From assembly GCA_005843815.1 (NCBI GenBank), contig SZYA01000046.1, positions 1 through 58,753 of the forward strand: a stretch of DNA of 58,753 nt. The letters run 5' to 3'. Shown piece by piece: positions 1 through 58,753 of the stretch (positions are counted from its first letter, which is position 1; each line of letters begins with the position of its first letter). The position numbers were made by a program, and so were the translations under genes. The notes below the pieces were generated by a model. The model searched no databases, was not told where the DNA came from, and saw nothing but the letters and a program-made list of their open reading frames with translations. This DNA comes from Chlorobium sp. GTDB taxonomy: Bacteria; Bacteroidota; Chlorobiia; Chlorobiales; Chlorobiaceae.

Positions 1-1
1 C

Positions 2-400
2 CTCCATCAGAGCGTCTCGACAAGTTGCGCCGAGTGCCATCGCACGACCAAATGGAAACCGGCAACTTTTGACCATAAAAATCTTGCCGCTACGGCAGGA
101 AAAAACTGCATCACCTGCCACAAAGCTGACAGGCCTGCGGACAACCTCCATCAGAGCGTCTCGACAAGTTGCGCCGAGTGCCATCGCACGACCAAATGGA
201 AACCGGCAACTTTCGACCATAAAAATCTTGCCGCTGCGGCAGGAAAAAACTGCATCACCTGCCACAAAGCTGATCTACCAAAGGACAATCTGCACCGTCA
301 ATCGCAGTCAAACTGTGGAACATGCCATAGAACCACCAAATGGAAACCGGCAACATTCGACCACAACCGTTATTTCAGGCTCGACAGCGATCACCGGGTA
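2..400 (+). repeat. 144-bp (48-aa) tandem coding repeats, about 2.7 units, two near-identical
   Basis: Unit CTCCATCAGAGCGTCTCGACAAGTTGCGCCGAGTGCC starts at 2 and 146; a diverged unit (CTGCACCGTCAATCGCAG...) starts at 290. Confidence 0.9.
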
Positions 401-574
401 AGCTGCAAAACCTGTCACACTGATGCCAGTAACTATAAAAAGTATACCTGTTACAACTGTCATGAGCACACGGAGGCACGCATGGCATACAAACATCGTA
501 AAGAGGGAATCTCCAATTATCAGAATTGCGCAAAATGCCATCGTAATGGCGAAGCAGAGGGAGGTGACGATTAA
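2..574 (+). CDS. multiheme c-type cytochrome, C-terminal part (5'-truncated by window edge)
   Basis: Open frame 2 from the window edge to TAA at 572-574: ...SCAECHRTTKWKPATFDHKNLAATAGKNCITCHKAD... At least 8 CxxCH heme motifs (CAECH x2, CITCH x2, CGTCH, CKTCH, CYNCH, CAKCH). Not in the ORF track because it has no start in the window. Confidence 0.9.
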   Translation, partial: LHQSVSTSCAECHRTTKWKPATFDHKNLAATAGKNCITCHKADRPADNLHQSVSTSCAECHRTTKWKPATFDHKNLAAAAGKNCITCHKADLPKDNLHRQSQSNCGTCHRTTKWKPATFDHNRYFRLDSDHRVSCKTCHTDASNYKKYTCYNCHEHTEARMAYKHRKEGISNYQNCAKCHRNGEAEGGDD

Positions 575-696
575 TGCTGCCCGGTGTGGAGAAGATCTCG
601 CGGCAGCAAAATAAAAAATGCTTACATTGCGACGTTTAGATGTTGTAGGCGTTCTGTAACGTCTTCTGATGTAATCACCATAATCCTTTGACCGAT

Positions 697-957
697 ATGC
701 CACAAGAAGAGAGTATACAAAAGCCTCAGACTACAATAACACTCCAGGAGCTTCCACTGGGAGCCAAAGTGCTCATACCAGTCCTTGGTATCCCTTTAGC
801 TCTTCATGCCTTGACCGGCGCAGCCGTTGGCGCAGCCGTTGGAGCATTGACCTTTGCCGTCGGAGCGCTCTTTGTTGGGGTCACTCAAGGCAAATTACCC
901 AAACCTCCTGGGCAGTCATCGCAAAAAAGCACCGTTCCACCAGAAACAACGGCATGA
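697..957 (+). CDS. small hypothetical membrane protein
   Basis: ORF with a hydrophobic Ala/Gly/Val-rich core (VLIPVLGIPLALHALTGAAVGAAVGALTFAVGALFVG); overlaps the NUDIX start (ATGA). Confidence 0.6.
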   Translation: MPQEESIQKPQTTITLQELPLGAKVLIPVLGIPLALHALTGAAVGAAVGALTFAVGALFVGVTQGKLPKPPGQSSQKSTVPPETTA

Positions 958-1349
958 GGCACCAGGGGGCCAGCATCATTTTTGTCAATAGCTCCGGTCA
1001 GGTCTTACTGGTGCTCAGGGATGACATTCCGTCAATAGCCTCTCCCGGAATGTGGGATTTACCGGGTGGGCATATTGAAGAGCATGAGAGCGCCGAAGAG
1101 TGTGTTGTGAGGGAGATGCTTGAAGAGATGGAGATCAACGTTGAAGGGTGCACGCTTTTCCGCAGCTACGAATTTTCTGATCGAAAAGAGTACATCTTTA
1201 CGCTACAGGTCGATTTTGAACCTCGCAATATTATTCTGCATGAAGGGCAGATGATCCGGTGGTTTTCCAAAGAAGAAGCCGCAAAAACCAAACTAGCCTG
1301 CGGCTTCAACAAAGTTCTCTCTGACTACTTTAACAGCCAGCAGAGATAA
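954..1349 (+). CDS. NUDIX hydrolase
   Basis: Nudix-box-like GGHIEEHESAEECVVREMLEEMEI. Confidence 0.88.
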   Translation: MRHQGASIIFVNSSGQVLLVLRDDIPSIASPGMWDLPGGHIEEHESAEECVVREMLEEMEINVEGCTLFRSYEFSDRKEYIFTLQVDFEPRNIILHEGQMIRWFSKEEAAKTKLACGFNKVLSDYFNSQQR

Positions 1350-1377
1350 CTTCACAGCACAAATACCGGGGGTAACT

Positions 1378-2313
1378 TTACCGTATTGTTTCGAGGAACC
1401 GCTCGGCATCAATAGCAGCCATACATCCTGTCCCCACAGCAGTCACTGCCTGTCGATAAGAGTTATCCTGAACATCACCACAGGCAAAAACCCCCGAAAC
1501 ATTGGTCTCTGTTGACGATTTCCTGGTTATAAGGTAACCATAGTCATCAAGATCAAGCTGATCCTTGAACAAACCAGAATTTGGCGCATGACCAATGCCA
1601 AGAAAAACGCCATCACAAGCATGCTCTGAAAACGCACCAGTCACCACATTTTTCAAACGGACTCCGGTTACCTTCTGACCATCACCAAGAATTTCATCAA
1701 CAACCTCACTGAGCATCATGCTGATTTTTGGATTTTTTCTGATGCGAAGGGTCATAATTTTCGATGCGCGAAACTCTTCACGGCGGTGTACAATAACCAC
1801 TTCTGAGGCAAATTTCGTTAAAAAGAGAGCCTCCTCCATTGCCGTATCACCACCACCAACCACAAAAACCTTGCAATCACGAAAGAAAAATCCATCGCAG
1901 GTTGCACAGGCAGAGACACCTTTGCCACGATAGCGATTTTCTGATTCCAAGCCGAGCCATTTGGCATTGGCTCCCGTAGCAACAATAAGTGAGTGGGTTA
2001 AAAATTCGCGACCATCCTCAAGCGTAAGGCAAAATGGACTTCTTGAAAGATCAACATCCGTAACACTCCCCCCCACAAACTCCGCGCCAAACTTTGCCGC
2101 CTGCTCACGCATTTTAGCCATCAGTTCCGGCCCACGAATACCCTCCGGGAAACCTGGAAAATTCTCTATCTCCGTCGTAATCATAAGCTGGCCACCCGGC
2201 TGCATACCCTCAATAACCAAAGGAGTGATATTTGCCCTCCCCAGGTATATGGCCGCAGTATATCCGGCAGGACCGGTTCCCATGATAACAAGATCGCGTA
2301 CGTTACTCTCCAT
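1378..2313 (-). CDS. trxB: thioredoxin-disulfide reductase
   Basis: GTGPAGYTAAIYLGRA, CATCDGFFF active site, GGGDTAMEEA. The internal Met at 2313 is preferred over the ORF-track start. Confidence 0.95.
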   Translation of the reverse strand: MESNVRDLVIMGTGPAGYTAAIYLGRANITPLVIEGMQPGGQLMITTEIENFPGFPEGIRGPELMAKMREQAAKFGAEFVGGSVTDVDLSRSPFCLTLEDGREFLTHSLIVATGANAKWLGLESENRYRGKGVSACATCDGFFFRDCKVFVVGGGDTAMEEALFLTKFASEVVIVHRREEFRASKIMTLRIRKNPKISMMLSEVVDEILGDGQKVTGVRLKNVVTGAFSEHACDGVFLGIGHAPNSGLFKDQLDLDDYGYLITRKSSTETNVSGVFACGDVQDNSYRQAVTAVGTGCMAAIDAERFLETIR

Positions 2314-2400
2314 GATGCTTTTTCGGACAGGAATGAATAAAGGAAAGCTGGCTACCCATGGTGATAATCCTGAGCAGCCAGCATTGTTACTCTCGCTCAA

Positions 2401-2730
2401 TCAGCCGATATGCTCATCGATTTTCTTGGCGATCATGTTTTTTGGCATGGCACCAAGCATCTGGTCGACAACCTGGCCATTCTTGAAAACAAGCAGGGAG
2501 GGGATGCTCCTTATACCATACTGTGCGGCAATATTGGGGTTCTCATCAACGTTGACTTTTGCAATAATGGCCCGTCCTTCGTAATCGCCGGCAAGCTCCT
2601 CAATAACAGGACCGAGCACCATACACGGGCCACACCATGCCGCCCAAAAATCAACCAGCGCAACCTTGTCAGAATCAAGTATCTCCGACTTGAAATTCTG
2701 GTCTGTGGCCACAAGATATTTTCCACTCAT
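2401..2730 (-). CDS. trxA: thioredoxin
   Basis: VDFWAAWCGPCMVLGPVIEELA active site; 109 aa. Confidence 0.96.
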   Translation of the reverse strand: MSGKYLVATDQNFKSEILDSDKVALVDFWAAWCGPCMVLGPVIEELAGDYEGRAIIAKVNVDENPNIAAQYGIRSIPSLLVFKNGQVVDQMLGAMPKNMIAKKIDEHIG

Positions 2731-2829
2731 TATTTTTATCTACCGGTTTTAAATTAATAATCAGTCTTGACAATACAATGACAAACAACAGTTCAAGAAA
2801 GTAATAAAATTCTTCTTAAACAAGGCATC

Positions 2830-5800
2830 CTATCCAGAAATCCGCACGTTATCAGTACCAAGAATCTTCTCAAGCTTTTCAATGGTAGCCTCAACTGGAT
2901 CGACAGGGGTACTTCGGGCAAAAAGAGTGATGGTCTCAATGTTATCTCCCGATTGCGCCTTCACCTCGAACTCAACCGGTGTGCCGCCCTTGCTGGAATC
3001 AAAAATTTTCCGCACCTCCCCAAGTTTTTCAATCTGCAGAGGATCATCGGCATCAATGTTAAGAACAAGTTTCTTGACAAGGGTGTGCCTCACCTTTTTA
3101 ATCGGCACAACGTCCCTGACAAGCAGCTTGAGCATACCACCACTCACCTCTCCTTCAGCCACAAGCATCAGCACCTCCTCTGGACTGATGAGATGGCCAT
3201 ACTGCTCATAGAGACTTGCAAAAACGGTAAAATCGGCCTTGCCGGTAAAATCCTCGATAGTACCAAAAAGCATCTGCTTTCCCTTCTTGTCCTGGTGGTG
3301 CTTCACCGATACTATAACACCGATCACCTTGTACTGCTTGGCCGCAACAACCTCTTTTGCCTGAAGCTGAAGCGTGGTAAACGCCTGCCAGTCTCGACGG
3401 TACGTCTCGAGTGGATGGTGGCTCAGGTAAAAACCAACCAGCCTCTTTTCATGAAGAAGTTTTTCCGCTTCAGGCATCATCTCCGCAGACTCCATGTCGG
3501 GATAGTGCGCCTCCTCAAGCTCCGCGCCATCCTCAGCCGAAAAAAAACCACACTGCCCAAGGGTCACTGAACGATTCTGCATCTGCCCGAACTTGATAGC
3601 CTTGTCAACATTGGCAAGCAGTTTTGCGCGATGCTGGTCAATCTCGTCGAACGCCCCTGAAAGAATAAGGCATTCAAGCGCCTTGCGGTTCATAACCCGA
3701 AGATCGACCGATACAGCCAGATCAAAGAGATTGACAAAATCACGTTTTCGACGCATCCTTGAGGTAACAACCGCCTTTGCCGCACCACCAACCTGCTTGA
3801 TGGCGCTGAGACCAACCCGGATGAATGAGCGCCCGTCAGCATCCTCCACCGAAAAAAGCGCATCACTTTTGTTGATTGATGGGGGAAGCGTTGCTATGCC
3901 AAAACTTTTCGCCTCATCAGTCAAATGCTTCATCCGTTCAATATCACCAATTTCACTGTTCAGGACAGCCGTCACAAACTCAATCGTGTAGTGAGCCTTG
4001 AGGTAGCCAGTCCAGTAGGCAAGCACTCCATAAGCCGCAGAGTGGCTCTTGTTAAAACCATACCCGGCAAATTCGGCCATCAGTTCAAAAACCCTTGTTG
4101 CAAGCGTATCATGCACCCCCTGATCAATAGCACCTTTGACAAAATCAGCTTTGTACTTCTCCATAATTTCAGGCTTCTTTTTACCCATCGCCTTGCGCAG
4201 ATTATCCGCCTTGGCAAGCGAAAAGCCACCCATCACCTGTGAAATCTGCATCACCTGCTCCTGATAGACAATAACACCGTAGGTCTCCTTCAGAATACCC
4301 TCAAGCATCGGGTGCATATAATCGATTGCCTCCCTTCCATGCTTGCGATCGACAAAGAGATCCACGGCATTGCGACGCTCGTCAATCCGCGCATTGAGAG
4401 CGCCCGGACGGTAGAGAGCGCTCATGGCGATGATATCGCCAATCTGGGTGGGCTGCAAGCGGGTCATGTAACTCTGCATACCGGATGACTCAAACTGGAA
4501 AATACCGGCCATCTTCCCCTCCTGAAAAATCTTGAAGGTCTTGCGATCGGTCATTGGCACCTTCTCAAGCTCAATATCAAGATTGTGGCGCCGTTTGATC
4601 ATCTTCAGCGTCTCATCAATAACGGCAAGCGTCTCAAGACCGAGATAATCGATCTTGAGCAGTCCGGAGGTCTCTATCCAGTTCTTGTCGAACTGGGTTA
4701 CCACCTGTTTCTCCTCACTGCCAACCGATGCTTTGCCCTTTACCTGTTCAGGTGCATCAAGATCAAACTCATCGGCAAACATGCGCACCTCGGTCTCAAT
4801 CTTGTTGGAGACATAGAGCGGAACCTGCTCCTCCAGCGGACCATCGGTAATCACCACCGCTCCGGCGTGCATGGAGACGTTACGTGCCCGCCCCTCAAGC
4901 GCACGGGCTGAGGCCATCAGTTCACGCAGTTCAGGAGTACTTTCAGCCAGTTGCTTCAGCTCTCTGGCTTCGTTCAGCGCCTTTTCAAGGGTAATACCAG
5001 GCTTGACAGGAACCAGTTTTGCCAGTTTATCCACCAGAGTGAGTGGAACCTCAAGCGCCCGACCCGCATCACGAATTGCCGCCTTGGCACCAAAGGTACC
5101 GATGGCAATAACCTTGGCAACACTCTCGGCACCATACTTTTCAACCGTATATTCGAGAACCTTCTGCTTGCCAACAGGGGTAAAATCAATATCGATATCA
5201 GGCATTGAGGAGCGCTCAGGATTAAGAAATCGCTCAAAAAGCAGCTTGTACTTCAGCGGATCAATCCTGGTGATACCGGTAAGATAGGCGACAATACTCC
5301 CCGCCGCTGATCCCCGGCCAGGACCAACCGAATAACCAAGGCGCCTTGATGCTGCAATAAGGTCGCTGACAATAAGAAAGTAGGAGCTGAAGCCCATCTT
5401 TTCAATCACCCCGAGTTCGAGTTCTATTCTCGCCTTCACCTCTTCGGCAGAGATGCCATCGACCGAAGCATCAGTATACTTCTCCCTGGCCCCCTCCCAA
5501 GTGAGATGACGAAGATATTCCGCCTCATTATCAAACCCCTCGGGCAGAGGGAAATGCGGCAGCACAGGCTCCTTGTCACCAAATTGGTAGGAGCACTTTT
5601 CCGCAATGCGCACCGTATTGGTCAACTCCCCATGCTCATCACTGAAGAGTGCGCTCATCTCCTCAGAGGATTTCAGGTAATGGTCACTCCCCTCAAGTGC
5701 AAGCAAATTCGGGCTGGAAAGCTTCTCCTTGGTTCGATTTGCCACCATTGCCCTGTAACAGCCGGCATCCTTTCGCTCGAGATAGTGAACATTATTGGTG

Positions 5801-6399
5801 GCAACCAGCTCAACAGAAAATTTTTCCCCAAGTGCAATAATCTGCTCGTTGAGCTTTTCATCAAACGGGGTCTGATGACGCTGGAGCTCCAGATAGAAAT
5901 TATCACCAAAAATCTCCTGATAGTAAGCGGTGAAGGTTTCAGCCTCATCAAGAGCGCCAGCAAGCAGTGCCCTCCCTATTCTTCCCGACGAGTAACCTGA
6001 AAGAGCAACAAGCCCCTCATGATAGCGCTCAAGCAGACGGCTCTCAATGTGCGGCATACCATTCAGAAATCCATCTTTTGCCGCTCTCGACAAAAGAATA
6101 CAGAGATTTTTGTATCCCACCTCATTCTGTACCAGCACAATCAGCGAAGGAGAGACCGGAACACGCCGACCCTGATGGGCATCAGCTTCAAGCAGCAGAA
6201 GTTCACTGCCGATAATAAGACGCACACCAGCATTTTTCGCCTCACTGAAAAGCTCCGGCATGTTAAACATGGCGCAATAATCGGTAACTGCAATACTTTT
6301 CATGCCAAACTTCAACGCTGCGGCAAACAACTCATAGGGAAAAATTGGACTGCTCTGCATGGAGTAGTGCGTATGAGCGTGCAAGTGTATAAAATCCAT
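2830..6399 (-). CDS. dnaE: DNA polymerase III alpha subunit
   Basis: N-terminal PHP motif MDFIHLHAHTHYSM, polymerase motifs SVGPGRGSAAGSIVAYLTGITRIDP and PDIDIDF, C-terminal OB-fold. Start chosen at MDFIHLHAH. Confidence 0.95.
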   Translation of the reverse strand: MDFIHLHAHTHYSMQSSPIFPYELFAAALKFGMKSIAVTDYCAMFNMPELFSEAKNAGVRLIIGSELLLLEADAHQGRRVPVSPSLIVLVQNEVGYKNLCILLSRAAKDGFLNGMPHIESRLLERYHEGLVALSGYSSGRIGRALLAGALDEAETFTAYYQEIFGDNFYLELQRHQTPFDEKLNEQIIALGEKFSVELVATNNVHYLERKDAGCYRAMVANRTKEKLSSPNLLALEGSDHYLKSSEEMSALFSDEHGELTNTVRIAEKCSYQFGDKEPVLPHFPLPEGFDNEAEYLRHLTWEGAREKYTDASVDGISAEEVKARIELELGVIEKMGFSSYFLIVSDLIAASRRLGYSVGPGRGSAAGSIVAYLTGITRIDPLKYKLLFERFLNPERSSMPDIDIDFTPVGKQKVLEYTVEKYGAESVAKVIAIGTFGAKAAIRDAGRALEVPLTLVDKLAKLVPVKPGITLEKALNEARELKQLAESTPELRELMASARALEGRARNVSMHAGAVVITDGPLEEQVPLYVSNKIETEVRMFADEFDLDAPEQVKGKASVGSEEKQVVTQFDKNWIETSGLLKIDYLGLETLAVIDETLKMIKRRHNLDIELEKVPMTDRKTFKIFQEGKMAGIFQFESSGMQSYMTRLQPTQIGDIIAMSALYRPGALNARIDERRNAVDLFVDRKHGREAIDYMHPMLEGILKETYGVIVYQEQVMQISQVMGGFSLAKADNLRKAMGKKKPEIMEKYKADFVKGAIDQGVHDTLATRVFELMAEFAGYGFNKSHSAAYGVLAYWTGYLKAHYTIEFVTAVLNSEIGDIERMKHLTDEAKSFGIATLPPSINKSDALFSVEDADGRSFIRVGLSAIKQVGGAAKAVVTSRMRRKRDFVNLFDLAVSVDLRVMNRKALECLILSGAFDEIDQHRAKLLANVDKAIKFGQMQNRSVTLGQCGFFSAEDGAELEEAHYPDMESAEMMPEAEKLLHEKRLVGFYLSHHPLETYRRDWQAFTTLQLQAKEVVAAKQYKVIGVIVSVKHHQDKKGKQMLFGTIEDFTGKADFTVFASLYEQYGHLISPEEVLMLVAEGEVSGGMLKLLVRDVVPIKKVRHTLVKKLVLNIDADDPLQIEKLGEVRKIFDSSKGGTPVEFEVKAQSGDNIETITLFARSTPVDPVEATIEKLEKILGTDNVRISG

Positions 6400-6574
6400 A
6401 ACAGACAAAAACCGATCATTTTTTGAGAAATTGTGAAGAGATGCCTCGTCAACAAACGACATACTATCAACTACAGAGCATTGGAAAGCCAAAATAGCAC
6501 ATTTTTTAACGAGAAATTTACCGATAATTCTTTCACTGTTTTATGGCCATAACGCTTTTTTTTATATTATGAGG

Positions 6575-6616
6575 GTAGTACTCTCCCTGTAGTACTCTCC
6601 CTGTAGTACTCTCCCC
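6575..6616. repeat. three tandem copies of a 14-bp direct repeat (GTAGTACTCTCCCT)
   Basis: GTAGTACTCTCCCT at 6575, 6589 and 6603; the last copy ends CCCC. Confidence 0.92.
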
Positions 6617-6631
6617 GCAATATTAAATGCC

Positions 6632-7849
6632 TTGAGAATTTTGGAGCAACATACCTACAATCAGTGCCCGATCTGTGGCTACCCACTCACCATGGACAAC
6701 GCAGTATGTCCCAGGTGCGGAAACGATATTTTTGAAGATATCTCTTCGCTTGACCAACAATCACCGGAATCTCACCATCATAACCTTGAGGATAAAAAAG
6801 CTGAGTGGTTCACCCGCTGCCTGACTGAAAAGCTTGATATTACCACAGACGACGCTGCGGTTCACCCTCGGCAAGAAAAAAATGAGCAGCCTGATAATAC
6901 ACCGCATGCTTACCAGAACAACAATGAGGAAGAGTACCTTCGCACTGTTTCAAGAGCAGAGGTAATACACGACTCTGCTGCCCGAAAAAAATGGTGGAAC
7001 AGCATCACCTCCGACTGGAAGGATGTCGTTAAAACAACCCTGAAGCTTAGCCGCGAGCCATCGGATAAAGAGCTGCTTGCCTTTTTTGAGACAACACATC
7101 TCCGATGCGACAATAGAAGAATTCACAATCTGTTACCCGTTCGTCTCCTTGAAAAGTTGCAGCACCTCCGTTGCGATGAGTCGCCTGTAGAAGCTCTTGA
7201 ACCTCTTATGCATCTCACAAAACTGCAGCACCTCTACGCCTTCGACTGCGATTTTGCATCGCTTGAGCCTATTCGTAACCTTGCAACCCTGAAACTTCTC
7301 TGGGTTTCAAGCACCCGGATAAACTCCCTTGAGCCAATCCGCCAGCTTTTCAATCTTGAAGAGCTCTATTGCTCCGAAACCACGATCACTGATCTCTCTC
7401 CTTTGAAAGGGCTGATCAAACTTCAAAAACTCAGTTGCTACAAAACAGCAGTCTCCTCCCTTGACCCAATTCGGAACCTTGAAAATCTCATTGAGCTTGG
7501 CATAAACAATTCAGGTATCAGCAATCTGGCACCACTCTCAGGGCTTAAAAATCTTGAATATCTCAGGTGCAACAAAACAGGTATCAAAAGTATTGAGAAG
7601 CTGAGAACTCTCACCGAGCTGCGAGAATTGAGCCTGGCACAAACACCCCTTGTCTCAATTGATGCGCTGGAAGAGCTTTATAACCTCGAAGAGCTTGATA
7701 TCTGCAATACCCTGGTCACCACCATCGGCCCCATAATGCATCTGCAGCACCTTGAAAAAATTGAACTTACAGCAGGCAGCATTTCCGATGAGGAGCTCGA
7801 ACGCTTTTTTGAACTCCATCCTGACTGCGAAGTGGTGCTCAAACCCTAA
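6632..7849 (+). CDS. leucine-rich-repeat protein with N-terminal zinc ribbon
   Basis: CPICGYPLTMDNAVCPRCG zinc ribbon, then about 22-aa internalin-like LRRs (LEPIRNLATLKLLWVSSTRINSLEPIRQLFNLEELYCSETTITDLSPLKGL...). TTG start. Confidence 0.85.
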   Translation: MRILEQHTYNQCPICGYPLTMDNAVCPRCGNDIFEDISSLDQQSPESHHHNLEDKKAEWFTRCLTEKLDITTDDAAVHPRQEKNEQPDNTPHAYQNNNEEEYLRTVSRAEVIHDSAARKKWWNSITSDWKDVVKTTLKLSREPSDKELLAFFETTHLRCDNRRIHNLLPVRLLEKLQHLRCDESPVEALEPLMHLTKLQHLYAFDCDFASLEPIRNLATLKLLWVSSTRINSLEPIRQLFNLEELYCSETTITDLSPLKGLIKLQKLSCYKTAVSSLDPIRNLENLIELGINNSGISNLAPLSGLKNLEYLRCNKTGIKSIEKLRTLTELRELSLAQTPLVSIDALEELYNLEELDICNTLVTTIGPIMHLQHLEKIELTAGSISDEELERFFELHPDCEVVLKP

Positions 7850-7893
7850 CAAATAAAATCGCCAGCATGGATTGATATTAAAATTTGGTGCTG

Positions 7894-7930
7894 AAAGCCA
7901 TTTTTATTATCATAACAAGATGGCTTTTTT
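7894..7930 (+). terminator. putative rho-independent terminator after the LRR gene
   Basis: AAAGCCAT (7894-7901) pairs with ATGGCTTT (7920-7927), followed by T-run. Confidence 0.5.
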
Positions 7931-8011
7931 ACACCGCCCGACACCTCAGCGGCATAACCGTAGATAGACCGTGCGGCTTTTTTTCACCTCAATAACAATG
8001 GAGTGGCGCTC

Positions 8012-8866
8012 ATGACAAAAAAAGCTTTACTTGTCGGAATTAATGATTATGCCCCTGTTGGTGCAGGTGGGCCTGATCTGCGTGGATGCGTAAACGATGT
8101 TCAGGATATGGCCAACACCCTCTCAGTTCTCGACATTGTGCCTGCAAGCCCGACAACAATGCGTATTCTTACCGATGCTCGAGCAACCAGAGGCACTATA
8201 ATGAGTGGACTGAAATGGCTGACAACCGGAGCAAAAAGTGGTGACCTCCTGATATTCCACTACTCTGGCCATGGTTCGCAAGTGATTGATGTAGAGGGAG
8301 ATGAGCCTGACGGAAAAGATGAAACCATCTGTCCTCACGACTTTGCATCTGCGGGCATGATCAAAGATGACGATTTGCGCCAGGCATTTGCCAACCTTCC
8401 TGCCGGAGTTAATCTTGATGTTATTCTCGACTCCTGCCATTCAGGCAGCGGAACCAGAGAGTTAGCCGCACTTGCAACCACCGGTGATGCACTGAGTGTC
8501 AGCTACCGGTTTGTTGAACCACCCATCGACTGGGGCTTCTTCCTTGATGCAAATCCTTCGCTCCCGGTGCGCGGTATACTCAAGCCCAAAAAAGGAGTAA
8601 AGGACATAAGCATTGCAGCAGGCTTGAATCACGTCTTGTGGGCAGGCTGCCGCGACAACCAAACCTCAGCAGAAGCGGCTATCGGGGGTATTTACAGAGG
8701 AGTATTCACCTATAACTTTTGCAAGGTTTTAAGGGGTGCTGGCGTAACAATCACAAGGAAAAACCTTGACAGTCAGGTAGCAAGAAATATCAAGGCTATG
8801 GGCTATGCACAGATACCGCAGCTTGAGGGTACTTCGGCCTCTTGCGCCCAGCAAGCATTCACGTAA
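8012..8866 (+). CDS. metacaspase-like peptidase C14 family protein
   Basis: KALLVGINDY start, catalytic His motif HYSGHGSQ, catalytic Cys motif DVILDSCHSGSG. Confidence 0.9.
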   Translation: MTKKALLVGINDYAPVGAGGPDLRGCVNDVQDMANTLSVLDIVPASPTTMRILTDARATRGTIMSGLKWLTTGAKSGDLLIFHYSGHGSQVIDVEGDEPDGKDETICPHDFASAGMIKDDDLRQAFANLPAGVNLDVILDSCHSGSGTRELAALATTGDALSVSYRFVEPPIDWGFFLDANPSLPVRGILKPKKGVKDISIAAGLNHVLWAGCRDNQTSAEAAIGGIYRGVFTYNFCKVLRGAGVTITRKNLDSQVARNIKAMGYAQIPQLEGTSASCAQQAFT

Positions 8867-8920
8867 CCACTGATCAGTGGCGATGTCGGCAATCACTCTT
8901 GCCGACATCGCCACTGATTA
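8867..8920. terminator. strong intergenic hairpin between convergent genes
   Basis: CAGTGGCGATGTCGGCAA (8875-8892), loop TCACTC, TTGCCGACATCGCCACTG (8899-8916): 18-bp perfect stem. It overlaps the 14-bp palindrome CCACTGATCAGTGG (8867-8880). Confidence 0.6.
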
Positions 8921-8931
8921 TCAGGATTCAA

Positions 8932-10614
8932 TCAATCAAAAAACGAGAGTTGCTCCTTTTTTGGACTTTTACTTTTTGCACGGAACGCTCTGTACACATT
9001 GATCAATGAATTGGTTGAGCTGTCATGCCCGGAGACGGCTTCACTTCCCTGAATTTCAGGAAAAATCACCTTGGCAAGCTGCTTGCCAAGCTCCACACCC
9101 CACTGATCGAAAGAGTTGATCTCCCAGATAATACCCTGCACAAATACCTTGTGCTCGTAGATCGCAATCAAACTTCCAAGAGTAAAAGGGTTGAGTTCAT
9201 CAAGAAGAATGGTGTTGGTCGGACGATTACCAGGAAAAACCTTGTGAGGTAACAGCGCAGTCAACTCAGAAGCGCTGCAACCAGCAGCCTCAAGCTCCCG
9301 CTGTACCTCCTCTCCGCTTTTGCCCTTCATCAGCGCTTCAGTCTGCGCAAAACAGTTGGCAAGCAGTATATCATGATGCTCTCCCACCGGATTCTGTGTT
9401 TTGAGCGGCACAATAAAATCGGCAGGAATAACCTCCGTACTCTGATGCAGAAGCTGAAAAAATGCGTGTTGAGAGTTTGTGCCAGGCTCACCCCATATCA
9501 CCGGTCCGGTTGCATACCCCACCGCTGCCCCATCACAAGTGACCCGTTTACCATTGCTCTCCATATCAAGCTGCTGAAGATAGGCAGGAAAGCGGTGCAG
9601 ATACTGGTCATAAGGGATAACCGCATGCGACGAGCAGGCAAAAAAATTGTTGTACCAGATGCCAAGCAGCGCCAGAAGAACAGGAATATTACGATCAAGT
9701 GGCTCTTGGCGAAAATGCTCATCCATGGCATAAGCGCCGTCAAGAAGCTCCTGAAAATGATCAAAACCGAGGAAAAGCGCAATTGAAAGACCAATAGAAG
9801 ACCAGAGGGAGTAACGACCTCCAACCCAGTCCCAGAATCGGAACATATTGGCCTCATCAATACCAAACTCAACAACCTTGGCGCGATTGGTTGAAACTGC
9901 CACAAAATGGCGGGCAATATGCGATGCTTCGTGGGCGTGATTCAAAAACCATTCGCGGGCGGTCATGGCATTTGTCAAAGTCTCCTGAGTGGTAAATGTT
10001 TTGGAGGCAATGATAAAAAGGGTGGTTTCAGGATCAAGCTTTTTGAGAGTCTCGCTGACATGGGTGCCATCAATATTTGAAACAAAATGAACCTGGAGCT
10101 GACCGTGTGCAAAGGGGCGGAGCGCTTCGGTCACCATATACGGGCCAAGATCAGAGCCTCCAATACCGATATTGACCACATCAGTCATCCGTTTGCCTGT
10201 AAAGCCCGTCCAGCTCCCTGAAATAACCCGCTCACAACAATCCTTCATCTGGCCAAGCACCTCAGCAATCTCCGCTGAAAGATCGAGCCCATCGACTTGA
10301 AGCTTGTACCCTGGTGGCCTGCGCAATGCCGTATGCAACACCGCCCGTCGTTCAGTGACATTTATCGTCTCGCCCTTAAACATGTCATCACGCTTTTTCT
10401 CCACCCCGGCATGGCGCGCCAGCTCAAGCAGCAACTCCATGGTTCCCGGAGTGATCCTGTTTTTTGAATAATCAAGCAACAAGCCCTTCCATTGCGTTGA
10501 GAAGCGTTCAAAACGCGCCGGATCTTCACAAAACATCTCACTCATCTGCAGAGTCTCAATCTCAAGCTGGTGTGCCTGAAGTTCGCGCCAGACGACGCTT
10601 TTTGACAAATCCAT
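8932..10614 (-). CDS. pgi: glucose-6-phosphate isomerase
   Basis: [30 protein letters not shown], and C-terminal [14 protein letters not shown]. Confidence 0.95.
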
Positions 10615-10675
10615 GATATATGTGTTACCTGTTTTACTGTGTTAAGCCTAATATGAGCGGTACAACTGAATAACC

Positions 10676-11083
10676 TCAATAGGGAATATAGCGCAACATC
10701 AAGGTACAACCATGACCATCACACTCAAGAGCAACTATTTCAGCGATGCTTTGGATAATGTAGAGACCCCGACCAGATAATTTGAAAAGATGAAGAGGAG
10801 TGACAGGGCTGGGCTGTTCTTGGGGGTTGAACCCTTTTCCGCAGTCCCTGATGCAAGCCAGCAACGTATTGGCTGTAGCAAGCAGCCTGCACGATACCGT
10901 CAAATCTTCCCGCCCCCCATTACCATGTTTAATGGCATTGACAAAAGCCTCTTTCATACTCAACTGAAGCGCTTCAATAAAAAGAGCACTGTATCGCTCC
11001 CGTTTCGCAAATGTTGCAATAAAACCGCTCAACAGTTCATACTCTGAATATCTACCCGGCAAAATAATATCAGACCGACTCAT
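10676..11083 (-). CDS. HATPase_c ATP-binding protein (RsbW/anti-sigma-factor-like)
   Basis: MKEAFVNAIKHGNGG N-box, DCGKGF G1 box, GRGLYIIQSIAE. Confidence 0.82.
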   Translation of the reverse strand: MSRSDIILPGRYSEYELLSGFIATFAKRERYSALFIEALQLSMKEAFVNAIKHGNGGREDLTVSCRLLATANTLLACIRDCGKGFNPQEQPSPVTPLHLFKLSGRGLYIIQSIAEIVALECDGHGCTLMLRYIPY

Positions 11084-11339
11084 GATACAGACTTCATCCT
11101 CCAGTGAGATTTATAGCATTATTCCCTAATTTACAACGAAACACACACAGAGCAAAGCTCCTTGAAGAAAAACCGGCAAGCGAGACAGACGCATAAAAGT
11201 ATTAAGTAATAGTAGTATTTAGCCTTATTTTTTTATAATTTGGTTATATTATTCCGCGTTTCACGATAATTGAAACAAAATCTTTAATAAAAAAAACAAA
11301 AATTTTGTACATCATCATCCAATACAAAGATTAAACACT

Positions 11340-12047
11340 ATGAAAAAAACAGCAAAACTACTTGCACTCGCTGTTGCACTTATTGCAGGACTCAGTGGCA
11401 CCGCACAAGCAGAGGGATTTAAAACAGGCGCAGATGTTGTCAGCAGCTATGTCTGGAGAGGTGGAGAACTGGGCGATTCACCAGCAATTCAGCCAGCTCT
11501 CTCCTATTCTTTTCCTGGCAGCGGTGTCGTTGTCGGGGCATGGGGCGCCTACGCATTGAGCGATACCATCACAAGCTCAACAACGCCTGGTAAATATCGT
11601 TATCAGGAGATCAACCTCTATGCCACCCTACCGGTTGGCCCCTTCAGCTTTACCATTACTGATTATTACATTCCAGACACAACTGTTACACCAAGTCCCC
11701 GAGCGTTTGATTTCAGCAACCAGGGCGCAAACGTTATTGAACTCAGTGTCGGCTACGCAGTAGACAACCTCAGCCTGCTGGCCGCAATTAATGTTGCTGG
11801 AGTTGAATCTGGTGGCGCCAAAAATGCCAAATACTGTGAAGCCACCTATAAGTTTTATGAAAAAGATGGCTACACGGCAAAAGGGGTTGTTGGTCTGGGT
11901 AATGAAGATTACTACGGCGACAAGGAGGGCAACAATATAGCTCTCGTCAACACTGGCATATCGGTTTCAAAAGATCGCTATACCACATCATACATCTACA
12001 ATCCTGACACAGAAAAATCAACCCTTCTCTTTATGGCATCGTTCTGA
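11340..12047 (+). CDS. putative outer-membrane porin-like protein
   Basis: Signal peptide MKKTAKLLALAVALIAGLSGTAQA, alternating hydrophobic strands, C-terminal Phe. Confidence 0.6.
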   Translation: MKKTAKLLALAVALIAGLSGTAQAEGFKTGADVVSSYVWRGGELGDSPAIQPALSYSFPGSGVVVGAWGAYALSDTITSSTTPGKYRYQEINLYATLPVGPFSFTITDYYIPDTTVTPSPRAFDFSNQGANVIELSVGYAVDNLSLLAAINVAGVESGGAKNAKYCEATYKFYEKDGYTAKGVVGLGNEDYYGDKEGNNIALVNTGISVSKDRYTTSYIYNPDTEKSTLLFMASF

Positions 12048-12124
12048 AGTATCAGGTAAAATCTGTCAGGTTTTTTGCATCCGTGAACCCCGCACTCCAG
12101 CTCTGCATTGTTTTCTTTTTTTCT

Positions 12125-12142
12125 GCCGAGCTGGAGCTCGGC
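12125..12142. repeat. small GC-rich palindrome in convergent intergenic gap
   Basis: GCCGAGCT-GG-AGCTCGGC. Confidence 0.5.
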
Positions 12143-12203
12143 GATCCCTGGTAGGTACATCCTCACCAAATCACTTCAGAACCAACAGAGAGATACTCGG
12201 GGC

Positions 12204-13337
12204 CTATAGATCAGCCTCGTAAATAACATACTCTTTGTAGGGAATCCCGCCAATCACCTTTGCCAGCTTGCTCATTGGCTCATTAGCCTTCAGCACCCAG
12301 CTCATCTCACTCGCCTGAATGCCGTGTTTACCACCATAATCAGCAACCTCGGCATTCATGATACTATCGACACCTTTGTTGCGATACTCGGGCAAAACAC
12401 CCATCACGATGGTACGCACCATGGTGATGTTGCGACTGTACCAGAGATATTTGAGAAGCCCAAGAGGCGAAAAAGGGTTGCCATTGACATGCTTGAGAGC
12501 CTGATTAACATCGGGTAGCGAGAGTGAAAAACCGACCGTACGCTTGTTACGATCTTCGACAAAGAAAATGTAATTTGGATTTGCAATGGGCTTGAGACTT
12601 TTTCCAAGAAAGTTGAACTCCTTGTCGGTCATGGGCACAAAACCCCAGTTTTTCTCCCACGCCCTGTTATAGATCTCCCGCATACGGCCAACCTCCCCGT
12701 CAAAATCCTTCATGTTCATGGTACGGATCGTCAACCCTTCCCGCTTCTTAACATGCTCTGCTATACGGCGCAGACGATCAATATCAATACTCTCCTGATC
12801 GATATACCAGGCAAGCAGCTCCTGACCGATGTGATGTCCACTCTTCAGAACAAGGTCGTTATAATAGGGAGGATTGTACAGCATGAGAAAAACCGGCGGG
12901 CTATCATATCCTCTGGTCAACATGCCACACTGGTCGTTCATGGATGGACTGACCGGTCCACGCATAGCGGTAAGTCCCTTTTTTTTCAGCCATCCGCTTG
13001 CCGCTTCAAAAAGAGCATGAGCAACCTGCTGATCATTGATACACTCAAAAAAGCCCCAGAACCCAACCTTGTCTTCATGCACCTGGTTATGGCGACGGTT
13101 CTCGACAGCCGCAATAGTCCCAGCCATAACACCATCTTTCCATGCAGTAAACATTGCCAGATCAGCATGTTCGTACAGGGGAAACAGCTCCGTATCAAGT
13201 GTTTTCATGTAATCGTCAATAACCGGCGGAACCCAGTGTTTATTGAGTTCAGGATCTTTGCGGTAGATCTGCCACGCAAAGATTATAAACTCTCTCTTCT
13301 CTTTTTTATTGCGGACTTGCCGTATCTCTATTGCCAT
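12204..13337 (-). CDS. GNAT-like acyltransferase family protein
   Basis: MAIEIRQVRNKKEKREFIIFAWQIYRKDPELNKHWVPP... and VRTIVMGVLPEYRNKGVDSIM acyl-CoA-binding-like segment. Confidence 0.7.
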   Translation of the reverse strand: MAIEIRQVRNKKEKREFIIFAWQIYRKDPELNKHWVPPVIDDYMKTLDTELFPLYEHADLAMFTAWKDGVMAGTIAAVENRRHNQVHEDKVGFWGFFECINDQQVAHALFEAASGWLKKKGLTAMRGPVSPSMNDQCGMLTRGYDSPPVFLMLYNPPYYNDLVLKSGHHIGQELLAWYIDQESIDIDRLRRIAEHVKKREGLTIRTMNMKDFDGEVGRMREIYNRAWEKNWGFVPMTDKEFNFLGKSLKPIANPNYIFFVEDRNKRTVGFSLSLPDVNQALKHVNGNPFSPLGLLKYLWYSRNITMVRTIVMGVLPEYRNKGVDSIMNAEVADYGGKHGIQASEMSWVLKANEPMSKLAKVIGGIPYKEYVIYEADL

Positions 13338-13347
13338 ACTCTCCCCT

Positions 13348-14400
13348 TCAAATGACCAGATTATGCATAAGCGCCGCCCCTGCCCGAAGCATACCTTCAG
13401 TCTCCTCCCAGGCCAGACACTCATCGGTGATCGAGACACCGTACATCAGCTTATCAGGATCTTCAGGAAATGGCTGGTTTCCACTATAGAGATTACTCTC
13501 TATCATAACACCGACAACACTTTTGTTGCCAGCCTCTTTCTGTTTCAAAACATGTTCCCATACAGTCAACTGTCGTTCATGTTTTTTCCCCGAATTGGCA
13601 TGACTGCAATCAACAAGCAACGATTGCTGCAGACCGGCCTTGCCAAGCAACGACTCCGCAGCAGCAATACTCTCCTCATCATAATTGGGATGCTGGCCTC
13701 CACGCAGCACAAGATGGCCAAACGGATTGCCCTTTGTGGTAATAACACTGCTGCACCCATCCTGGTCGATACCAAGAAAACTATGCGGATGCATGGCAGA
13801 ACGAATCGCATCAACTGCCACACCAAGCCGACCATCAGTCGAATTCTTGAACCCGACAGGCATCGAAAGACCACTGGCCATCTGGCGGTGCGTCTGTGAC
13901 TCAATCGTCCGTGCGCCAATTGCTGCCCAGCTCACCACATCGGCCACATACTGGGGCGATATCGGATCAAGAAATTCAGTTGCTGCCGGGAGACCCATCT
14001 CATTGATCTCGATGAGAAGCTTGCGCGCATGAAAAAGTCCGTGTTCAATATCGTAGGTATCATCCAGATGGGGATCGTTGATGAACCCTTTCCATCCGAC
14101 AGTGGTACGGGGCTTTTCAAAATAGACCCTCATCATGATACAGAGTTCATGCTGAAGCTCCTTGCGCAACAAGGCAAGTCTTTCGGCGTACTCACGAGCC
14201 GAATCCACATCATGGATAGAGCAGGGCCCCACAATCACCAGCAACCGACTATCCTTGCCGGTTAAAATATGTTCAACCTCACGACGCCCGACCGTTACCG
14301 TAGCGGCTACCTGTTCATCCACCGGCAGCAACGCCTTGAGCGCTCCTGGTGAAGGAAGTCGAATAATTCGTGAAACTCTTAAATCATGTAACTGTTCCAT
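13348..14400 (-). CDS. 3-deoxy-7-phosphoheptulonate synthase (class I DAHP synthase)
   Basis: [62 protein letters not shown]. Confidence 0.95.
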
Positions 14401-14618
14401 CCGTTTTACACCTATAATAACATCAATAATAATATCACTAAAATTACAGTATGCAAGATAAAAAAAACCACCAGATATAATAGAGTGCAGTACCCATACC
14501 ACACCATCTCTGGAAACAGGATAAACTCTTTCAAAAGAGCATTGAGCCGCAAAATTTCTTTATATTGGAGCACTGACAACAAAATTGAAGGCAATTCAAA
14601 TCATCTATACGTAGAAAT

Positions 14619-16199
14619 ATGAAGATACTGATCACTGACGGTATTGACCCCCAATGCGCTCAAATCCTCACGCAAAACGGTTTTGACGTAACCGAACGAC
14701 CAAAAATTAGCAAGGAAGAGCTTAAAGAGATTATAGGGAACTTTGACAAGCTCATCGTCAGAAGCGCAACCAAGGTTACCGCTGAAATTCTGGAGTGTGG
14801 AACCAAACTCAATCTGATAGGAAGAGCTGGAGCTGGAGTTGACAACATTGATATTGAAGCAGCAACCCGCAAAGGGGTTATTGTGATGAATACCCCGGGA
14901 GGGAATACCGTTTCCGCCGCAGAACACACCTGTGCCATGATGCTCGCTGCCGCACGCCACATTCCGCAGGCAACAGCAGACCTGAAGCAGGGTCACTGGA
15001 ACAAAACAAAATTCAGCGGAGTAGAGCTTGAGGGTAAAACACTCTCTATCATCGGTCTTGGAAAAATCGGACGTGAAGTTGCCTCCAGGATGCAGGCATT
15101 CGGCATGAAAACTATCGCCTACGACCCGATGATTCCCGACGAATATGCCGCGCAGCTCAATATTGATCTCCTTCCCCTGCATGAGAATTTTATCCATGCC
15201 GACTTCATCACTATCCACTCATCACTCAACGAATCAACCCGCAATCTCATTGCCAAAGATACGTTTGAACTGATGAAAGAGGGTGTGATCATCGTCAATT
15301 GTGCCAGAGGGGGGATCATTAACGAAGCCGACCTTGCTGAAGCCATTATATCAGGCAAAGTGGCCGCAGTAGCGCTTGATGTTTTTGAAAAAGAGCCCAT
15401 CGACCCCGACAATCCGCTGCTGAAACTTGAGCAGGTGATTGCCACGCCGCATATCGCCGCATCGACTGCTGAAGCACAGCAAAAGGTGGCCATTCAGATT
15501 GCTGAACAGATCGTCGGATGGAAACGGACCGGAAAACTTGAAGGAGCCGTCAACGCATCAGCCGTCGAACTGGCACAGGTTCCCGGCGTACAATCGTATC
15601 TCAACCTGGCCGAAAAACTCGGTGCAACACTCGCTCAGATGACACCGGTTAATGCCCGGAAGATGACTGTAAGAACCTCCGGTGAATTTCTCCACAAATT
15701 CAATGAGGTAATCACCGCTGCTGCCCTGAAAGGGTTTCTTGACATCAGGCAGTCGAAAGATACCAACTACATCAACGCATTCACCATGGCCCGAGAGTGC
15801 GGTATCAGCCTGAACCAGAAGTTTGAAAAGGAAAACCTCGACTACACCAACCTTATCCGCATAGAGCTCGAAAACGAGACCACAAAACGGATGATCGGCG
15901 GGACAGTCTTTGGCGACAAAGAGGTTCGCATTGTGATGATCGACCAGTTTCTTGTTGAGTTCAAGCCAGAAGGCAATATTATCATCTACAACAATGCCGA
16001 CAAACCCGGTGTCATCGCCAATGTCACCCAACTGCTGCTTCAGCACAATCTGAATGTTGCTTATGTAGCCCTCTCAAGAGATGAAGATAAAAAGGTTGCC
16101 ATGACCGCCATTGTTGTCGATGGCGATGTTACCCCCAAACTGCTTGAGGAGATAAGAGGTGTTAATGGCGTTGAGGTCGCCCACCTTGTATCACTCTGA
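14619..16199 (+). CDS. serA: D-3-phosphoglycerate dehydrogenase
   Basis: GRAGAGVDNID, GLGKIGREVA, NCARGGIINEADL, C-terminal ACT domain; 526 aa. Confidence 0.95.
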   Translation: MKILITDGIDPQCAQILTQNGFDVTERPKISKEELKEIIGNFDKLIVRSATKVTAEILECGTKLNLIGRAGAGVDNIDIEAATRKGVIVMNTPGGNTVSAAEHTCAMMLAAARHIPQATADLKQGHWNKTKFSGVELEGKTLSIIGLGKIGREVASRMQAFGMKTIAYDPMIPDEYAAQLNIDLLPLHENFIHADFITIHSSLNESTRNLIAKDTFELMKEGVIIVNCARGGIINEADLAEAIISGKVAAVALDVFEKEPIDPDNPLLKLEQVIATPHIAASTAEAQQKVAIQIAEQIVGWKRTGKLEGAVNASAVELAQVPGVQSYLNLAEKLGATLAQMTPVNARKMTVRTSGEFLHKFNEVITAAALKGFLDIRQSKDTNYINAFTMARECGISLNQKFEKENLDYTNLIRIELENETTKRMIGGTVFGDKEVRIVMIDQFLVEFKPEGNIIIYNNADKPGVIANVTQLLLQHNLNVAYVALSRDEDKKVAMTAIVVDGDVTPKLLEEIRGVNGVEVAHLVSL

Positions 16200-16229
16200 A
16201 ATCACTTTGAGCCTTCGCGACATAGTTAC

Positions 16230-16262
16230 AAAAAAAACCTGCCCGAAAAGGCAGGTTTTTTT
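16230..16262. terminator. bidirectional rho-independent terminator
   Basis: AAAAAACCTGCC-CGAAAA-GGCAGGTTTTTT between convergent serA and the ArsA gene. Confidence 0.88.
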
Positions 16263-16303
16263 TGTGCATCGTGCACCTTTGTGCATCATATCTGGCAAAC
16301 AGG

Positions 16304-17494
16304 TTACCTGGCAGCTTTTTCAAAATCAATGCTGAGCCACTTGTCTTCGTAGGATGCACCGGTGGACTCCATGCCTGCAAGGAAAATTGGCAGGACCACA
16401 ATCTTCTGATAATCACCGATACGAATAGTGAGGTCATCACCAAGCTTGAGAATTTTTGGTTCAAGCCCCATATTCTCCATAAACGGCAATCTCACGCGCA
16501 CCTTGTAGTGCCCTTCAGAGACCTTTGAAATATCAATCGGGTTCTCGGTAAAGAAGACATCAAGCGGATTCTTCTCTTCATACACCTTCTCACCCACCCG
16601 GCGAAGCATGGCCAACCCCACAACCTCATCATCAAACAGCGGCACTTCAGCAATCGGAATAGGCGCAAAAGCCTCCTCAATCTGCTCAATATACTTCTGC
16701 TGAATAGCACGCCATTTCTGGAAGTAAGGATCAGGACTCTGATCGGGCATGACGCGGTTAATAGTAATACGATCAACCGTAATGCCGTACAGGTTAAGAT
16801 AGGTCAAGGCTCGCATCGACTCCTTGATAACCATCTTTTCAGGGTTCATGACAAGGCGCATCGTTGTTTTGGAGCCATCAGCAAGCAGATCAATAATACC
16901 TTCGGTTGAAGAGAAGAGGTTGTCAACCTTTTCGTAGACCTCTACAGGAGCTACAAAATCGTTTATCTTGTTGACTTTCTTGGCAAGAGGCCTGATCACC
17001 GGCTTCACCATGAACTTCTCAACATTACGAATCATCTTGATAAACCATCCGAATGTTTCAGGCAGCGAGAGGAGACGAAGTGTTTCGCCGGTAGGCGCAC
17101 AGTCTACAACAAGAAGGTCGTATTCATTCTGTTCATTATAACGCTTGATATAGGAGAGCGAAAAGAGCTCCTCCATTCCAGGCAGCACACCCATCTCTTC
17201 AGCATAAACACCTTCAATACCACGGGCCGCCATCAAGTGAGCAAAGTGCTCTCTGACAACATCCCAGTTCAGATTGAGATCACCGAAAACGCTCACCTCC
17301 TGACCCCAAAGATTTTCACAAATTTTGACAGGCGAAGGCCCTAACTTGACATCAAGCGAGTCACCCAGACTGTGTGCCGGATCGGTAGACATAATCAGTG
17401 TCTTGTACCCCATATCCGCTGCCCTCAGCGCCGTTGCTGCAGCAATTGAGGTTTTACCAACGCCTCCCTTTCCGGTAAAAATGATATTACGCAT
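16304..17494 (-). CDS. ArsA-family anion-transporting ATPase
   Basis: [23 protein letters not shown] deviant Walker [15 protein letters not shown]-terminal HSP20-like tail. Confidence 0.9.
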
Positions 17495-17627
17495 ACGTTT
17501 TAATGATTGCTCATTTAAAAAATTATTGAATGAAAGCGGTTTGTGCCAGCAAAGATAATAATAATATCCTTTATTTGAACATGAAAACAATTCATATCAG
17601 CACCCCGCAGCTCAACCTTCGTTGCCA

Positions 17628-19271
17628 TTACCGCTGCCGTTTCCTCGACGAACGAGCACTTTTTGCCTTGGACACCTTTGATTTTTGAGCCTTGGATAGC
17701 CTCTTTGATACGATACGTTCCTGTTTCACGCTCACCATTTTCTCAACCTTGAGACGAGTACCAACAGCAAGAGTTCTCTTTCGACCCAAACGATTCAACT
17801 CTGAGAGACGTTCAACACTCATTCCATATTTTTCAGCAACAGAGGCAAGAGTCTCCCTTTTTTTCACCCTGTAAAGCTGTATCGCCCTGGTCTGAAACTC
17901 AGCACTGGAGTTGGACGCAGATGCGCTAAAAACAATCAGCTTCTGGCCGGGAGTAACATCAGCATCCTTCAGCTTGTTCCAGGCGATAAGCTGACTGATA
18001 TAGATGCGGTACAATCTGGCAATGGAGCCAAGAGTCTCGCCCGCCTCTACAATATGTACCTTCTCCGTTTTACCATCAGCCCCCTGCAGAGTCGAACCAA
18101 CCTGAAGACTCCTTGCACGGGCAAGAAGCTCATCGCGTTCAAGGGTTTTTGCTGACTTCCATGCATAAATTTCCCCTTCCCGCTTCTGAAATGGAACCGT
18201 ATACTTTTTAGGAAGTCTGAGAATATTCGGGGCACCGACTGCGGCAGGAATAATGCCAAGTTTGTACTGCGGATTAAGAAACTGAAGATCAGCCGCAGGC
18301 ACCCCTATGGTCTCGGAAATCTGCTCAAACGATACAAGGCGGGAGGTACGCAGTGTATCGACATCCTGATAAAGATAGCCGGGCTCAACAGGTCGAATAT
18401 TATGCTCACTGTAATAAGTCATGATATAGTTTACCGCTATAAAGGCGGGAACATATCCCCTGGTTTCGGCTGGAAGGTAATCCAGTATGGCCCAGTAATC
18501 CTTTACCCCGCCTGCTTTCCTGATTGCTTTATTGACATTGCCGGGACCACAATTATAGGCAGCAAGGGCAAGAAGCCAGTCTCCATAAATAGTGTGAAGA
18601 TCTCTCAGATGCTTGCTTGCGGCTACGGTTGCCTTATAGGGATCGTACCGATCCTCAATAAACGATGTAGACTCCAGGCCATACATCTTGCCCGTGCCGT
18701 ACATGAACTGCCACAACCCTTTTGCTCCTGCCGAAGAGACTGCCGCAGGGTTAAGGGCTGACTCAACAATAGCCAGATACTTCATCTCAAGAGGAACATT
18801 TGCCCCATCAAGCTGCTCCTCAAAAAGAGGGAAGTAGAGTCTCGACAATCCAAGAATTTTCGCCGTCATGCTTCTCCGTTCAACGGCATAGGCCCTGATA
18901 AATCCCTTGACCTGGGCGTTGTAAACAAAACGAATTGGCGTCCTGGTATTCAGCGTAGCAATTCTTGCCGCGTAGGTGGAATCGTTATACTGTGGCACAA
19001 AATTGACCGGAAATCCAAATTTGTTTACCTCTTTTGATGGCCCGGAGAAGTGTTCATCCTTAAAATAGGTTGCATTGACCAGGCTGTCAAGCATATCGGA
19101 GACCGCTGACTGGCTGACCAAACCTTTATCGACAGGCAGAACCGGCTGCTCAACAGCAGAGAGCGGTAAAGCCAACAACAGGAAAAAAAGCGCTGCAGCC
19201 AACACTCTGAACGTCCTGCATAAAAGTATGATTTTCACAAGCCGCAGTTTGATTAGAGAATTGCTTAACAT
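17628..19271 (-). CDS. membrane-bound lytic transglycosylase (MltD-like) with LysM repeats
   Basis: [33 protein letters not shown] motif; two LysM domains ([36 protein letters not shown]); Lys/Arg-rich tail. Confidence 0.9.
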
Positions 19272-19315
19272 AAAAACAGTTCGAGACTATTACAATAACC
19301 ATTTACTATTATGGG

Positions 19316-20047
19316 TCAGTATCTCGCCTCCCAGAGAAAAAGACCGGCAGGAGGCGCTGGATTTAATTGAAAAGTCACCACACCGGTTTCCAGCATCCGG
19401 GTAAACTCGTCAACCGAGAGCAGACCCTTGCCCGCGCTTGTCATCGCATCCACAAGATAGCGCACCATACTTCTCAAAAACCGGTTCGCCGAAATTTGAA
19501 AAACCAGAAACCGATGATCACGATACCATTTGCAATCATGCACATGGCAGATTCTGCCCGGATTATCACGATCTTCCTTTGAAAAGGCGGTGAAATCACG
19601 AACGCCCTCAATCAATGCCGCAATCTGGAGCATAACGGCAACATCAAGCTGACCATAGGAACAGCCCGCAAAGCGACCATAAATGGCTGAGGGCTTTTCG
19701 ATCATAAAATAGCGATATTGCCTCTCTTTCGCACTATGCCGGGCATGAAAATCCATAGAGACCTCAAGGGGATTGGTCACTCGAATCGTTGCAGGCAAAA
19801 GGGAGTTCAGCGAATGCACCATTCTCGACGGTTCCATTGAGGAGTGCGTCACAAAGTTAGCCGTCTGCTCCCGGGCATGAACCCCTTTATCAGTTCTGCC
19901 AGCAGCAGCAAGAGAGACGGGCTCCTGCAGAATCATCCGAAGCGCCGCCTCAATCTCCCCCTGCACCGTCATAATCCCGCGGGACTGCCTCTGCCACCCG
20001 GCAAAGGAGGAACCATCATATTCAACCGTCATCCTGATATTTTTCAT
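19316..20047 (-). CDS. truA: tRNA pseudouridine synthase A
   Basis: EYDGSSFAGWQRQ, AAGRTDKGVHA catalytic Asp motif, NRFLRSMVRYLV. Confidence 0.95.
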   Translation of the reverse strand: MKNIRMTVEYDGSSFAGWQRQSRGIMTVQGEIEAALRMILQEPVSLAAAGRTDKGVHAREQTANFVTHSSMEPSRMVHSLNSLLPATIRVTNPLEVSMDFHARHSAKERQYRYFMIEKPSAIYGRFAGCSYGQLDVAVMLQIAALIEGVRDFTAFSKEDRDNPGRICHVHDCKWYRDHRFLVFQISANRFLRSMVRYLVDAMTSAGKGLLSVDEFTRMLETGVVTFQLNPAPPAGLFLWEARY

Positions 20048-20156
20048 CGGGCGGAGGTTATTCGTTTCACAGAGTCACCTCTAATTTAGTACATTCCATT
20101 CTGAAAAAGGTTATCATTTTTCCAGCATTGCTCATCCAGAAAAACAGAGTATCACA

Positions 20157-22061
20157 TTGCAGACAAACCATCTTGAAGCGCTTCTTCTGGCACTCAAACG
20201 CCTGCCCGCTCACATCACAGAAAAGTCATACAAAGTCCCTGCCTTGTGGTGCGGCACTGCAAACGGAACAGAGGAGGTTAATCCTGCCATATATTACAGT
20301 CGGATCCTGGAAAAGATCCTCAACAACACACCGATCAACCCATCGTCATCAGGTTCGGGCGAGTGGCGAAATGGCGCTGTGGTCTACAACCTCTTCATTC
20401 GCCTCACAACCGCTTTTGACCATAATGGCGACGGTGCCATAAGCCTGGAACCACTCGAATCCGGCTTCAGGGAGACCGGCACACTGTTGAAAGCCATTGC
20501 TCTCCTCCCCTATATAAAAAATCTGGGAGTCAATACACTCTATCTGCTCCCTATCACCGAAATTGGCAGTGAGAGCCGAAAAGGCTCTTTAGGGTCACCT
20601 TATGCCATAAAAAACCCACGCAAACTCGATCCACTGCTTGACGAACCGGCACTCGGACTTTCGGCAGAGACTCTTCTCAAAGCCTTTGTTGAGGCGGCAC
20701 ATAGGCTTGAGATGCACGTGGTGCTTGAATTTGTCTTCAGAACAACCGCAATTGACAGCAGTTGGATAACAGAACATCCTGAGTGGTTTTACTGGCTGAA
20801 AGAGCGCGACACTCCTGGCACTTTTGGCCGCCCGCACTTTGATCAGGGTACACTCAGAAGAATTTATGAGCTGGTTGATCACCATCACATGCACAACCTG
20901 CCTGCACCATCAAGCGACTACCGCGACCAGTTCATTGCGCCACCGGCCACCGTGCATGAAGAAAATGGAAAAATTATTGGCTCGACGTCAGACGGAGATC
21001 GCTGTCATATAGCCAGCGCCTTCTCCGACTGGCCGCCTGACGACCAGCAGCCAGCATGGAGTGATGTCACCTACCTCAAAATGCACACCCATGAGGCGTT
21101 CAACTATATGGCCTACAACACCATCCGGATGTACGACAGCGCTCTCGACAATCCCGAAACCTTCAACAGCAGCCTCTGGGATGAGATTGCGGGTATTATC
21201 CCCTGGTATGAGGAGGAGTATCAGATTGATGGCGCCATGATCGACATGGGCCACGCCCTGCCAACCCTCCTGAAGCAGACCATCGTACGCAAAGCGCGCG
21301 AACAACGGCCCGATTTCGCCTTCTGGGATGAAAACTTCAACCCCTCTCCTGAAATCCGCGACGAGGGATTCAATGCCGTGCTTGGCTCATTGCCATTTGT
21401 CATTCACGATATCGTCTTTATCAGGGGTCTGTTGAACCACCTGAACCGAACCGGTGTGGCGCTGCCATTTTTTGGAACCGGAGAGAACCACAACACCCCG
21501 CGCGTCTGCTTCCGCTATCCACGCCAGGAGGCTGGACGGAACTTCTCAACTTTTATCTTTACGCTCGGTGCCATGCTCCCTGCCATACCATTCCTTCAAT
21601 CAGGGATGGAACTTTGTGAATGGCATCCAGTCAACCTCGGTCTTAACTTCACCGATGAGGATCGGGCGCTTTATCCACCAGAAACACTGCCACTCTTCAG
21701 CGCACGCGCCTACGATTGGGAAAAGAGCAACGATCTCTTGCCACTCAACAGTTATATTGCAAAAATCCTGGAGATACGAACCAGATACCTTGGCCTTCTC
21801 CTCTGCGGAGAGGCTGGTTCAATGACCATCCCCTACACCAGTGAAGCAGAAATTTTTGCCGTGATGAGAAGCACCGCCGGAAAAACACTCCTTTTTATCG
21901 GCAACAGTAACCTTTACGACACCAGAAGCGGCTTTCTTGAGTTCAGTATGGAGAGTTGCGAGTTGTACGACCTGATCAGCGAACAACAGCACGCAATCAA
22001 GGAGCACCGGCTTCACGTGAGCTGCAAACCGGGCGAGTGCATGATTTTTGAACTACCATAA
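20157..22061 (+). CDS. alpha-amylase family (GH13) protein
   Basis: [63 protein letters not shown] start likely. Confidence 0.82.
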
Positions 22062-22089
22062 CTTTCACTAACCAAAGACTATTACCGTT

Positions 22090-23001
22090 ATGTCTCTTCT
22101 CATTATCGGCTCTCTTGCCTTTGACGACATCGAAACTCCCTTCGGCAACTCCCTGAACACCCTTGGTGGCTCATCCACCTACATTGCCCTCTCCGCCAGC
22201 TACTTTACCGACAAAATTCAGATCGTTGGCGTGGTCGGCTCCGACTTCGAAAAGCCCCATTTCGATCTGCTCCACTCGCGGCATATCGATACCAGAGGAG
22301 TTCAGCAAATCGAAGATGGTAAAACATTCCGCTGGGCCGGACGCTACCACTACGACATGAACACCCGCGATACGCTCGATACCCAGTTGAACGTCTTCGC
22401 CGATTTCGACCCTGTTGTGCCCGCAGAGTACCGCAATGCCGAATTTGTCTGCCTCGGCAACATCGACCCTGTCTTGCAGCTCAAGGTGCTTGGCCAGATC
22501 AGCAAACCGAAACTGGTGATCCTCGACACCATGAACTTCTGGATTGAGTCAAAACAGGAGGAGCTGAAAAAGACCCTGCAGCATGTCGATGTCTTCATCC
22601 TAAACGACAGCGAGGCACGCCTGCTCAGCGGCGACCCGAACCTGGTCAAATCGGCACGAATCATCCGCGAGATGGGACCAAAAACGCTGATTATCAAAAA
22701 AGGCGAACATGGAGCGTTGCTCTTTACCGATAACGGCATCTTTGCAGCCCCCGCCTTTCCCCTTGAGTCAATCTTCGACCCCACTGGCGCTGGCGACACC
22801 TTTGCCGGAGGCTTCCTCGGCCACCTCTCCCGTTGCGAAACCATCACCGATGTGGAGATGCGCCGCGCTGTGCTTTACGGAAGCGCCATGGCAAGCTTCT
22901 GCGTTGAAAAATTCGGCACAGAAAAAATTGCCGCGCTCGACCTGCTGGAGATCGAAGATCGTTACCAGAGCTTCCGTGAGCTTTCAAGAATAGAGGAATA
23001 A
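22090..23001 (+). CDS. PfkB-family carbohydrate kinase
   Basis: N-terminal LGGSSTYIALSASYF; C-terminal DPTGAGDTFAGGFLGHL signature. Confidence 0.92.
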   Translation: MSLLIIGSLAFDDIETPFGNSLNTLGGSSTYIALSASYFTDKIQIVGVVGSDFEKPHFDLLHSRHIDTRGVQQIEDGKTFRWAGRYHYDMNTRDTLDTQLNVFADFDPVVPAEYRNAEFVCLGNIDPVLQLKVLGQISKPKLVILDTMNFWIESKQEELKKTLQHVDVFILNDSEARLLSGDPNLVKSARIIREMGPKTLIIKKGEHGALLFTDNGIFAAPAFPLESIFDPTGAGDTFAGGFLGHLSRCETITDVEMRRAVLYGSAMASFCVEKFGTEKIAALDLLEIEDRYQSFRELSRIEE

Positions 23002-23013
23002 ACAGCGACCTGT

Positions 23014-24777
23014 ATGGAGCAGCTCAACATTCTTGACTACAGTTTCATTGTCGGCTACCTCCTGCTGACCCTTGTGATAGGGCTATGGTTTTCAAAGCGC
23101 GCCTCGGAGAGTGTGGGAGAGTTCTTTCTCTCCGGGCGCCAGCTCCCCTGGTGGATTGCCGGCACCGGCATGGTGGCCACCACCTTTGCCGCCGACACAC
23201 CACTGGCCGTAGCGGGCTTTGTGGCCAAAAACGGTATTGCCGGCAACTGGGTCTGGTGGACCTTTGTCTCGGGCGGGATGTTGACGGTCTTCTTTTTTGC
23301 ACGGCTCTGGCGGCGAGCGGAAATACTGACCGACCTTGAGTTCATTGAGCTGCGCTACAGCGGCAAGGCGGCACGTTTTCTCCGTGGCTTCAAGGCGATC
23401 TATTTCGGCCTCTTTATCAACGCCGTTATTATCGGTTGGGTCAACCTTGCCATGTTCAAAATTATCCGCATCATGGTGCCGGAGCTGAACCCGGAGCTCA
23501 CCATTGTTGCCCTCGTCCTCCTCACCACCTTCTATTCGGGTCTCTCAGGATTGTGGGGAGTCTCTATTACCGACGCAGTGCAGTTTGTCATTGCCATGAC
23601 AGGCTGCATTATTCTGGCCGTTCTTGCGGTTCAGTCGCCCGTTGTGGTCTCTGCCGGAGGGCTCACCAAAGCGCTTCCCGCGTGGATGTTCGACTTCTTC
23701 CCCACCTTCACTTCATCATCTTCAGACAGAACCTTCACCGGTGCGGTGGCACTTCCTTTCATCTCGTTTGCCGCCATGGCATTTGTGCAGTGGTGGGCCT
23801 CCTGGTACCCCGGCTCGGAGCCTGGTGGTGGAGGCTACATTGCCCAGCGGATGATGAGCGCCAAAAACGAAAAACATTCGCTTCTTGCAACGCTCTGGTT
23901 TACGGTGGCCCATTATTGCCTGCGACCATGGCCATGGATCATCGTTGGTCTTGTCAGCCTTGTTATGTTTCCCGACCTTCCGATGAACCAGAAAGAGGAT
24001 GGCTTTGTCTACGTCATGCAGGCGGTGCTCCCTCCGGGGCTGAAGGGGCTGCTCATTGCCGCCTTTCTTGCTGCCTACATGTCAACACTCTCAACCCATC
24101 TCAACTGGGGCACCAGCTACCTCATCAACGACCTCTACCGGCGGTTCCTGAAAACCGATGGCGATGAACAACACTATGTCACCATCTCCAAAATCACCAC
24201 CTTTCTGACGGCAGCCTTTGCCCTCTACATCACCTTCTTCGTGCTCGACACCATCACCGGCGCATGGGAATTTATTATCCAGTGTGGTGCCGGCACCGGC
24301 TTTGTTTTGATTCTCCGCTGGTTCTGGTGGCGACTGAACGCCTGGTCGGAGATAACCTCCATGGTGGCGCCATTTCTCGCTTTCGGTTGGCTGCAGCTCT
24401 TTACCGATATCACCTTTCCCTTTTCGATTTTTATTATCGTCGCTTTTACCATTGCGTCAACCCTTATGGTCACCTTCCTGACACCACCAACGGATATTGC
24501 GCAGTTGGAGATATTCTATCGAACCACAAGGGTTGGCGGTGTGCTCTGGAAAAAGGTCTCCAACAATCTGCCAGATGTTGTCTCAGACACCGGTTTTGGC
24601 ATGCTTTTTGTCGACTGGGTGCTCGGCATCGTCATGATCTACACCATCCTCTTTGGCACAGGGAGAGTGATCTTTGGAGATACCATGCAGGGAGTACTCT
24701 TTCTCGGTGCCGGGGTGGTTGCAGGGTCACTGATCTTTGCCGATCTCAACCGTCGCGGCTGGAACACACTCAACTGA
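23014..24777 (+). CDS. sodium:solute symporter (SSS) family transporter
   Basis: FFLSGRQLPWWIAGTGMVATTFAADTPLAVAGFVAKNGIAGNW and about 13 hydrophobic segments. Confidence 0.9.
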   Translation: MEQLNILDYSFIVGYLLLTLVIGLWFSKRASESVGEFFLSGRQLPWWIAGTGMVATTFAADTPLAVAGFVAKNGIAGNWVWWTFVSGGMLTVFFFARLWRRAEILTDLEFIELRYSGKAARFLRGFKAIYFGLFINAVIIGWVNLAMFKIIRIMVPELNPELTIVALVLLTTFYSGLSGLWGVSITDAVQFVIAMTGCIILAVLAVQSPVVVSAGGLTKALPAWMFDFFPTFTSSSSDRTFTGAVALPFISFAAMAFVQWWASWYPGSEPGGGGYIAQRMMSAKNEKHSLLATLWFTVAHYCLRPWPWIIVGLVSLVMFPDLPMNQKEDGFVYVMQAVLPPGLKGLLIAAFLAAYMSTLSTHLNWGTSYLINDLYRRFLKTDGDEQHYVTISKITTFLTAAFALYITFFVLDTITGAWEFIIQCGAGTGFVLILRWFWWRLNAWSEITSMVAPFLAFGWLQLFTDITFPFSIFIIVAFTIASTLMVTFLTPPTDIAQLEIFYRTTRVGGVLWKKVSNNLPDVVSDTGFGMLFVDWVLGIVMIYTILFGTGRVIFGDTMQGVLFLGAGVVAGSLIFADLNRRGWNTLN

Positions 24778-24787
24778 CAACATATTT

Positions 24788-25357
24788 ATGGGACAACCAA
24801 CCCTTATCCTTGCCTCGAAATCACCAAGAAGGCGCTCAATTCTCTCGCTGACACAGATCCCTTTTGAGACGGTCTCCGTCGATACTTCGGAAATTCTCGA
24901 TTCGACACTTTCGATTGAGGAGAATGTCACCCATCTTGCTTATGAAAAGGCGCTGGCAGCATTAGCGCATGGGCAGGGGCGCAACACCATTACGCTGGCG
25001 GCTGATACGGTTGTAGCAAAAGGGAATCAGATCTTCGAAAAACCATCGGGGTTTGATGAGGCGTTCCAGATGGTTAAAAGTCTTCAAAACCGCTCGCACC
25101 GGGTCTACACCGGCTTTGTGCTTCTCTCGGGCAAGAAGAGCCATACCGAATGCGTTTGCACCACTGTGGAGCTTGAGCCCATGTCTGATCAGGAGATAGA
25201 GCGCTACATCCTCTCGGAGGAGCCTTACGACAAAGCGGGAGGCTATGGCATCCAGGATCCACTTCTGGCCTGTTATGTCAAACGGATTGAGGGGTGCTAC
25301 CATAATGTTGTGGGGCTGCCACTCTCTCGGGTCTGGAAAGCGCTCAAGGCATTCTGA
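24788..25357 (+). CDS. maf: Maf-family nucleotide pyrophosphatase
   Basis: LILASKSPRRRSILS, LAADTVVA, GYGIQDP, NVVGLPLSRV. Confidence 0.93.
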   Translation: MGQPTLILASKSPRRRSILSLTQIPFETVSVDTSEILDSTLSIEENVTHLAYEKALAALAHGQGRNTITLAADTVVAKGNQIFEKPSGFDEAFQMVKSLQNRSHRVYTGFVLLSGKKSHTECVCTTVELEPMSDQEIERYILSEEPYDKAGGYGIQDPLLACYVKRIEGCYHNVVGLPLSRVWKALKAF

Positions 25358-25535
25358 GAAGCTCAGACACTATATCTATCCACACAGCCAAAGCGCCAAT
25401 TATTATCAAGTGGTCGACAATATAATATTTTAAGCCTGGTTTTGGGCGAGCGTCACCTCATTTTGAGACAACATTCTGTATTCTTGAGATAAGGAAAAAC
25501 AGAAGAGAGAATGAAGCGAACTAGACTAACCCAAA

Positions 25536-25570
25536 TAACCCCGTTCACAAGACTTTAAAACGGGGCTATT
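25536..25570 (-). terminator. putative terminator of the nuo operon
   Basis: Minus-strand AGCCCCGTT...AACGGGGTTATTT stem-loop downstream of nuoN. Confidence 0.55.
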
Positions 25571-25599
25571 GGAAAGTATTTGTATGCGCTAAATGTCTT

Positions 25600-27129
25600 T
25601 CAATGAAGCGTTATCCCAAACATCGCTGAGCCATATTTGGATATATCAGAGAGTGGAGTAAAGAAAAGTCCAAAATAGAGGGTGAGGAACATCAGCACCG
25701 CCATCAACACCTGGGCAAAAATACCAGGATTCATCTCCTTGCCATCACTCTGGCTCGACTCACGAAGATACATGTTCAACGGAATCAGCATATAGTAGTA
25801 CAGCGAGATAACGCTGGTCATGATGCCGATAAGTGCGAGCCAAAGATAGAGTGAGCCTTTGTCAAGAAGGGCCGAGAAGATCATCAACTTGCCGATAAAG
25901 CCCAGTGTTGGCGGAAGACCAACAAGGGAGACAAGAAAAACCGTAAGTGCGGCAGCAGCAAGAGGCATTTTTTTGCCCAGGCCGCGGTAATCGTCGAGAT
26001 GCTCGCTACCGGTCTTGTTGGCAATCAAAATAACCACATAAAAGGCACCGAAATTCATCAGAAAATAGGAGAGCAGATAGAAGAGCGTGGCCTGGGTGCC
26101 AAACTTGCCCATCACAATAATACCGAGGAGCAGATAGCCCGCGTGGGCAATGGAGGAGTAGGCGAGCATTCGCTTGACATTCTTCTGCCAGAGGGCCACA
26201 ACGTTGCCATAAATCATGGAACCAACCGATAAAGCAAGCAGTATCATCACCCAGTCAATGCCGGTTTGCGCTGAAGGGGCGTGGGGTATGGCGATAGAGA
26301 AGAATCGCATGAGCAAGGCTACGCCGGCAGCCTTCGACGCAACAGAGAGATATGCGGTAACTGGAGTAGGTGCACCTTCATAGACATCCGGCGACCAAAA
26401 GTGAAATGGTACCGCACCAATCTTGTAGCCAAAACCGGCAATAATCAGAAGCGACGACAACATCAGGACGAGCGAATGCTCATTGCCTTGGGCAGCAAGT
26501 ACCGCGCCGATTTTAATCAGATTGGTCTCGCCGGTGAGTCCGTAAATTAACGAAAAGCCATACACCATCAAACCGGAAGAGACCGCGCCATAGACGAGAT
26601 ATTTCAAAGCTGCTTCAGAAGAGCGGGGGTTACGCTTGAAATAACCGGTAAGAATATAAGCCGAAAAGCTCACCAGCTCCATTGAGAGAAAAATCATAAT
26701 CAAATCAGCCGAAGAGGCCATCATGACCATACCGATAACCATCGAAACAATCAGGGCGTAATACTCACCCATACTCTTCACCTCAGCCTCAAACTGCTCA
26801 TCAGCCATCGTCAGTATGACTGCGAAAATCCCGGAGAGCACAAAAAAGTACTTGAAGAAGAGAGCAAACTCGTCGAGCACATACATCCCAAAGAAAAACT
26901 CACCGCCCGGCAGGCACTGCTGCTGATAGATAAAGAAAAAGCTGCCGGCAAGCCCGACAAGGGTGCTGATAGCGAGCAGACTGTTTTTTCTGCCTTTAGC
27001 CACCAGATCAACGACGATCAGGAGCATAAAAAGCAATGAGAGATAAATTTCAGGTATAAAACACCCAACGCTCACTTCCAGACTTGCAATGATACTCTGA
27101 ATTTCAGCACCTGTTGGCAACTCAAACAT
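25600..27129 (-). CDS. nuoN: NADH-quinone oxidoreductase subunit N
   Basis: ND2-type membrane protein (GFGYKIGAVPFHFWSPDVYEGAPTPVTAYLSVASKAAG). Confidence 0.95.
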   Translation of the reverse strand: MFELPTGAEIQSIIASLEVSVGCFIPEIYLSLLFMLLIVVDLVAKGRKNSLLAISTLVGLAGSFFFIYQQQCLPGGEFFFGMYVLDEFALFFKYFFVLSGIFAVILTMADEQFEAEVKSMGEYYALIVSMVIGMVMMASSADLIMIFLSMELVSFSAYILTGYFKRNPRSSEAALKYLVYGAVSSGLMVYGFSLIYGLTGETNLIKIGAVLAAQGNEHSLVLMLSSLLIIAGFGYKIGAVPFHFWSPDVYEGAPTPVTAYLSVASKAAGVALLMRFFSIAIPHAPSAQTGIDWVMILLALSVGSMIYGNVVALWQKNVKRMLAYSSIAHAGYLLLGIIVMGKFGTQATLFYLLSYFLMNFGAFYVVILIANKTGSEHLDDYRGLGKKMPLAAAALTVFLVSLVGLPPTLGFIGKLMIFSALLDKGSLYLWLALIGIMTSVISLYYYMLIPLNMYLRESSQSDGKEMNPGIFAQVLMAVLMFLTLYFGLFFTPLSDISKYGSAMFGITLH

Positions 27130-27175
27130 AATTCTCTTGTTTATTCTTTAATCCTCTCTCTCAGATTCAATGAAA

Positions 27176-28810
27176 TCACAGTTGCGATAAAACGACCGGC
27201 GAAAGCACCTCGACAAGTTTGTTGATGCTTGAGGTCAACATCCCGAGCACCGGCATGGGATAAACACCAAGCACAACAGTGATAATAAGCAGCGGAACCA
27301 GCATGGCAAGTTCACGACCATCAAGATCAATCTTCCCCTTCCAGTCGTGGAAATGAATATGCTCATGGCCATCCTCATCCGCTATAAGATCGTAGGCAGC
27401 ATCGGGCTTTCTCTGGCCGAGGAACATCCTCTGGAGCGACCAGAGCAGGTAGGCTGCACCAAAGACAATTCCGAGAACTGAGACCATGGCAATATAACGT
27501 GTCGTCACCGAGCTGAAGGCACCAACAAAGACAAGCGCCTCGGAGATAAAGCCGCTAAGGCCTGGAAGACCCAGTGAAGCAAACCAGGCAACCGTTACAA
27601 AAGCAGCATAATGCGGCATGTAGGATGCAAGGCCACCAAACTTGTCGATCTGGCGGGTATGGGCACGATCATAAATGACACCGACCAGCAGGAAGAGCAT
27701 GGCGGTAATGGTGCCATGGTTGAACATCTGGTAGAGCGCGCCAACCATCCCTTCACTGTTTCCGGCAGAGAGGCCAAGGAGTACATAACCCATATGGCTG
27801 ATGGAGGAGTAGGCCACCATCTTCTTCAGATCCTGCTGGGCCAGCGCACATAACGCTCCATAGATAATATTGATAGCACCAAAAATACCAATCACATACA
27901 TCCCTGCCTGAAATACTTCAGGGAAGATCGGAAAGTTGATACGAATCATGCCGTAGGTGCCAAGCTTCAACAGGACACCGGCAAGAATCACTGAAATAGG
28001 GGTCGGCGCTTCAACGTGGGCATCAGGCAACCAGGTGTGGAACGGAAACATCGGCACCTTGATGGCGAATCCAATGAAGAGCACAATAAAGGAGACATAC
28101 CGCCACATCACATTATTGGGGCCAAGAATCGAGTCTTTAATAAAGTTGCTCTGGGTAGCCATGGCAACAAGACTGAAGGTGTGGTTACCGGTGACTGGGT
28201 CGGTTACGCTGAAGTAGAGACCAATCATCACCAAAAGCATGAAAACTGAGCCAAACAGGGTGTAGAGGAAAAACTTGATGGCTGCATATTCGCGGTTTGG
28301 ACCACCCCAGATACCGATAAGGAAGTACATCGGCAGAAGCATCACCTCCCAAAAAACGTAGAAGAGGAAGAAATCAAGTGCTACAAAACAGCCCATCATG
28401 GCCGAAGCGAGCAGGTTGTAGAGAATGAAGTAGCCTTTAACCTGCTTCTGGATTGTCCAGCTTGAAAGAACACCAATTGTCGAAACCAAAGCGGTGAGAA
28501 TGACCATGGTGACTGATATACCGTCAACACCGAGAAAATACTCAATATTGAGCGGGCCAAATCCTGCGAGATCAAGATTGATCCAGGGAAGACGCTCAAC
28601 GAACTGGAAAGAGCCGAGAGGGCTGCCTCCAGGTCCGGCAGTAATTCCAGGCAGGGCTGGATTATAATCTCTCCAGATCAGAACTGCCAGCACTCCCTGG
28701 GCAAGCGCCGCAAGCAGTGAAACAATTCTGATTATCTGCTTTTGCGATGAAGGCACGGCGAGAATAATCAGACCGGCGATGATTGGCAGAAAAACAATTA
28801 AACTCAGCAT
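27176..28810 (-). CDS. nuoM: NADH-quinone oxidoreductase subunit M
   Basis: KVPMFPFHTWLPDAHVEAPTPISVILAGVLLKLGTYG. Confidence 0.95.
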   Translation of the reverse strand: MLSLIVFLPIIAGLIILAVPSSQKQIIRIVSLLAALAQGVLAVLIWRDYNPALPGITAGPGGSPLGSFQFVERLPWINLDLAGFGPLNIEYFLGVDGISVTMVILTALVSTIGVLSSWTIQKQVKGYFILYNLLASAMMGCFVALDFFLFYVFWEVMLLPMYFLIGIWGGPNREYAAIKFFLYTLFGSVFMLLVMIGLYFSVTDPVTGNHTFSLVAMATQSNFIKDSILGPNNVMWRYVSFIVLFIGFAIKVPMFPFHTWLPDAHVEAPTPISVILAGVLLKLGTYGMIRINFPIFPEVFQAGMYVIGIFGAINIIYGALCALAQQDLKKMVAYSSISHMGYVLLGLSAGNSEGMVGALYQMFNHGTITAMLFLLVGVIYDRAHTRQIDKFGGLASYMPHYAAFVTVAWFASLGLPGLSGFISEALVFVGAFSSVTTRYIAMVSVLGIVFGAAYLLWSLQRMFLGQRKPDAAYDLIADEDGHEHIHFHDWKGKIDLDGRELAMLVPLLIITVVLGVYPMPVLGMLTSSINKLVEVLSPVVLSQL

Positions 28811-28861
28811 GTTCCGTATCTGTAAGTTATCTGATTGAAAGTAAATCTTTGAAAATCTCTC

Positions 28862-31147
28862 TTAATGGATCAGTTGTGTCATGTAAAAGACAAAGTACCC
28901 GAAGACAAGCACAAGAAGCATGACCACATAGCTCTGCACCTTTCCTGTCTGTAATTTTCTTAACACCGCACCCGTCGTGTTGACCGTAAAGGCGGTAAAG
29001 TTCACAGCCCCATCAACCACATGCTTGTCGAAGCTGTTGTTGAGGAAGGCAAATTTCCTGACGAGGGTGGCGACACCGTTCACAATACCATCAACAATAT
29101 GGATATCGAACCAGGTGAGCAACCTGGCCACGACCATTGACCCTTTTATAAAGGTTGCATCATATATCTCATCCCAGTACCATTTGTTGAGTGAAAAGAG
29201 GTAGAGTGGCCTGATGGCAAGCGCCGTTTTGTCGGGGTCAATAATCCGGAAGACATAGACTATCAGGGCAAGAGACAAACCAAGCACAACCATGATGCTG
29301 GAGATATAGATTGCGGTGTAGTGGGCAGCATGGCCAGCATGCACAACCTCAGCCTGACGTGGATCGGAGTAGCTGTGGCCACCCTTCGCTTCGCTGTGTG
29401 ATGCTGCGGCGGCGGTAGCGCCATGTTCACCGGCGACGGCTGGAGCTTGGCCATGCGCTGCAGGTGCAGGGATCTCTGCAAGCTGAGGAGCTATAACTCC
29501 TGCAAGCAGAGAACCCTTCTGGGGGTTGGCTGCGCCAACCACTGTTGGTGGCGTTGGAATCATCTTCATGAACCACCCCTTGCCACCATCTAGCGGGTCG
29601 GGCGAATAGACAAAAAATACTGAAAGGGCTGCGAGAATAACCAGTGGCGCTCTCATGTTCCAGGATACCTCGTGAACTCCGTGCTCTGCATGATGGTCAT
29701 CGCTATGCGCATCGTGACTGGCATGGGCATGGTGGCCGGCATGAGTATCCTCAACAACCGGTTTGAGATGGGTGCGGCTCTCTCCAAAAAAGACCAGCCA
29801 GATCTGACGACCCATGTAGAAGGCGGTGAGCATGGCAGAGAAGAATCCAAGAACTGGAATCAGATAAAAAATACCGCCTCCCTCAACATTGGCAAAACCA
29901 ATGGCTCCGGCAAGAATCGCATCTTTGCTGAGAAATCCACTGGTGAGGGGAAGGCCGGCAAGGGCAAGTGTTGCCAAGGTAAAGGTTGCGAAGGTCCAGG
30001 GCATATTTTTACGAAGTCCACCCATCCAGCGCATATCCTGCTCGTGGTGCATGGCGTGAATGATGGCACCTGAGCCGAGGAAGAGACATGCCTTGAAGAA
30101 AGCGTGCGTCACCAGATGAAAGAGCGCTGCTGAGTATGCACCAACCCCAAGACCAAGCACCATGTAGCCAAGCTGTGAAACGGTTGAATAGGCCAGAACC
30201 CGTTTGATGTCGTGCTGGGTGATAGCGATGGTGGCTGCCATGAAGGCGGTGAAGGCACCAATAAAGGCGATCACGTGGAGCGCGTCAGGGGTAAGAAGAA
30301 CAAAGATTCGTGCCACAAAATAGACTCCGGCTGCAACCATGGTTGCAGCATGAATAAGGGCGGAGACTGGGGTTGGACCCTCCATCGCATCAGGCAACCA
30401 GACGTGGAGCGGGAACTGTGCTGATTTACCGACGCAGCCCATGAAAAGAAGAATACCTGCTGCGGTAAGCCAGGCGTTGGAGAGTCCGAACTTGCCTGCT
30501 GCAAGGTTGGCATAGATCTCGGCAAAGCTGAAGGTGTGGAACTGGGAGTAGAGAATAAGAATGCCAAGCCACATGCCGATATCGCCGACGCGATTGGCAA
30601 GAAAGGCCTTTTTCTGGGCATCGGCAGCGCTCTGCTTCTCAAAAAAGAATCCAATGAGCAGGTAGGAGGAGAGACCCACAAGCTCCCAGAAGATATAGAT
30701 AGAGAAGAGGTTGTCGGAGAGAACAATACCGAGCATCGAGAAGGTGAAAATTCCGAGAAAAGCGAAGTAACGGCCATAATTCTTGTCTCCCGCCATATAC
30801 CCTGTAGAGTAGAGGTGGACAAGAAGGCTGATAAGGGTGACCATCGCCAACATAATGGAGGTGAGATTGTCGATCACCACACCCATTTTAATCTGGAGCG
30901 GACCAACACCGGGAACATTGCCAAGATCCATCCAGGTAAAGTCCCAGGCAATCCTGAAAGCCGGGTCATAAGCCTGTACCACAACTTGCCAAAAAATAAA
31001 GAGCGAGATTGCAAATGCTGTTCCAAGTATCCCTACTCCTACAAAATCGCCTCTGCGCGGCAGTTTGCGATTAAAGAAAATAAGAATGACAAACGAGAGC
31101 AGCGGCAGCAGCAGTACGACTATTGATAACTGAATTAAACTGTGCAT
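28862..31147 (-). CDS. nuoL: NADH-quinone oxidoreductase subunit L (with His/Ala-rich insertion)
   Basis: GKSAQFPLHVWLPDAMEGPTPVSALIHAATMVAAGVY; 761 aa. Confidence 0.95.
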   Translation of the reverse strand: MHSLIQLSIVVLLLPLLSFVILIFFNRKLPRRGDFVGVGILGTAFAISLFIFWQVVVQAYDPAFRIAWDFTWMDLGNVPGVGPLQIKMGVVIDNLTSIMLAMVTLISLLVHLYSTGYMAGDKNYGRYFAFLGIFTFSMLGIVLSDNLFSIYIFWELVGLSSYLLIGFFFEKQSAADAQKKAFLANRVGDIGMWLGILILYSQFHTFSFAEIYANLAAGKFGLSNAWLTAAGILLFMGCVGKSAQFPLHVWLPDAMEGPTPVSALIHAATMVAAGVYFVARIFVLLTPDALHVIAFIGAFTAFMAATIAITQHDIKRVLAYSTVSQLGYMVLGLGVGAYSAALFHLVTHAFFKACLFLGSGAIIHAMHHEQDMRWMGGLRKNMPWTFATFTLATLALAGLPLTSGFLSKDAILAGAIGFANVEGGGIFYLIPVLGFFSAMLTAFYMGRQIWLVFFGESRTHLKPVVEDTHAGHHAHASHDAHSDDHHAEHGVHEVSWNMRAPLVILAALSVFFVYSPDPLDGGKGWFMKMIPTPPTVVGAANPQKGSLLAGVIAPQLAEIPAPAAHGQAPAVAGEHGATAAAASHSEAKGGHSYSDPRQAEVVHAGHAAHYTAIYISSIMVVLGLSLALIVYVFRIIDPDKTALAIRPLYLFSLNKWYWDEIYDATFIKGSMVVARLLTWFDIHIVDGIVNGVATLVRKFAFLNNSFDKHVVDGAVNFTAFTVNTTGAVLRKLQTGKVQSYVVMLLVLVFGYFVFYMTQLIH

Positions 31148-31184
31148 GTTCTTGGTGATGGTTACACAAATAAATTAAAACTTC

Positions 31185-31502
31185 TTACTCTTTCAGGCTG
31201 TCAATACTCGAAACATCCACACTCTTGAAGATCTTGAAGATGTTGATTACAATGGCAAGGGCAATAGCCGCCTCCGCAGCAGCAATAACAATAATAAAGA
31301 GGGAAAACATGGCACCCTGCATTCCGCCATTGTATTTTGAGAATGCAAGAAAGTTAATGTTGGCGGCATTCAGAATCAGCTCTACGCCCATCAGAATAAC
31401 AATGGCATTTTTTCGGGTTACGACGGCAAAAAGCCCGAAGCCCAGAAGAAAGGCCGAAATGGTGAGATAGTGGTTGAGCCCTATGGTTGTCAACTGTTCC
31501 AT
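31185..31502 (-). CDS. nuoK: NADH-quinone oxidoreductase subunit K
   Basis: ND4L-like 105 aa with three TM segments (VILMGVELILNAANINFLAFS). Confidence 0.94.
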   Translation of the reverse strand: MEQLTTIGLNHYLTISAFLLGFGLFAVVTRKNAIVILMGVELILNAANINFLAFSKYNGGMQGAMFSLFIIVIAAAEAAIALAIVINIFKIFKSVDVSSIDSLKE

Positions 31503-31520
31503 GGTGTAAACCTTTTTTCG

Positions 31521-32033
31521 TTATTTCCCAGTTTTATCGAACCGTGCCAGATATGCGGCACCTATAAGTGCTGCAAGCAGCAGAGTGGAGACCATCTCAA
31601 AGGGCAGCACATAATGCGACATGGTTTCAAACCCGACGCGCTCAACAATACTCCCCTCCAGCGTTCTGCCAGTCACCATCCAGCCTTGCGTCATATAAAA
31701 GGTATAGAGCAGCGATCCGATAACAGCCAGAAGGATAAGCACTCCAGGAAAGATATTAAAAACCTCGCTTCTTTGTCCGGGATTCATGATACTGTTGGTA
31801 AACATGACACCAAAAAGAAGCAGCACAAGAATACCTCCGACATAGACAACAACCTGGGTCACGGCAATAAAATCGGCACTAAGAAAGACGTAGAGAGCGG
31901 CCACACCAAAAAAGGTGAAGAGCAGCGAAAATGCGGAATAGATAACATTCCGGGTCAACACAACAAACGCGGCAGAACAGACCGTGAGCGCTGCGAAGAG
32001 ATAAAAGATGACCGTATAGGCTTGGTTACTCAT
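31521..32033 (-). CDS. nuoJ: NADH-quinone oxidoreductase subunit J
   Basis: ND6-like (VVYVGGILVLLLFGVMFTNS). Confidence 0.93.
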   Translation of the reverse strand: MSNQAYTVIFYLFAALTVCSAAFVVLTRNVIYSAFSLLFTFFGVAALYVFLSADFIAVTQVVVYVGGILVLLLFGVMFTNSIMNPGQRSEVFNIFPGVLILLAVIGSLLYTFYMTQGWMVTGRTLEGSIVERVGFETMSHYVLPFEMVSTLLLAALIGAAYLARFDKTGK

Positions 32034-32047
32034 AGTGTGTAATAGTA

Positions 32048-32644
32048 TCAGTTTTCCTCTGCTTTTTTCTCTTTCTCTGCCTTGGCCTTCGCCTGTATCT
32101 CTGCCAGTTTGCCACGCTTTGCCTCAGCTTCAAGACGGGTGAGGTTGCCGAAATGGTAGATAAAATTACTGCGATCAAACTCCGAAAAATCGGCAACTGG
32201 TGTGTGAGCCAGGCACTCGGTCGGGCAGACGGTGGTGCAGATTCCGCAGGTCATGCACTTTGCAACATCAATATCAAAGAGCGGAACCCAAAACTTCTTT
32301 TGCTGACCATCTCTTGTTTTTCCACAGGAGGCAAGGTCATCAGGCGCAACCTTGATGGTCTCAATGGTGATACAGCCAATAGGACAGGCTCGGTCACACT
32401 GACCGCAACCAATACAATCATCAATATCGTTATTGAGACGATAGCGCGCATTGGGCGGGGTAGGTATGGTCTCATGCGGATACTGCAGGGTACAGAGACC
32501 ATCAACCTGGCGGAAATAGTCGACATCATCAAGACCGGCATCACCTTTACGATGTACGGCATTGAAAAAATGCTTCAGGGTGATGCCCATGCCTGTGGCA
32601 ATGGTGACTGCACCGGTTTTTATATTCCCGAAATACTCACTCAT
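32048..32644 (-). CDS. nuoI: NADH-quinone oxidoreductase subunit I (2x[4Fe-4S])
   Basis: CIGCGQCDRACPIGC and CMTCGICTTVCPTEC. Confidence 0.95.
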   Translation of the reverse strand: MSEYFGNIKTGAVTIATGMGITLKHFFNAVHRKGDAGLDDVDYFRQVDGLCTLQYPHETIPTPPNARYRLNNDIDDCIGCGQCDRACPIGCITIETIKVAPDDLASCGKTRDGQQKKFWVPLFDIDVAKCMTCGICTTVCPTECLAHTPVADFSEFDRSNFIYHFGNLTRLEAEAKRGKLAEIQAKAKAEKEKKAEEN

Positions 32645-32698
32645 AATCTGTACGTCATTACGGTTCCTGCATTGACTGCTAAATTTCTCAACTCACGC

Positions 32699-33817
32699 TC
32701 AAGGAACATAAATCTCCCATAGAGCGGTCAGCACAAAGCTGATAAAGGCAAATGGAGTCAGCACCTTCCAGCAGAGGTACATCAACTGGTCGACCCTCAG
32801 GCGGGGTAGCGTCCAGCGAAGCCACATCTGCACAAAGATAAAGAAGAAGCCCTTGGAAATCATCCAGAAAGCGCCCCATATCGGGCCATTTGTCCAGGTA
32901 TTGAGGGCAAATGATCCAAGGTTTGGAAGCGGAGAGTTCCAGCCTCCAAGAAAGACTACGGAAATAATGGCGGAGACCATGAACATACTGCCATATTCTG
33001 CAAGGAAAATGACCGCAAACTTCATACCAGAGTATTCGGTAAAGTAACCTGCCACCAGCTCTGATTCGGCTTCAGGGATATCAAAAGGCGCGCGGTTCAC
33101 CTCCGCAAGTGAGGCGATAAAGTAGATAAGGAACGGGAGCCAGGCAATTGGGGACTGAAAGAGATAGAAGTGGGCAAATCCATAGTCTCCTGACTGCAAC
33201 ACATTGATCTGTTGCATATCGAGAGTGCCAGCCATCATTGCTCCACAGAGGAGGGCGATGGCAGCGGGAATTTCGTAACTCACAATCTGGGCAACACTGC
33301 GGACAGCCCCGTAGAGCGACCACTTGTTGTTGGAGCCCCATCCGGCGGCAAGAATACCTACCACTTCGATGGCAACAATACCTATGGCGTAGTAGAGACC
33401 GACATTGAGACTTGCTCCAATAAAGGCGGGGCTGAAGGGCAACACCGCATAAGCAAGAAAGGAGCCGACAAAGAGAATTCCGGGGCCAATGACAAAAAGA
33501 AACTTGTCGGCTGACGTTGGAACGATATCCTCTTTCTGGATGAGCTTCAGAATATCGGCAATGGTCTGAAGAATACCCCATTTACCAACCTCCATGGGAC
33601 CGAGACGATCCTGCATGAAAGCAGAGATCTTCCGCTCACCATAAACGCCATAAGTAAGCGAGTAGAGGGCAATAAAGAGAAGCGGAATAACGGCGATAAT
33701 TATAAGACCAAGAGGCAGACCCATGATATTGAAGCCAACGAGTGCTTCTGACCAGACATTGAGGCTGTTACCCATAAGTAGAGGCATGCTGAATTGAGAG
33801 AATGCGGTTGTGCTCAT
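32699..33817 (-). CDS. nuoH: NADH-quinone oxidoreductase subunit H
   Basis: [39 protein letters not shown]. Confidence 0.95.
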
Positions 33818-35016
33818 CGGTCAACCTCCCCAAGCACAATGTCGATGCTGCCGATTATGGCGACAAGATCGGGTATAAGCTGCCCTTTTGAGAGATCTTT
33901 CATGGCTGAAAGATTGACAAAGCATGATGAACGGGCCTTGCAACGAACTGGTTTGGTGGATTTGCCATCGCTCTCAATGTAAAAGCCAAGCTCGCCACGG
34001 GGATTCTCTGCGCGGGAGTAGACCTCGCCAGCTTTCGGCCGAATACGTTTTGGAATAGCTACCCGTGAGTTGAAACCTTCAGAAGAGGGTATTTTATCGA
34101 TGCACTGTTCTATAATTTTGAGACTCTCCTCCATCTCAACGGCACGAACAAGGTGGCGTGAAAGGCAGTCGCCAATAACAGAGAGCTTGCCGTCGGGGAC
34201 AACAACCTTGAAATCAAGCTCTGGATAGACTGAGTAGGGATCGTTTCTCCTCAAATCCCACTTGACACCCGAGCCACGAAGCATTGGGCCTGACCAGCCG
34301 TAATTAATAGCTACATCGGCAGGCATGATGCCTATGCCGTAGGTGCGCTTGACAAATATCTCGTTTCCGGTGAGCAACTCCTGCAGTTCGACCGCTTTTG
34401 GTCTGAAATAGGCGATAAACTCTCTCACCCTTTTGAGAAAGTCGGCGGGCACGTCGCAGGCAAGCCCACCAATCCATATATAGTTATAGAGCATTCGGGC
34501 ACCGGATGCCCACTCCAGCAGGCCAAGAATAATTTCTCGGTCACGGAAGCAGAAGAGAAAAGGGGTGAAGGCTCCAAGGTCAATTCCATAGGTGCCGATT
34601 GCAACCAGGTGCGAGGCGATCCTGTTCAGCTCAGAAACAATGACACGAATAAACTCAACACGACGGGGAATTTCAAGATCAAGAAGCTTTTCAACGGCCA
34701 GTGCGTATGCAAACTCACTATTCATGCCGGAGAGGTAATCGAGCCGGTCGGTATAGGGGACAATTGCCGGGTAATCGACGTTTTCGCAACACTTTTCAAA
34801 ACAGCGATGGAGGTAGCCAAGACAGGGTATGGCTTCGGTAATCACCTCACCGTCGGTAAGACACTCCAGTTTGAGCACCCCGTGGGTCGATGGATGCTGG
34901 GGACCCATGGCAAGCACCATCTGCTCGGTGGCAAGATCTTTCTCCACAATGACGAGCTTGTCGCTTTTGCGGGTAACCCTGACTGAACCCTGTCCGACTC
35001 TCTCTAATTCCTGCAT
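33814..35016 (-). CDS. nuoD: NADH-quinone oxidoreductase subunit D
   Basis: [20 protein letters not shown]; the stop overlaps the nuoH start. Confidence 0.95.
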
Positions 35017-35050
35017 ACTGTGAGCTGCTTTTACTATTTATAACACTATT

Positions 35051-35569
35051 TCAATAAGGTACCTTGATACCGTGATATCTCTCTTGCACCTTGTAGTCCT
35101 TGCGAAGCGGATATCCCTCCCAATCATCGGGGCAGAGAATTCTTTTTAACTCGGGGTGGCCTGTAAACATCATGCCGAAAAGATCGTAAGCCTCTCGCTC
35201 GTGCCAGTTTGCTGTATGCCAGACACGCGATACGCTGGGAATGCACCCTCCATCCCTGTCGCACTTCACCTTGACGGCAAGCTTGTGGTTCAAAAGGGCA
35301 AGTGACTGGAAGTTACAGATAATACCAACCTTCCCCTCTGCCGGATAATCAACCCCGCTCATACAGGCCATGTAATTAAACTTCAGCTTGGCATGGTCGC
35401 GCATATAAAGCGCTATTTCAAACCAACTTCCGCTCTCAAGCACCTCAAAAAAAGGCATGGTCTCGTTGGCATCAAGCGCAGAAACAGCTGTCCCAAACCT
35501 CTCCTGGATTATTTTGTATGCTGCAGCGCTCTCCTGAACTGACCGCGAAACTTCCTTTCCTTCTTCCAT
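35051..35569 (-). CDS. nuoC: NADH-quinone oxidoreductase subunit C
   Basis: VWHTANWHEREAYDLFGMMFTGHPELKRIL. Start set at MEEGKEV to avoid overlap with nuoB. Confidence 0.92.
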   Translation of the reverse strand: MEEGKEVSRSVQESAAAYKIIQERFGTAVSALDANETMPFFEVLESGSWFEIALYMRDHAKLKFNYMACMSGVDYPAEGKVGIICNFQSLALLNHKLAVKVKCDRDGGCIPSVSRVWHTANWHEREAYDLFGMMFTGHPELKRILCPDDWEGYPLRKDYKVQERYHGIKVPY

Positions 35570-35597
35570 CTTACCGGGAATAAACCTTATTGTTAAA

Positions 35598-36167
35598 TTA
35601 AGCCCGGGCAGCTTTTCGCTCCCGCTCGACAATAAACCGTGGATCCTGAGCATGCTCAGCAAGCTTTTTCAGTGCGTCTGCCCTCGACACGCCGATCTGC
35701 TCCATCCGTATCAGCTCCTGAACTTTCATGAGACCACCAATAAGCGCCTCCGGCCTGGGAGGACAACCAGGTACATAAACATCAACCGGAATCACACGAT
35801 CAACACCCTTGAGCACATGATACCCATGATCCTGATAGGGGCCACCGCAGTTTGAGCAACTCCCCATGGAGAGTACATAGCGTGGTTCCGGCATCTGCTC
35901 GTAGAGACGGATAACCCGCTCTGCCATCTTCATGGTGACGGTTCCGGCAACAATCATAAGATCCGACTGGCGTGGTGATGAGCGGGGAAAAATGCCAAAG
36001 CGCTCAAGATCGTAGTTCGAGGCGTTGGTGGCCATCATCTCGATGGCACAGCAGGCCAGACCAAAGCCCATCGGCCAGAGTGAGGAGAGACGCGCCCAGT
36101 TAAGCACATTGTCAACTGATGTTACCAGCACGTTATGCCTTGTTACTGCGGCATCAAGTAAACCCAT
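35598..36167 (-). CDS. nuoB: NADH-quinone oxidoreductase subunit B
   Basis: [42 protein letters not shown]. Confidence 0.95.
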
Positions 36168-36173
36168 AACGAT

Positions 36174-36617
36174 CTATTGAATGGTGAATGATGTTGTTTT
36201 CGCTGATGGCGACTCTGGCATTTCCGGCATGGTTGGAATAACCGGTGTCGGCCTTACCCAGTCCAGATCTCCCTTTACCCAGGCATAAGCGAGTCCGAGC
36301 ATGAGAATCCCGGCAAAAACGAGCGCCTCTACAAGAGCAAATGAGCCAAGTTGCTTGAAGATGGTTGCCCACGGAAAGAGAAACACAACCTCAACGTCAA
36401 AGATGATAAAGATAAGGGCAACGACGTAAAACCTGATATTGAACTTGACCCAAGCGCTACCGATTGCCTCTTCGCCACACTCGTAGGTGGATTTTTTGGC
36501 CGGGTTGGGCCTCTGCGGACGGAGAAGTCGGGAGGTTAGAAAACCACCAGCCACAAAGACTATTCCAAGGGATAGAAAGACAAATACGTTACCAAAATTA
36601 CTCAGGGTCTGATCCAT
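36174..36617 (-). CDS. nuoA: NADH-quinone oxidoreductase subunit A
   Basis: [44 protein letters not shown]. Confidence 0.95.
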
Positions 36618-36819
36618 GCCGTGCCAATTTGAGTTTTTCCCGGTCTGAGCGTTGTGAGTTTTCCTGTAACGTACAGCTAACCCACACGTTCACGAATATA
36701 ATAAAATTTTTGTTTCGACACAGAAAATAATAAGCGCCAATCGCTTCTTACCTCTTCTCACTCACTTTTGGCACTCTTATTTGGTCTGCCGCAAAAAATG
36801 CCGTATTCTTCTGCTTTTT

Positions 36820-37068
36820 TCACCTGCTTTCGCGATGAAACCTGTGGCCTGTTCGTTGAAATACCTTAAGCCATAACCAGGCCAGAAGCAGAGTTATCAT
36901 GGCCGTAAGCCCCAGCGTTACTGGCCAACCCATCAACGATGCAAGTGGTGTGCCAACGGTAGCAGCAACCACCACTCCAATAATTGGAGTCCAGGCAATG
37001 CCAAGCAGTGAAGAGAGGCCTGTTTTCATAAACTGCTTTCTCTTTTCAGTATCAGGAAAAAGTTTCAT
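36820..37068 (-). CDS. small hypothetical membrane protein
   Basis: 82 aa with two hydrophobic segments; abuts the TPR gene. Confidence 0.6.
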   Translation of the reverse strand: MKLFPDTEKRKQFMKTGLSSLLGIAWTPIIGVVVAATVGTPLASLMGWPVTLGLTAMITLLLAWLWLKVFQRTGHRFHRESR

Positions 37069-37074
37069 GGCCGG

Positions 37075-37677
37075 TTAAAAATAGAGGGTTCGAATCTGTT
37101 CTGCCAGTTCGGCATCGACTGTTTTAAGAAGTTCATACTCCCGTTTCAGCCCCTTCATATCACCCCTTGCAAGATAGTACATGGCAAGCTTGCCGTGGGG
37201 CTCAGGATTGTCGGGTTCAAGGTCAAGCGCTGTATCAAAGGCCTCTTTTGCCTTGTCGTGCTCGCAACGATCAATATAGATATCTCCCAGAACGCAGTAG
37301 ATCTCCGCATAGCAAGGATCAATCTCCAACCCTTTTTTAAGGGTTTTTATGGCCTCCTCCTCTTTTCCAAGCATAAACTGCACAAAACCAAGCTGCTTCC
37401 AGCCATGGAGGAGTGTGCGATCAATGGCGATGGTCTTCAGCAGGTCGCAGGCAGCTTTCCGATAGTTTCCCATGGAGATATTGGTCACGCCACGGGCATA
37501 GAGTGCTGCCGAATCACGAGGCTTGGCCACAATGCAGCGGTCGAGCAGCACAAGCGCTTCGCTGTTGCGCTGCTCCTCAAGTGCGGTGAGTGCCTGGGTG
37601 TACAGCGCTGCCGCGTTACCATCGGGGGGGGGCAGCATGTCATTCTTGGCCCCCACTCTTTCGTTGTCAGATTCCAT
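37075..37677 (-). CDS. tetratricopeptide-repeat protein
   Basis: Repeating TPR pattern (AALYARGVTNISMGNYRKAACDLLKTIAID..., GWKQLGFVQFMLGKEEEAIKTLKKGLEIDP...). Confidence 0.85.
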   Translation of the reverse strand: MESDNERVGAKNDMLPPPDGNAAALYTQALTALEEQRNSEALVLLDRCIVAKPRDSAALYARGVTNISMGNYRKAACDLLKTIAIDRTLLHGWKQLGFVQFMLGKEEEAIKTLKKGLEIDPCYAEIYCVLGDIYIDRCEHDKAKEAFDTALDLEPDNPEPHGKLAMYYLARGDMKGLKREYELLKTVDAELAEQIRTLYF

Positions 37678-37685
37678 AGTGCAAG

Positions 37686-38750
37686 TTACGATTCAGTATC
37701 AAGAGGTTCAAGAGCGCGTTGCAGATTGTTCAATGATTGAAGGCCATCAAGAACCTTGCCCGAAAGCCAGTGACCAAATTCGGGGGTGTCATTGATGCAC
37801 CTGATATATTGCCAGAGTGGAAACCCTGCCTCTTCAAGTTTCTTGCAGGCATCATATTCCGTTTCGCTGTTGTCGGCAAAAAAGCCGTAGGGAAACATGA
37901 CCACTCCATCATAACCCTCTTCCTTAAAACCTTCAAGAGCTATTTCAATGGTGTCGGAGGTCCACTCCCCTCCCCTTGAGTGGTTCATGCAACCCTGGCG
38001 CACATCCGTGAAGATATTTTCAGGATCCACCATGATCATACGTTTCATCACCTCAAAAAATGCCATGGTTTCGGCAAGGCCGGTGAAGAGGGTTGGTGTA
38101 TTACCGGCTCGATCTTTGACCAGCGTCCCGTGAATGACCAGCACCAGCCCTATTTTTGCCTTTTTTGGGGGTCGCATACACTCAGAAACCTCTCTCAGAA
38201 GGTAATCGGTATAGATTCGGTGAAGAAGAGGATCATTCCAGAGTTTGCTGAGCACTTTTACCTTGCCAAATGCGCTTTCGCCAAACACGTCAACCACCAT
38301 CTGGCAGGCCACTCCGCAGGAAAATGCTGATTCAACCGGTATCATGGGCAAAATAATAATACCGTCATAGTGGTTCCACATCTGCTGAAGCTTCTCTTCG
38401 AGGTATGGAGGAACAAAATAGTATGCATCCGTTACCGTCACCTCAAGCGTAGCAAGCATAGGTGAGGTGCTTGCAGCAATAGTTTCACGCAGCATTCCCG
38501 TCTGGGCTCGATTGATGGCAAGCAGCGATGAGTGGTAACGGTTACGTTTCCACTTGATGTAGTGTTTTGTTGAGCGATAATCGGCAATAAAGTAGATGAG
38601 TGCTTCAGGAATTTTAACGATCTGACGGGTTACTGATCTCAGAATTTTTCTTGAGCTCGGCCATAGGTTCCGTACGGTGACCTCCTCAACCTCTCCATAG
38701 GTGGTGACAATAACAGCATATCTCTTTCGAATCACAATCCCGTCCACCAT
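37686..38750 (-). CDS. hemH: ferrochelatase-like protein
   Basis: VLVIHGTLVKDRAGNTPTLFTGLAETM and DGVVMFPYGFFADNSET resemble class II chelatase (HemH) motifs. Confidence 0.75.
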   Translation of the reverse strand: MVDGIVIRKRYAVIVTTYGEVEEVTVRNLWPSSRKILRSVTRQIVKIPEALIYFIADYRSTKHYIKWKRNRYHSSLLAINRAQTGMLRETIAASTSPMLATLEVTVTDAYYFVPPYLEEKLQQMWNHYDGIIILPMIPVESAFSCGVACQMVVDVFGESAFGKVKVLSKLWNDPLLHRIYTDYLLREVSECMRPPKKAKIGLVLVIHGTLVKDRAGNTPTLFTGLAETMAFFEVMKRMIMVDPENIFTDVRQGCMNHSRGGEWTSDTIEIALEGFKEEGYDGVVMFPYGFFADNSETEYDACKKLEEAGFPLWQYIRCINDTPEFGHWLSGKVLDGLQSLNNLQRALEPLDTES

Positions 38751-39325
38751 GTTAACTCAGCAAAGGTGACAGCAAAACCAACCACTCCTCCAACAAGGGT
38801 CTGCATGAAATTATGAGCCTTCAGAACAATTCTCGACCACATCAGGAGCGGCACCAGGGGGAGCAGCCAAAGTACGGGAGAACCAAACTGCACAAAGAGC
38901 AGCGCTATTGATGAGGTGAGGGTAAAAAGGTGGATACTGATCTTCCACTGCAGGGTGATAAGAAGCATAACAACCATATTGATCGCGTTGAAAAGCAGGA
39001 TGCCGCCCAGAAGCCTCGGGGCGGCAAGCTGCTGCATAAGCTCATAACCAAGGGCGTTGACCCCGACAAGCGCCAGCAGAGGAAGAAATCTCTGCTCCCT
39101 GAAGGTGATATTGTAATCAGAAATTTTACCTGTTTTTTTGAGCCCGGAAATCAGAAGAACAGGAGCAAGGGTACTTGCAAACAGGAGCACCATCATGTAA
39201 GAGAGGCGGTTCGGATGGTCACCGAACCCAAGCATCACGATGGCTGCGTAAGCAGTTGGTGCCATGATTACGGGGCTGATAATCCATGACAATGCATCTG
39301 CAACTCGGTGGAGATAAGACGGCAT
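38732..39325 (-). CDS. PAP2/phosphatase-like integral membrane protein
   Basis: Hydrophobic 198-aa ORF from MPSYLHRVADALSWIISPVIMAP. The ORF-track extension to 39865 runs through the tRNA genes and is spurious. Confidence 0.7.
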   Translation of the reverse strand: MPSYLHRVADALSWIISPVIMAPTAYAAIVMLGFGDHPNRLSYMMVLLFASTLAPVLLISGLKKTGKISDYNITFREQRFLPLLALVGVNALGYELMQQLAAPRLLGGILLFNAINMVVMLLITLQWKISIHLFTLTSSIALLFVQFGSPVLWLLPLVPLLMWSRIVLKAHNFMQTLVGGVVGFAVTFAELTWWTGL

Positions 39326-39465
39326 AAGCTGAAAACTGTAGAAAAGGGGATGAATCTGCTGTGGCGAGTTACTCTTTGCCCTTGGATAACGGTATACGCC
39401 GCAAAACTTTCTCGAAAGATAGTTTTTATTAGAATAAAAACCACGTATATTATTCCTCCTGTAAT

Positions 39466-39550
39466 GCGAGAGTGGTGAAATTGGTATACACGCCAGTCTT
39501 AGGAACTGGTGCCGTGAGGCGTGAGGGTTCGATTCCCTTCTCTCGCACCA
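39466..39550 (+). tRNA. tRNA-Leu (UAG anticodon), CCA encoded
   Basis: Acceptor GCGAGAG/CTCTCGC, anticodon stem-loop CCAGT-CTTAGGA-ACTGG, T-loop GGTTCGATTCC, long variable arm, terminal CCA. Confidence 0.96.
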
Positions 39551-39561
39551 CTCGTAATTAT

Positions 39562-39646
39562 GCCAAAGTGGCGGAACTGGTAGACGCGCTGGACTCAAAA
39601 TCCAGTGAGTGAATAACTCGTGTGGGTTCGATTCCCATCTTTGGTA
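39562..39646 (+). tRNA. tRNA-Leu (CAA anticodon), CCA not encoded
   Basis: Acceptor GCCAAAG/CTTTGGT, anticodon stem-loop CTGGA-CTCAAAA-TCCAG, variable arm, T-loop GGTTCGATTCC. Confidence 0.95.
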
Positions 39647-39676
39647 CTCCTGTAACTTTAGTTGATCTCTCTGGTC

Positions 39677-40195
39677 ATGAACAGAATGTACTCGCCTTGG
39701 CGTGAAGTGTACATGCAGTCTTTTAAGGATGATAAGCCTGCAGGCAAAGATGGCAAGTCGGTTTTTGCTGATATTCCTCCCGAGGAGGATGAGAAGCGTT
39801 TTGTGCTCTTCAGGGGCAAAAGCTGCTTTATCATCATGAACCTCTACCCCTACAATTGTGGCCACCTCATGGTGATTCCCTATCTTCAGACTACCGAGTT
39901 TTCTGAGCTAGACCCGGCAACGAAGCTTGAGGTGATGGAGCTGACCGACCTTTCCATCAGGGCGTTGCGCCTTACCCTGAAGCCTCAAGGCTTTAACGTT
40001 GGTGCCAATCTTGGGCGTATTGCCGGTGGCAGTGTTGACAACCACATCCATTTTCATGTTGTACCCCGCTGGGAAGGTGACACCAACTTCATGCCGGTGC
40101 TTGCTGATGCCAAAGTGCTCAGTAATGATATGAAATCGACCTACAAGAATTTGAAGAACGCCTTTGCTGACCTCACCAGGAGCGAAGAGCAGTAA
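39677..40195 (+). CDS. HIT-family (histidine triad) nucleotide hydrolase/transferase
   Basis: GGSVDNHIHFHVVPRW matches the H-x-H-x-H HIT motif. Confidence 0.93.
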   Translation: MNRMYSPWREVYMQSFKDDKPAGKDGKSVFADIPPEEDEKRFVLFRGKSCFIIMNLYPYNCGHLMVIPYLQTTEFSELDPATKLEVMELTDLSIRALRLTLKPQGFNVGANLGRIAGGSVDNHIHFHVVPRWEGDTNFMPVLADAKVLSNDMKSTYKNLKNAFADLTRSEEQ

Positions 40196-40213
40196 CCTCT
40201 TTTCCGCCCAGAG

Positions 40214-41161
40214 ATGGAGAGTGTTCCCTGCCCGATATGCAACTCCATGGAGTTTATCCCCTGGTTAATGCTTCCTGACCGTTTCGACCATTCCGGAGAG
40301 CTGCACTGGCAGCTTGTTAAGTCCCCCGTCTCTGGTCTGGTGATGCTCAATCCTCGTCCCGACAGCTCTGAAATTGCCTCTCATTACCGATCGGCTCGCT
40401 ACGATCCCTTTCTGCACCAGGGGAACGTAACATCTCTCAGGGAGAGGGGTTACCTGACGGCACAATCGCTGCTGCTGCGCTACAGGGCCCGACTCGTCCT
40501 GCATGGCTGGACGAAACCGCTTGAACAGCTTTCAATCCTGGAAATTGGCTCCTCTACGGGTGAATTGTTGAACTTTTTCCATTGCCACAGAGCTGTTCCG
40601 CTCGCTCATCTTGCCGGTGTGGAGCCTGATGCCGCTTCGGCAACTCACGCCAGAGAGCGTTTCGGACTGAAGGTGGCCGCTTCGGTGCATGAGCTGGAGG
40701 GGAGATTTGATCGAATTATACTGTGGCATACGCTTGAGCATATTCATGACCTCCACGACACACTGCACGCGGTCAGCAGGCGGCTGAAACCTGATGGCCT
40801 GGTGGTTATAGCGATCCCCAATCCTGCCTGTTCCGGTGCCAGCCATTATCAGGAGAGCTGGATAGCCTGGGATGCGCCTCGCCATCTTTACCATTTTATG
40901 CCTGGCACCCTCACAAAGCTCTTCGAACTGCATGGTCTGACGCACAGCAGAGCGCTCTCCTACTGGCCTGATGCGCTCTATAATGCACTGTACAGTGAAC
41001 AGCTCTGCTGTGAACGGGGCAAGCGACGCTTTACTTTTCTGCGGCTGTGCGTCGCGCTCTCCCGGGGAGTAGTGGAGGCTTTGAGGGGTGTGGTGCATCC
41101 GGCGGAGGGTGCCGGGCTGCTCTATCGGGCCACCCTTCGCCCCAGGGCTTTTTCAAGTTGA
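40214..41161 (+). CDS. class I SAM-dependent methyltransferase
   Basis: LSILEIGSSTGELLNFF motif I, IILWHTLEHIHDLHDTLHAVSRRLKPDGLVVIAIPNP. Confidence 0.88.
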   Translation: MESVPCPICNSMEFIPWLMLPDRFDHSGELHWQLVKSPVSGLVMLNPRPDSSEIASHYRSARYDPFLHQGNVTSLRERGYLTAQSLLLRYRARLVLHGWTKPLEQLSILEIGSSTGELLNFFHCHRAVPLAHLAGVEPDAASATHARERFGLKVAASVHELEGRFDRIILWHTLEHIHDLHDTLHAVSRRLKPDGLVVIAIPNPACSGASHYQESWIAWDAPRHLYHFMPGTLTKLFELHGLTHSRALSYWPDALYNALYSEQLCCERGKRRFTFLRLCVALSRGVVEALRGVVHPAEGAGLLYRATLRPRAFSS

Positions 41162-42474
41162 GTGGTTGCTGCCAGATTGTCGTAGACCGCCTGGAGATAG
41201 TTTGTTTTCGCTTTGTTGAGTTGTAGCTCAGCGTCGGTAAGTTCAAGGCGTGAACCAATCCCCTCTTTAAAGCGAAGCTGTGAAATGGTGTAGTTTCGCT
41301 CGGCGACGCTGATGGTTTTTGACTGTACCTCTGTTCGCTTTTGCGACTCTTTGACATTCAAGACTCTCAGCTCTACTTCCGCCCTGATATTGGCTTTAAG
41401 CTCTTCATACCTGGTACGGGTTTGCAGTTGCCCGATCTTTGCCTGTTCAACCTTCGAACTGATTCGAAAACCGGTAAAAAGGGGCATGGTGAGCTGCAGA
41501 CCAACAGAGGATGAGGTGGGCCAGTTTGCATTTGAGGGGGAAGTACCATCCTTGAATGCCGTTTGTGACTCAAGTTTTCCGAAGGCGCTGAGGAGTGGAA
41601 AATGTTCCGCACGGGCTGCATTCACCTTTTCTCCCTCAGCCTGCACCTGATAGTCGAGCTGACGCAACTCCGGCCTCGCCTCAACCGCTTCTCGGTATGC
41701 TTCAGCTATATCGGTGGGGTATGATGCTCCCGAGACCACCAGCTTGCTGCCAAGCGCCACGCTGCTGTCAACCGGGATTCCCATGACGTTTTTGAGCCTG
41801 GTCATAGAGGATGCCACCCGATTTTCGGCCTGCATCAGCTCCGGGCGGAGGTTTTCAACGGAGAGCCAGGCTTTGAGAGTATCGATATCGGCCACAACTC
41901 CCTGCCTGAACATGGCCCGGGTATCCTTTCGTGATTGCTCCCAGCGTGCCATACTCTGTTCAAGGAGCAGCAACTGCTCTTTTGAAATCAGGGCATCGAA
42001 GTATGCTAATTTGATGTCGGTGACAACGTTGGCCTCGGCTCCCCGATAGGCTTCGTCACTCATGTTGCGGACAATGCCGGCCGCCCTTATCCCCGCAAAA
42101 GCCGACTGGTCGAAAAGTGTCTGACGAAGGTCAATTGACCCCCGTGCCTGGTTGTCGGAGCTTGTTGTAAGCACACCTGTAGGAGCAATCTGGTTTGGCG
42201 GCATGAGTAGCACAGATGGTTTCAGCGTTCGGGTGTAGCTGCTGCTGACAGAGATGTGAGGCAAAACGTCTGACCAGCTCTCCCGGATTTTCTGGTCGGC
42301 CATAGCGCGATCGAGTCTTGCAATTTCAAGCGTGCGGCTCTTTTCAAGCCCAATGCGCACCGCATCCTCAAGGGTGAGGCGGACACTTGAAACAGCCTCA
42401 CCACGAAGATGCAATGGTGTTATAAGCAGCAAAAGAAAAGAGAGAAAAAGTGCTCCTGGTCTGATCCTGTTCAT
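41122..42474 (-). CDS. TolC-family outer-membrane efflux protein
   Basis: Signal peptide, LTLEDAVRIGLEKSRTLEIA, RLKNVMGI, internal duplication and coiled coil typical of the OEP family. Confidence 0.9.
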   Translation of the reverse strand: MNRIRPGALFLSFLLLLITPLHLRGEAVSSVRLTLEDAVRIGLEKSRTLEIARLDRAMADQKIRESWSDVLPHISVSSSYTRTLKPSVLLMPPNQIAPTGVLTTSSDNQARGSIDLRQTLFDQSAFAGIRAAGIVRNMSDEAYRGAEANVVTDIKLAYFDALISKEQLLLLEQSMARWEQSRKDTRAMFRQGVVADIDTLKAWLSVENLRPELMQAENRVASSMTRLKNVMGIPVDSSVALGSKLVVSGASYPTDIAEAYREAVEARPELRQLDYQVQAEGEKVNAARAEHFPLLSAFGKLESQTAFKDGTSPSNANWPTSSSVGLQLTMPLFTGFRISSKVEQAKIGQLQTRTRYEELKANIRAEVELRVLNVKESQKRTEVQSKTISVAERNYTISQLRFKEGIGSRLELTDAELQLNKAKTNYLQAVYDNLAATTQLEKALGRRVAR

Positions 42475-42573
42475 GAATTGATCTCTGTTGATGAAAAAAA
42501 AATCCTCCGTCCACCTCTTTGGCGTGGTTACGTCGGGCTGCAATATACAAAGCGCTTCTGGTTTCCTAACATA

Positions 42574-43917
42574 TCAAGGGCTATATCGCTCTCCCCAGAG
42601 GTGGATGAGGCGCTCTCTGATATACTTTTCACGCCCCTCCTCTCCGGGACGATAGTAGGCTTTGGGCTCCACCCCTTGGGGGAAATAGTGCTGCGCGATA
42701 AAATGTTCAGGATAACTGTGGGGATAACGGTACCCCGCTCCATACCCTTCGTTTTTCATGAGTTTGGTGGGGGCGTTGCGCAGATGGAGCGGAACCGTGG
42801 TATCCTGCAAGGTTTTTGCATCGCTCATCGCCTCGTTGATGGCCTGATAACTGGCGTTTGATTTTGGTGCTGAGGCCAGATAGGTGACTCCCTGTGCCAG
42901 GTTGATGCGTGCTTCGGGCATGCCGATCATGGCCACAGCCTGAAAAACCGAAATGGCGAGGGTTATGGCATAAGGGTCGGCGTTGCCAATATCTTCGCTT
43001 GCAAAAATAACCATTCTCCGGGCAATAAATTTGGGATCTTCACCTCCCTCAATCATCCGGGCAAGCCAGAAAAGAGCGGCATCAGGGTCGGAGCCCCGCA
43101 TGGATTTGATAAAAGCAGAGATGGTGTCGTAATGGTTTTCGCCACCTTTGTCGTAATTGGGCGCTTTATGCTGCAGGGCGGCTTCGAAGTGCTCCCTTTT
43201 GAGTACCCTCGGAAAGATCCCACCCGGAAGAAGGGAGATGGCTGCCTCAATGGCGTTCAGCGCCTTGCGTCCATCGCCTCCTGAAAACTGGAGCAGAAAG
43301 TCAAGATCATTGATCTCAACAGGCTCGCTTCTGAAACGGAGATCCTCTTTAAGCGCTCGCTGAATCACCTCCTGAATCTCCTCCGGGGCAAGTGGCTTGA
43401 GAATGTAGAGCTGCATCCGGCTTAAAAGCGCTCCGTTGACCTCAAATGAGGGGTTTTCGGTGGTAGCTCCAATAAGGATAATGAGCCCCTGCTCGATGGC
43501 ATGCAACAGGGTATCCTGCTGTGCTTTGTTGAAGCGATGAATTTCGTCGATAAAAAGGATGCTTCGCTGGCCTAGGTGTTGTGCTTTTTCAGCGTTGTCG
43601 AGCGCTTTACGGACATCTTTCACCCCGGAATCAATGGCGGAGAGCTGTTGGAAATGGCAGTTCAGTGATTCGGCACAAAGGAGGGCAAGGGAGGTTTTAC
43701 CTGAACCGGGAGGGCCCCAAAAGATCATGGAGGGCATCTGACCGCTTGCAATGAAATTTCGAATCGGCCCGTCAGGACCGACAAGATGTTTCTGCCCGGC
43801 GATATCGTTAAGGGTACGGGGACGCACCCGCTCGGCAAGTGGCTGAAAAGAGCCTCTTGTTTCAGGAGTAGATGAAACGCCAAAAAGGTCGGGCTGCATG
43901 TTCTCTTTGCGTGCCAT
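42574..43917 (-). CDS. rarA: replication-associated recombination AAA ATPase RarA/MgsA
   Basis: [51 protein letters not shown]-terminal MgsA region. Confidence 0.95.
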
Positions 43918-44573
43918 TAAAATCCCTGCTGCAGAAGCCACGCTTCGGTAACTGTTGAAACCTCCCTTATCGGCATGGAGGCTCCTGCAAGTTGACGGGC
44001 CACATATTTGCCGAGGATGTCAAACTCAAGGTTCACCCGGCTTCCAGTTTTGAGATCGTTGATGGTGGTGTGTGCAAAGGTAAAGGGGATAATTGCCACA
44101 GCAAAGCGGTCAGCCTTGAGCCTGGCAACCGTGAGGCTGATGCCATCAATGGTGATGGATCCGGCAGAGACAAGGAGGTGACTGAACTCATGCGGAAAGG
44201 TTATCCAGAGTTCTCGACTGGAGGCAAGCTGCCGGATATCCTGGATGGTTGCGGCACAATCAACATGGCCGAGCACAAAATGGCCACCGAGGCGATCAAT
44301 GGGACGGAGGGCTCGTTCAAGGTTAACCAGCGATCCGTTCTGAAGGTCGCCAAATGTTGTTTTGGCAAGAGTCTCTTCGACCGTTTCAACTTCGAACCAC
44401 CCCTCTCCTCGTGTGACAACGGTCTGGCAGACACCATTGATACTAACACTCTCATCGGGCAAAAGATTGCTGAACTCCTCAGGGTTGGTGTAGTGTACCA
44501 TAAGACGGAGAGCGCCCTGCCGTCGTGTTACCCCTCTGACCCGACCGACATGCTTGATTATCCCGGTAAACAT
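43917..44573 (-). CDS. ribE: riboflavin synthase alpha chain
   Basis: [12 protein letters not shown] start and two lumazine-binding repeats ([25 protein letters not shown]). Confidence 0.95.
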
Positions 44574-44593
44574 TGTTCCATTTTTCCCTTTTC

Positions 44594-45043
44594 TTAATAC
44601 CTTTTGCGGCCTTCTTTTGAGAGACTGAAGCGCCCCGCTCCCAGAAAGAACACCGCAAGTGAACCTGTGAGGTAAAGCATCTGCAACTCAAGGGCGTAGC
44701 CTCCCTGTTCGGTGAATGAGAAAATATCTCTGGAGTGAACAAGGTAGATAGCCATAACCATGACAACAACCTGCAAGAGCGCAGCGGGACGAATGTAGAT
44801 GCCAAGCAGTATGAGCAGTGGTGCAACAATTTCACCAATAAGGATTCCGTGCGACAGGTAGCCGGGAAGCCTTGCTTTGATAAGCGTGGCCTCTACAAAA
44901 CCATATCCATACAGAAGCTTGTGAATGCCGTGAGGCAGTATGAGCAGGGCAAGGGGAACACGCAGGAGCAACCTGCCGAGATCACCATTGTCGACAAAGC
45001 GCTCAAGCAGCGGATATCGTTTTCGCGCAAATCTTTTTGCCAT
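44594..45043 (-). CDS. DoxX-family membrane protein
   Basis: LLLRVPLALLILPHGIHKLLYGYG and about four TM segments. Confidence 0.85.
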   Translation of the reverse strand: MAKRFARKRYPLLERFVDNGDLGRLLLRVPLALLILPHGIHKLLYGYGFVEATLIKARLPGYLSHGILIGEIVAPLLILLGIYIRPAALLQVVVMVMAIYLVHSRDIFSFTEQGGYALELQMLYLTGSLAVFFLGAGRFSLSKEGRKRY

Positions 45044-45061
45044 TCTTGATCGGAATTTTGG

Positions 45062-46198
45062 TTATCGCTCAGCCTGACAGGTTGATGCCGTTTGTGCCTG
45101 GATATAGGCAACCACCTGCATATCAATCCCATAAAATCGGGGTGGCTCGAAGCGCAGCTTAACTGCCTGGCCAGGCAAATCAATGCCAAGCGGGGCAAAA
45201 GCGCTCAACGCGTCACCTCCAAAGAGTTTTGGAGCTATAAACATAGTAATTTTATCAGCAAGTCCCGCACGAATAAATGAGGCTGAGAGACGGCTCCCTC
45301 CTTCGACCATCACGGAGAGGATATGCCGTTGATGCAACTCCTGAAGCACCTGACGGAGATCAAGTTCCCCTGCATGCTCTTCAACAAAAAGAACGGTCAC
45401 TCCCCTTTGCCGAAACTGCTCTGCCTTCGGCAATCGCTCCCATGAGGATGATACAAAGAGGAGAGTGGGCGCTGCGCCATCAAATATTTTAGCTTCGGGT
45501 GAGAGACGGAGGTGACGATCGAGCACAACGCGAAGAGGATTTCGACCGGCACAGTGCCTGACGGTGAGATGGGCATCGTCAGCCGTAACTGTCGCCTCAC
45601 CAATCAGAATAGCATCATGAATGCTGCGCATACGGTGTACTTCACTCCTTGCCTCCTCTCCGGTGATCCAATGGGAGGCACCAAGAGTGGTTGCAATTTT
45701 ACCGTCGAGGGTCTGGGCAAGTTTTATGGTGACAAAAGGGAGCCCAAAGGTGTGGCTTTTGATGAATGCCTCATTGGCTCTCCGACACTCAGGCTCGAGC
45801 ACCCCTTCGGTAACCGAAACTCCGGCAGCACGAAGTTGCGCAACTCCTTTCCCTGAAACGTCGGGATTGGGGTCACCACAACCGATGACGACGCGCGGAA
45901 TGGCTTTTTCGATAATAAGCTGACTGCAGGGTGGGGTTTTGCCTAAATGGCTGCAGGGCTCAAGCGATACGTAGAGCGTTGCATCGAAAAGCTTTTTCTG
46001 ATCAGTAACGGATTTGATGGCCTCCACTTCTGCATGGGGAGAGCCAAAATGGTGGTGGTAACCCTCTCCAATAATCTCTCCATCAGCGACAAGGAGAGCT
46101 CCAACCATGGGGTTGGGGCTCACGCGCCCCGCTCCCTGCCGGGCAAGCTCAAGGCAGCGCCTCATGCAGCGGGTGTCGTCGGCCTCGTGCATGGTCAA
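45062..46198 (-). CDS. ribD: bifunctional pyrimidine deaminase/reductase RibD
   Basis: [24 protein letters not shown] zinc-deaminase motif, [22 protein letters not shown] reductase. Confidence 0.95.
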
Positions 46199-46734
46199 CT
46201 CCTTCCGATAGAATCGACGGTTACCTGTACCAACTGGATCCCCGAGAGCTTGACCAGTTCCGCTATATGCTCTATTTTATAGGGGTTCGCGTAGTAGATG
46301 GTCTTGATCCCTACGTTGATGAGCACTTTGAGACAGTGAATACAGGGGCTGGATGTAATGTAAATACCGGAATCCCTGATGGAAACGCCATGTTTTGCTG
46401 CCTGGGCAATGGCATTGATTTCAGCATGTATGGTGTTGACGCAGTTCTCTTCGATGGTACCATCGGGGTGGATACTTTTATAAATCCGGCAGGTTCCGCC
46501 GTTGTCGCTGCAATGAGGAAGGGCTGAAGGGGCACCGTTGTAGCCTGTTGACAGAATATTGTTCTCCCGCACAATGACCGCGCCAATGTGACCGCGTGTA
46601 CAGGTTGCCCGGCGAGATATCAGATGAGCAACACTCATAAAGTACTCATTCCAACTAAGACGTTCTCCCTGTAAAGAAACGCTCCCGGCCACTGAACAGC
46701 AAGACAGGCTACTCTTCTCTTCTGACATGCTCAC
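46195..46734 (-). CDS. dCMP (deoxycytidylate) deaminase
   Basis: [14 protein letters not shown] and [22 protein letters not shown]. Confidence 0.9.
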
Positions 46735-46750
46735 CCCTGTTTCATAGTGT

Positions 46751-47257
46751 TTACTGGATTTTCTGCTTTCCGAGATAGAGTGATTTGTCTACTTTAGCAA
46801 AAAAGTCCTGATAGTATCGATCATCTTCAATCTGAGTAACACGCATCACTCCCCCTTTATTGTTGAGCTCCTTGTATCTGAAGTTGATGCGTACCCTGAT
46901 CTGCTTTCCAAATTCACTGATATTGGCAGAGGCTTCGGTAATACTGTTTTTTTTATACTCGGGACGATCAGTAAATGTTCTGGCAAAAAATGATTCAGCG
47001 GGATTTTCAATATCAACCTCTTTCTGGGCGGTCAAAAGACCCAAATCAACATTGGCCTGCTGAACAATAAAGTTGTCATCCTGCAGGGTATTCATGAGCG
47101 CTTTCATCACCAGTTTCAGGTCGCTGACATCGTAGAGTCGTGACTGGGCTTCACGCACCTGCAACTGGGTTTTTCGGGCTACCGGCTGAAATGTGGCATC
47201 ACATGCTCCGAGGGCAAGTGATGCGCTGAGTACGGAGGCAAGTATCGTGTGCTTCAT
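46751..47257 (-). CDS. hypothetical lipoprotein
   Basis: Lipobox-like LALGAC after signal peptide. Confidence 0.65.
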
Positions 47258-47266
47258 GCCTTCTCC

Positions 47267-47665
47267 TTAAAATTTGCTGCTGTGGTATGAGTAGTCGCTG
47301 ACAATACCATTGGTAAACTTGATAATCACCGTCAGGTTCTTTTGTGAAGAGGAGATCGCACCGGCGTTTCGGGAACCAAGAAGCACGGAAAGAATTCCGT
47401 TGGTTCCTGCGGAGTAGGAAGCCTCGGTGGCAATCCTGTCGTAAACCCAGCTCTCTTTTCCATCAAGATCTCTAGCTGCGATATTTGGCGAGCCAAGGGC
47501 ATCAGCGACTGCAGCCTGGGTCATCCCCTTGCGAATGTCTCGCTGAACAGCGCCAGCAGTCAACTCTCGTCCGGATGGTTGAGGTAATTGAGAAGCATGG
47601 TCGGCTGCACTCATACAGCCAATGAGAGAGCCCGCAATAAAAGCAACAACAAGGAGTGTTTTCAT
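47267..47665 (-). CDS. SmpA/OmlA (BamE)-like lipoprotein
   Basis: Lipobox SLIGC; IRKGMTQAAVADALGSPNIAARDLDGKESWVYD resembles the OmlA fold motif. Confidence 0.6.
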   Translation of the reverse strand: MKTLLVVAFIAGSLIGCMSAADHASQLPQPSGRELTAGAVQRDIRKGMTQAAVADALGSPNIAARDLDGKESWVYDRIATEASYSAGTNGILSVLLGSRNAGAISSSQKNLTVIIKFTNGIVSDYSYHSSKF

Positions 47666-48096
47666 CTTTTCTTTAACATTTATTCTTTGTGCACACAGTT
47701 CGTGTCAGATAGGAAAAAATACAAAATTATTATTTATTCCAAGCTCAAATTTCTACATGGCTCAACTTTCTCCAGTGCGCACTATATAACAAAGAAAATA
47801 AGCTGGCGAATAAACTGGCAGTGATTTCTCTCCGGGTTAATTTTGTTTATTTGATAAAGCTTTAGTATAATAGGGGGGTTAAGTCCAAACTTGGAATGTG
47901 GTTTCCTGTGCTAATATGTAGCGTTCATGGCGTTGGTTACCCTTGAACAGGAGAGGTAATAATAGATAGTATAACCATCAGTTCGTTTTTGTTTTAGTGG
48001 CAAGTCAGGTTGGCAGGTTTTTCTCATGAGATGACCGTTGGAGTAACTCTGAGTCATTAATTTTAATTATATATCTCTAAATTACTGCGTAAAGTG

Positions 48097-50241
48097 ATGA
48101 GATCACGTAAAGCATTTTTTTTTATCGCCATGGCTGGTATTGCCATACTGACTGAACCTTGTATAGGTCATGCGGCAAAGCAAAAAAAAGCAAAAACACC
48201 CAAAAACCGTGTTCAAGAGAGTTCAACCGTTACTCCTGTCTCGATGGATTTGTTCAGGGATGGCACTCTCGACAAGCAGTCAACGCTGAAACTTGCGTCA
48301 ACCCTCTTTACCAATAAAGAGTATAAAGATGGAGATGAGGTCGCTGCCAGACTTGTGGAGTTATACCCAAAGGATGCTTTTGTTTTGAAGAAAGTTATCG
48401 AACTCTATTTGGCTGTGCAAAATGCCGAAAAGACTCTTCCGTTGTATGAGCAGTTGAGAAAAATTGATCCTCAGAATGCTCAGGTGATACTTAATGCGGC
48501 CAGAGCATATTCGTGGACTGGACGTTGGGATACAGCGCTGAAACTCCTTGATACTGTTGTCAGTTCCGGTGATACTAGTAATGCCATTCAGCGCGAATAT
48601 GCTGATGTGCTCTATAACAGCAAACAGTATGTAACCGCGAGCGAGTATTACCAGAAACTTTTTGAAAAAAACAGACAGAAAGATTACGCGATCGCTTTTG
48701 TTTATAAGCTTTCAGCAGTCAAAGAGTTGGTGGAGGCGAAAAAGTTACTGGACTGTGTTGAAAAGTACTATCCTAAGGATATTTCTCTCCTTGAAACCAA
48801 GGCAAATCTTGCTTTGGGGCGAGGGGACTTAACCGAAGCGTTAAAGATATGTGAGGAGCTGATCCAACGCTCACCCAAAAATCGAACAAACCAGACCGCG
48901 TTGTTAATCAAGGCTGAGATTGCGAGTTGGCAGAAAGAGTATGCAACCTCCCTTGGCAGTTATGACAAATTGATTGCCAGCGACAGTAACCATCACAGCG
49001 ATTATTTTCGCATAAAGGCGTATCGAGAAAAGGGGCGTGTGCTTGGATGGATAGCGAAATATGGAAAAGCTACGGCTACGTACGATGAAGGTGTTCGCGC
49101 ATATCCTGAGAGCAAAGAGCTAAAGGCTGAAGCAACGGCCAAAAAGAATTATTATCGCGGTGCTTATCGACCGGCACTCAAAGCATACAGGGAGTGGTTG
49201 CTGATTGAGCCCAATGAGCCTGAAGCACTTTTTGACCTTGGACAGCTCTCTATGCAGAATGGTCGCTGGAAAGAGGCTAGGGAGACGTATAAACTTTTGT
49301 TGACCGAGATGCCTGGACATCGTCAGGCCGCACTGGCGCAACAGAAAAACAGCATCCTCTCTTCCATGCCGCTACTCCATAGTGGTGCCGAATATGTCAA
49401 GAGTGAATGGAAAAGCATGAATGTTACCTATTCAGGAGCCTATTCCTCGATCTCGTGGCCTTATGGGGACCAATTCTCCGGTTTTATGCGTCTGGATCAC
49501 AAGTCGTTTCGTTTTGAAAATTCAACAGGAAACGTCAGCCAACATAATATAACGACAGGGTTTGAATACCGAAACATACCTGATATCCTGTTTCGGGGCG
49601 CTTATGGCTATCACGTCAACTCCGGAAAATCAACAGGCGCTCATACCGGCTTTGTAGAAACTCAAAGCGAGCCACTGAATAACATTCACCTTGGATTTGC
49701 CTTTCGTCGTGAAGAGGTGATTGATAATGCGGAGACATTTCGGAGAGGACTCAAAAGAAATAGATTACAGGGACGCGTTACATACGACGGTTATCGCAAC
49801 TGGAATGCAGGCATGGACTACGATATTGCAAACTATTCAGATGCTAACCAAAGTCATACCACTGGCGGTGATGTTACCGCTCATCTCCTCTTTGGACAGA
49901 GGCACCTGAATCTTGCTTACCGGTTTCAGAACTATGGATTCTCCAGTTCGACACCTCATATCTACTGGAGTCCTGCATCGTTTAACACTCACTCATTAGG
50001 TATGGAGTTCCGAAACTATTTTAATGATGAACTTTTTCAGGGTGTGAATGAAACTTATTATTCAACTTCTTACAAAATTATTGCTGAACCTGAAAATAAT
50101 ATATCGCACCAGATTCGTGCAATGTTGTATCACGACTGGAGTAACCACTTTTCCACCTCAATTGAGGGACAGTATTCTTGGGCAACCAAGGCTTTCTACG
50201 AAGACAAGCTGCTTAAAACAGAGATCCGGTGGTTTTTTTAA
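48097..50241 (+). CDS. TPR-repeat outer-membrane beta-barrel protein, candidate exopolysaccharide export porin
   Basis: Signal peptide, about 400 aa of TPR, C-terminal beta-barrel-like repeats ending in FF (KTEIRWFF). Confidence 0.8.
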   Translation: MRSRKAFFFIAMAGIAILTEPCIGHAAKQKKAKTPKNRVQESSTVTPVSMDLFRDGTLDKQSTLKLASTLFTNKEYKDGDEVAARLVELYPKDAFVLKKVIELYLAVQNAEKTLPLYEQLRKIDPQNAQVILNAARAYSWTGRWDTALKLLDTVVSSGDTSNAIQREYADVLYNSKQYVTASEYYQKLFEKNRQKDYAIAFVYKLSAVKELVEAKKLLDCVEKYYPKDISLLETKANLALGRGDLTEALKICEELIQRSPKNRTNQTALLIKAEIASWQKEYATSLGSYDKLIASDSNHHSDYFRIKAYREKGRVLGWIAKYGKATATYDEGVRAYPESKELKAEATAKKNYYRGAYRPALKAYREWLLIEPNEPEALFDLGQLSMQNGRWKEARETYKLLLTEMPGHRQAALAQQKNSILSSMPLLHSGAEYVKSEWKSMNVTYSGAYSSISWPYGDQFSGFMRLDHKSFRFENSTGNVSQHNITTGFEYRNIPDILFRGAYGYHVNSGKSTGAHTGFVETQSEPLNNIHLGFAFRREEVIDNAETFRRGLKRNRLQGRVTYDGYRNWNAGMDYDIANYSDANQSHTTGGDVTAHLLFGQRHLNLAYRFQNYGFSSSTPHIYWSPASFNTHSLGMEFRNYFNDELFQGVNETYYSTSYKIIAEPENNISHQIRAMLYHDWSNHFSTSIEGQYSWATKAFYEDKLLKTEIRWFF

Positions 50242-50267
50242 TTATGCTTTTATAAATTTCGAGAAAA

Positions 50268-51782
50268 ATGCGTGACAAGAAAAATTCCTGGTTTCTGATT
50301 GTACAGATAGTATTGCTGTTAGTTCTGCTCGCCATCTATGTTGGTGTTCGAGTTTATTATATCTTGATTGCGCCATTCACTCCGTTTGAGCTCATCTTTA
50401 GTCTGATTTTTTTTGTCGCGGAAATTTTTATTCTGTTCCACTCTTTTTTCTTTTTTGTGGATGTGTTGCGCGAAAATTTAAATCCATTAACACCGCCACA
50501 GATGAGCCCTGGCGAGGATGCCTCTGTGGCCATTTTAATACCAGCTCGTCATGAATCGAGGGAAATTATCGAAACAACACTCCTGACATGCAAAAACATC
50601 GCCTATGAAAACAAGAATGTTTACCTTCTGGATGACTCAACTATTGAAAGTTACAAGCTTGAAGCCAAGGAACTTTCAGAACAACTGGGCGTTAATCTCT
50701 TTACCCGCAGTGACAACCGTGGGGCGAAGGCTGGCATGATTAATGAGGTGTTGAAAACTCTTGATGAAAAGTATGTCGCTATTTTTGATGCCGACCAGAA
50801 CCCCATGCCCGTGTTTTTGAAGACACTTGTCCCTTTTCTTGAAGCTGATGCACAGCTTGCGTTTGTTCAGACCCCGCAGTTCTATTCAAATGGAGACGAA
50901 AGCACTGTCGCGATGACCGCGCATAACCAACAGGCTATTTTTTATGAGTATATCTGTCTTGGCAAAACAATAAACAAGGCAATGTTTTGTTGTGGCACAA
51001 ATGTTGTTTTCCGTCGCGCAGCGTTAAATAGTGTTGGTAATTTTGATGAAGAGACCGTAACAGAGGATATTGCCACCTCACTGAAGCTCCATACAAAAAG
51101 CTGGAAATCATTTTTTATTCACAAAGCTTATACGTTTGGTATGGCTCCTGAGGATTTGGCTGCCTACTTTACACAGCAGAACCGCTGGGCATTGGGAACA
51201 TCACAACTTTTTCGAAAACTTGTTAAAATCTTTTTTACCGACATAAAGTCTCTTCGCCCTGAACAGTGGCTTGAATATTTCATATCTACAACCTACTATT
51301 TTATTGGGATAGCATATTTTATACTGATGGCAGGTCCCATCATGTATATCTTTCTGGATATCAACTCCTATAATATTGATTCCTTTATCTATTCTATTAC
51401 ATTTATTCCATTCTTCATCCTATCTAATCTCGTTTTTTACGGGAGTATGGTTAAGAAAAAGTATAAACTCGGCAATATGATCAAGGTACAGATGCTGACC
51501 GCTCTCTCTATGCCTGTCTATTTGAGTGCTTCAATTGTTGGCATACTGAATATCAGCAAGAAAGGTTTTCAGGTAACTCCAAAGGGTAACTCCTCAAATG
51601 TTCCATGGAAGAGTCTTTGGCCACAATTACTACTGATTGCTACAGTTTTTGTAACATTCACTTGGGGAATTGTGAGGCTGATGACGAATGATGGTGTTCA
51701 GAGCATACTCGGTGTCAATGTCTTTTGGATGGGTTTTCAGCTTCTTTTGCTGAGTGGACTTTTTCATTTCAACAGAAAATGA
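50268..51782 (+). CDS. BcsA-like processive family 2 glycosyltransferase (no PilZ domain)
   Basis: FDADQNPMP (DxD), VTEDIATSLKLH (TED), TQQNRWALGT (QQxRW), N- and C-terminal TM segments; 504 aa. Confidence 0.9.
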   Translation: MRDKKNSWFLIVQIVLLLVLLAIYVGVRVYYILIAPFTPFELIFSLIFFVAEIFILFHSFFFFVDVLRENLNPLTPPQMSPGEDASVAILIPARHESREIIETTLLTCKNIAYENKNVYLLDDSTIESYKLEAKELSEQLGVNLFTRSDNRGAKAGMINEVLKTLDEKYVAIFDADQNPMPVFLKTLVPFLEADAQLAFVQTPQFYSNGDESTVAMTAHNQQAIFYEYICLGKTINKAMFCCGTNVVFRRAALNSVGNFDEETVTEDIATSLKLHTKSWKSFFIHKAYTFGMAPEDLAAYFTQQNRWALGTSQLFRKLVKIFFTDIKSLRPEQWLEYFISTTYYFIGIAYFILMAGPIMYIFLDINSYNIDSFIYSITFIPFFILSNLVFYGSMVKKKYKLGNMIKVQMLTALSMPVYLSASIVGILNISKKGFQVTPKGNSSNVPWKSLWPQLLLIATVFVTFTWGIVRLMTNDGVQSILGVNVFWMGFQLLLLSGLFHFNRK

Positions 51783-52900
51783 GGCGTTTTTTTTTACTGT
51801 TGTCTGTTTTTATTCTTCCGTTACTTTCAATAAACTGCGCTATTGTTCCACAAAATCCTGAGGAGATTGCTTTCTTCTCTTGGACTCACTATAAACAGAC
51901 CTTTATTCGTGGGGGGAGGGTTTTTCGCCCAAAAAATAATAATGATACCGTATCTGAGGGGCAGGCCTACGGGATGATTCGAGCTGTGCTGCTGGATGAC
52001 CGCAAAACATTTGATGAGTGCCTTACCTGGACTGAAGCACAACTCTCTAGAAAGAATTCTCATGGTGACAGGTTACTGGCATGGCATTTTGAAGATGGCA
52101 AAATTATCGATACAAAAGCAGCATCTGATGCCGATATTGATTACGCATACAGCCTTATTCTTGCTTCACGTAAGTGGGGTGACAAGAGCTACATGACACT
52201 GGCAAAAGGGGTGCTTGAGAGTGTTCTTGATCAAGAGACATCGATCATCAAAGGCAGGCTCTATTTTCTTCCCTGGCCAAAACAGAATAACCGGGATGGT
52301 GAAATTATTGCCTTGAACCCCTCCTACTATGCACCTTCTCATTTCAAGCTTTTTTTTGAAGTCAGTGGTGACAAGCGCTGGCTTGAGCTTGTCGATACGA
52401 CATACTTCATCCTCGATCGCCTTCTCGATTCCCCTGGCGAAGAGAATAAGGGAGGTTTTGTTCCTGACTGGATTGCTGTTGACCAGAATGGAACACTTGT
52501 TGAACTGCCCGGAAAACCGGTTGACTATGGATGGGATGCCGTAAGGGTACCACTTAGAATTGCTGCTGATTATTATCTTTACGGGGATAGCCGCGCTCTT
52601 GGTGTGCTTCGTCTTTTTTCGGCATTTTTTGAGAAAGAGTACACTGAACCATCAAAAAGCAAGACTTTAGAGAATGCGCTCTTTTACAGTGCGGTATACG
52701 CTGCAACTGAAACTGCTGGATCCCCTCTCTCATCGGCTATACTGCAACGCCTCAGAGAGTGTATTCGAAAAAACAATAAGGGATTCTATTACAACGATAA
52801 TAATGATTATTACATCAACAGCATCTCCTGGTTGCCTGAGTACTATAACATTATAAAATTAACCGGAAAACTGAAACATCCTCCACTCTCTGCAGGATAA
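51779..52900 (+). CDS. glycoside hydrolase family 8 (BcsZ-like endoglucanase)
   Basis: VSEGQAYGM (catalytic Glu), ASDADIDYAYSL, VDYGWDAVRVPLR; ATGA overlap with the GT2 gene. Confidence 0.9.
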   Translation: MRRFFLLLSVFILPLLSINCAIVPQNPEEIAFFSWTHYKQTFIRGGRVFRPKNNNDTVSEGQAYGMIRAVLLDDRKTFDECLTWTEAQLSRKNSHGDRLLAWHFEDGKIIDTKAASDADIDYAYSLILASRKWGDKSYMTLAKGVLESVLDQETSIIKGRLYFLPWPKQNNRDGEIIALNPSYYAPSHFKLFFEVSGDKRWLELVDTTYFILDRLLDSPGEENKGGFVPDWIAVDQNGTLVELPGKPVDYGWDAVRVPLRIAADYYLYGDSRALGVLRLFSAFFEKEYTEPSKSKTLENALFYSAVYAATETAGSPLSSAILQRLRECIRKNNKGFYYNDNNDYYINSISWLPEYYNIIKLTGKLKHPPLSAG

Positions 52901-53025
52901 CACGTTATGAACATTGCCCTCTTTAGTGCAATTTCATTCGCTTGGCTAATGAACTTTTATTGAGGGTAATCTGTTTGATTTACGATGGGTGTTATTTTCT
53001 CAAAACCAGATATGCGGAGGGAGTT

Positions 53026-53235
53026 ATGTCAGAAGAACAGGCAAGGGGGTTCATTGAGAAATTGAAAACTGACGCAAAGATGAGTGCGCGCCTTATTGCA
53101 TTCATCAAAAAGGAGGGCTTTTCGTGCACCGTGGAGGAGCTTGGCAAAGTGAATTGGGATGAGTTGATAGCCCTTCAGAATTCGGGAAGCGCCAGCGGAA
53201 GTTCCAGTCTGCCTGCCTCGGAACATTGGGGATGA
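53026..53235 (+). CDS. Nif11-domain small protein / Nif11-type leader-like peptide
   Basis: MSEEQARGFIEKLKTDAKMSARLIAFIKKEGFSCTVEELGKVNWDEL followed by a Ser/Gly-rich tail; RBS GGAGGGAG just upstream. Confidence 0.7.
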   Translation: MSEEQARGFIEKLKTDAKMSARLIAFIKKEGFSCTVEELGKVNWDELIALQNSGSASGSSSLPASEHWG

Positions 53236-53410
53236 AAGTGGACAGCGCCTGCCCTCCTTTTTAGGAGTTGCTTGAAAATGCTGCGGTAACAGGTTACAGA
53301 TTTCTTCTTAGGAAAGATGGAGAATAAATCGTATTCTTATAAGTATTTTTTCGCTCTGCTGAGGGAGCATTCTTGGTTTTAAAGAAGCCATTCTCTAACG
53401 TATTTCAACC

Positions 53411-53650
53411 ATGATCGAAAAACAAGAATTACTCCACAAAATATGCGCCATTGAGCAAAGCGAGGAATCGGTTATTTCCATTTACTCGAACCATATCCAG
53501 AATGTTTTAAGATATTCGACACTTGACGAAAGAGTACAGTCAAGAATTCTTGATATGTTGCAGCAGCTTGATGCCGATATGCAAATACAAAAGAACTACA
53601 CAAAGACTCTTATTGAATCCATAGAAAAAAGCACAAAAGATGTTTATTAA
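53411..53650 (+). CDS. small all-helical hypothetical protein (ferritin-like half-domain?)
   Basis: 79 aa; ...AIEQSEESVISIYSNHIQNVL...DMLQQLDADMQIQKNYTKTLIESI; stop overlaps the next start by 11 bp. Confidence 0.65.
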   Translation: MIEKQELLHKICAIEQSEESVISIYSNHIQNVLRYSTLDERVQSRILDMLQQLDADMQIQKNYTKTLIESIEKSTKDVY

Positions 53651-55043
53651 TAAGGATTTGCTCGACTTTTTCTCTTCTATGGCTGAGATTAAAAAACAAA
53701 AACGAGATGTTTTTTACACGCTCGCTGCGGAGGTGGATGATGCCGATGTTAAAAAGAGGCTCCTGCAAATTGGCAAGAATGAGCAGTTGCACGTTGATCA
53801 ACTGCAGCAAAGTATGGATCTCGTAAACGGAGCGCCATATCAGAATTTTGTGCCAGATATTCTGACTGAGACTCCATTGGTGCCATTTCAGATCCCCTTG
53901 GAGGATGTTTTGGTTGATGTTGACGATTCCGCCAGCACAGAATCAGCAGCCCATGCAGAGTTGCCTCACCATGATTTTGATGATGTTGTGCCGTTTTTAA
54001 GAGCTGTTGAGCCTGAACCGGATGAAAGTGAGGATACGACGATTGGCATGGCAGCAACTCACCTTGAAACATCTTTGCCTGATTCCGTGAACACCGGCAT
54101 AACACCGCTCGATACCATTAACCTCAATATTGACCAAGAGGAGCAGATAACACAAATCAGCTCTTTAAGTCATTTCAAACCCACAGCGTCGCAAAATTCT
54201 TTCAGTATGGACTATTTAAATCATCCGCTTGCTGAGGTCTTTGGTTTTACAACATCAGATCTCTCTTCCAAGGCACAACGGTATCGCTCTCACCACCATT
54301 GTCCTTTCAATAACCGTGTTCCCAACTGCACCAATGAGAATCCAAAAAATCCTCTTGGGGTATGCTCTCTTCTTCATAACAATAAAGCCGTAATTACATG
54401 CCCTGTTCGTTTTCGTGAAGAGTGGCTTATTACTGATGATGCCGCCTCATTCTTTTTCCCTGAGGGAGTTCGTTGGAGCTCTCTGACCGAGGTTGAGTTG
54501 ACTGATGCTTATGGTAAATCTTCCGGATCTCTTGATCTGGTTCTCGTCGCTTATGATGATTCCGGTAAAATAACTGATTTTGGAGCTATAGAGATTCAGT
54601 CAGCTTTTATCACTGGAGATGCTCGGGATCCATTCAACTTTTACATGAAGGATCCAAAGACAAACTCTTTGATGGATTGGTCTGCGCAGTCGAACTTTCC
54701 GCAACCAGATTATGTTTCGGCCATGAGGGAGAGCCTTGTGCCTCAGCTTATCTTCAAGGGCTCTATTTTGAATTCATGGAGCAAAAAATTGGCAATTTCT
54801 ATTGATCGTAGCTATTTCGAAGCGCTTCCGAATCTCGTACCTGTCGAAAAACAAGATGCAGAAATTGCCTGGTTTATCTATGATCTTGAACTGGTGGTAA
54901 ACGGAGAGAAGGAAAGCTATGAGCTCAAAAGGGCCAATGTTGTCTATACAAAATTCCAGCAGACACTTTCTGCGTTATCAATCTCCCATCCTGATAATAT
55001 TGAGCATTTCATGAAACTCCTTCCAGAACTTGCCGACAGGTAG
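53640..55043 (+). CDS. NotI-like restriction-endonuclease-domain protein with N-terminal ferritin-like helical segment
   Basis: N-terminus contains ExxH (NEQLHVDQL). C-terminal half has the CPF...NC...LGVC...TCP Cys4 pattern and IEIQ active-site-like motif, as in NotI. Confidence 0.72.
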   Translation: MFINKDLLDFFSSMAEIKKQKRDVFYTLAAEVDDADVKKRLLQIGKNEQLHVDQLQQSMDLVNGAPYQNFVPDILTETPLVPFQIPLEDVLVDVDDSASTESAAHAELPHHDFDDVVPFLRAVEPEPDESEDTTIGMAATHLETSLPDSVNTGITPLDTINLNIDQEEQITQISSLSHFKPTASQNSFSMDYLNHPLAEVFGFTTSDLSSKAQRYRSHHHCPFNNRVPNCTNENPKNPLGVCSLLHNNKAVITCPVRFREEWLITDDAASFFFPEGVRWSSLTEVELTDAYGKSSGSLDLVLVAYDDSGKITDFGAIEIQSAFITGDARDPFNFYMKDPKTNSLMDWSAQSNFPQPDYVSAMRESLVPQLIFKGSILNSWSKKLAISIDRSYFEALPNLVPVEKQDAEIAWFIYDLELVVNGEKESYELKRANVVYTKFQQTLSALSISHPDNIEHFMKLLPELADR

Positions 55044-55084
55044 AGAGTTGCTCTGAGAGTCTAACCTTCTCACTGACTTACCAT

Positions 55085-55130
55085 ACCCCGAAAGAATCTT
55101 TTTATAGAGAAGGTTCTTTCGGGGTTTTTC
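55085..55130 (+). terminator. rho-independent terminator after the NotI-like gene
   Basis: ACCCCGAAAGAA ... TTCTTTCGGGGT followed by TTTTC. Confidence 0.88.
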
Positions 55131-55410
55131 ATTACCGTTCTATACATCTGCAACATCCTCCAACGATTACCCCAATAACTTCGCAATTACCCAGTCTGCT
55201 GAAAGCGCCAAACTTTCTACTAAAATGTGGCTTTTATCGGATTCCTACAGGTTTGTAGCTCTTTTTTCCTTTCATGATTATTTGCAAGAATCAATTCGGC
55301 CCCCTGACTTAAAATAAAGTCTCGCCGTAAAAGCTGGAAGCCCTTTATCCATGGGGCTTAGAGAGCGTCTCACCAATTTTTTTATAAAAAATTACGATAA
55401 TACGGAAGCT

Positions 55411-55427
55411 TTGGCACGCATCTTGCT
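55411..55427 (+). promoter_or_regulatory. sigma-54 (RpoN) -24/-12 promoter of the nif operon
   Basis: TTGGCACGCATCTTGCT: GG-N10-GC spacing and consensus bases, about 90 bp upstream of nifH. Confidence 0.88.
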
Positions 55428-55502
55428 TTATAAAACCATAACTATTAAGGATAACAATAAGTTTAGCCTGAATAGTTGATGATAAAGGCAACGATAACCT
55501 AA

Positions 55503-56339
<837 letters not shown>

Positions 56340-56357
56340 AAAAAGGAGTAAAGAGAG

Positions 56358-56711
56358 ATGTTAATGATCAGAACAATCGTCAGGCCGGAAAGGGTTTATG
56401 ATGTCATGCAGGGATTGCTTGAGGCAGGCTTTCCGGCTGTAACGAAAATTTCGGTTGTAGGTCGAGGGAAGCAGCGCGGTCTTCGCGTAGGCGATGTGGT
56501 CTATGATGAAATTCCAAAAGAGATGCTCTTTGTGGTGGTGCCCGATAATGACAAGGATTTCGTGATAAGAGCCATCATGGAGCAGGCAAAGTCAGGCCCG
56601 GATGGGAAATTTGGTGATGGAAAGATCTTTGTTTCAGCCGTTGAAGAGGTTTATACCATAAGCACCGGCGAAAGAGAAACTGAACCGTTGCTTGCAGCGA
56701 AGGAGGCTTGA
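56358..56711 (+). CDS. nifI1: PII-like nitrogenase regulator NifI1
   Basis: GlnB-like 117 aa (MIRTIVRPERVYDVMQGLLEAGFPAVTKISVVGRGKQRGLRVGDVVYDEIPKEM) between nifH and nifI2. Confidence 0.93.
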   Translation: MLMIRTIVRPERVYDVMQGLLEAGFPAVTKISVVGRGKQRGLRVGDVVYDEIPKEMLFVVVPDNDKDFVIRAIMEQAKSGPDGKFGDGKIFVSAVEEVYTISTGERETEPLLAAKEA

Positions 56712-57089
56712 ATGAAAGAGATTATTGCTGTCATACGGATTAACAAAGTGAACGCGACCAAAAAGGCGCTGATCGATGCAGGTATTCCCGCTTTCACAGC
56801 CACCGGCAGAGTGATGGGTCGCGGAAAGGGGCAGGTTCATTACGACATTCTCAGAGGCGCTGAAGCGGGTCATCCAGAGGCAATTGCACAGCTTGGCAAT
56901 GCCCCAAGGCTGGTAGCAAAGCGAATTGTGACGGTTGTCGTTCCCGATGAGTTATGCAAAACAGCAATTGACACCATTATCCAGACCAACCAGACAGGTA
57001 AAGCGGGTGATGGCAAAATTTTTGTGACCCCGATTGTCGAAACCATCAGGGTAAGGACAGGTGAAACGGGTGATACCGCGCTGAACTAA
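56712..57089 (+). CDS. nifI2: PII-like nitrogenase regulator NifI2
   Basis: GlnB-like 125 aa (IAVIRINKVNATKKALIDAGIPAFTATGRVMGRGKG...). Confidence 0.93.
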   Translation: MKEIIAVIRINKVNATKKALIDAGIPAFTATGRVMGRGKGQVHYDILRGAEAGHPEAIAQLGNAPRLVAKRIVTVVVPDELCKTAIDTIIQTNQTGKAGDGKIFVTPIVETIRVRTGETGDTALN

Positions 57090-57126
57090 CGATCAACATT
57101 TAACAGGTGTAAACGGAGAGAGTTCC

Positions 57127-58753
57127 ATGGAGGCGAACATATTTATTCCAGATCCGGCCCAGGTGAGGGAGGAGCTGATTCAAAAATACCCGGCCAAGGT
57201 GGCAAAAAAACGGGCAAAGTCGATTGTGATCAACGACCCTGAGATCATTCCCGAAGTACAGGCCAACGTGCGTACCGTTCCGGGAATCATCACGCAGCGA
57301 GGATGCTCTTATGCTGGATGTAAAGGTGTGGTGCTCGGACCGACTCGCGACATTGTCAACATTGTACACGGCCCGATTGGATGCAGTTTTTATGCCTGGT
57401 TGACCCGTCGTAACCAGACGAAACCAGAGACTCTGATGGACGAAAACTACATCCCCTACTGTTTTTCGACTGATATGCAGGAGGAGAACATTGTCTTTGG
57501 TGGTGAAAAGAAGTTGAAAATTGCGATACAGGAGGCTTATGACCTTTTTCACCCAAAATCTATCGCCATCTTCTCGACCTGCCCGGTCGGCTTGATTGGA
57601 GATGATGTGCATGCCGCATCAAGAGAGATGAAGGAGAAGTTTGGAGATTGCAACGTTTTCGGCTTTAGTTGCGAGGGGTACAGGGGCGTCAGTCAGTCGG
57701 CAGGCCACCACATTGCCAACAACGGTGTTTTCAAGCACATGGTTGGCCGCGACAATACCCCGAGTGAAGGAAAGTTCAAGCTCAACCTGCTTGGCGAATA
57801 CAACATCGGTGGTGATGCTTTTGAGATTGAGCGCATTTTTGAAAAAGTTGGCATTACGCTGGTTGCCTCCTTTAGCGGCAACTCGACGGTTCGTGCGATT
57901 GAGAATTCCCATACGGCAGACCTTAACGTTATTCTCTGCCACCGCTCCATCAACTATATGGGCGACATGATGGAGACGAAGTACGGGATTCCGTGGATGA
58001 AGGTGAACTTTGTCGGCGCCGAATCAACAGCAAAGTCACTGAGAAAAATTGCTGAATACTTTGGTGATGAGGAGCTTAAAGCTCGGGTTGAAGCTGTTAT
58101 TGCAGAGGAGGCTCCTAATGTGAAGGCGGTGATTGAGGAGATTCTTCCGAGAACTAAAGGGAAAACCGCCATGCTTTTTGTCGGTGGATCACGTGCTCAC
58201 CATTACCAGGATCTCTTTGCCGAGCTTGGAATGACAACGGTGGCCGCAGGGTATGAGTTTGCGCACCGTGACGACTATGAAGGTCGTGAGGTATTGCCGA
58301 AGATCAAGGTTGATGCTGACAGCAAGAATATTGAGGAGCTGAAAGTTGTCGCCGATCCCGAGCTTTACAATCCGAGAAAAACTGAGGCGGAGCTTGACGC
58401 TTTGAAAGAGAAGGGGTTGGAGATCAATGGGTATGAGGGAATGATGAAGCAGATGACCAAAAAGTCGCTTGTTGTTGATGACCTCAGCCACTATGAGTCT
58501 GAAAAGCTGATTGAGATCTACAAGCCGGATATTTTCTGCGCCGGTATCAAGGAGAAGTATGTGGTGCAGAAGATGGGAATTCCGCTGAAACAGCTTCACA
58601 GCTACGACTACGGCGGCCCCTACACTGGCTTTGAGGGTGCAGTAAACTTTTACAAAGATATCGACAGGATGGTAAACAATCCTGTATGGAAGCTCATCAA
58701 GGCTCCATGGGAAAAAGCAGGGAATGGACTTTCAGCCAGTTACGTGACACAGT
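57127..58753 (+). CDS. nifD: nitrogenase molybdenum-iron protein alpha chain (3'-truncated by window edge)
   Basis: Open frame from ATG 57127 to window end, missing from the ORF track: GCSYAGCKGVVLGP, VHGPIGCSFYAW, STCPVGLIGDD, GFSCEGYRGVSQSAGHHIANN. Confidence 0.96.
   Translation, partial: MEANIFIPDPAQVREELIQKYPAKVAKKRAKSIVINDPEIIPEVQANVRTVPGIITQRGCSYAGCKGVVLGPTRDIVNIVHGPIGCSFYAWLTRRNQTKPETLMDENYIPYCFSTDMQEENIVFGGEKKLKIAIQEAYDLFHPKSIAIFSTCPVGLIGDDVHAASREMKEKFGDCNVFGFSCEGYRGVSQSAGHHIANNGVFKHMVGRDNTPSEGKFKLNLLGEYNIGGDAFEIERIFEKVGITLVASFSGNSTVRAIENSHTADLNVILCHRSINYMGDMMETKYGIPWMKVNFVGAESTAKSLRKIAEYFGDEELKARVEAVIAEEAPNVKAVIEEILPRTKGKTAMLFVGGSRAHHYQDLFAELGMTTVAAGYEFAHRDDYEGREVLPKIKVDADSKNIEELKVVADPELYNPRKTEAELDALKEKGLEINGYEGMMKQMTKKSLVVDDLSHYESEKLIEIYKPDIFCAGIKEKYVVQKMGIPLKQLHSYDYGGPYTGFEGAVNFYKDIDRMVNNPVWKLIKAPWEKAGNGLSASYVTQ

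Follow-up and report, generated by a model that had tools for sequence, protein, structure and literature searches.

The arrangement of a NotI-type nuclease domain fused to a ferritin-like helical segment, preceded by a small helical protein and unaccompanied by a DNA methyltransferase, raises the question of what function a restriction enzyme fold performs outside restriction-modification (R-M). This locus is located in a 58,753-nucleotide Chlorobium contig, the whole of which is referred to here as the window. No description of a half-ferritin-NotI fusion was found in the open-access literature. The locus was investigated by domain, profile and structure searches, and by comparison with 99 Chlorobiales genomes, one per species, many of which are MAGs. 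The explanation we arrive at, and in which our confidence is evenly balanced, is that a NotI domain has been captured and domesticated for a non-restriction, mainly DNA-binding role.

Domains of the two proteins

The two genes and their surroundings are organized as follows.

48094..50241, + strand: TPR protein, polysaccharide operon (domain search, synteny)
50268..51782, + strand: GT2 cellulose-synthase-like glycosyltransferase, polysaccharide operon (domain search, synteny)
51779..52900, + strand: GH8 glycoside hydrolase, polysaccharide operon (domain search)
53026..53235, + strand: Nif11-like leader-peptide gene, end LPASEHWG; found at NotI-fused loci, none beside NotI-less pairs
53411..53650, + strand: p79, 79-aa two-helix protein, half-ferritin partner; always upstream of the half-ferritin, H28 invariant
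53640..55043, + strand: 467-aa fusion protein composed of half-ferritin, linker and NotI domain (ORF, domain search)
53640..53834, + strand: ferritin-like two-helix hairpin, N-terminal, residues 1-65 (model; standalone gene in 8 genomes)
53835..54224, + strand: linker, residues 66-195, variable, low-confidence model (dN/dS 0.26-0.74)
54225..55040, + strand: NotI domain, residues 196-467 (Pfam, profile, tree, structural match)
54300..54401, + strand: Cys4 metal-site region, C221, C230, C242 and C254 (alignment)
54489..54599, + strand: catalytic quartet E284, D299, E318 and Q320, corresponding to NotI E145/D160/E182/Q184 (profile alignment)
54729..54734, + strand: E364-S365, at the site of the Lys-Arg pair found in each of 18 ordinary NotI-family proteins (alignment)
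55085..55125, + strand: strong intrinsic-terminator-like stem of 19 pairs, between the unit and nifH

The C-terminal part of the 467-aa protein is, beyond doubt, a genuine NotI domain, as the preliminary description had proposed from the residue layout. Residues 209-423 match PF12183 at E=1.5e-51 (175.5 bits; Pfam cut-off 22), the protein matches the PADLOC REase_II model at E=3.4e-10, and a profile of 12 diverse NotI-family proteins detects the solved NotI sequence 3bvq at E=3.8e-7; NotI was not reached in the PDB by single-sequence or narrow-profile searches. The first structural matches of the predicted model are likewise 3c25 and 3bvq (E=2e-5 to 7e-5, prob 1.00), the NotI part of this model being of low confidence. 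The register given by the 12-protein profile places E284, D299, E318 and Q320 opposite NotI E145, D160, E182 and Q184, which we take to be the active-site residues of NotI, such that the E-x-Q motif noted earlier aligns with NotI E182/Q184. NotI has Gln where Lys is usual (PMC4081073) and contains an Fe-Cys4 centre (PMC4176176, PMC4081073). The four-Cys pattern compared with that centre in the preliminary description is borne out, all four cysteines being invariant in 25 fused and 12 ordinary proteins. As the Lys-Arg pair is missing while profile and fold are present, the protein is a NotI family member by descent and fold, minus that feature.

The N-terminus is predicted to form two confident helices, H4-31 and H35-62 (pLDDT ~80), with structural matches to encapsulated ferritin 5n5e, EncB, PA2169 and sulerythrin, in agreement with the ferritin-like, ExxH-containing segment described from the sequence. 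Standalone homologues of the hairpin gave sub-cut-off Pfam matches which are mostly ferritin-like (DUF2202, 3e-4; DUF2383, 3e-4; Rubrerythrin, 2e-3). The ferritin ExxH is present in the window's protein; its His is gone in L004, L093, L094 and L110, and a conserved metal centre in the half-ferritin is therefore unlikely. For p79 the prediction is likewise a hairpin of two helices (pLDDT 84), and a structure search with this model returned neither a ferritin-specific nor any other specific fold match. The coordinates, lengths and 11-bp overlap given for the two ORFs are exact, and the coupling of the fusion gene to the small helical ORF is supported.

The gene pair and its polysaccharide operon

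Conservation of the gene pair in relatives, on which the preliminary description had made its proposal depend, was observed. p79 and the hairpin domain co-occur in an identical set of 25 of the 99 Chlorobiales genomes, all belonging to one genus, and their genes are adjacent in every one. The second gene of the pair is fused to NotI in 17 genomes (357-543 aa) and free in 8 (68-104 aa, or 65-104 aa counting deeper relatives). Eight of the 17 (G071, G118, G217, G219, G227, G234, G235 and G239) contain two fused copies, at a different place, giving 25 fused proteins in all; the two copies are convergent, but lie on separate contigs in G217, and p79 precedes just one of them. A Nif11 gene is situated between the two copies (L028, L029, L099-L105), and the half-ferritin of the second copies is shortened and relaxed. 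A more sensitive profile added two genomes, G060 and G075, with the gene order p79, half-ferritin, TPR, GT2, GH8, p79 of G060 being a profile match absent from the ORF list. Since the NotI-less pair occurs in the operon of these deeper relatives, it most simply represents the ancestral state, suggesting that the helical pair is older than the NotI fusion.

Fused and free pairs mostly reside in the TPR-glycosyltransferase-GH8 polysaccharide operon. Of the 25 pair genomes, 24 carry the GH8 gene, versus 4 of the 74 others (Fisher p=8e-18, genomes being counted as independent despite their relatedness). In two-copy genomes the fused unit is away from this operon, indicating that the unit is able to exist outside it. 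Genome position links the pair to polysaccharide synthesis, a link which may not be functional.

Other neighbours were considered and set aside. A connection with nitrogen fixation is not sustained, as nifH lies downstream in the window, L001, L004, L106 and L110 and is missing in L002, L003, L108 and L109; in the window the nif operon is just a neighbour, the strong terminator lying in between. A RiPP maturation role via the Nif11 gene is not supported, as Nif11 genes whose C-termini are alike also turn up at various sites that lack the NotI unit. The Nif11-like genes of Chlorobium (window 53026-53235; L137, L144, L149, L152, L154 and L155) share their C-terminal ending, which reads LPASEHWx at loci with the NotI fusion and GYEHWxG at other sites. 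These genes are scattered and occur in multiple copies, and a maturation enzyme was not recognised in the small flanks read.

Catalytic residues, selection and methyltransferases

In ordinary NotI-family members neither the catalytic quartet nor the Lys-Arg pair varies (18/18). Among the 25 fused proteins the whole quartet is kept in five (the window, L001, L004, L106 and L110) and altered in 20, with three of the four positions changing: E284A in L108/L109, E318D, and Q320H in 16 proteins. D299 is retained in all 25. Mapped on the tree, the quartet underwent no changes over a length of 9.4 in the 18 ordinary members versus five over 2.5 in the fused proteins; under equal rates, the chance of five changes falling in 21% of the tree length and none in the other 79% is ~0.0004. 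The Q-to-H change is uniform across the two-copy clade, and these variants could still be catalytic. At the Lys-Arg pair (NotI K236-R237 by alignment), Arg is lost in 25/25 and Lys in 18/25 fused proteins. Conversely, Cys4 is intact throughout, and 53 of 96 columns invariant in ordinary NotI stay unchanged in all fused proteins. dN/dS for the NotI domain is 0.05-0.10 in fused versus 0.05-0.07 in ordinary proteins; the helical domain ranges from 0-0.08, reaching 0.36 in the second copies. The Cys4 site and NotI fold are thus under strong purifying selection. The loss of catalytic residues in most relatives, combined with such conservation, indicates a new, non-restriction job. The metal- or redox-linked nuclease activity suggested earlier becomes doubtful, as ExxH is unconserved, catalytic positions are substituted in most fused proteins and the Lys-Arg pair is broken in all.

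The strongest alternative is an active solitary defence nuclease, in which the NotI core would have acquired a changed specificity, for modified or foreign DNA or through conditional activation. If the p79/half-ferritin module holds or releases the nuclease, a methyltransferase would be unnecessary. Retention of E-D-E-Q in the window and four other proteins, of D299 and Cys4 in all, the altered area round the Lys-Arg pair in every fused protein, the strong purifying selection and the amplification to two copies at another place in several genomes are all consistent with this possibility. However, the substituted positions never vary in ordinary members, the linked neighbours are polysaccharide rather than defence genes, and the helical pair also occurs without any nuclease; we regard a solitary nuclease as unlikely, while according it appreciable weight. 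More improbable still is that the NotI fold serves as a structural or protein-binding module, without catalysis or DNA binding, in a polysaccharide-linked assembly. Loss of both the family-invariant Lys-Arg pair and catalytic residues would fit such a role, as would the NotI-less pair of deeper relatives, but the unchanged Cys4 core and 53 invariant columns argue against it.

In the tree, the 25 fused NotI domains group together in a single clade (support 100/100) beside the NotIs of Chlorobium R-M systems, relatives which come with a D12 adenine methyltransferase. An adjoining methyltransferase was likewise found in 6/6 plasmid ordinary NotI genes inspected; unlike these intact NotI-family genes, the fused genes have none beside them. 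Neither a PF02086 (D12) nor a PF00145 (C5) DNA methyltransferase was detected in the window's genome (G000, 90% complete), in which PF01555 methyltransferases occur on other contigs only, and no cognate-type enzyme was found in G000 or most fused genomes. The statement that this is not an ordinary linked R-M unit is thus upheld. Five fused genomes also contain a NotI-type D12 methyltransferase elsewhere, located by its own NotI gene or a contig-end NotI piece, and a distal cognate methyltransferase was consequently rejected as a general explanation. That this is a conventional type II enzyme served by a methyltransferase elsewhere in the genome, as the D12 genes of these five genomes and the PF01555 genes of G000 might suggest, is highly improbable given this distribution and the loss of catalytic and Lys-Arg residues across the fused clade. 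A phage or plasmid origin of the fusion was also discarded, as no fused homologue was found in the phage and plasmid collections that were searched, and the plasmid NotI genes found were of the ordinary form only. Among the other loci, L122, L124 and L125 carry NotI-type D12 methyltransferase genes without an adjoining NotI, apparently orphan R-M remnants, and L027 and L030 have frameshifted NotI genes, the adjacent methyltransferase gene of L030 being split too.

Proposed explanation and relation to known systems

Combined, these comparisons at the level of sequence show a single origin of the fusion, loss of the methyltransferase, a NotI-less pair in the same operon and a Cys4 core kept under strong purifying selection, while catalytic residues and the Lys-Arg pair were lost repeatedly. 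We propose that the gene for a NotI endonuclease was taken over from a Chlorobium R-M system in a single event that left the methyltransferase behind. It would have been fused to an older two-gene unit in the TPR-GT2-GH8 polysaccharide operon, made up of p79 and a ferritin-like half-bundle, the latter being the second gene and the one that received NotI. p79 and the half-ferritin hairpin would assemble as a helical-bundle docking module, and the NotI part, probably no longer a restriction enzyme, would serve chiefly to bind DNA, as an effector resembling a pseudonuclease that may act at the polysaccharide genes or close to them. The window's copy, judged by its full quartet, may still be able to nick or cleave DNA, its specificity having changed. 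The most specific form of this proposal, a metal-containing DNA-binding pseudonuclease docked on a heteromeric half-ferritin and either regulating the polysaccharide synthase operon or regulated by it, is offered tentatively.

If true, the pseudonuclease reading would represent a type II restriction enzyme used outside restriction. Living relatives trace the steps, from methylase loss and joining of the helical pair to partial loss of the cutting site with the fold under strong selection, so that the turning of a type II restriction enzyme to cellular use can here be put to the test. In addition, a small ferritin-like gene pair tied to polysaccharide synthesis in Chlorobium is now named.

With NotI itself (PF12183; 3bvq, 3c25) the fused proteins have fold and Cys4 in common, as well as E-D-E-Q in the window's protein; they differ in possessing a half-ferritin, in having no methyltransferase and a replaced Lys-Arg pair, and in that most orthologues are without the full catalytic set. 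The nearest relatives in the tree, the Chlorobium NotI plus D12 adenine methyltransferase R-M systems (such as L025 and L123), differ in that their NotIs are ~293 aa, have no helical domain and are directly followed by the methyltransferase. The half-ferritin shares a two-helix hairpin with an ExxH-like motif with encapsulated ferritin 5n5e, EncB and PA2169; unlike these, it is very short, has unconserved metal ligands, is paired with p79 and carries NotI. A precedent is provided by CoCoNuT systems, in which inactivated PD-(D/E)xK domains are retained, probably for nucleic-acid binding (PMC11090510), a likeness in that a restriction-type fold persists after loss of catalytic residues. Those are McrBC-type GTPase systems of unrelated architecture, and NotI is not named there (PMC11090510). 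By analogy with the proposal for CoCoNuT, the simplest reading of the NotI domain would be that of a DNA-binding or nucleic-acid-linked effector mounted on a helical docking module.
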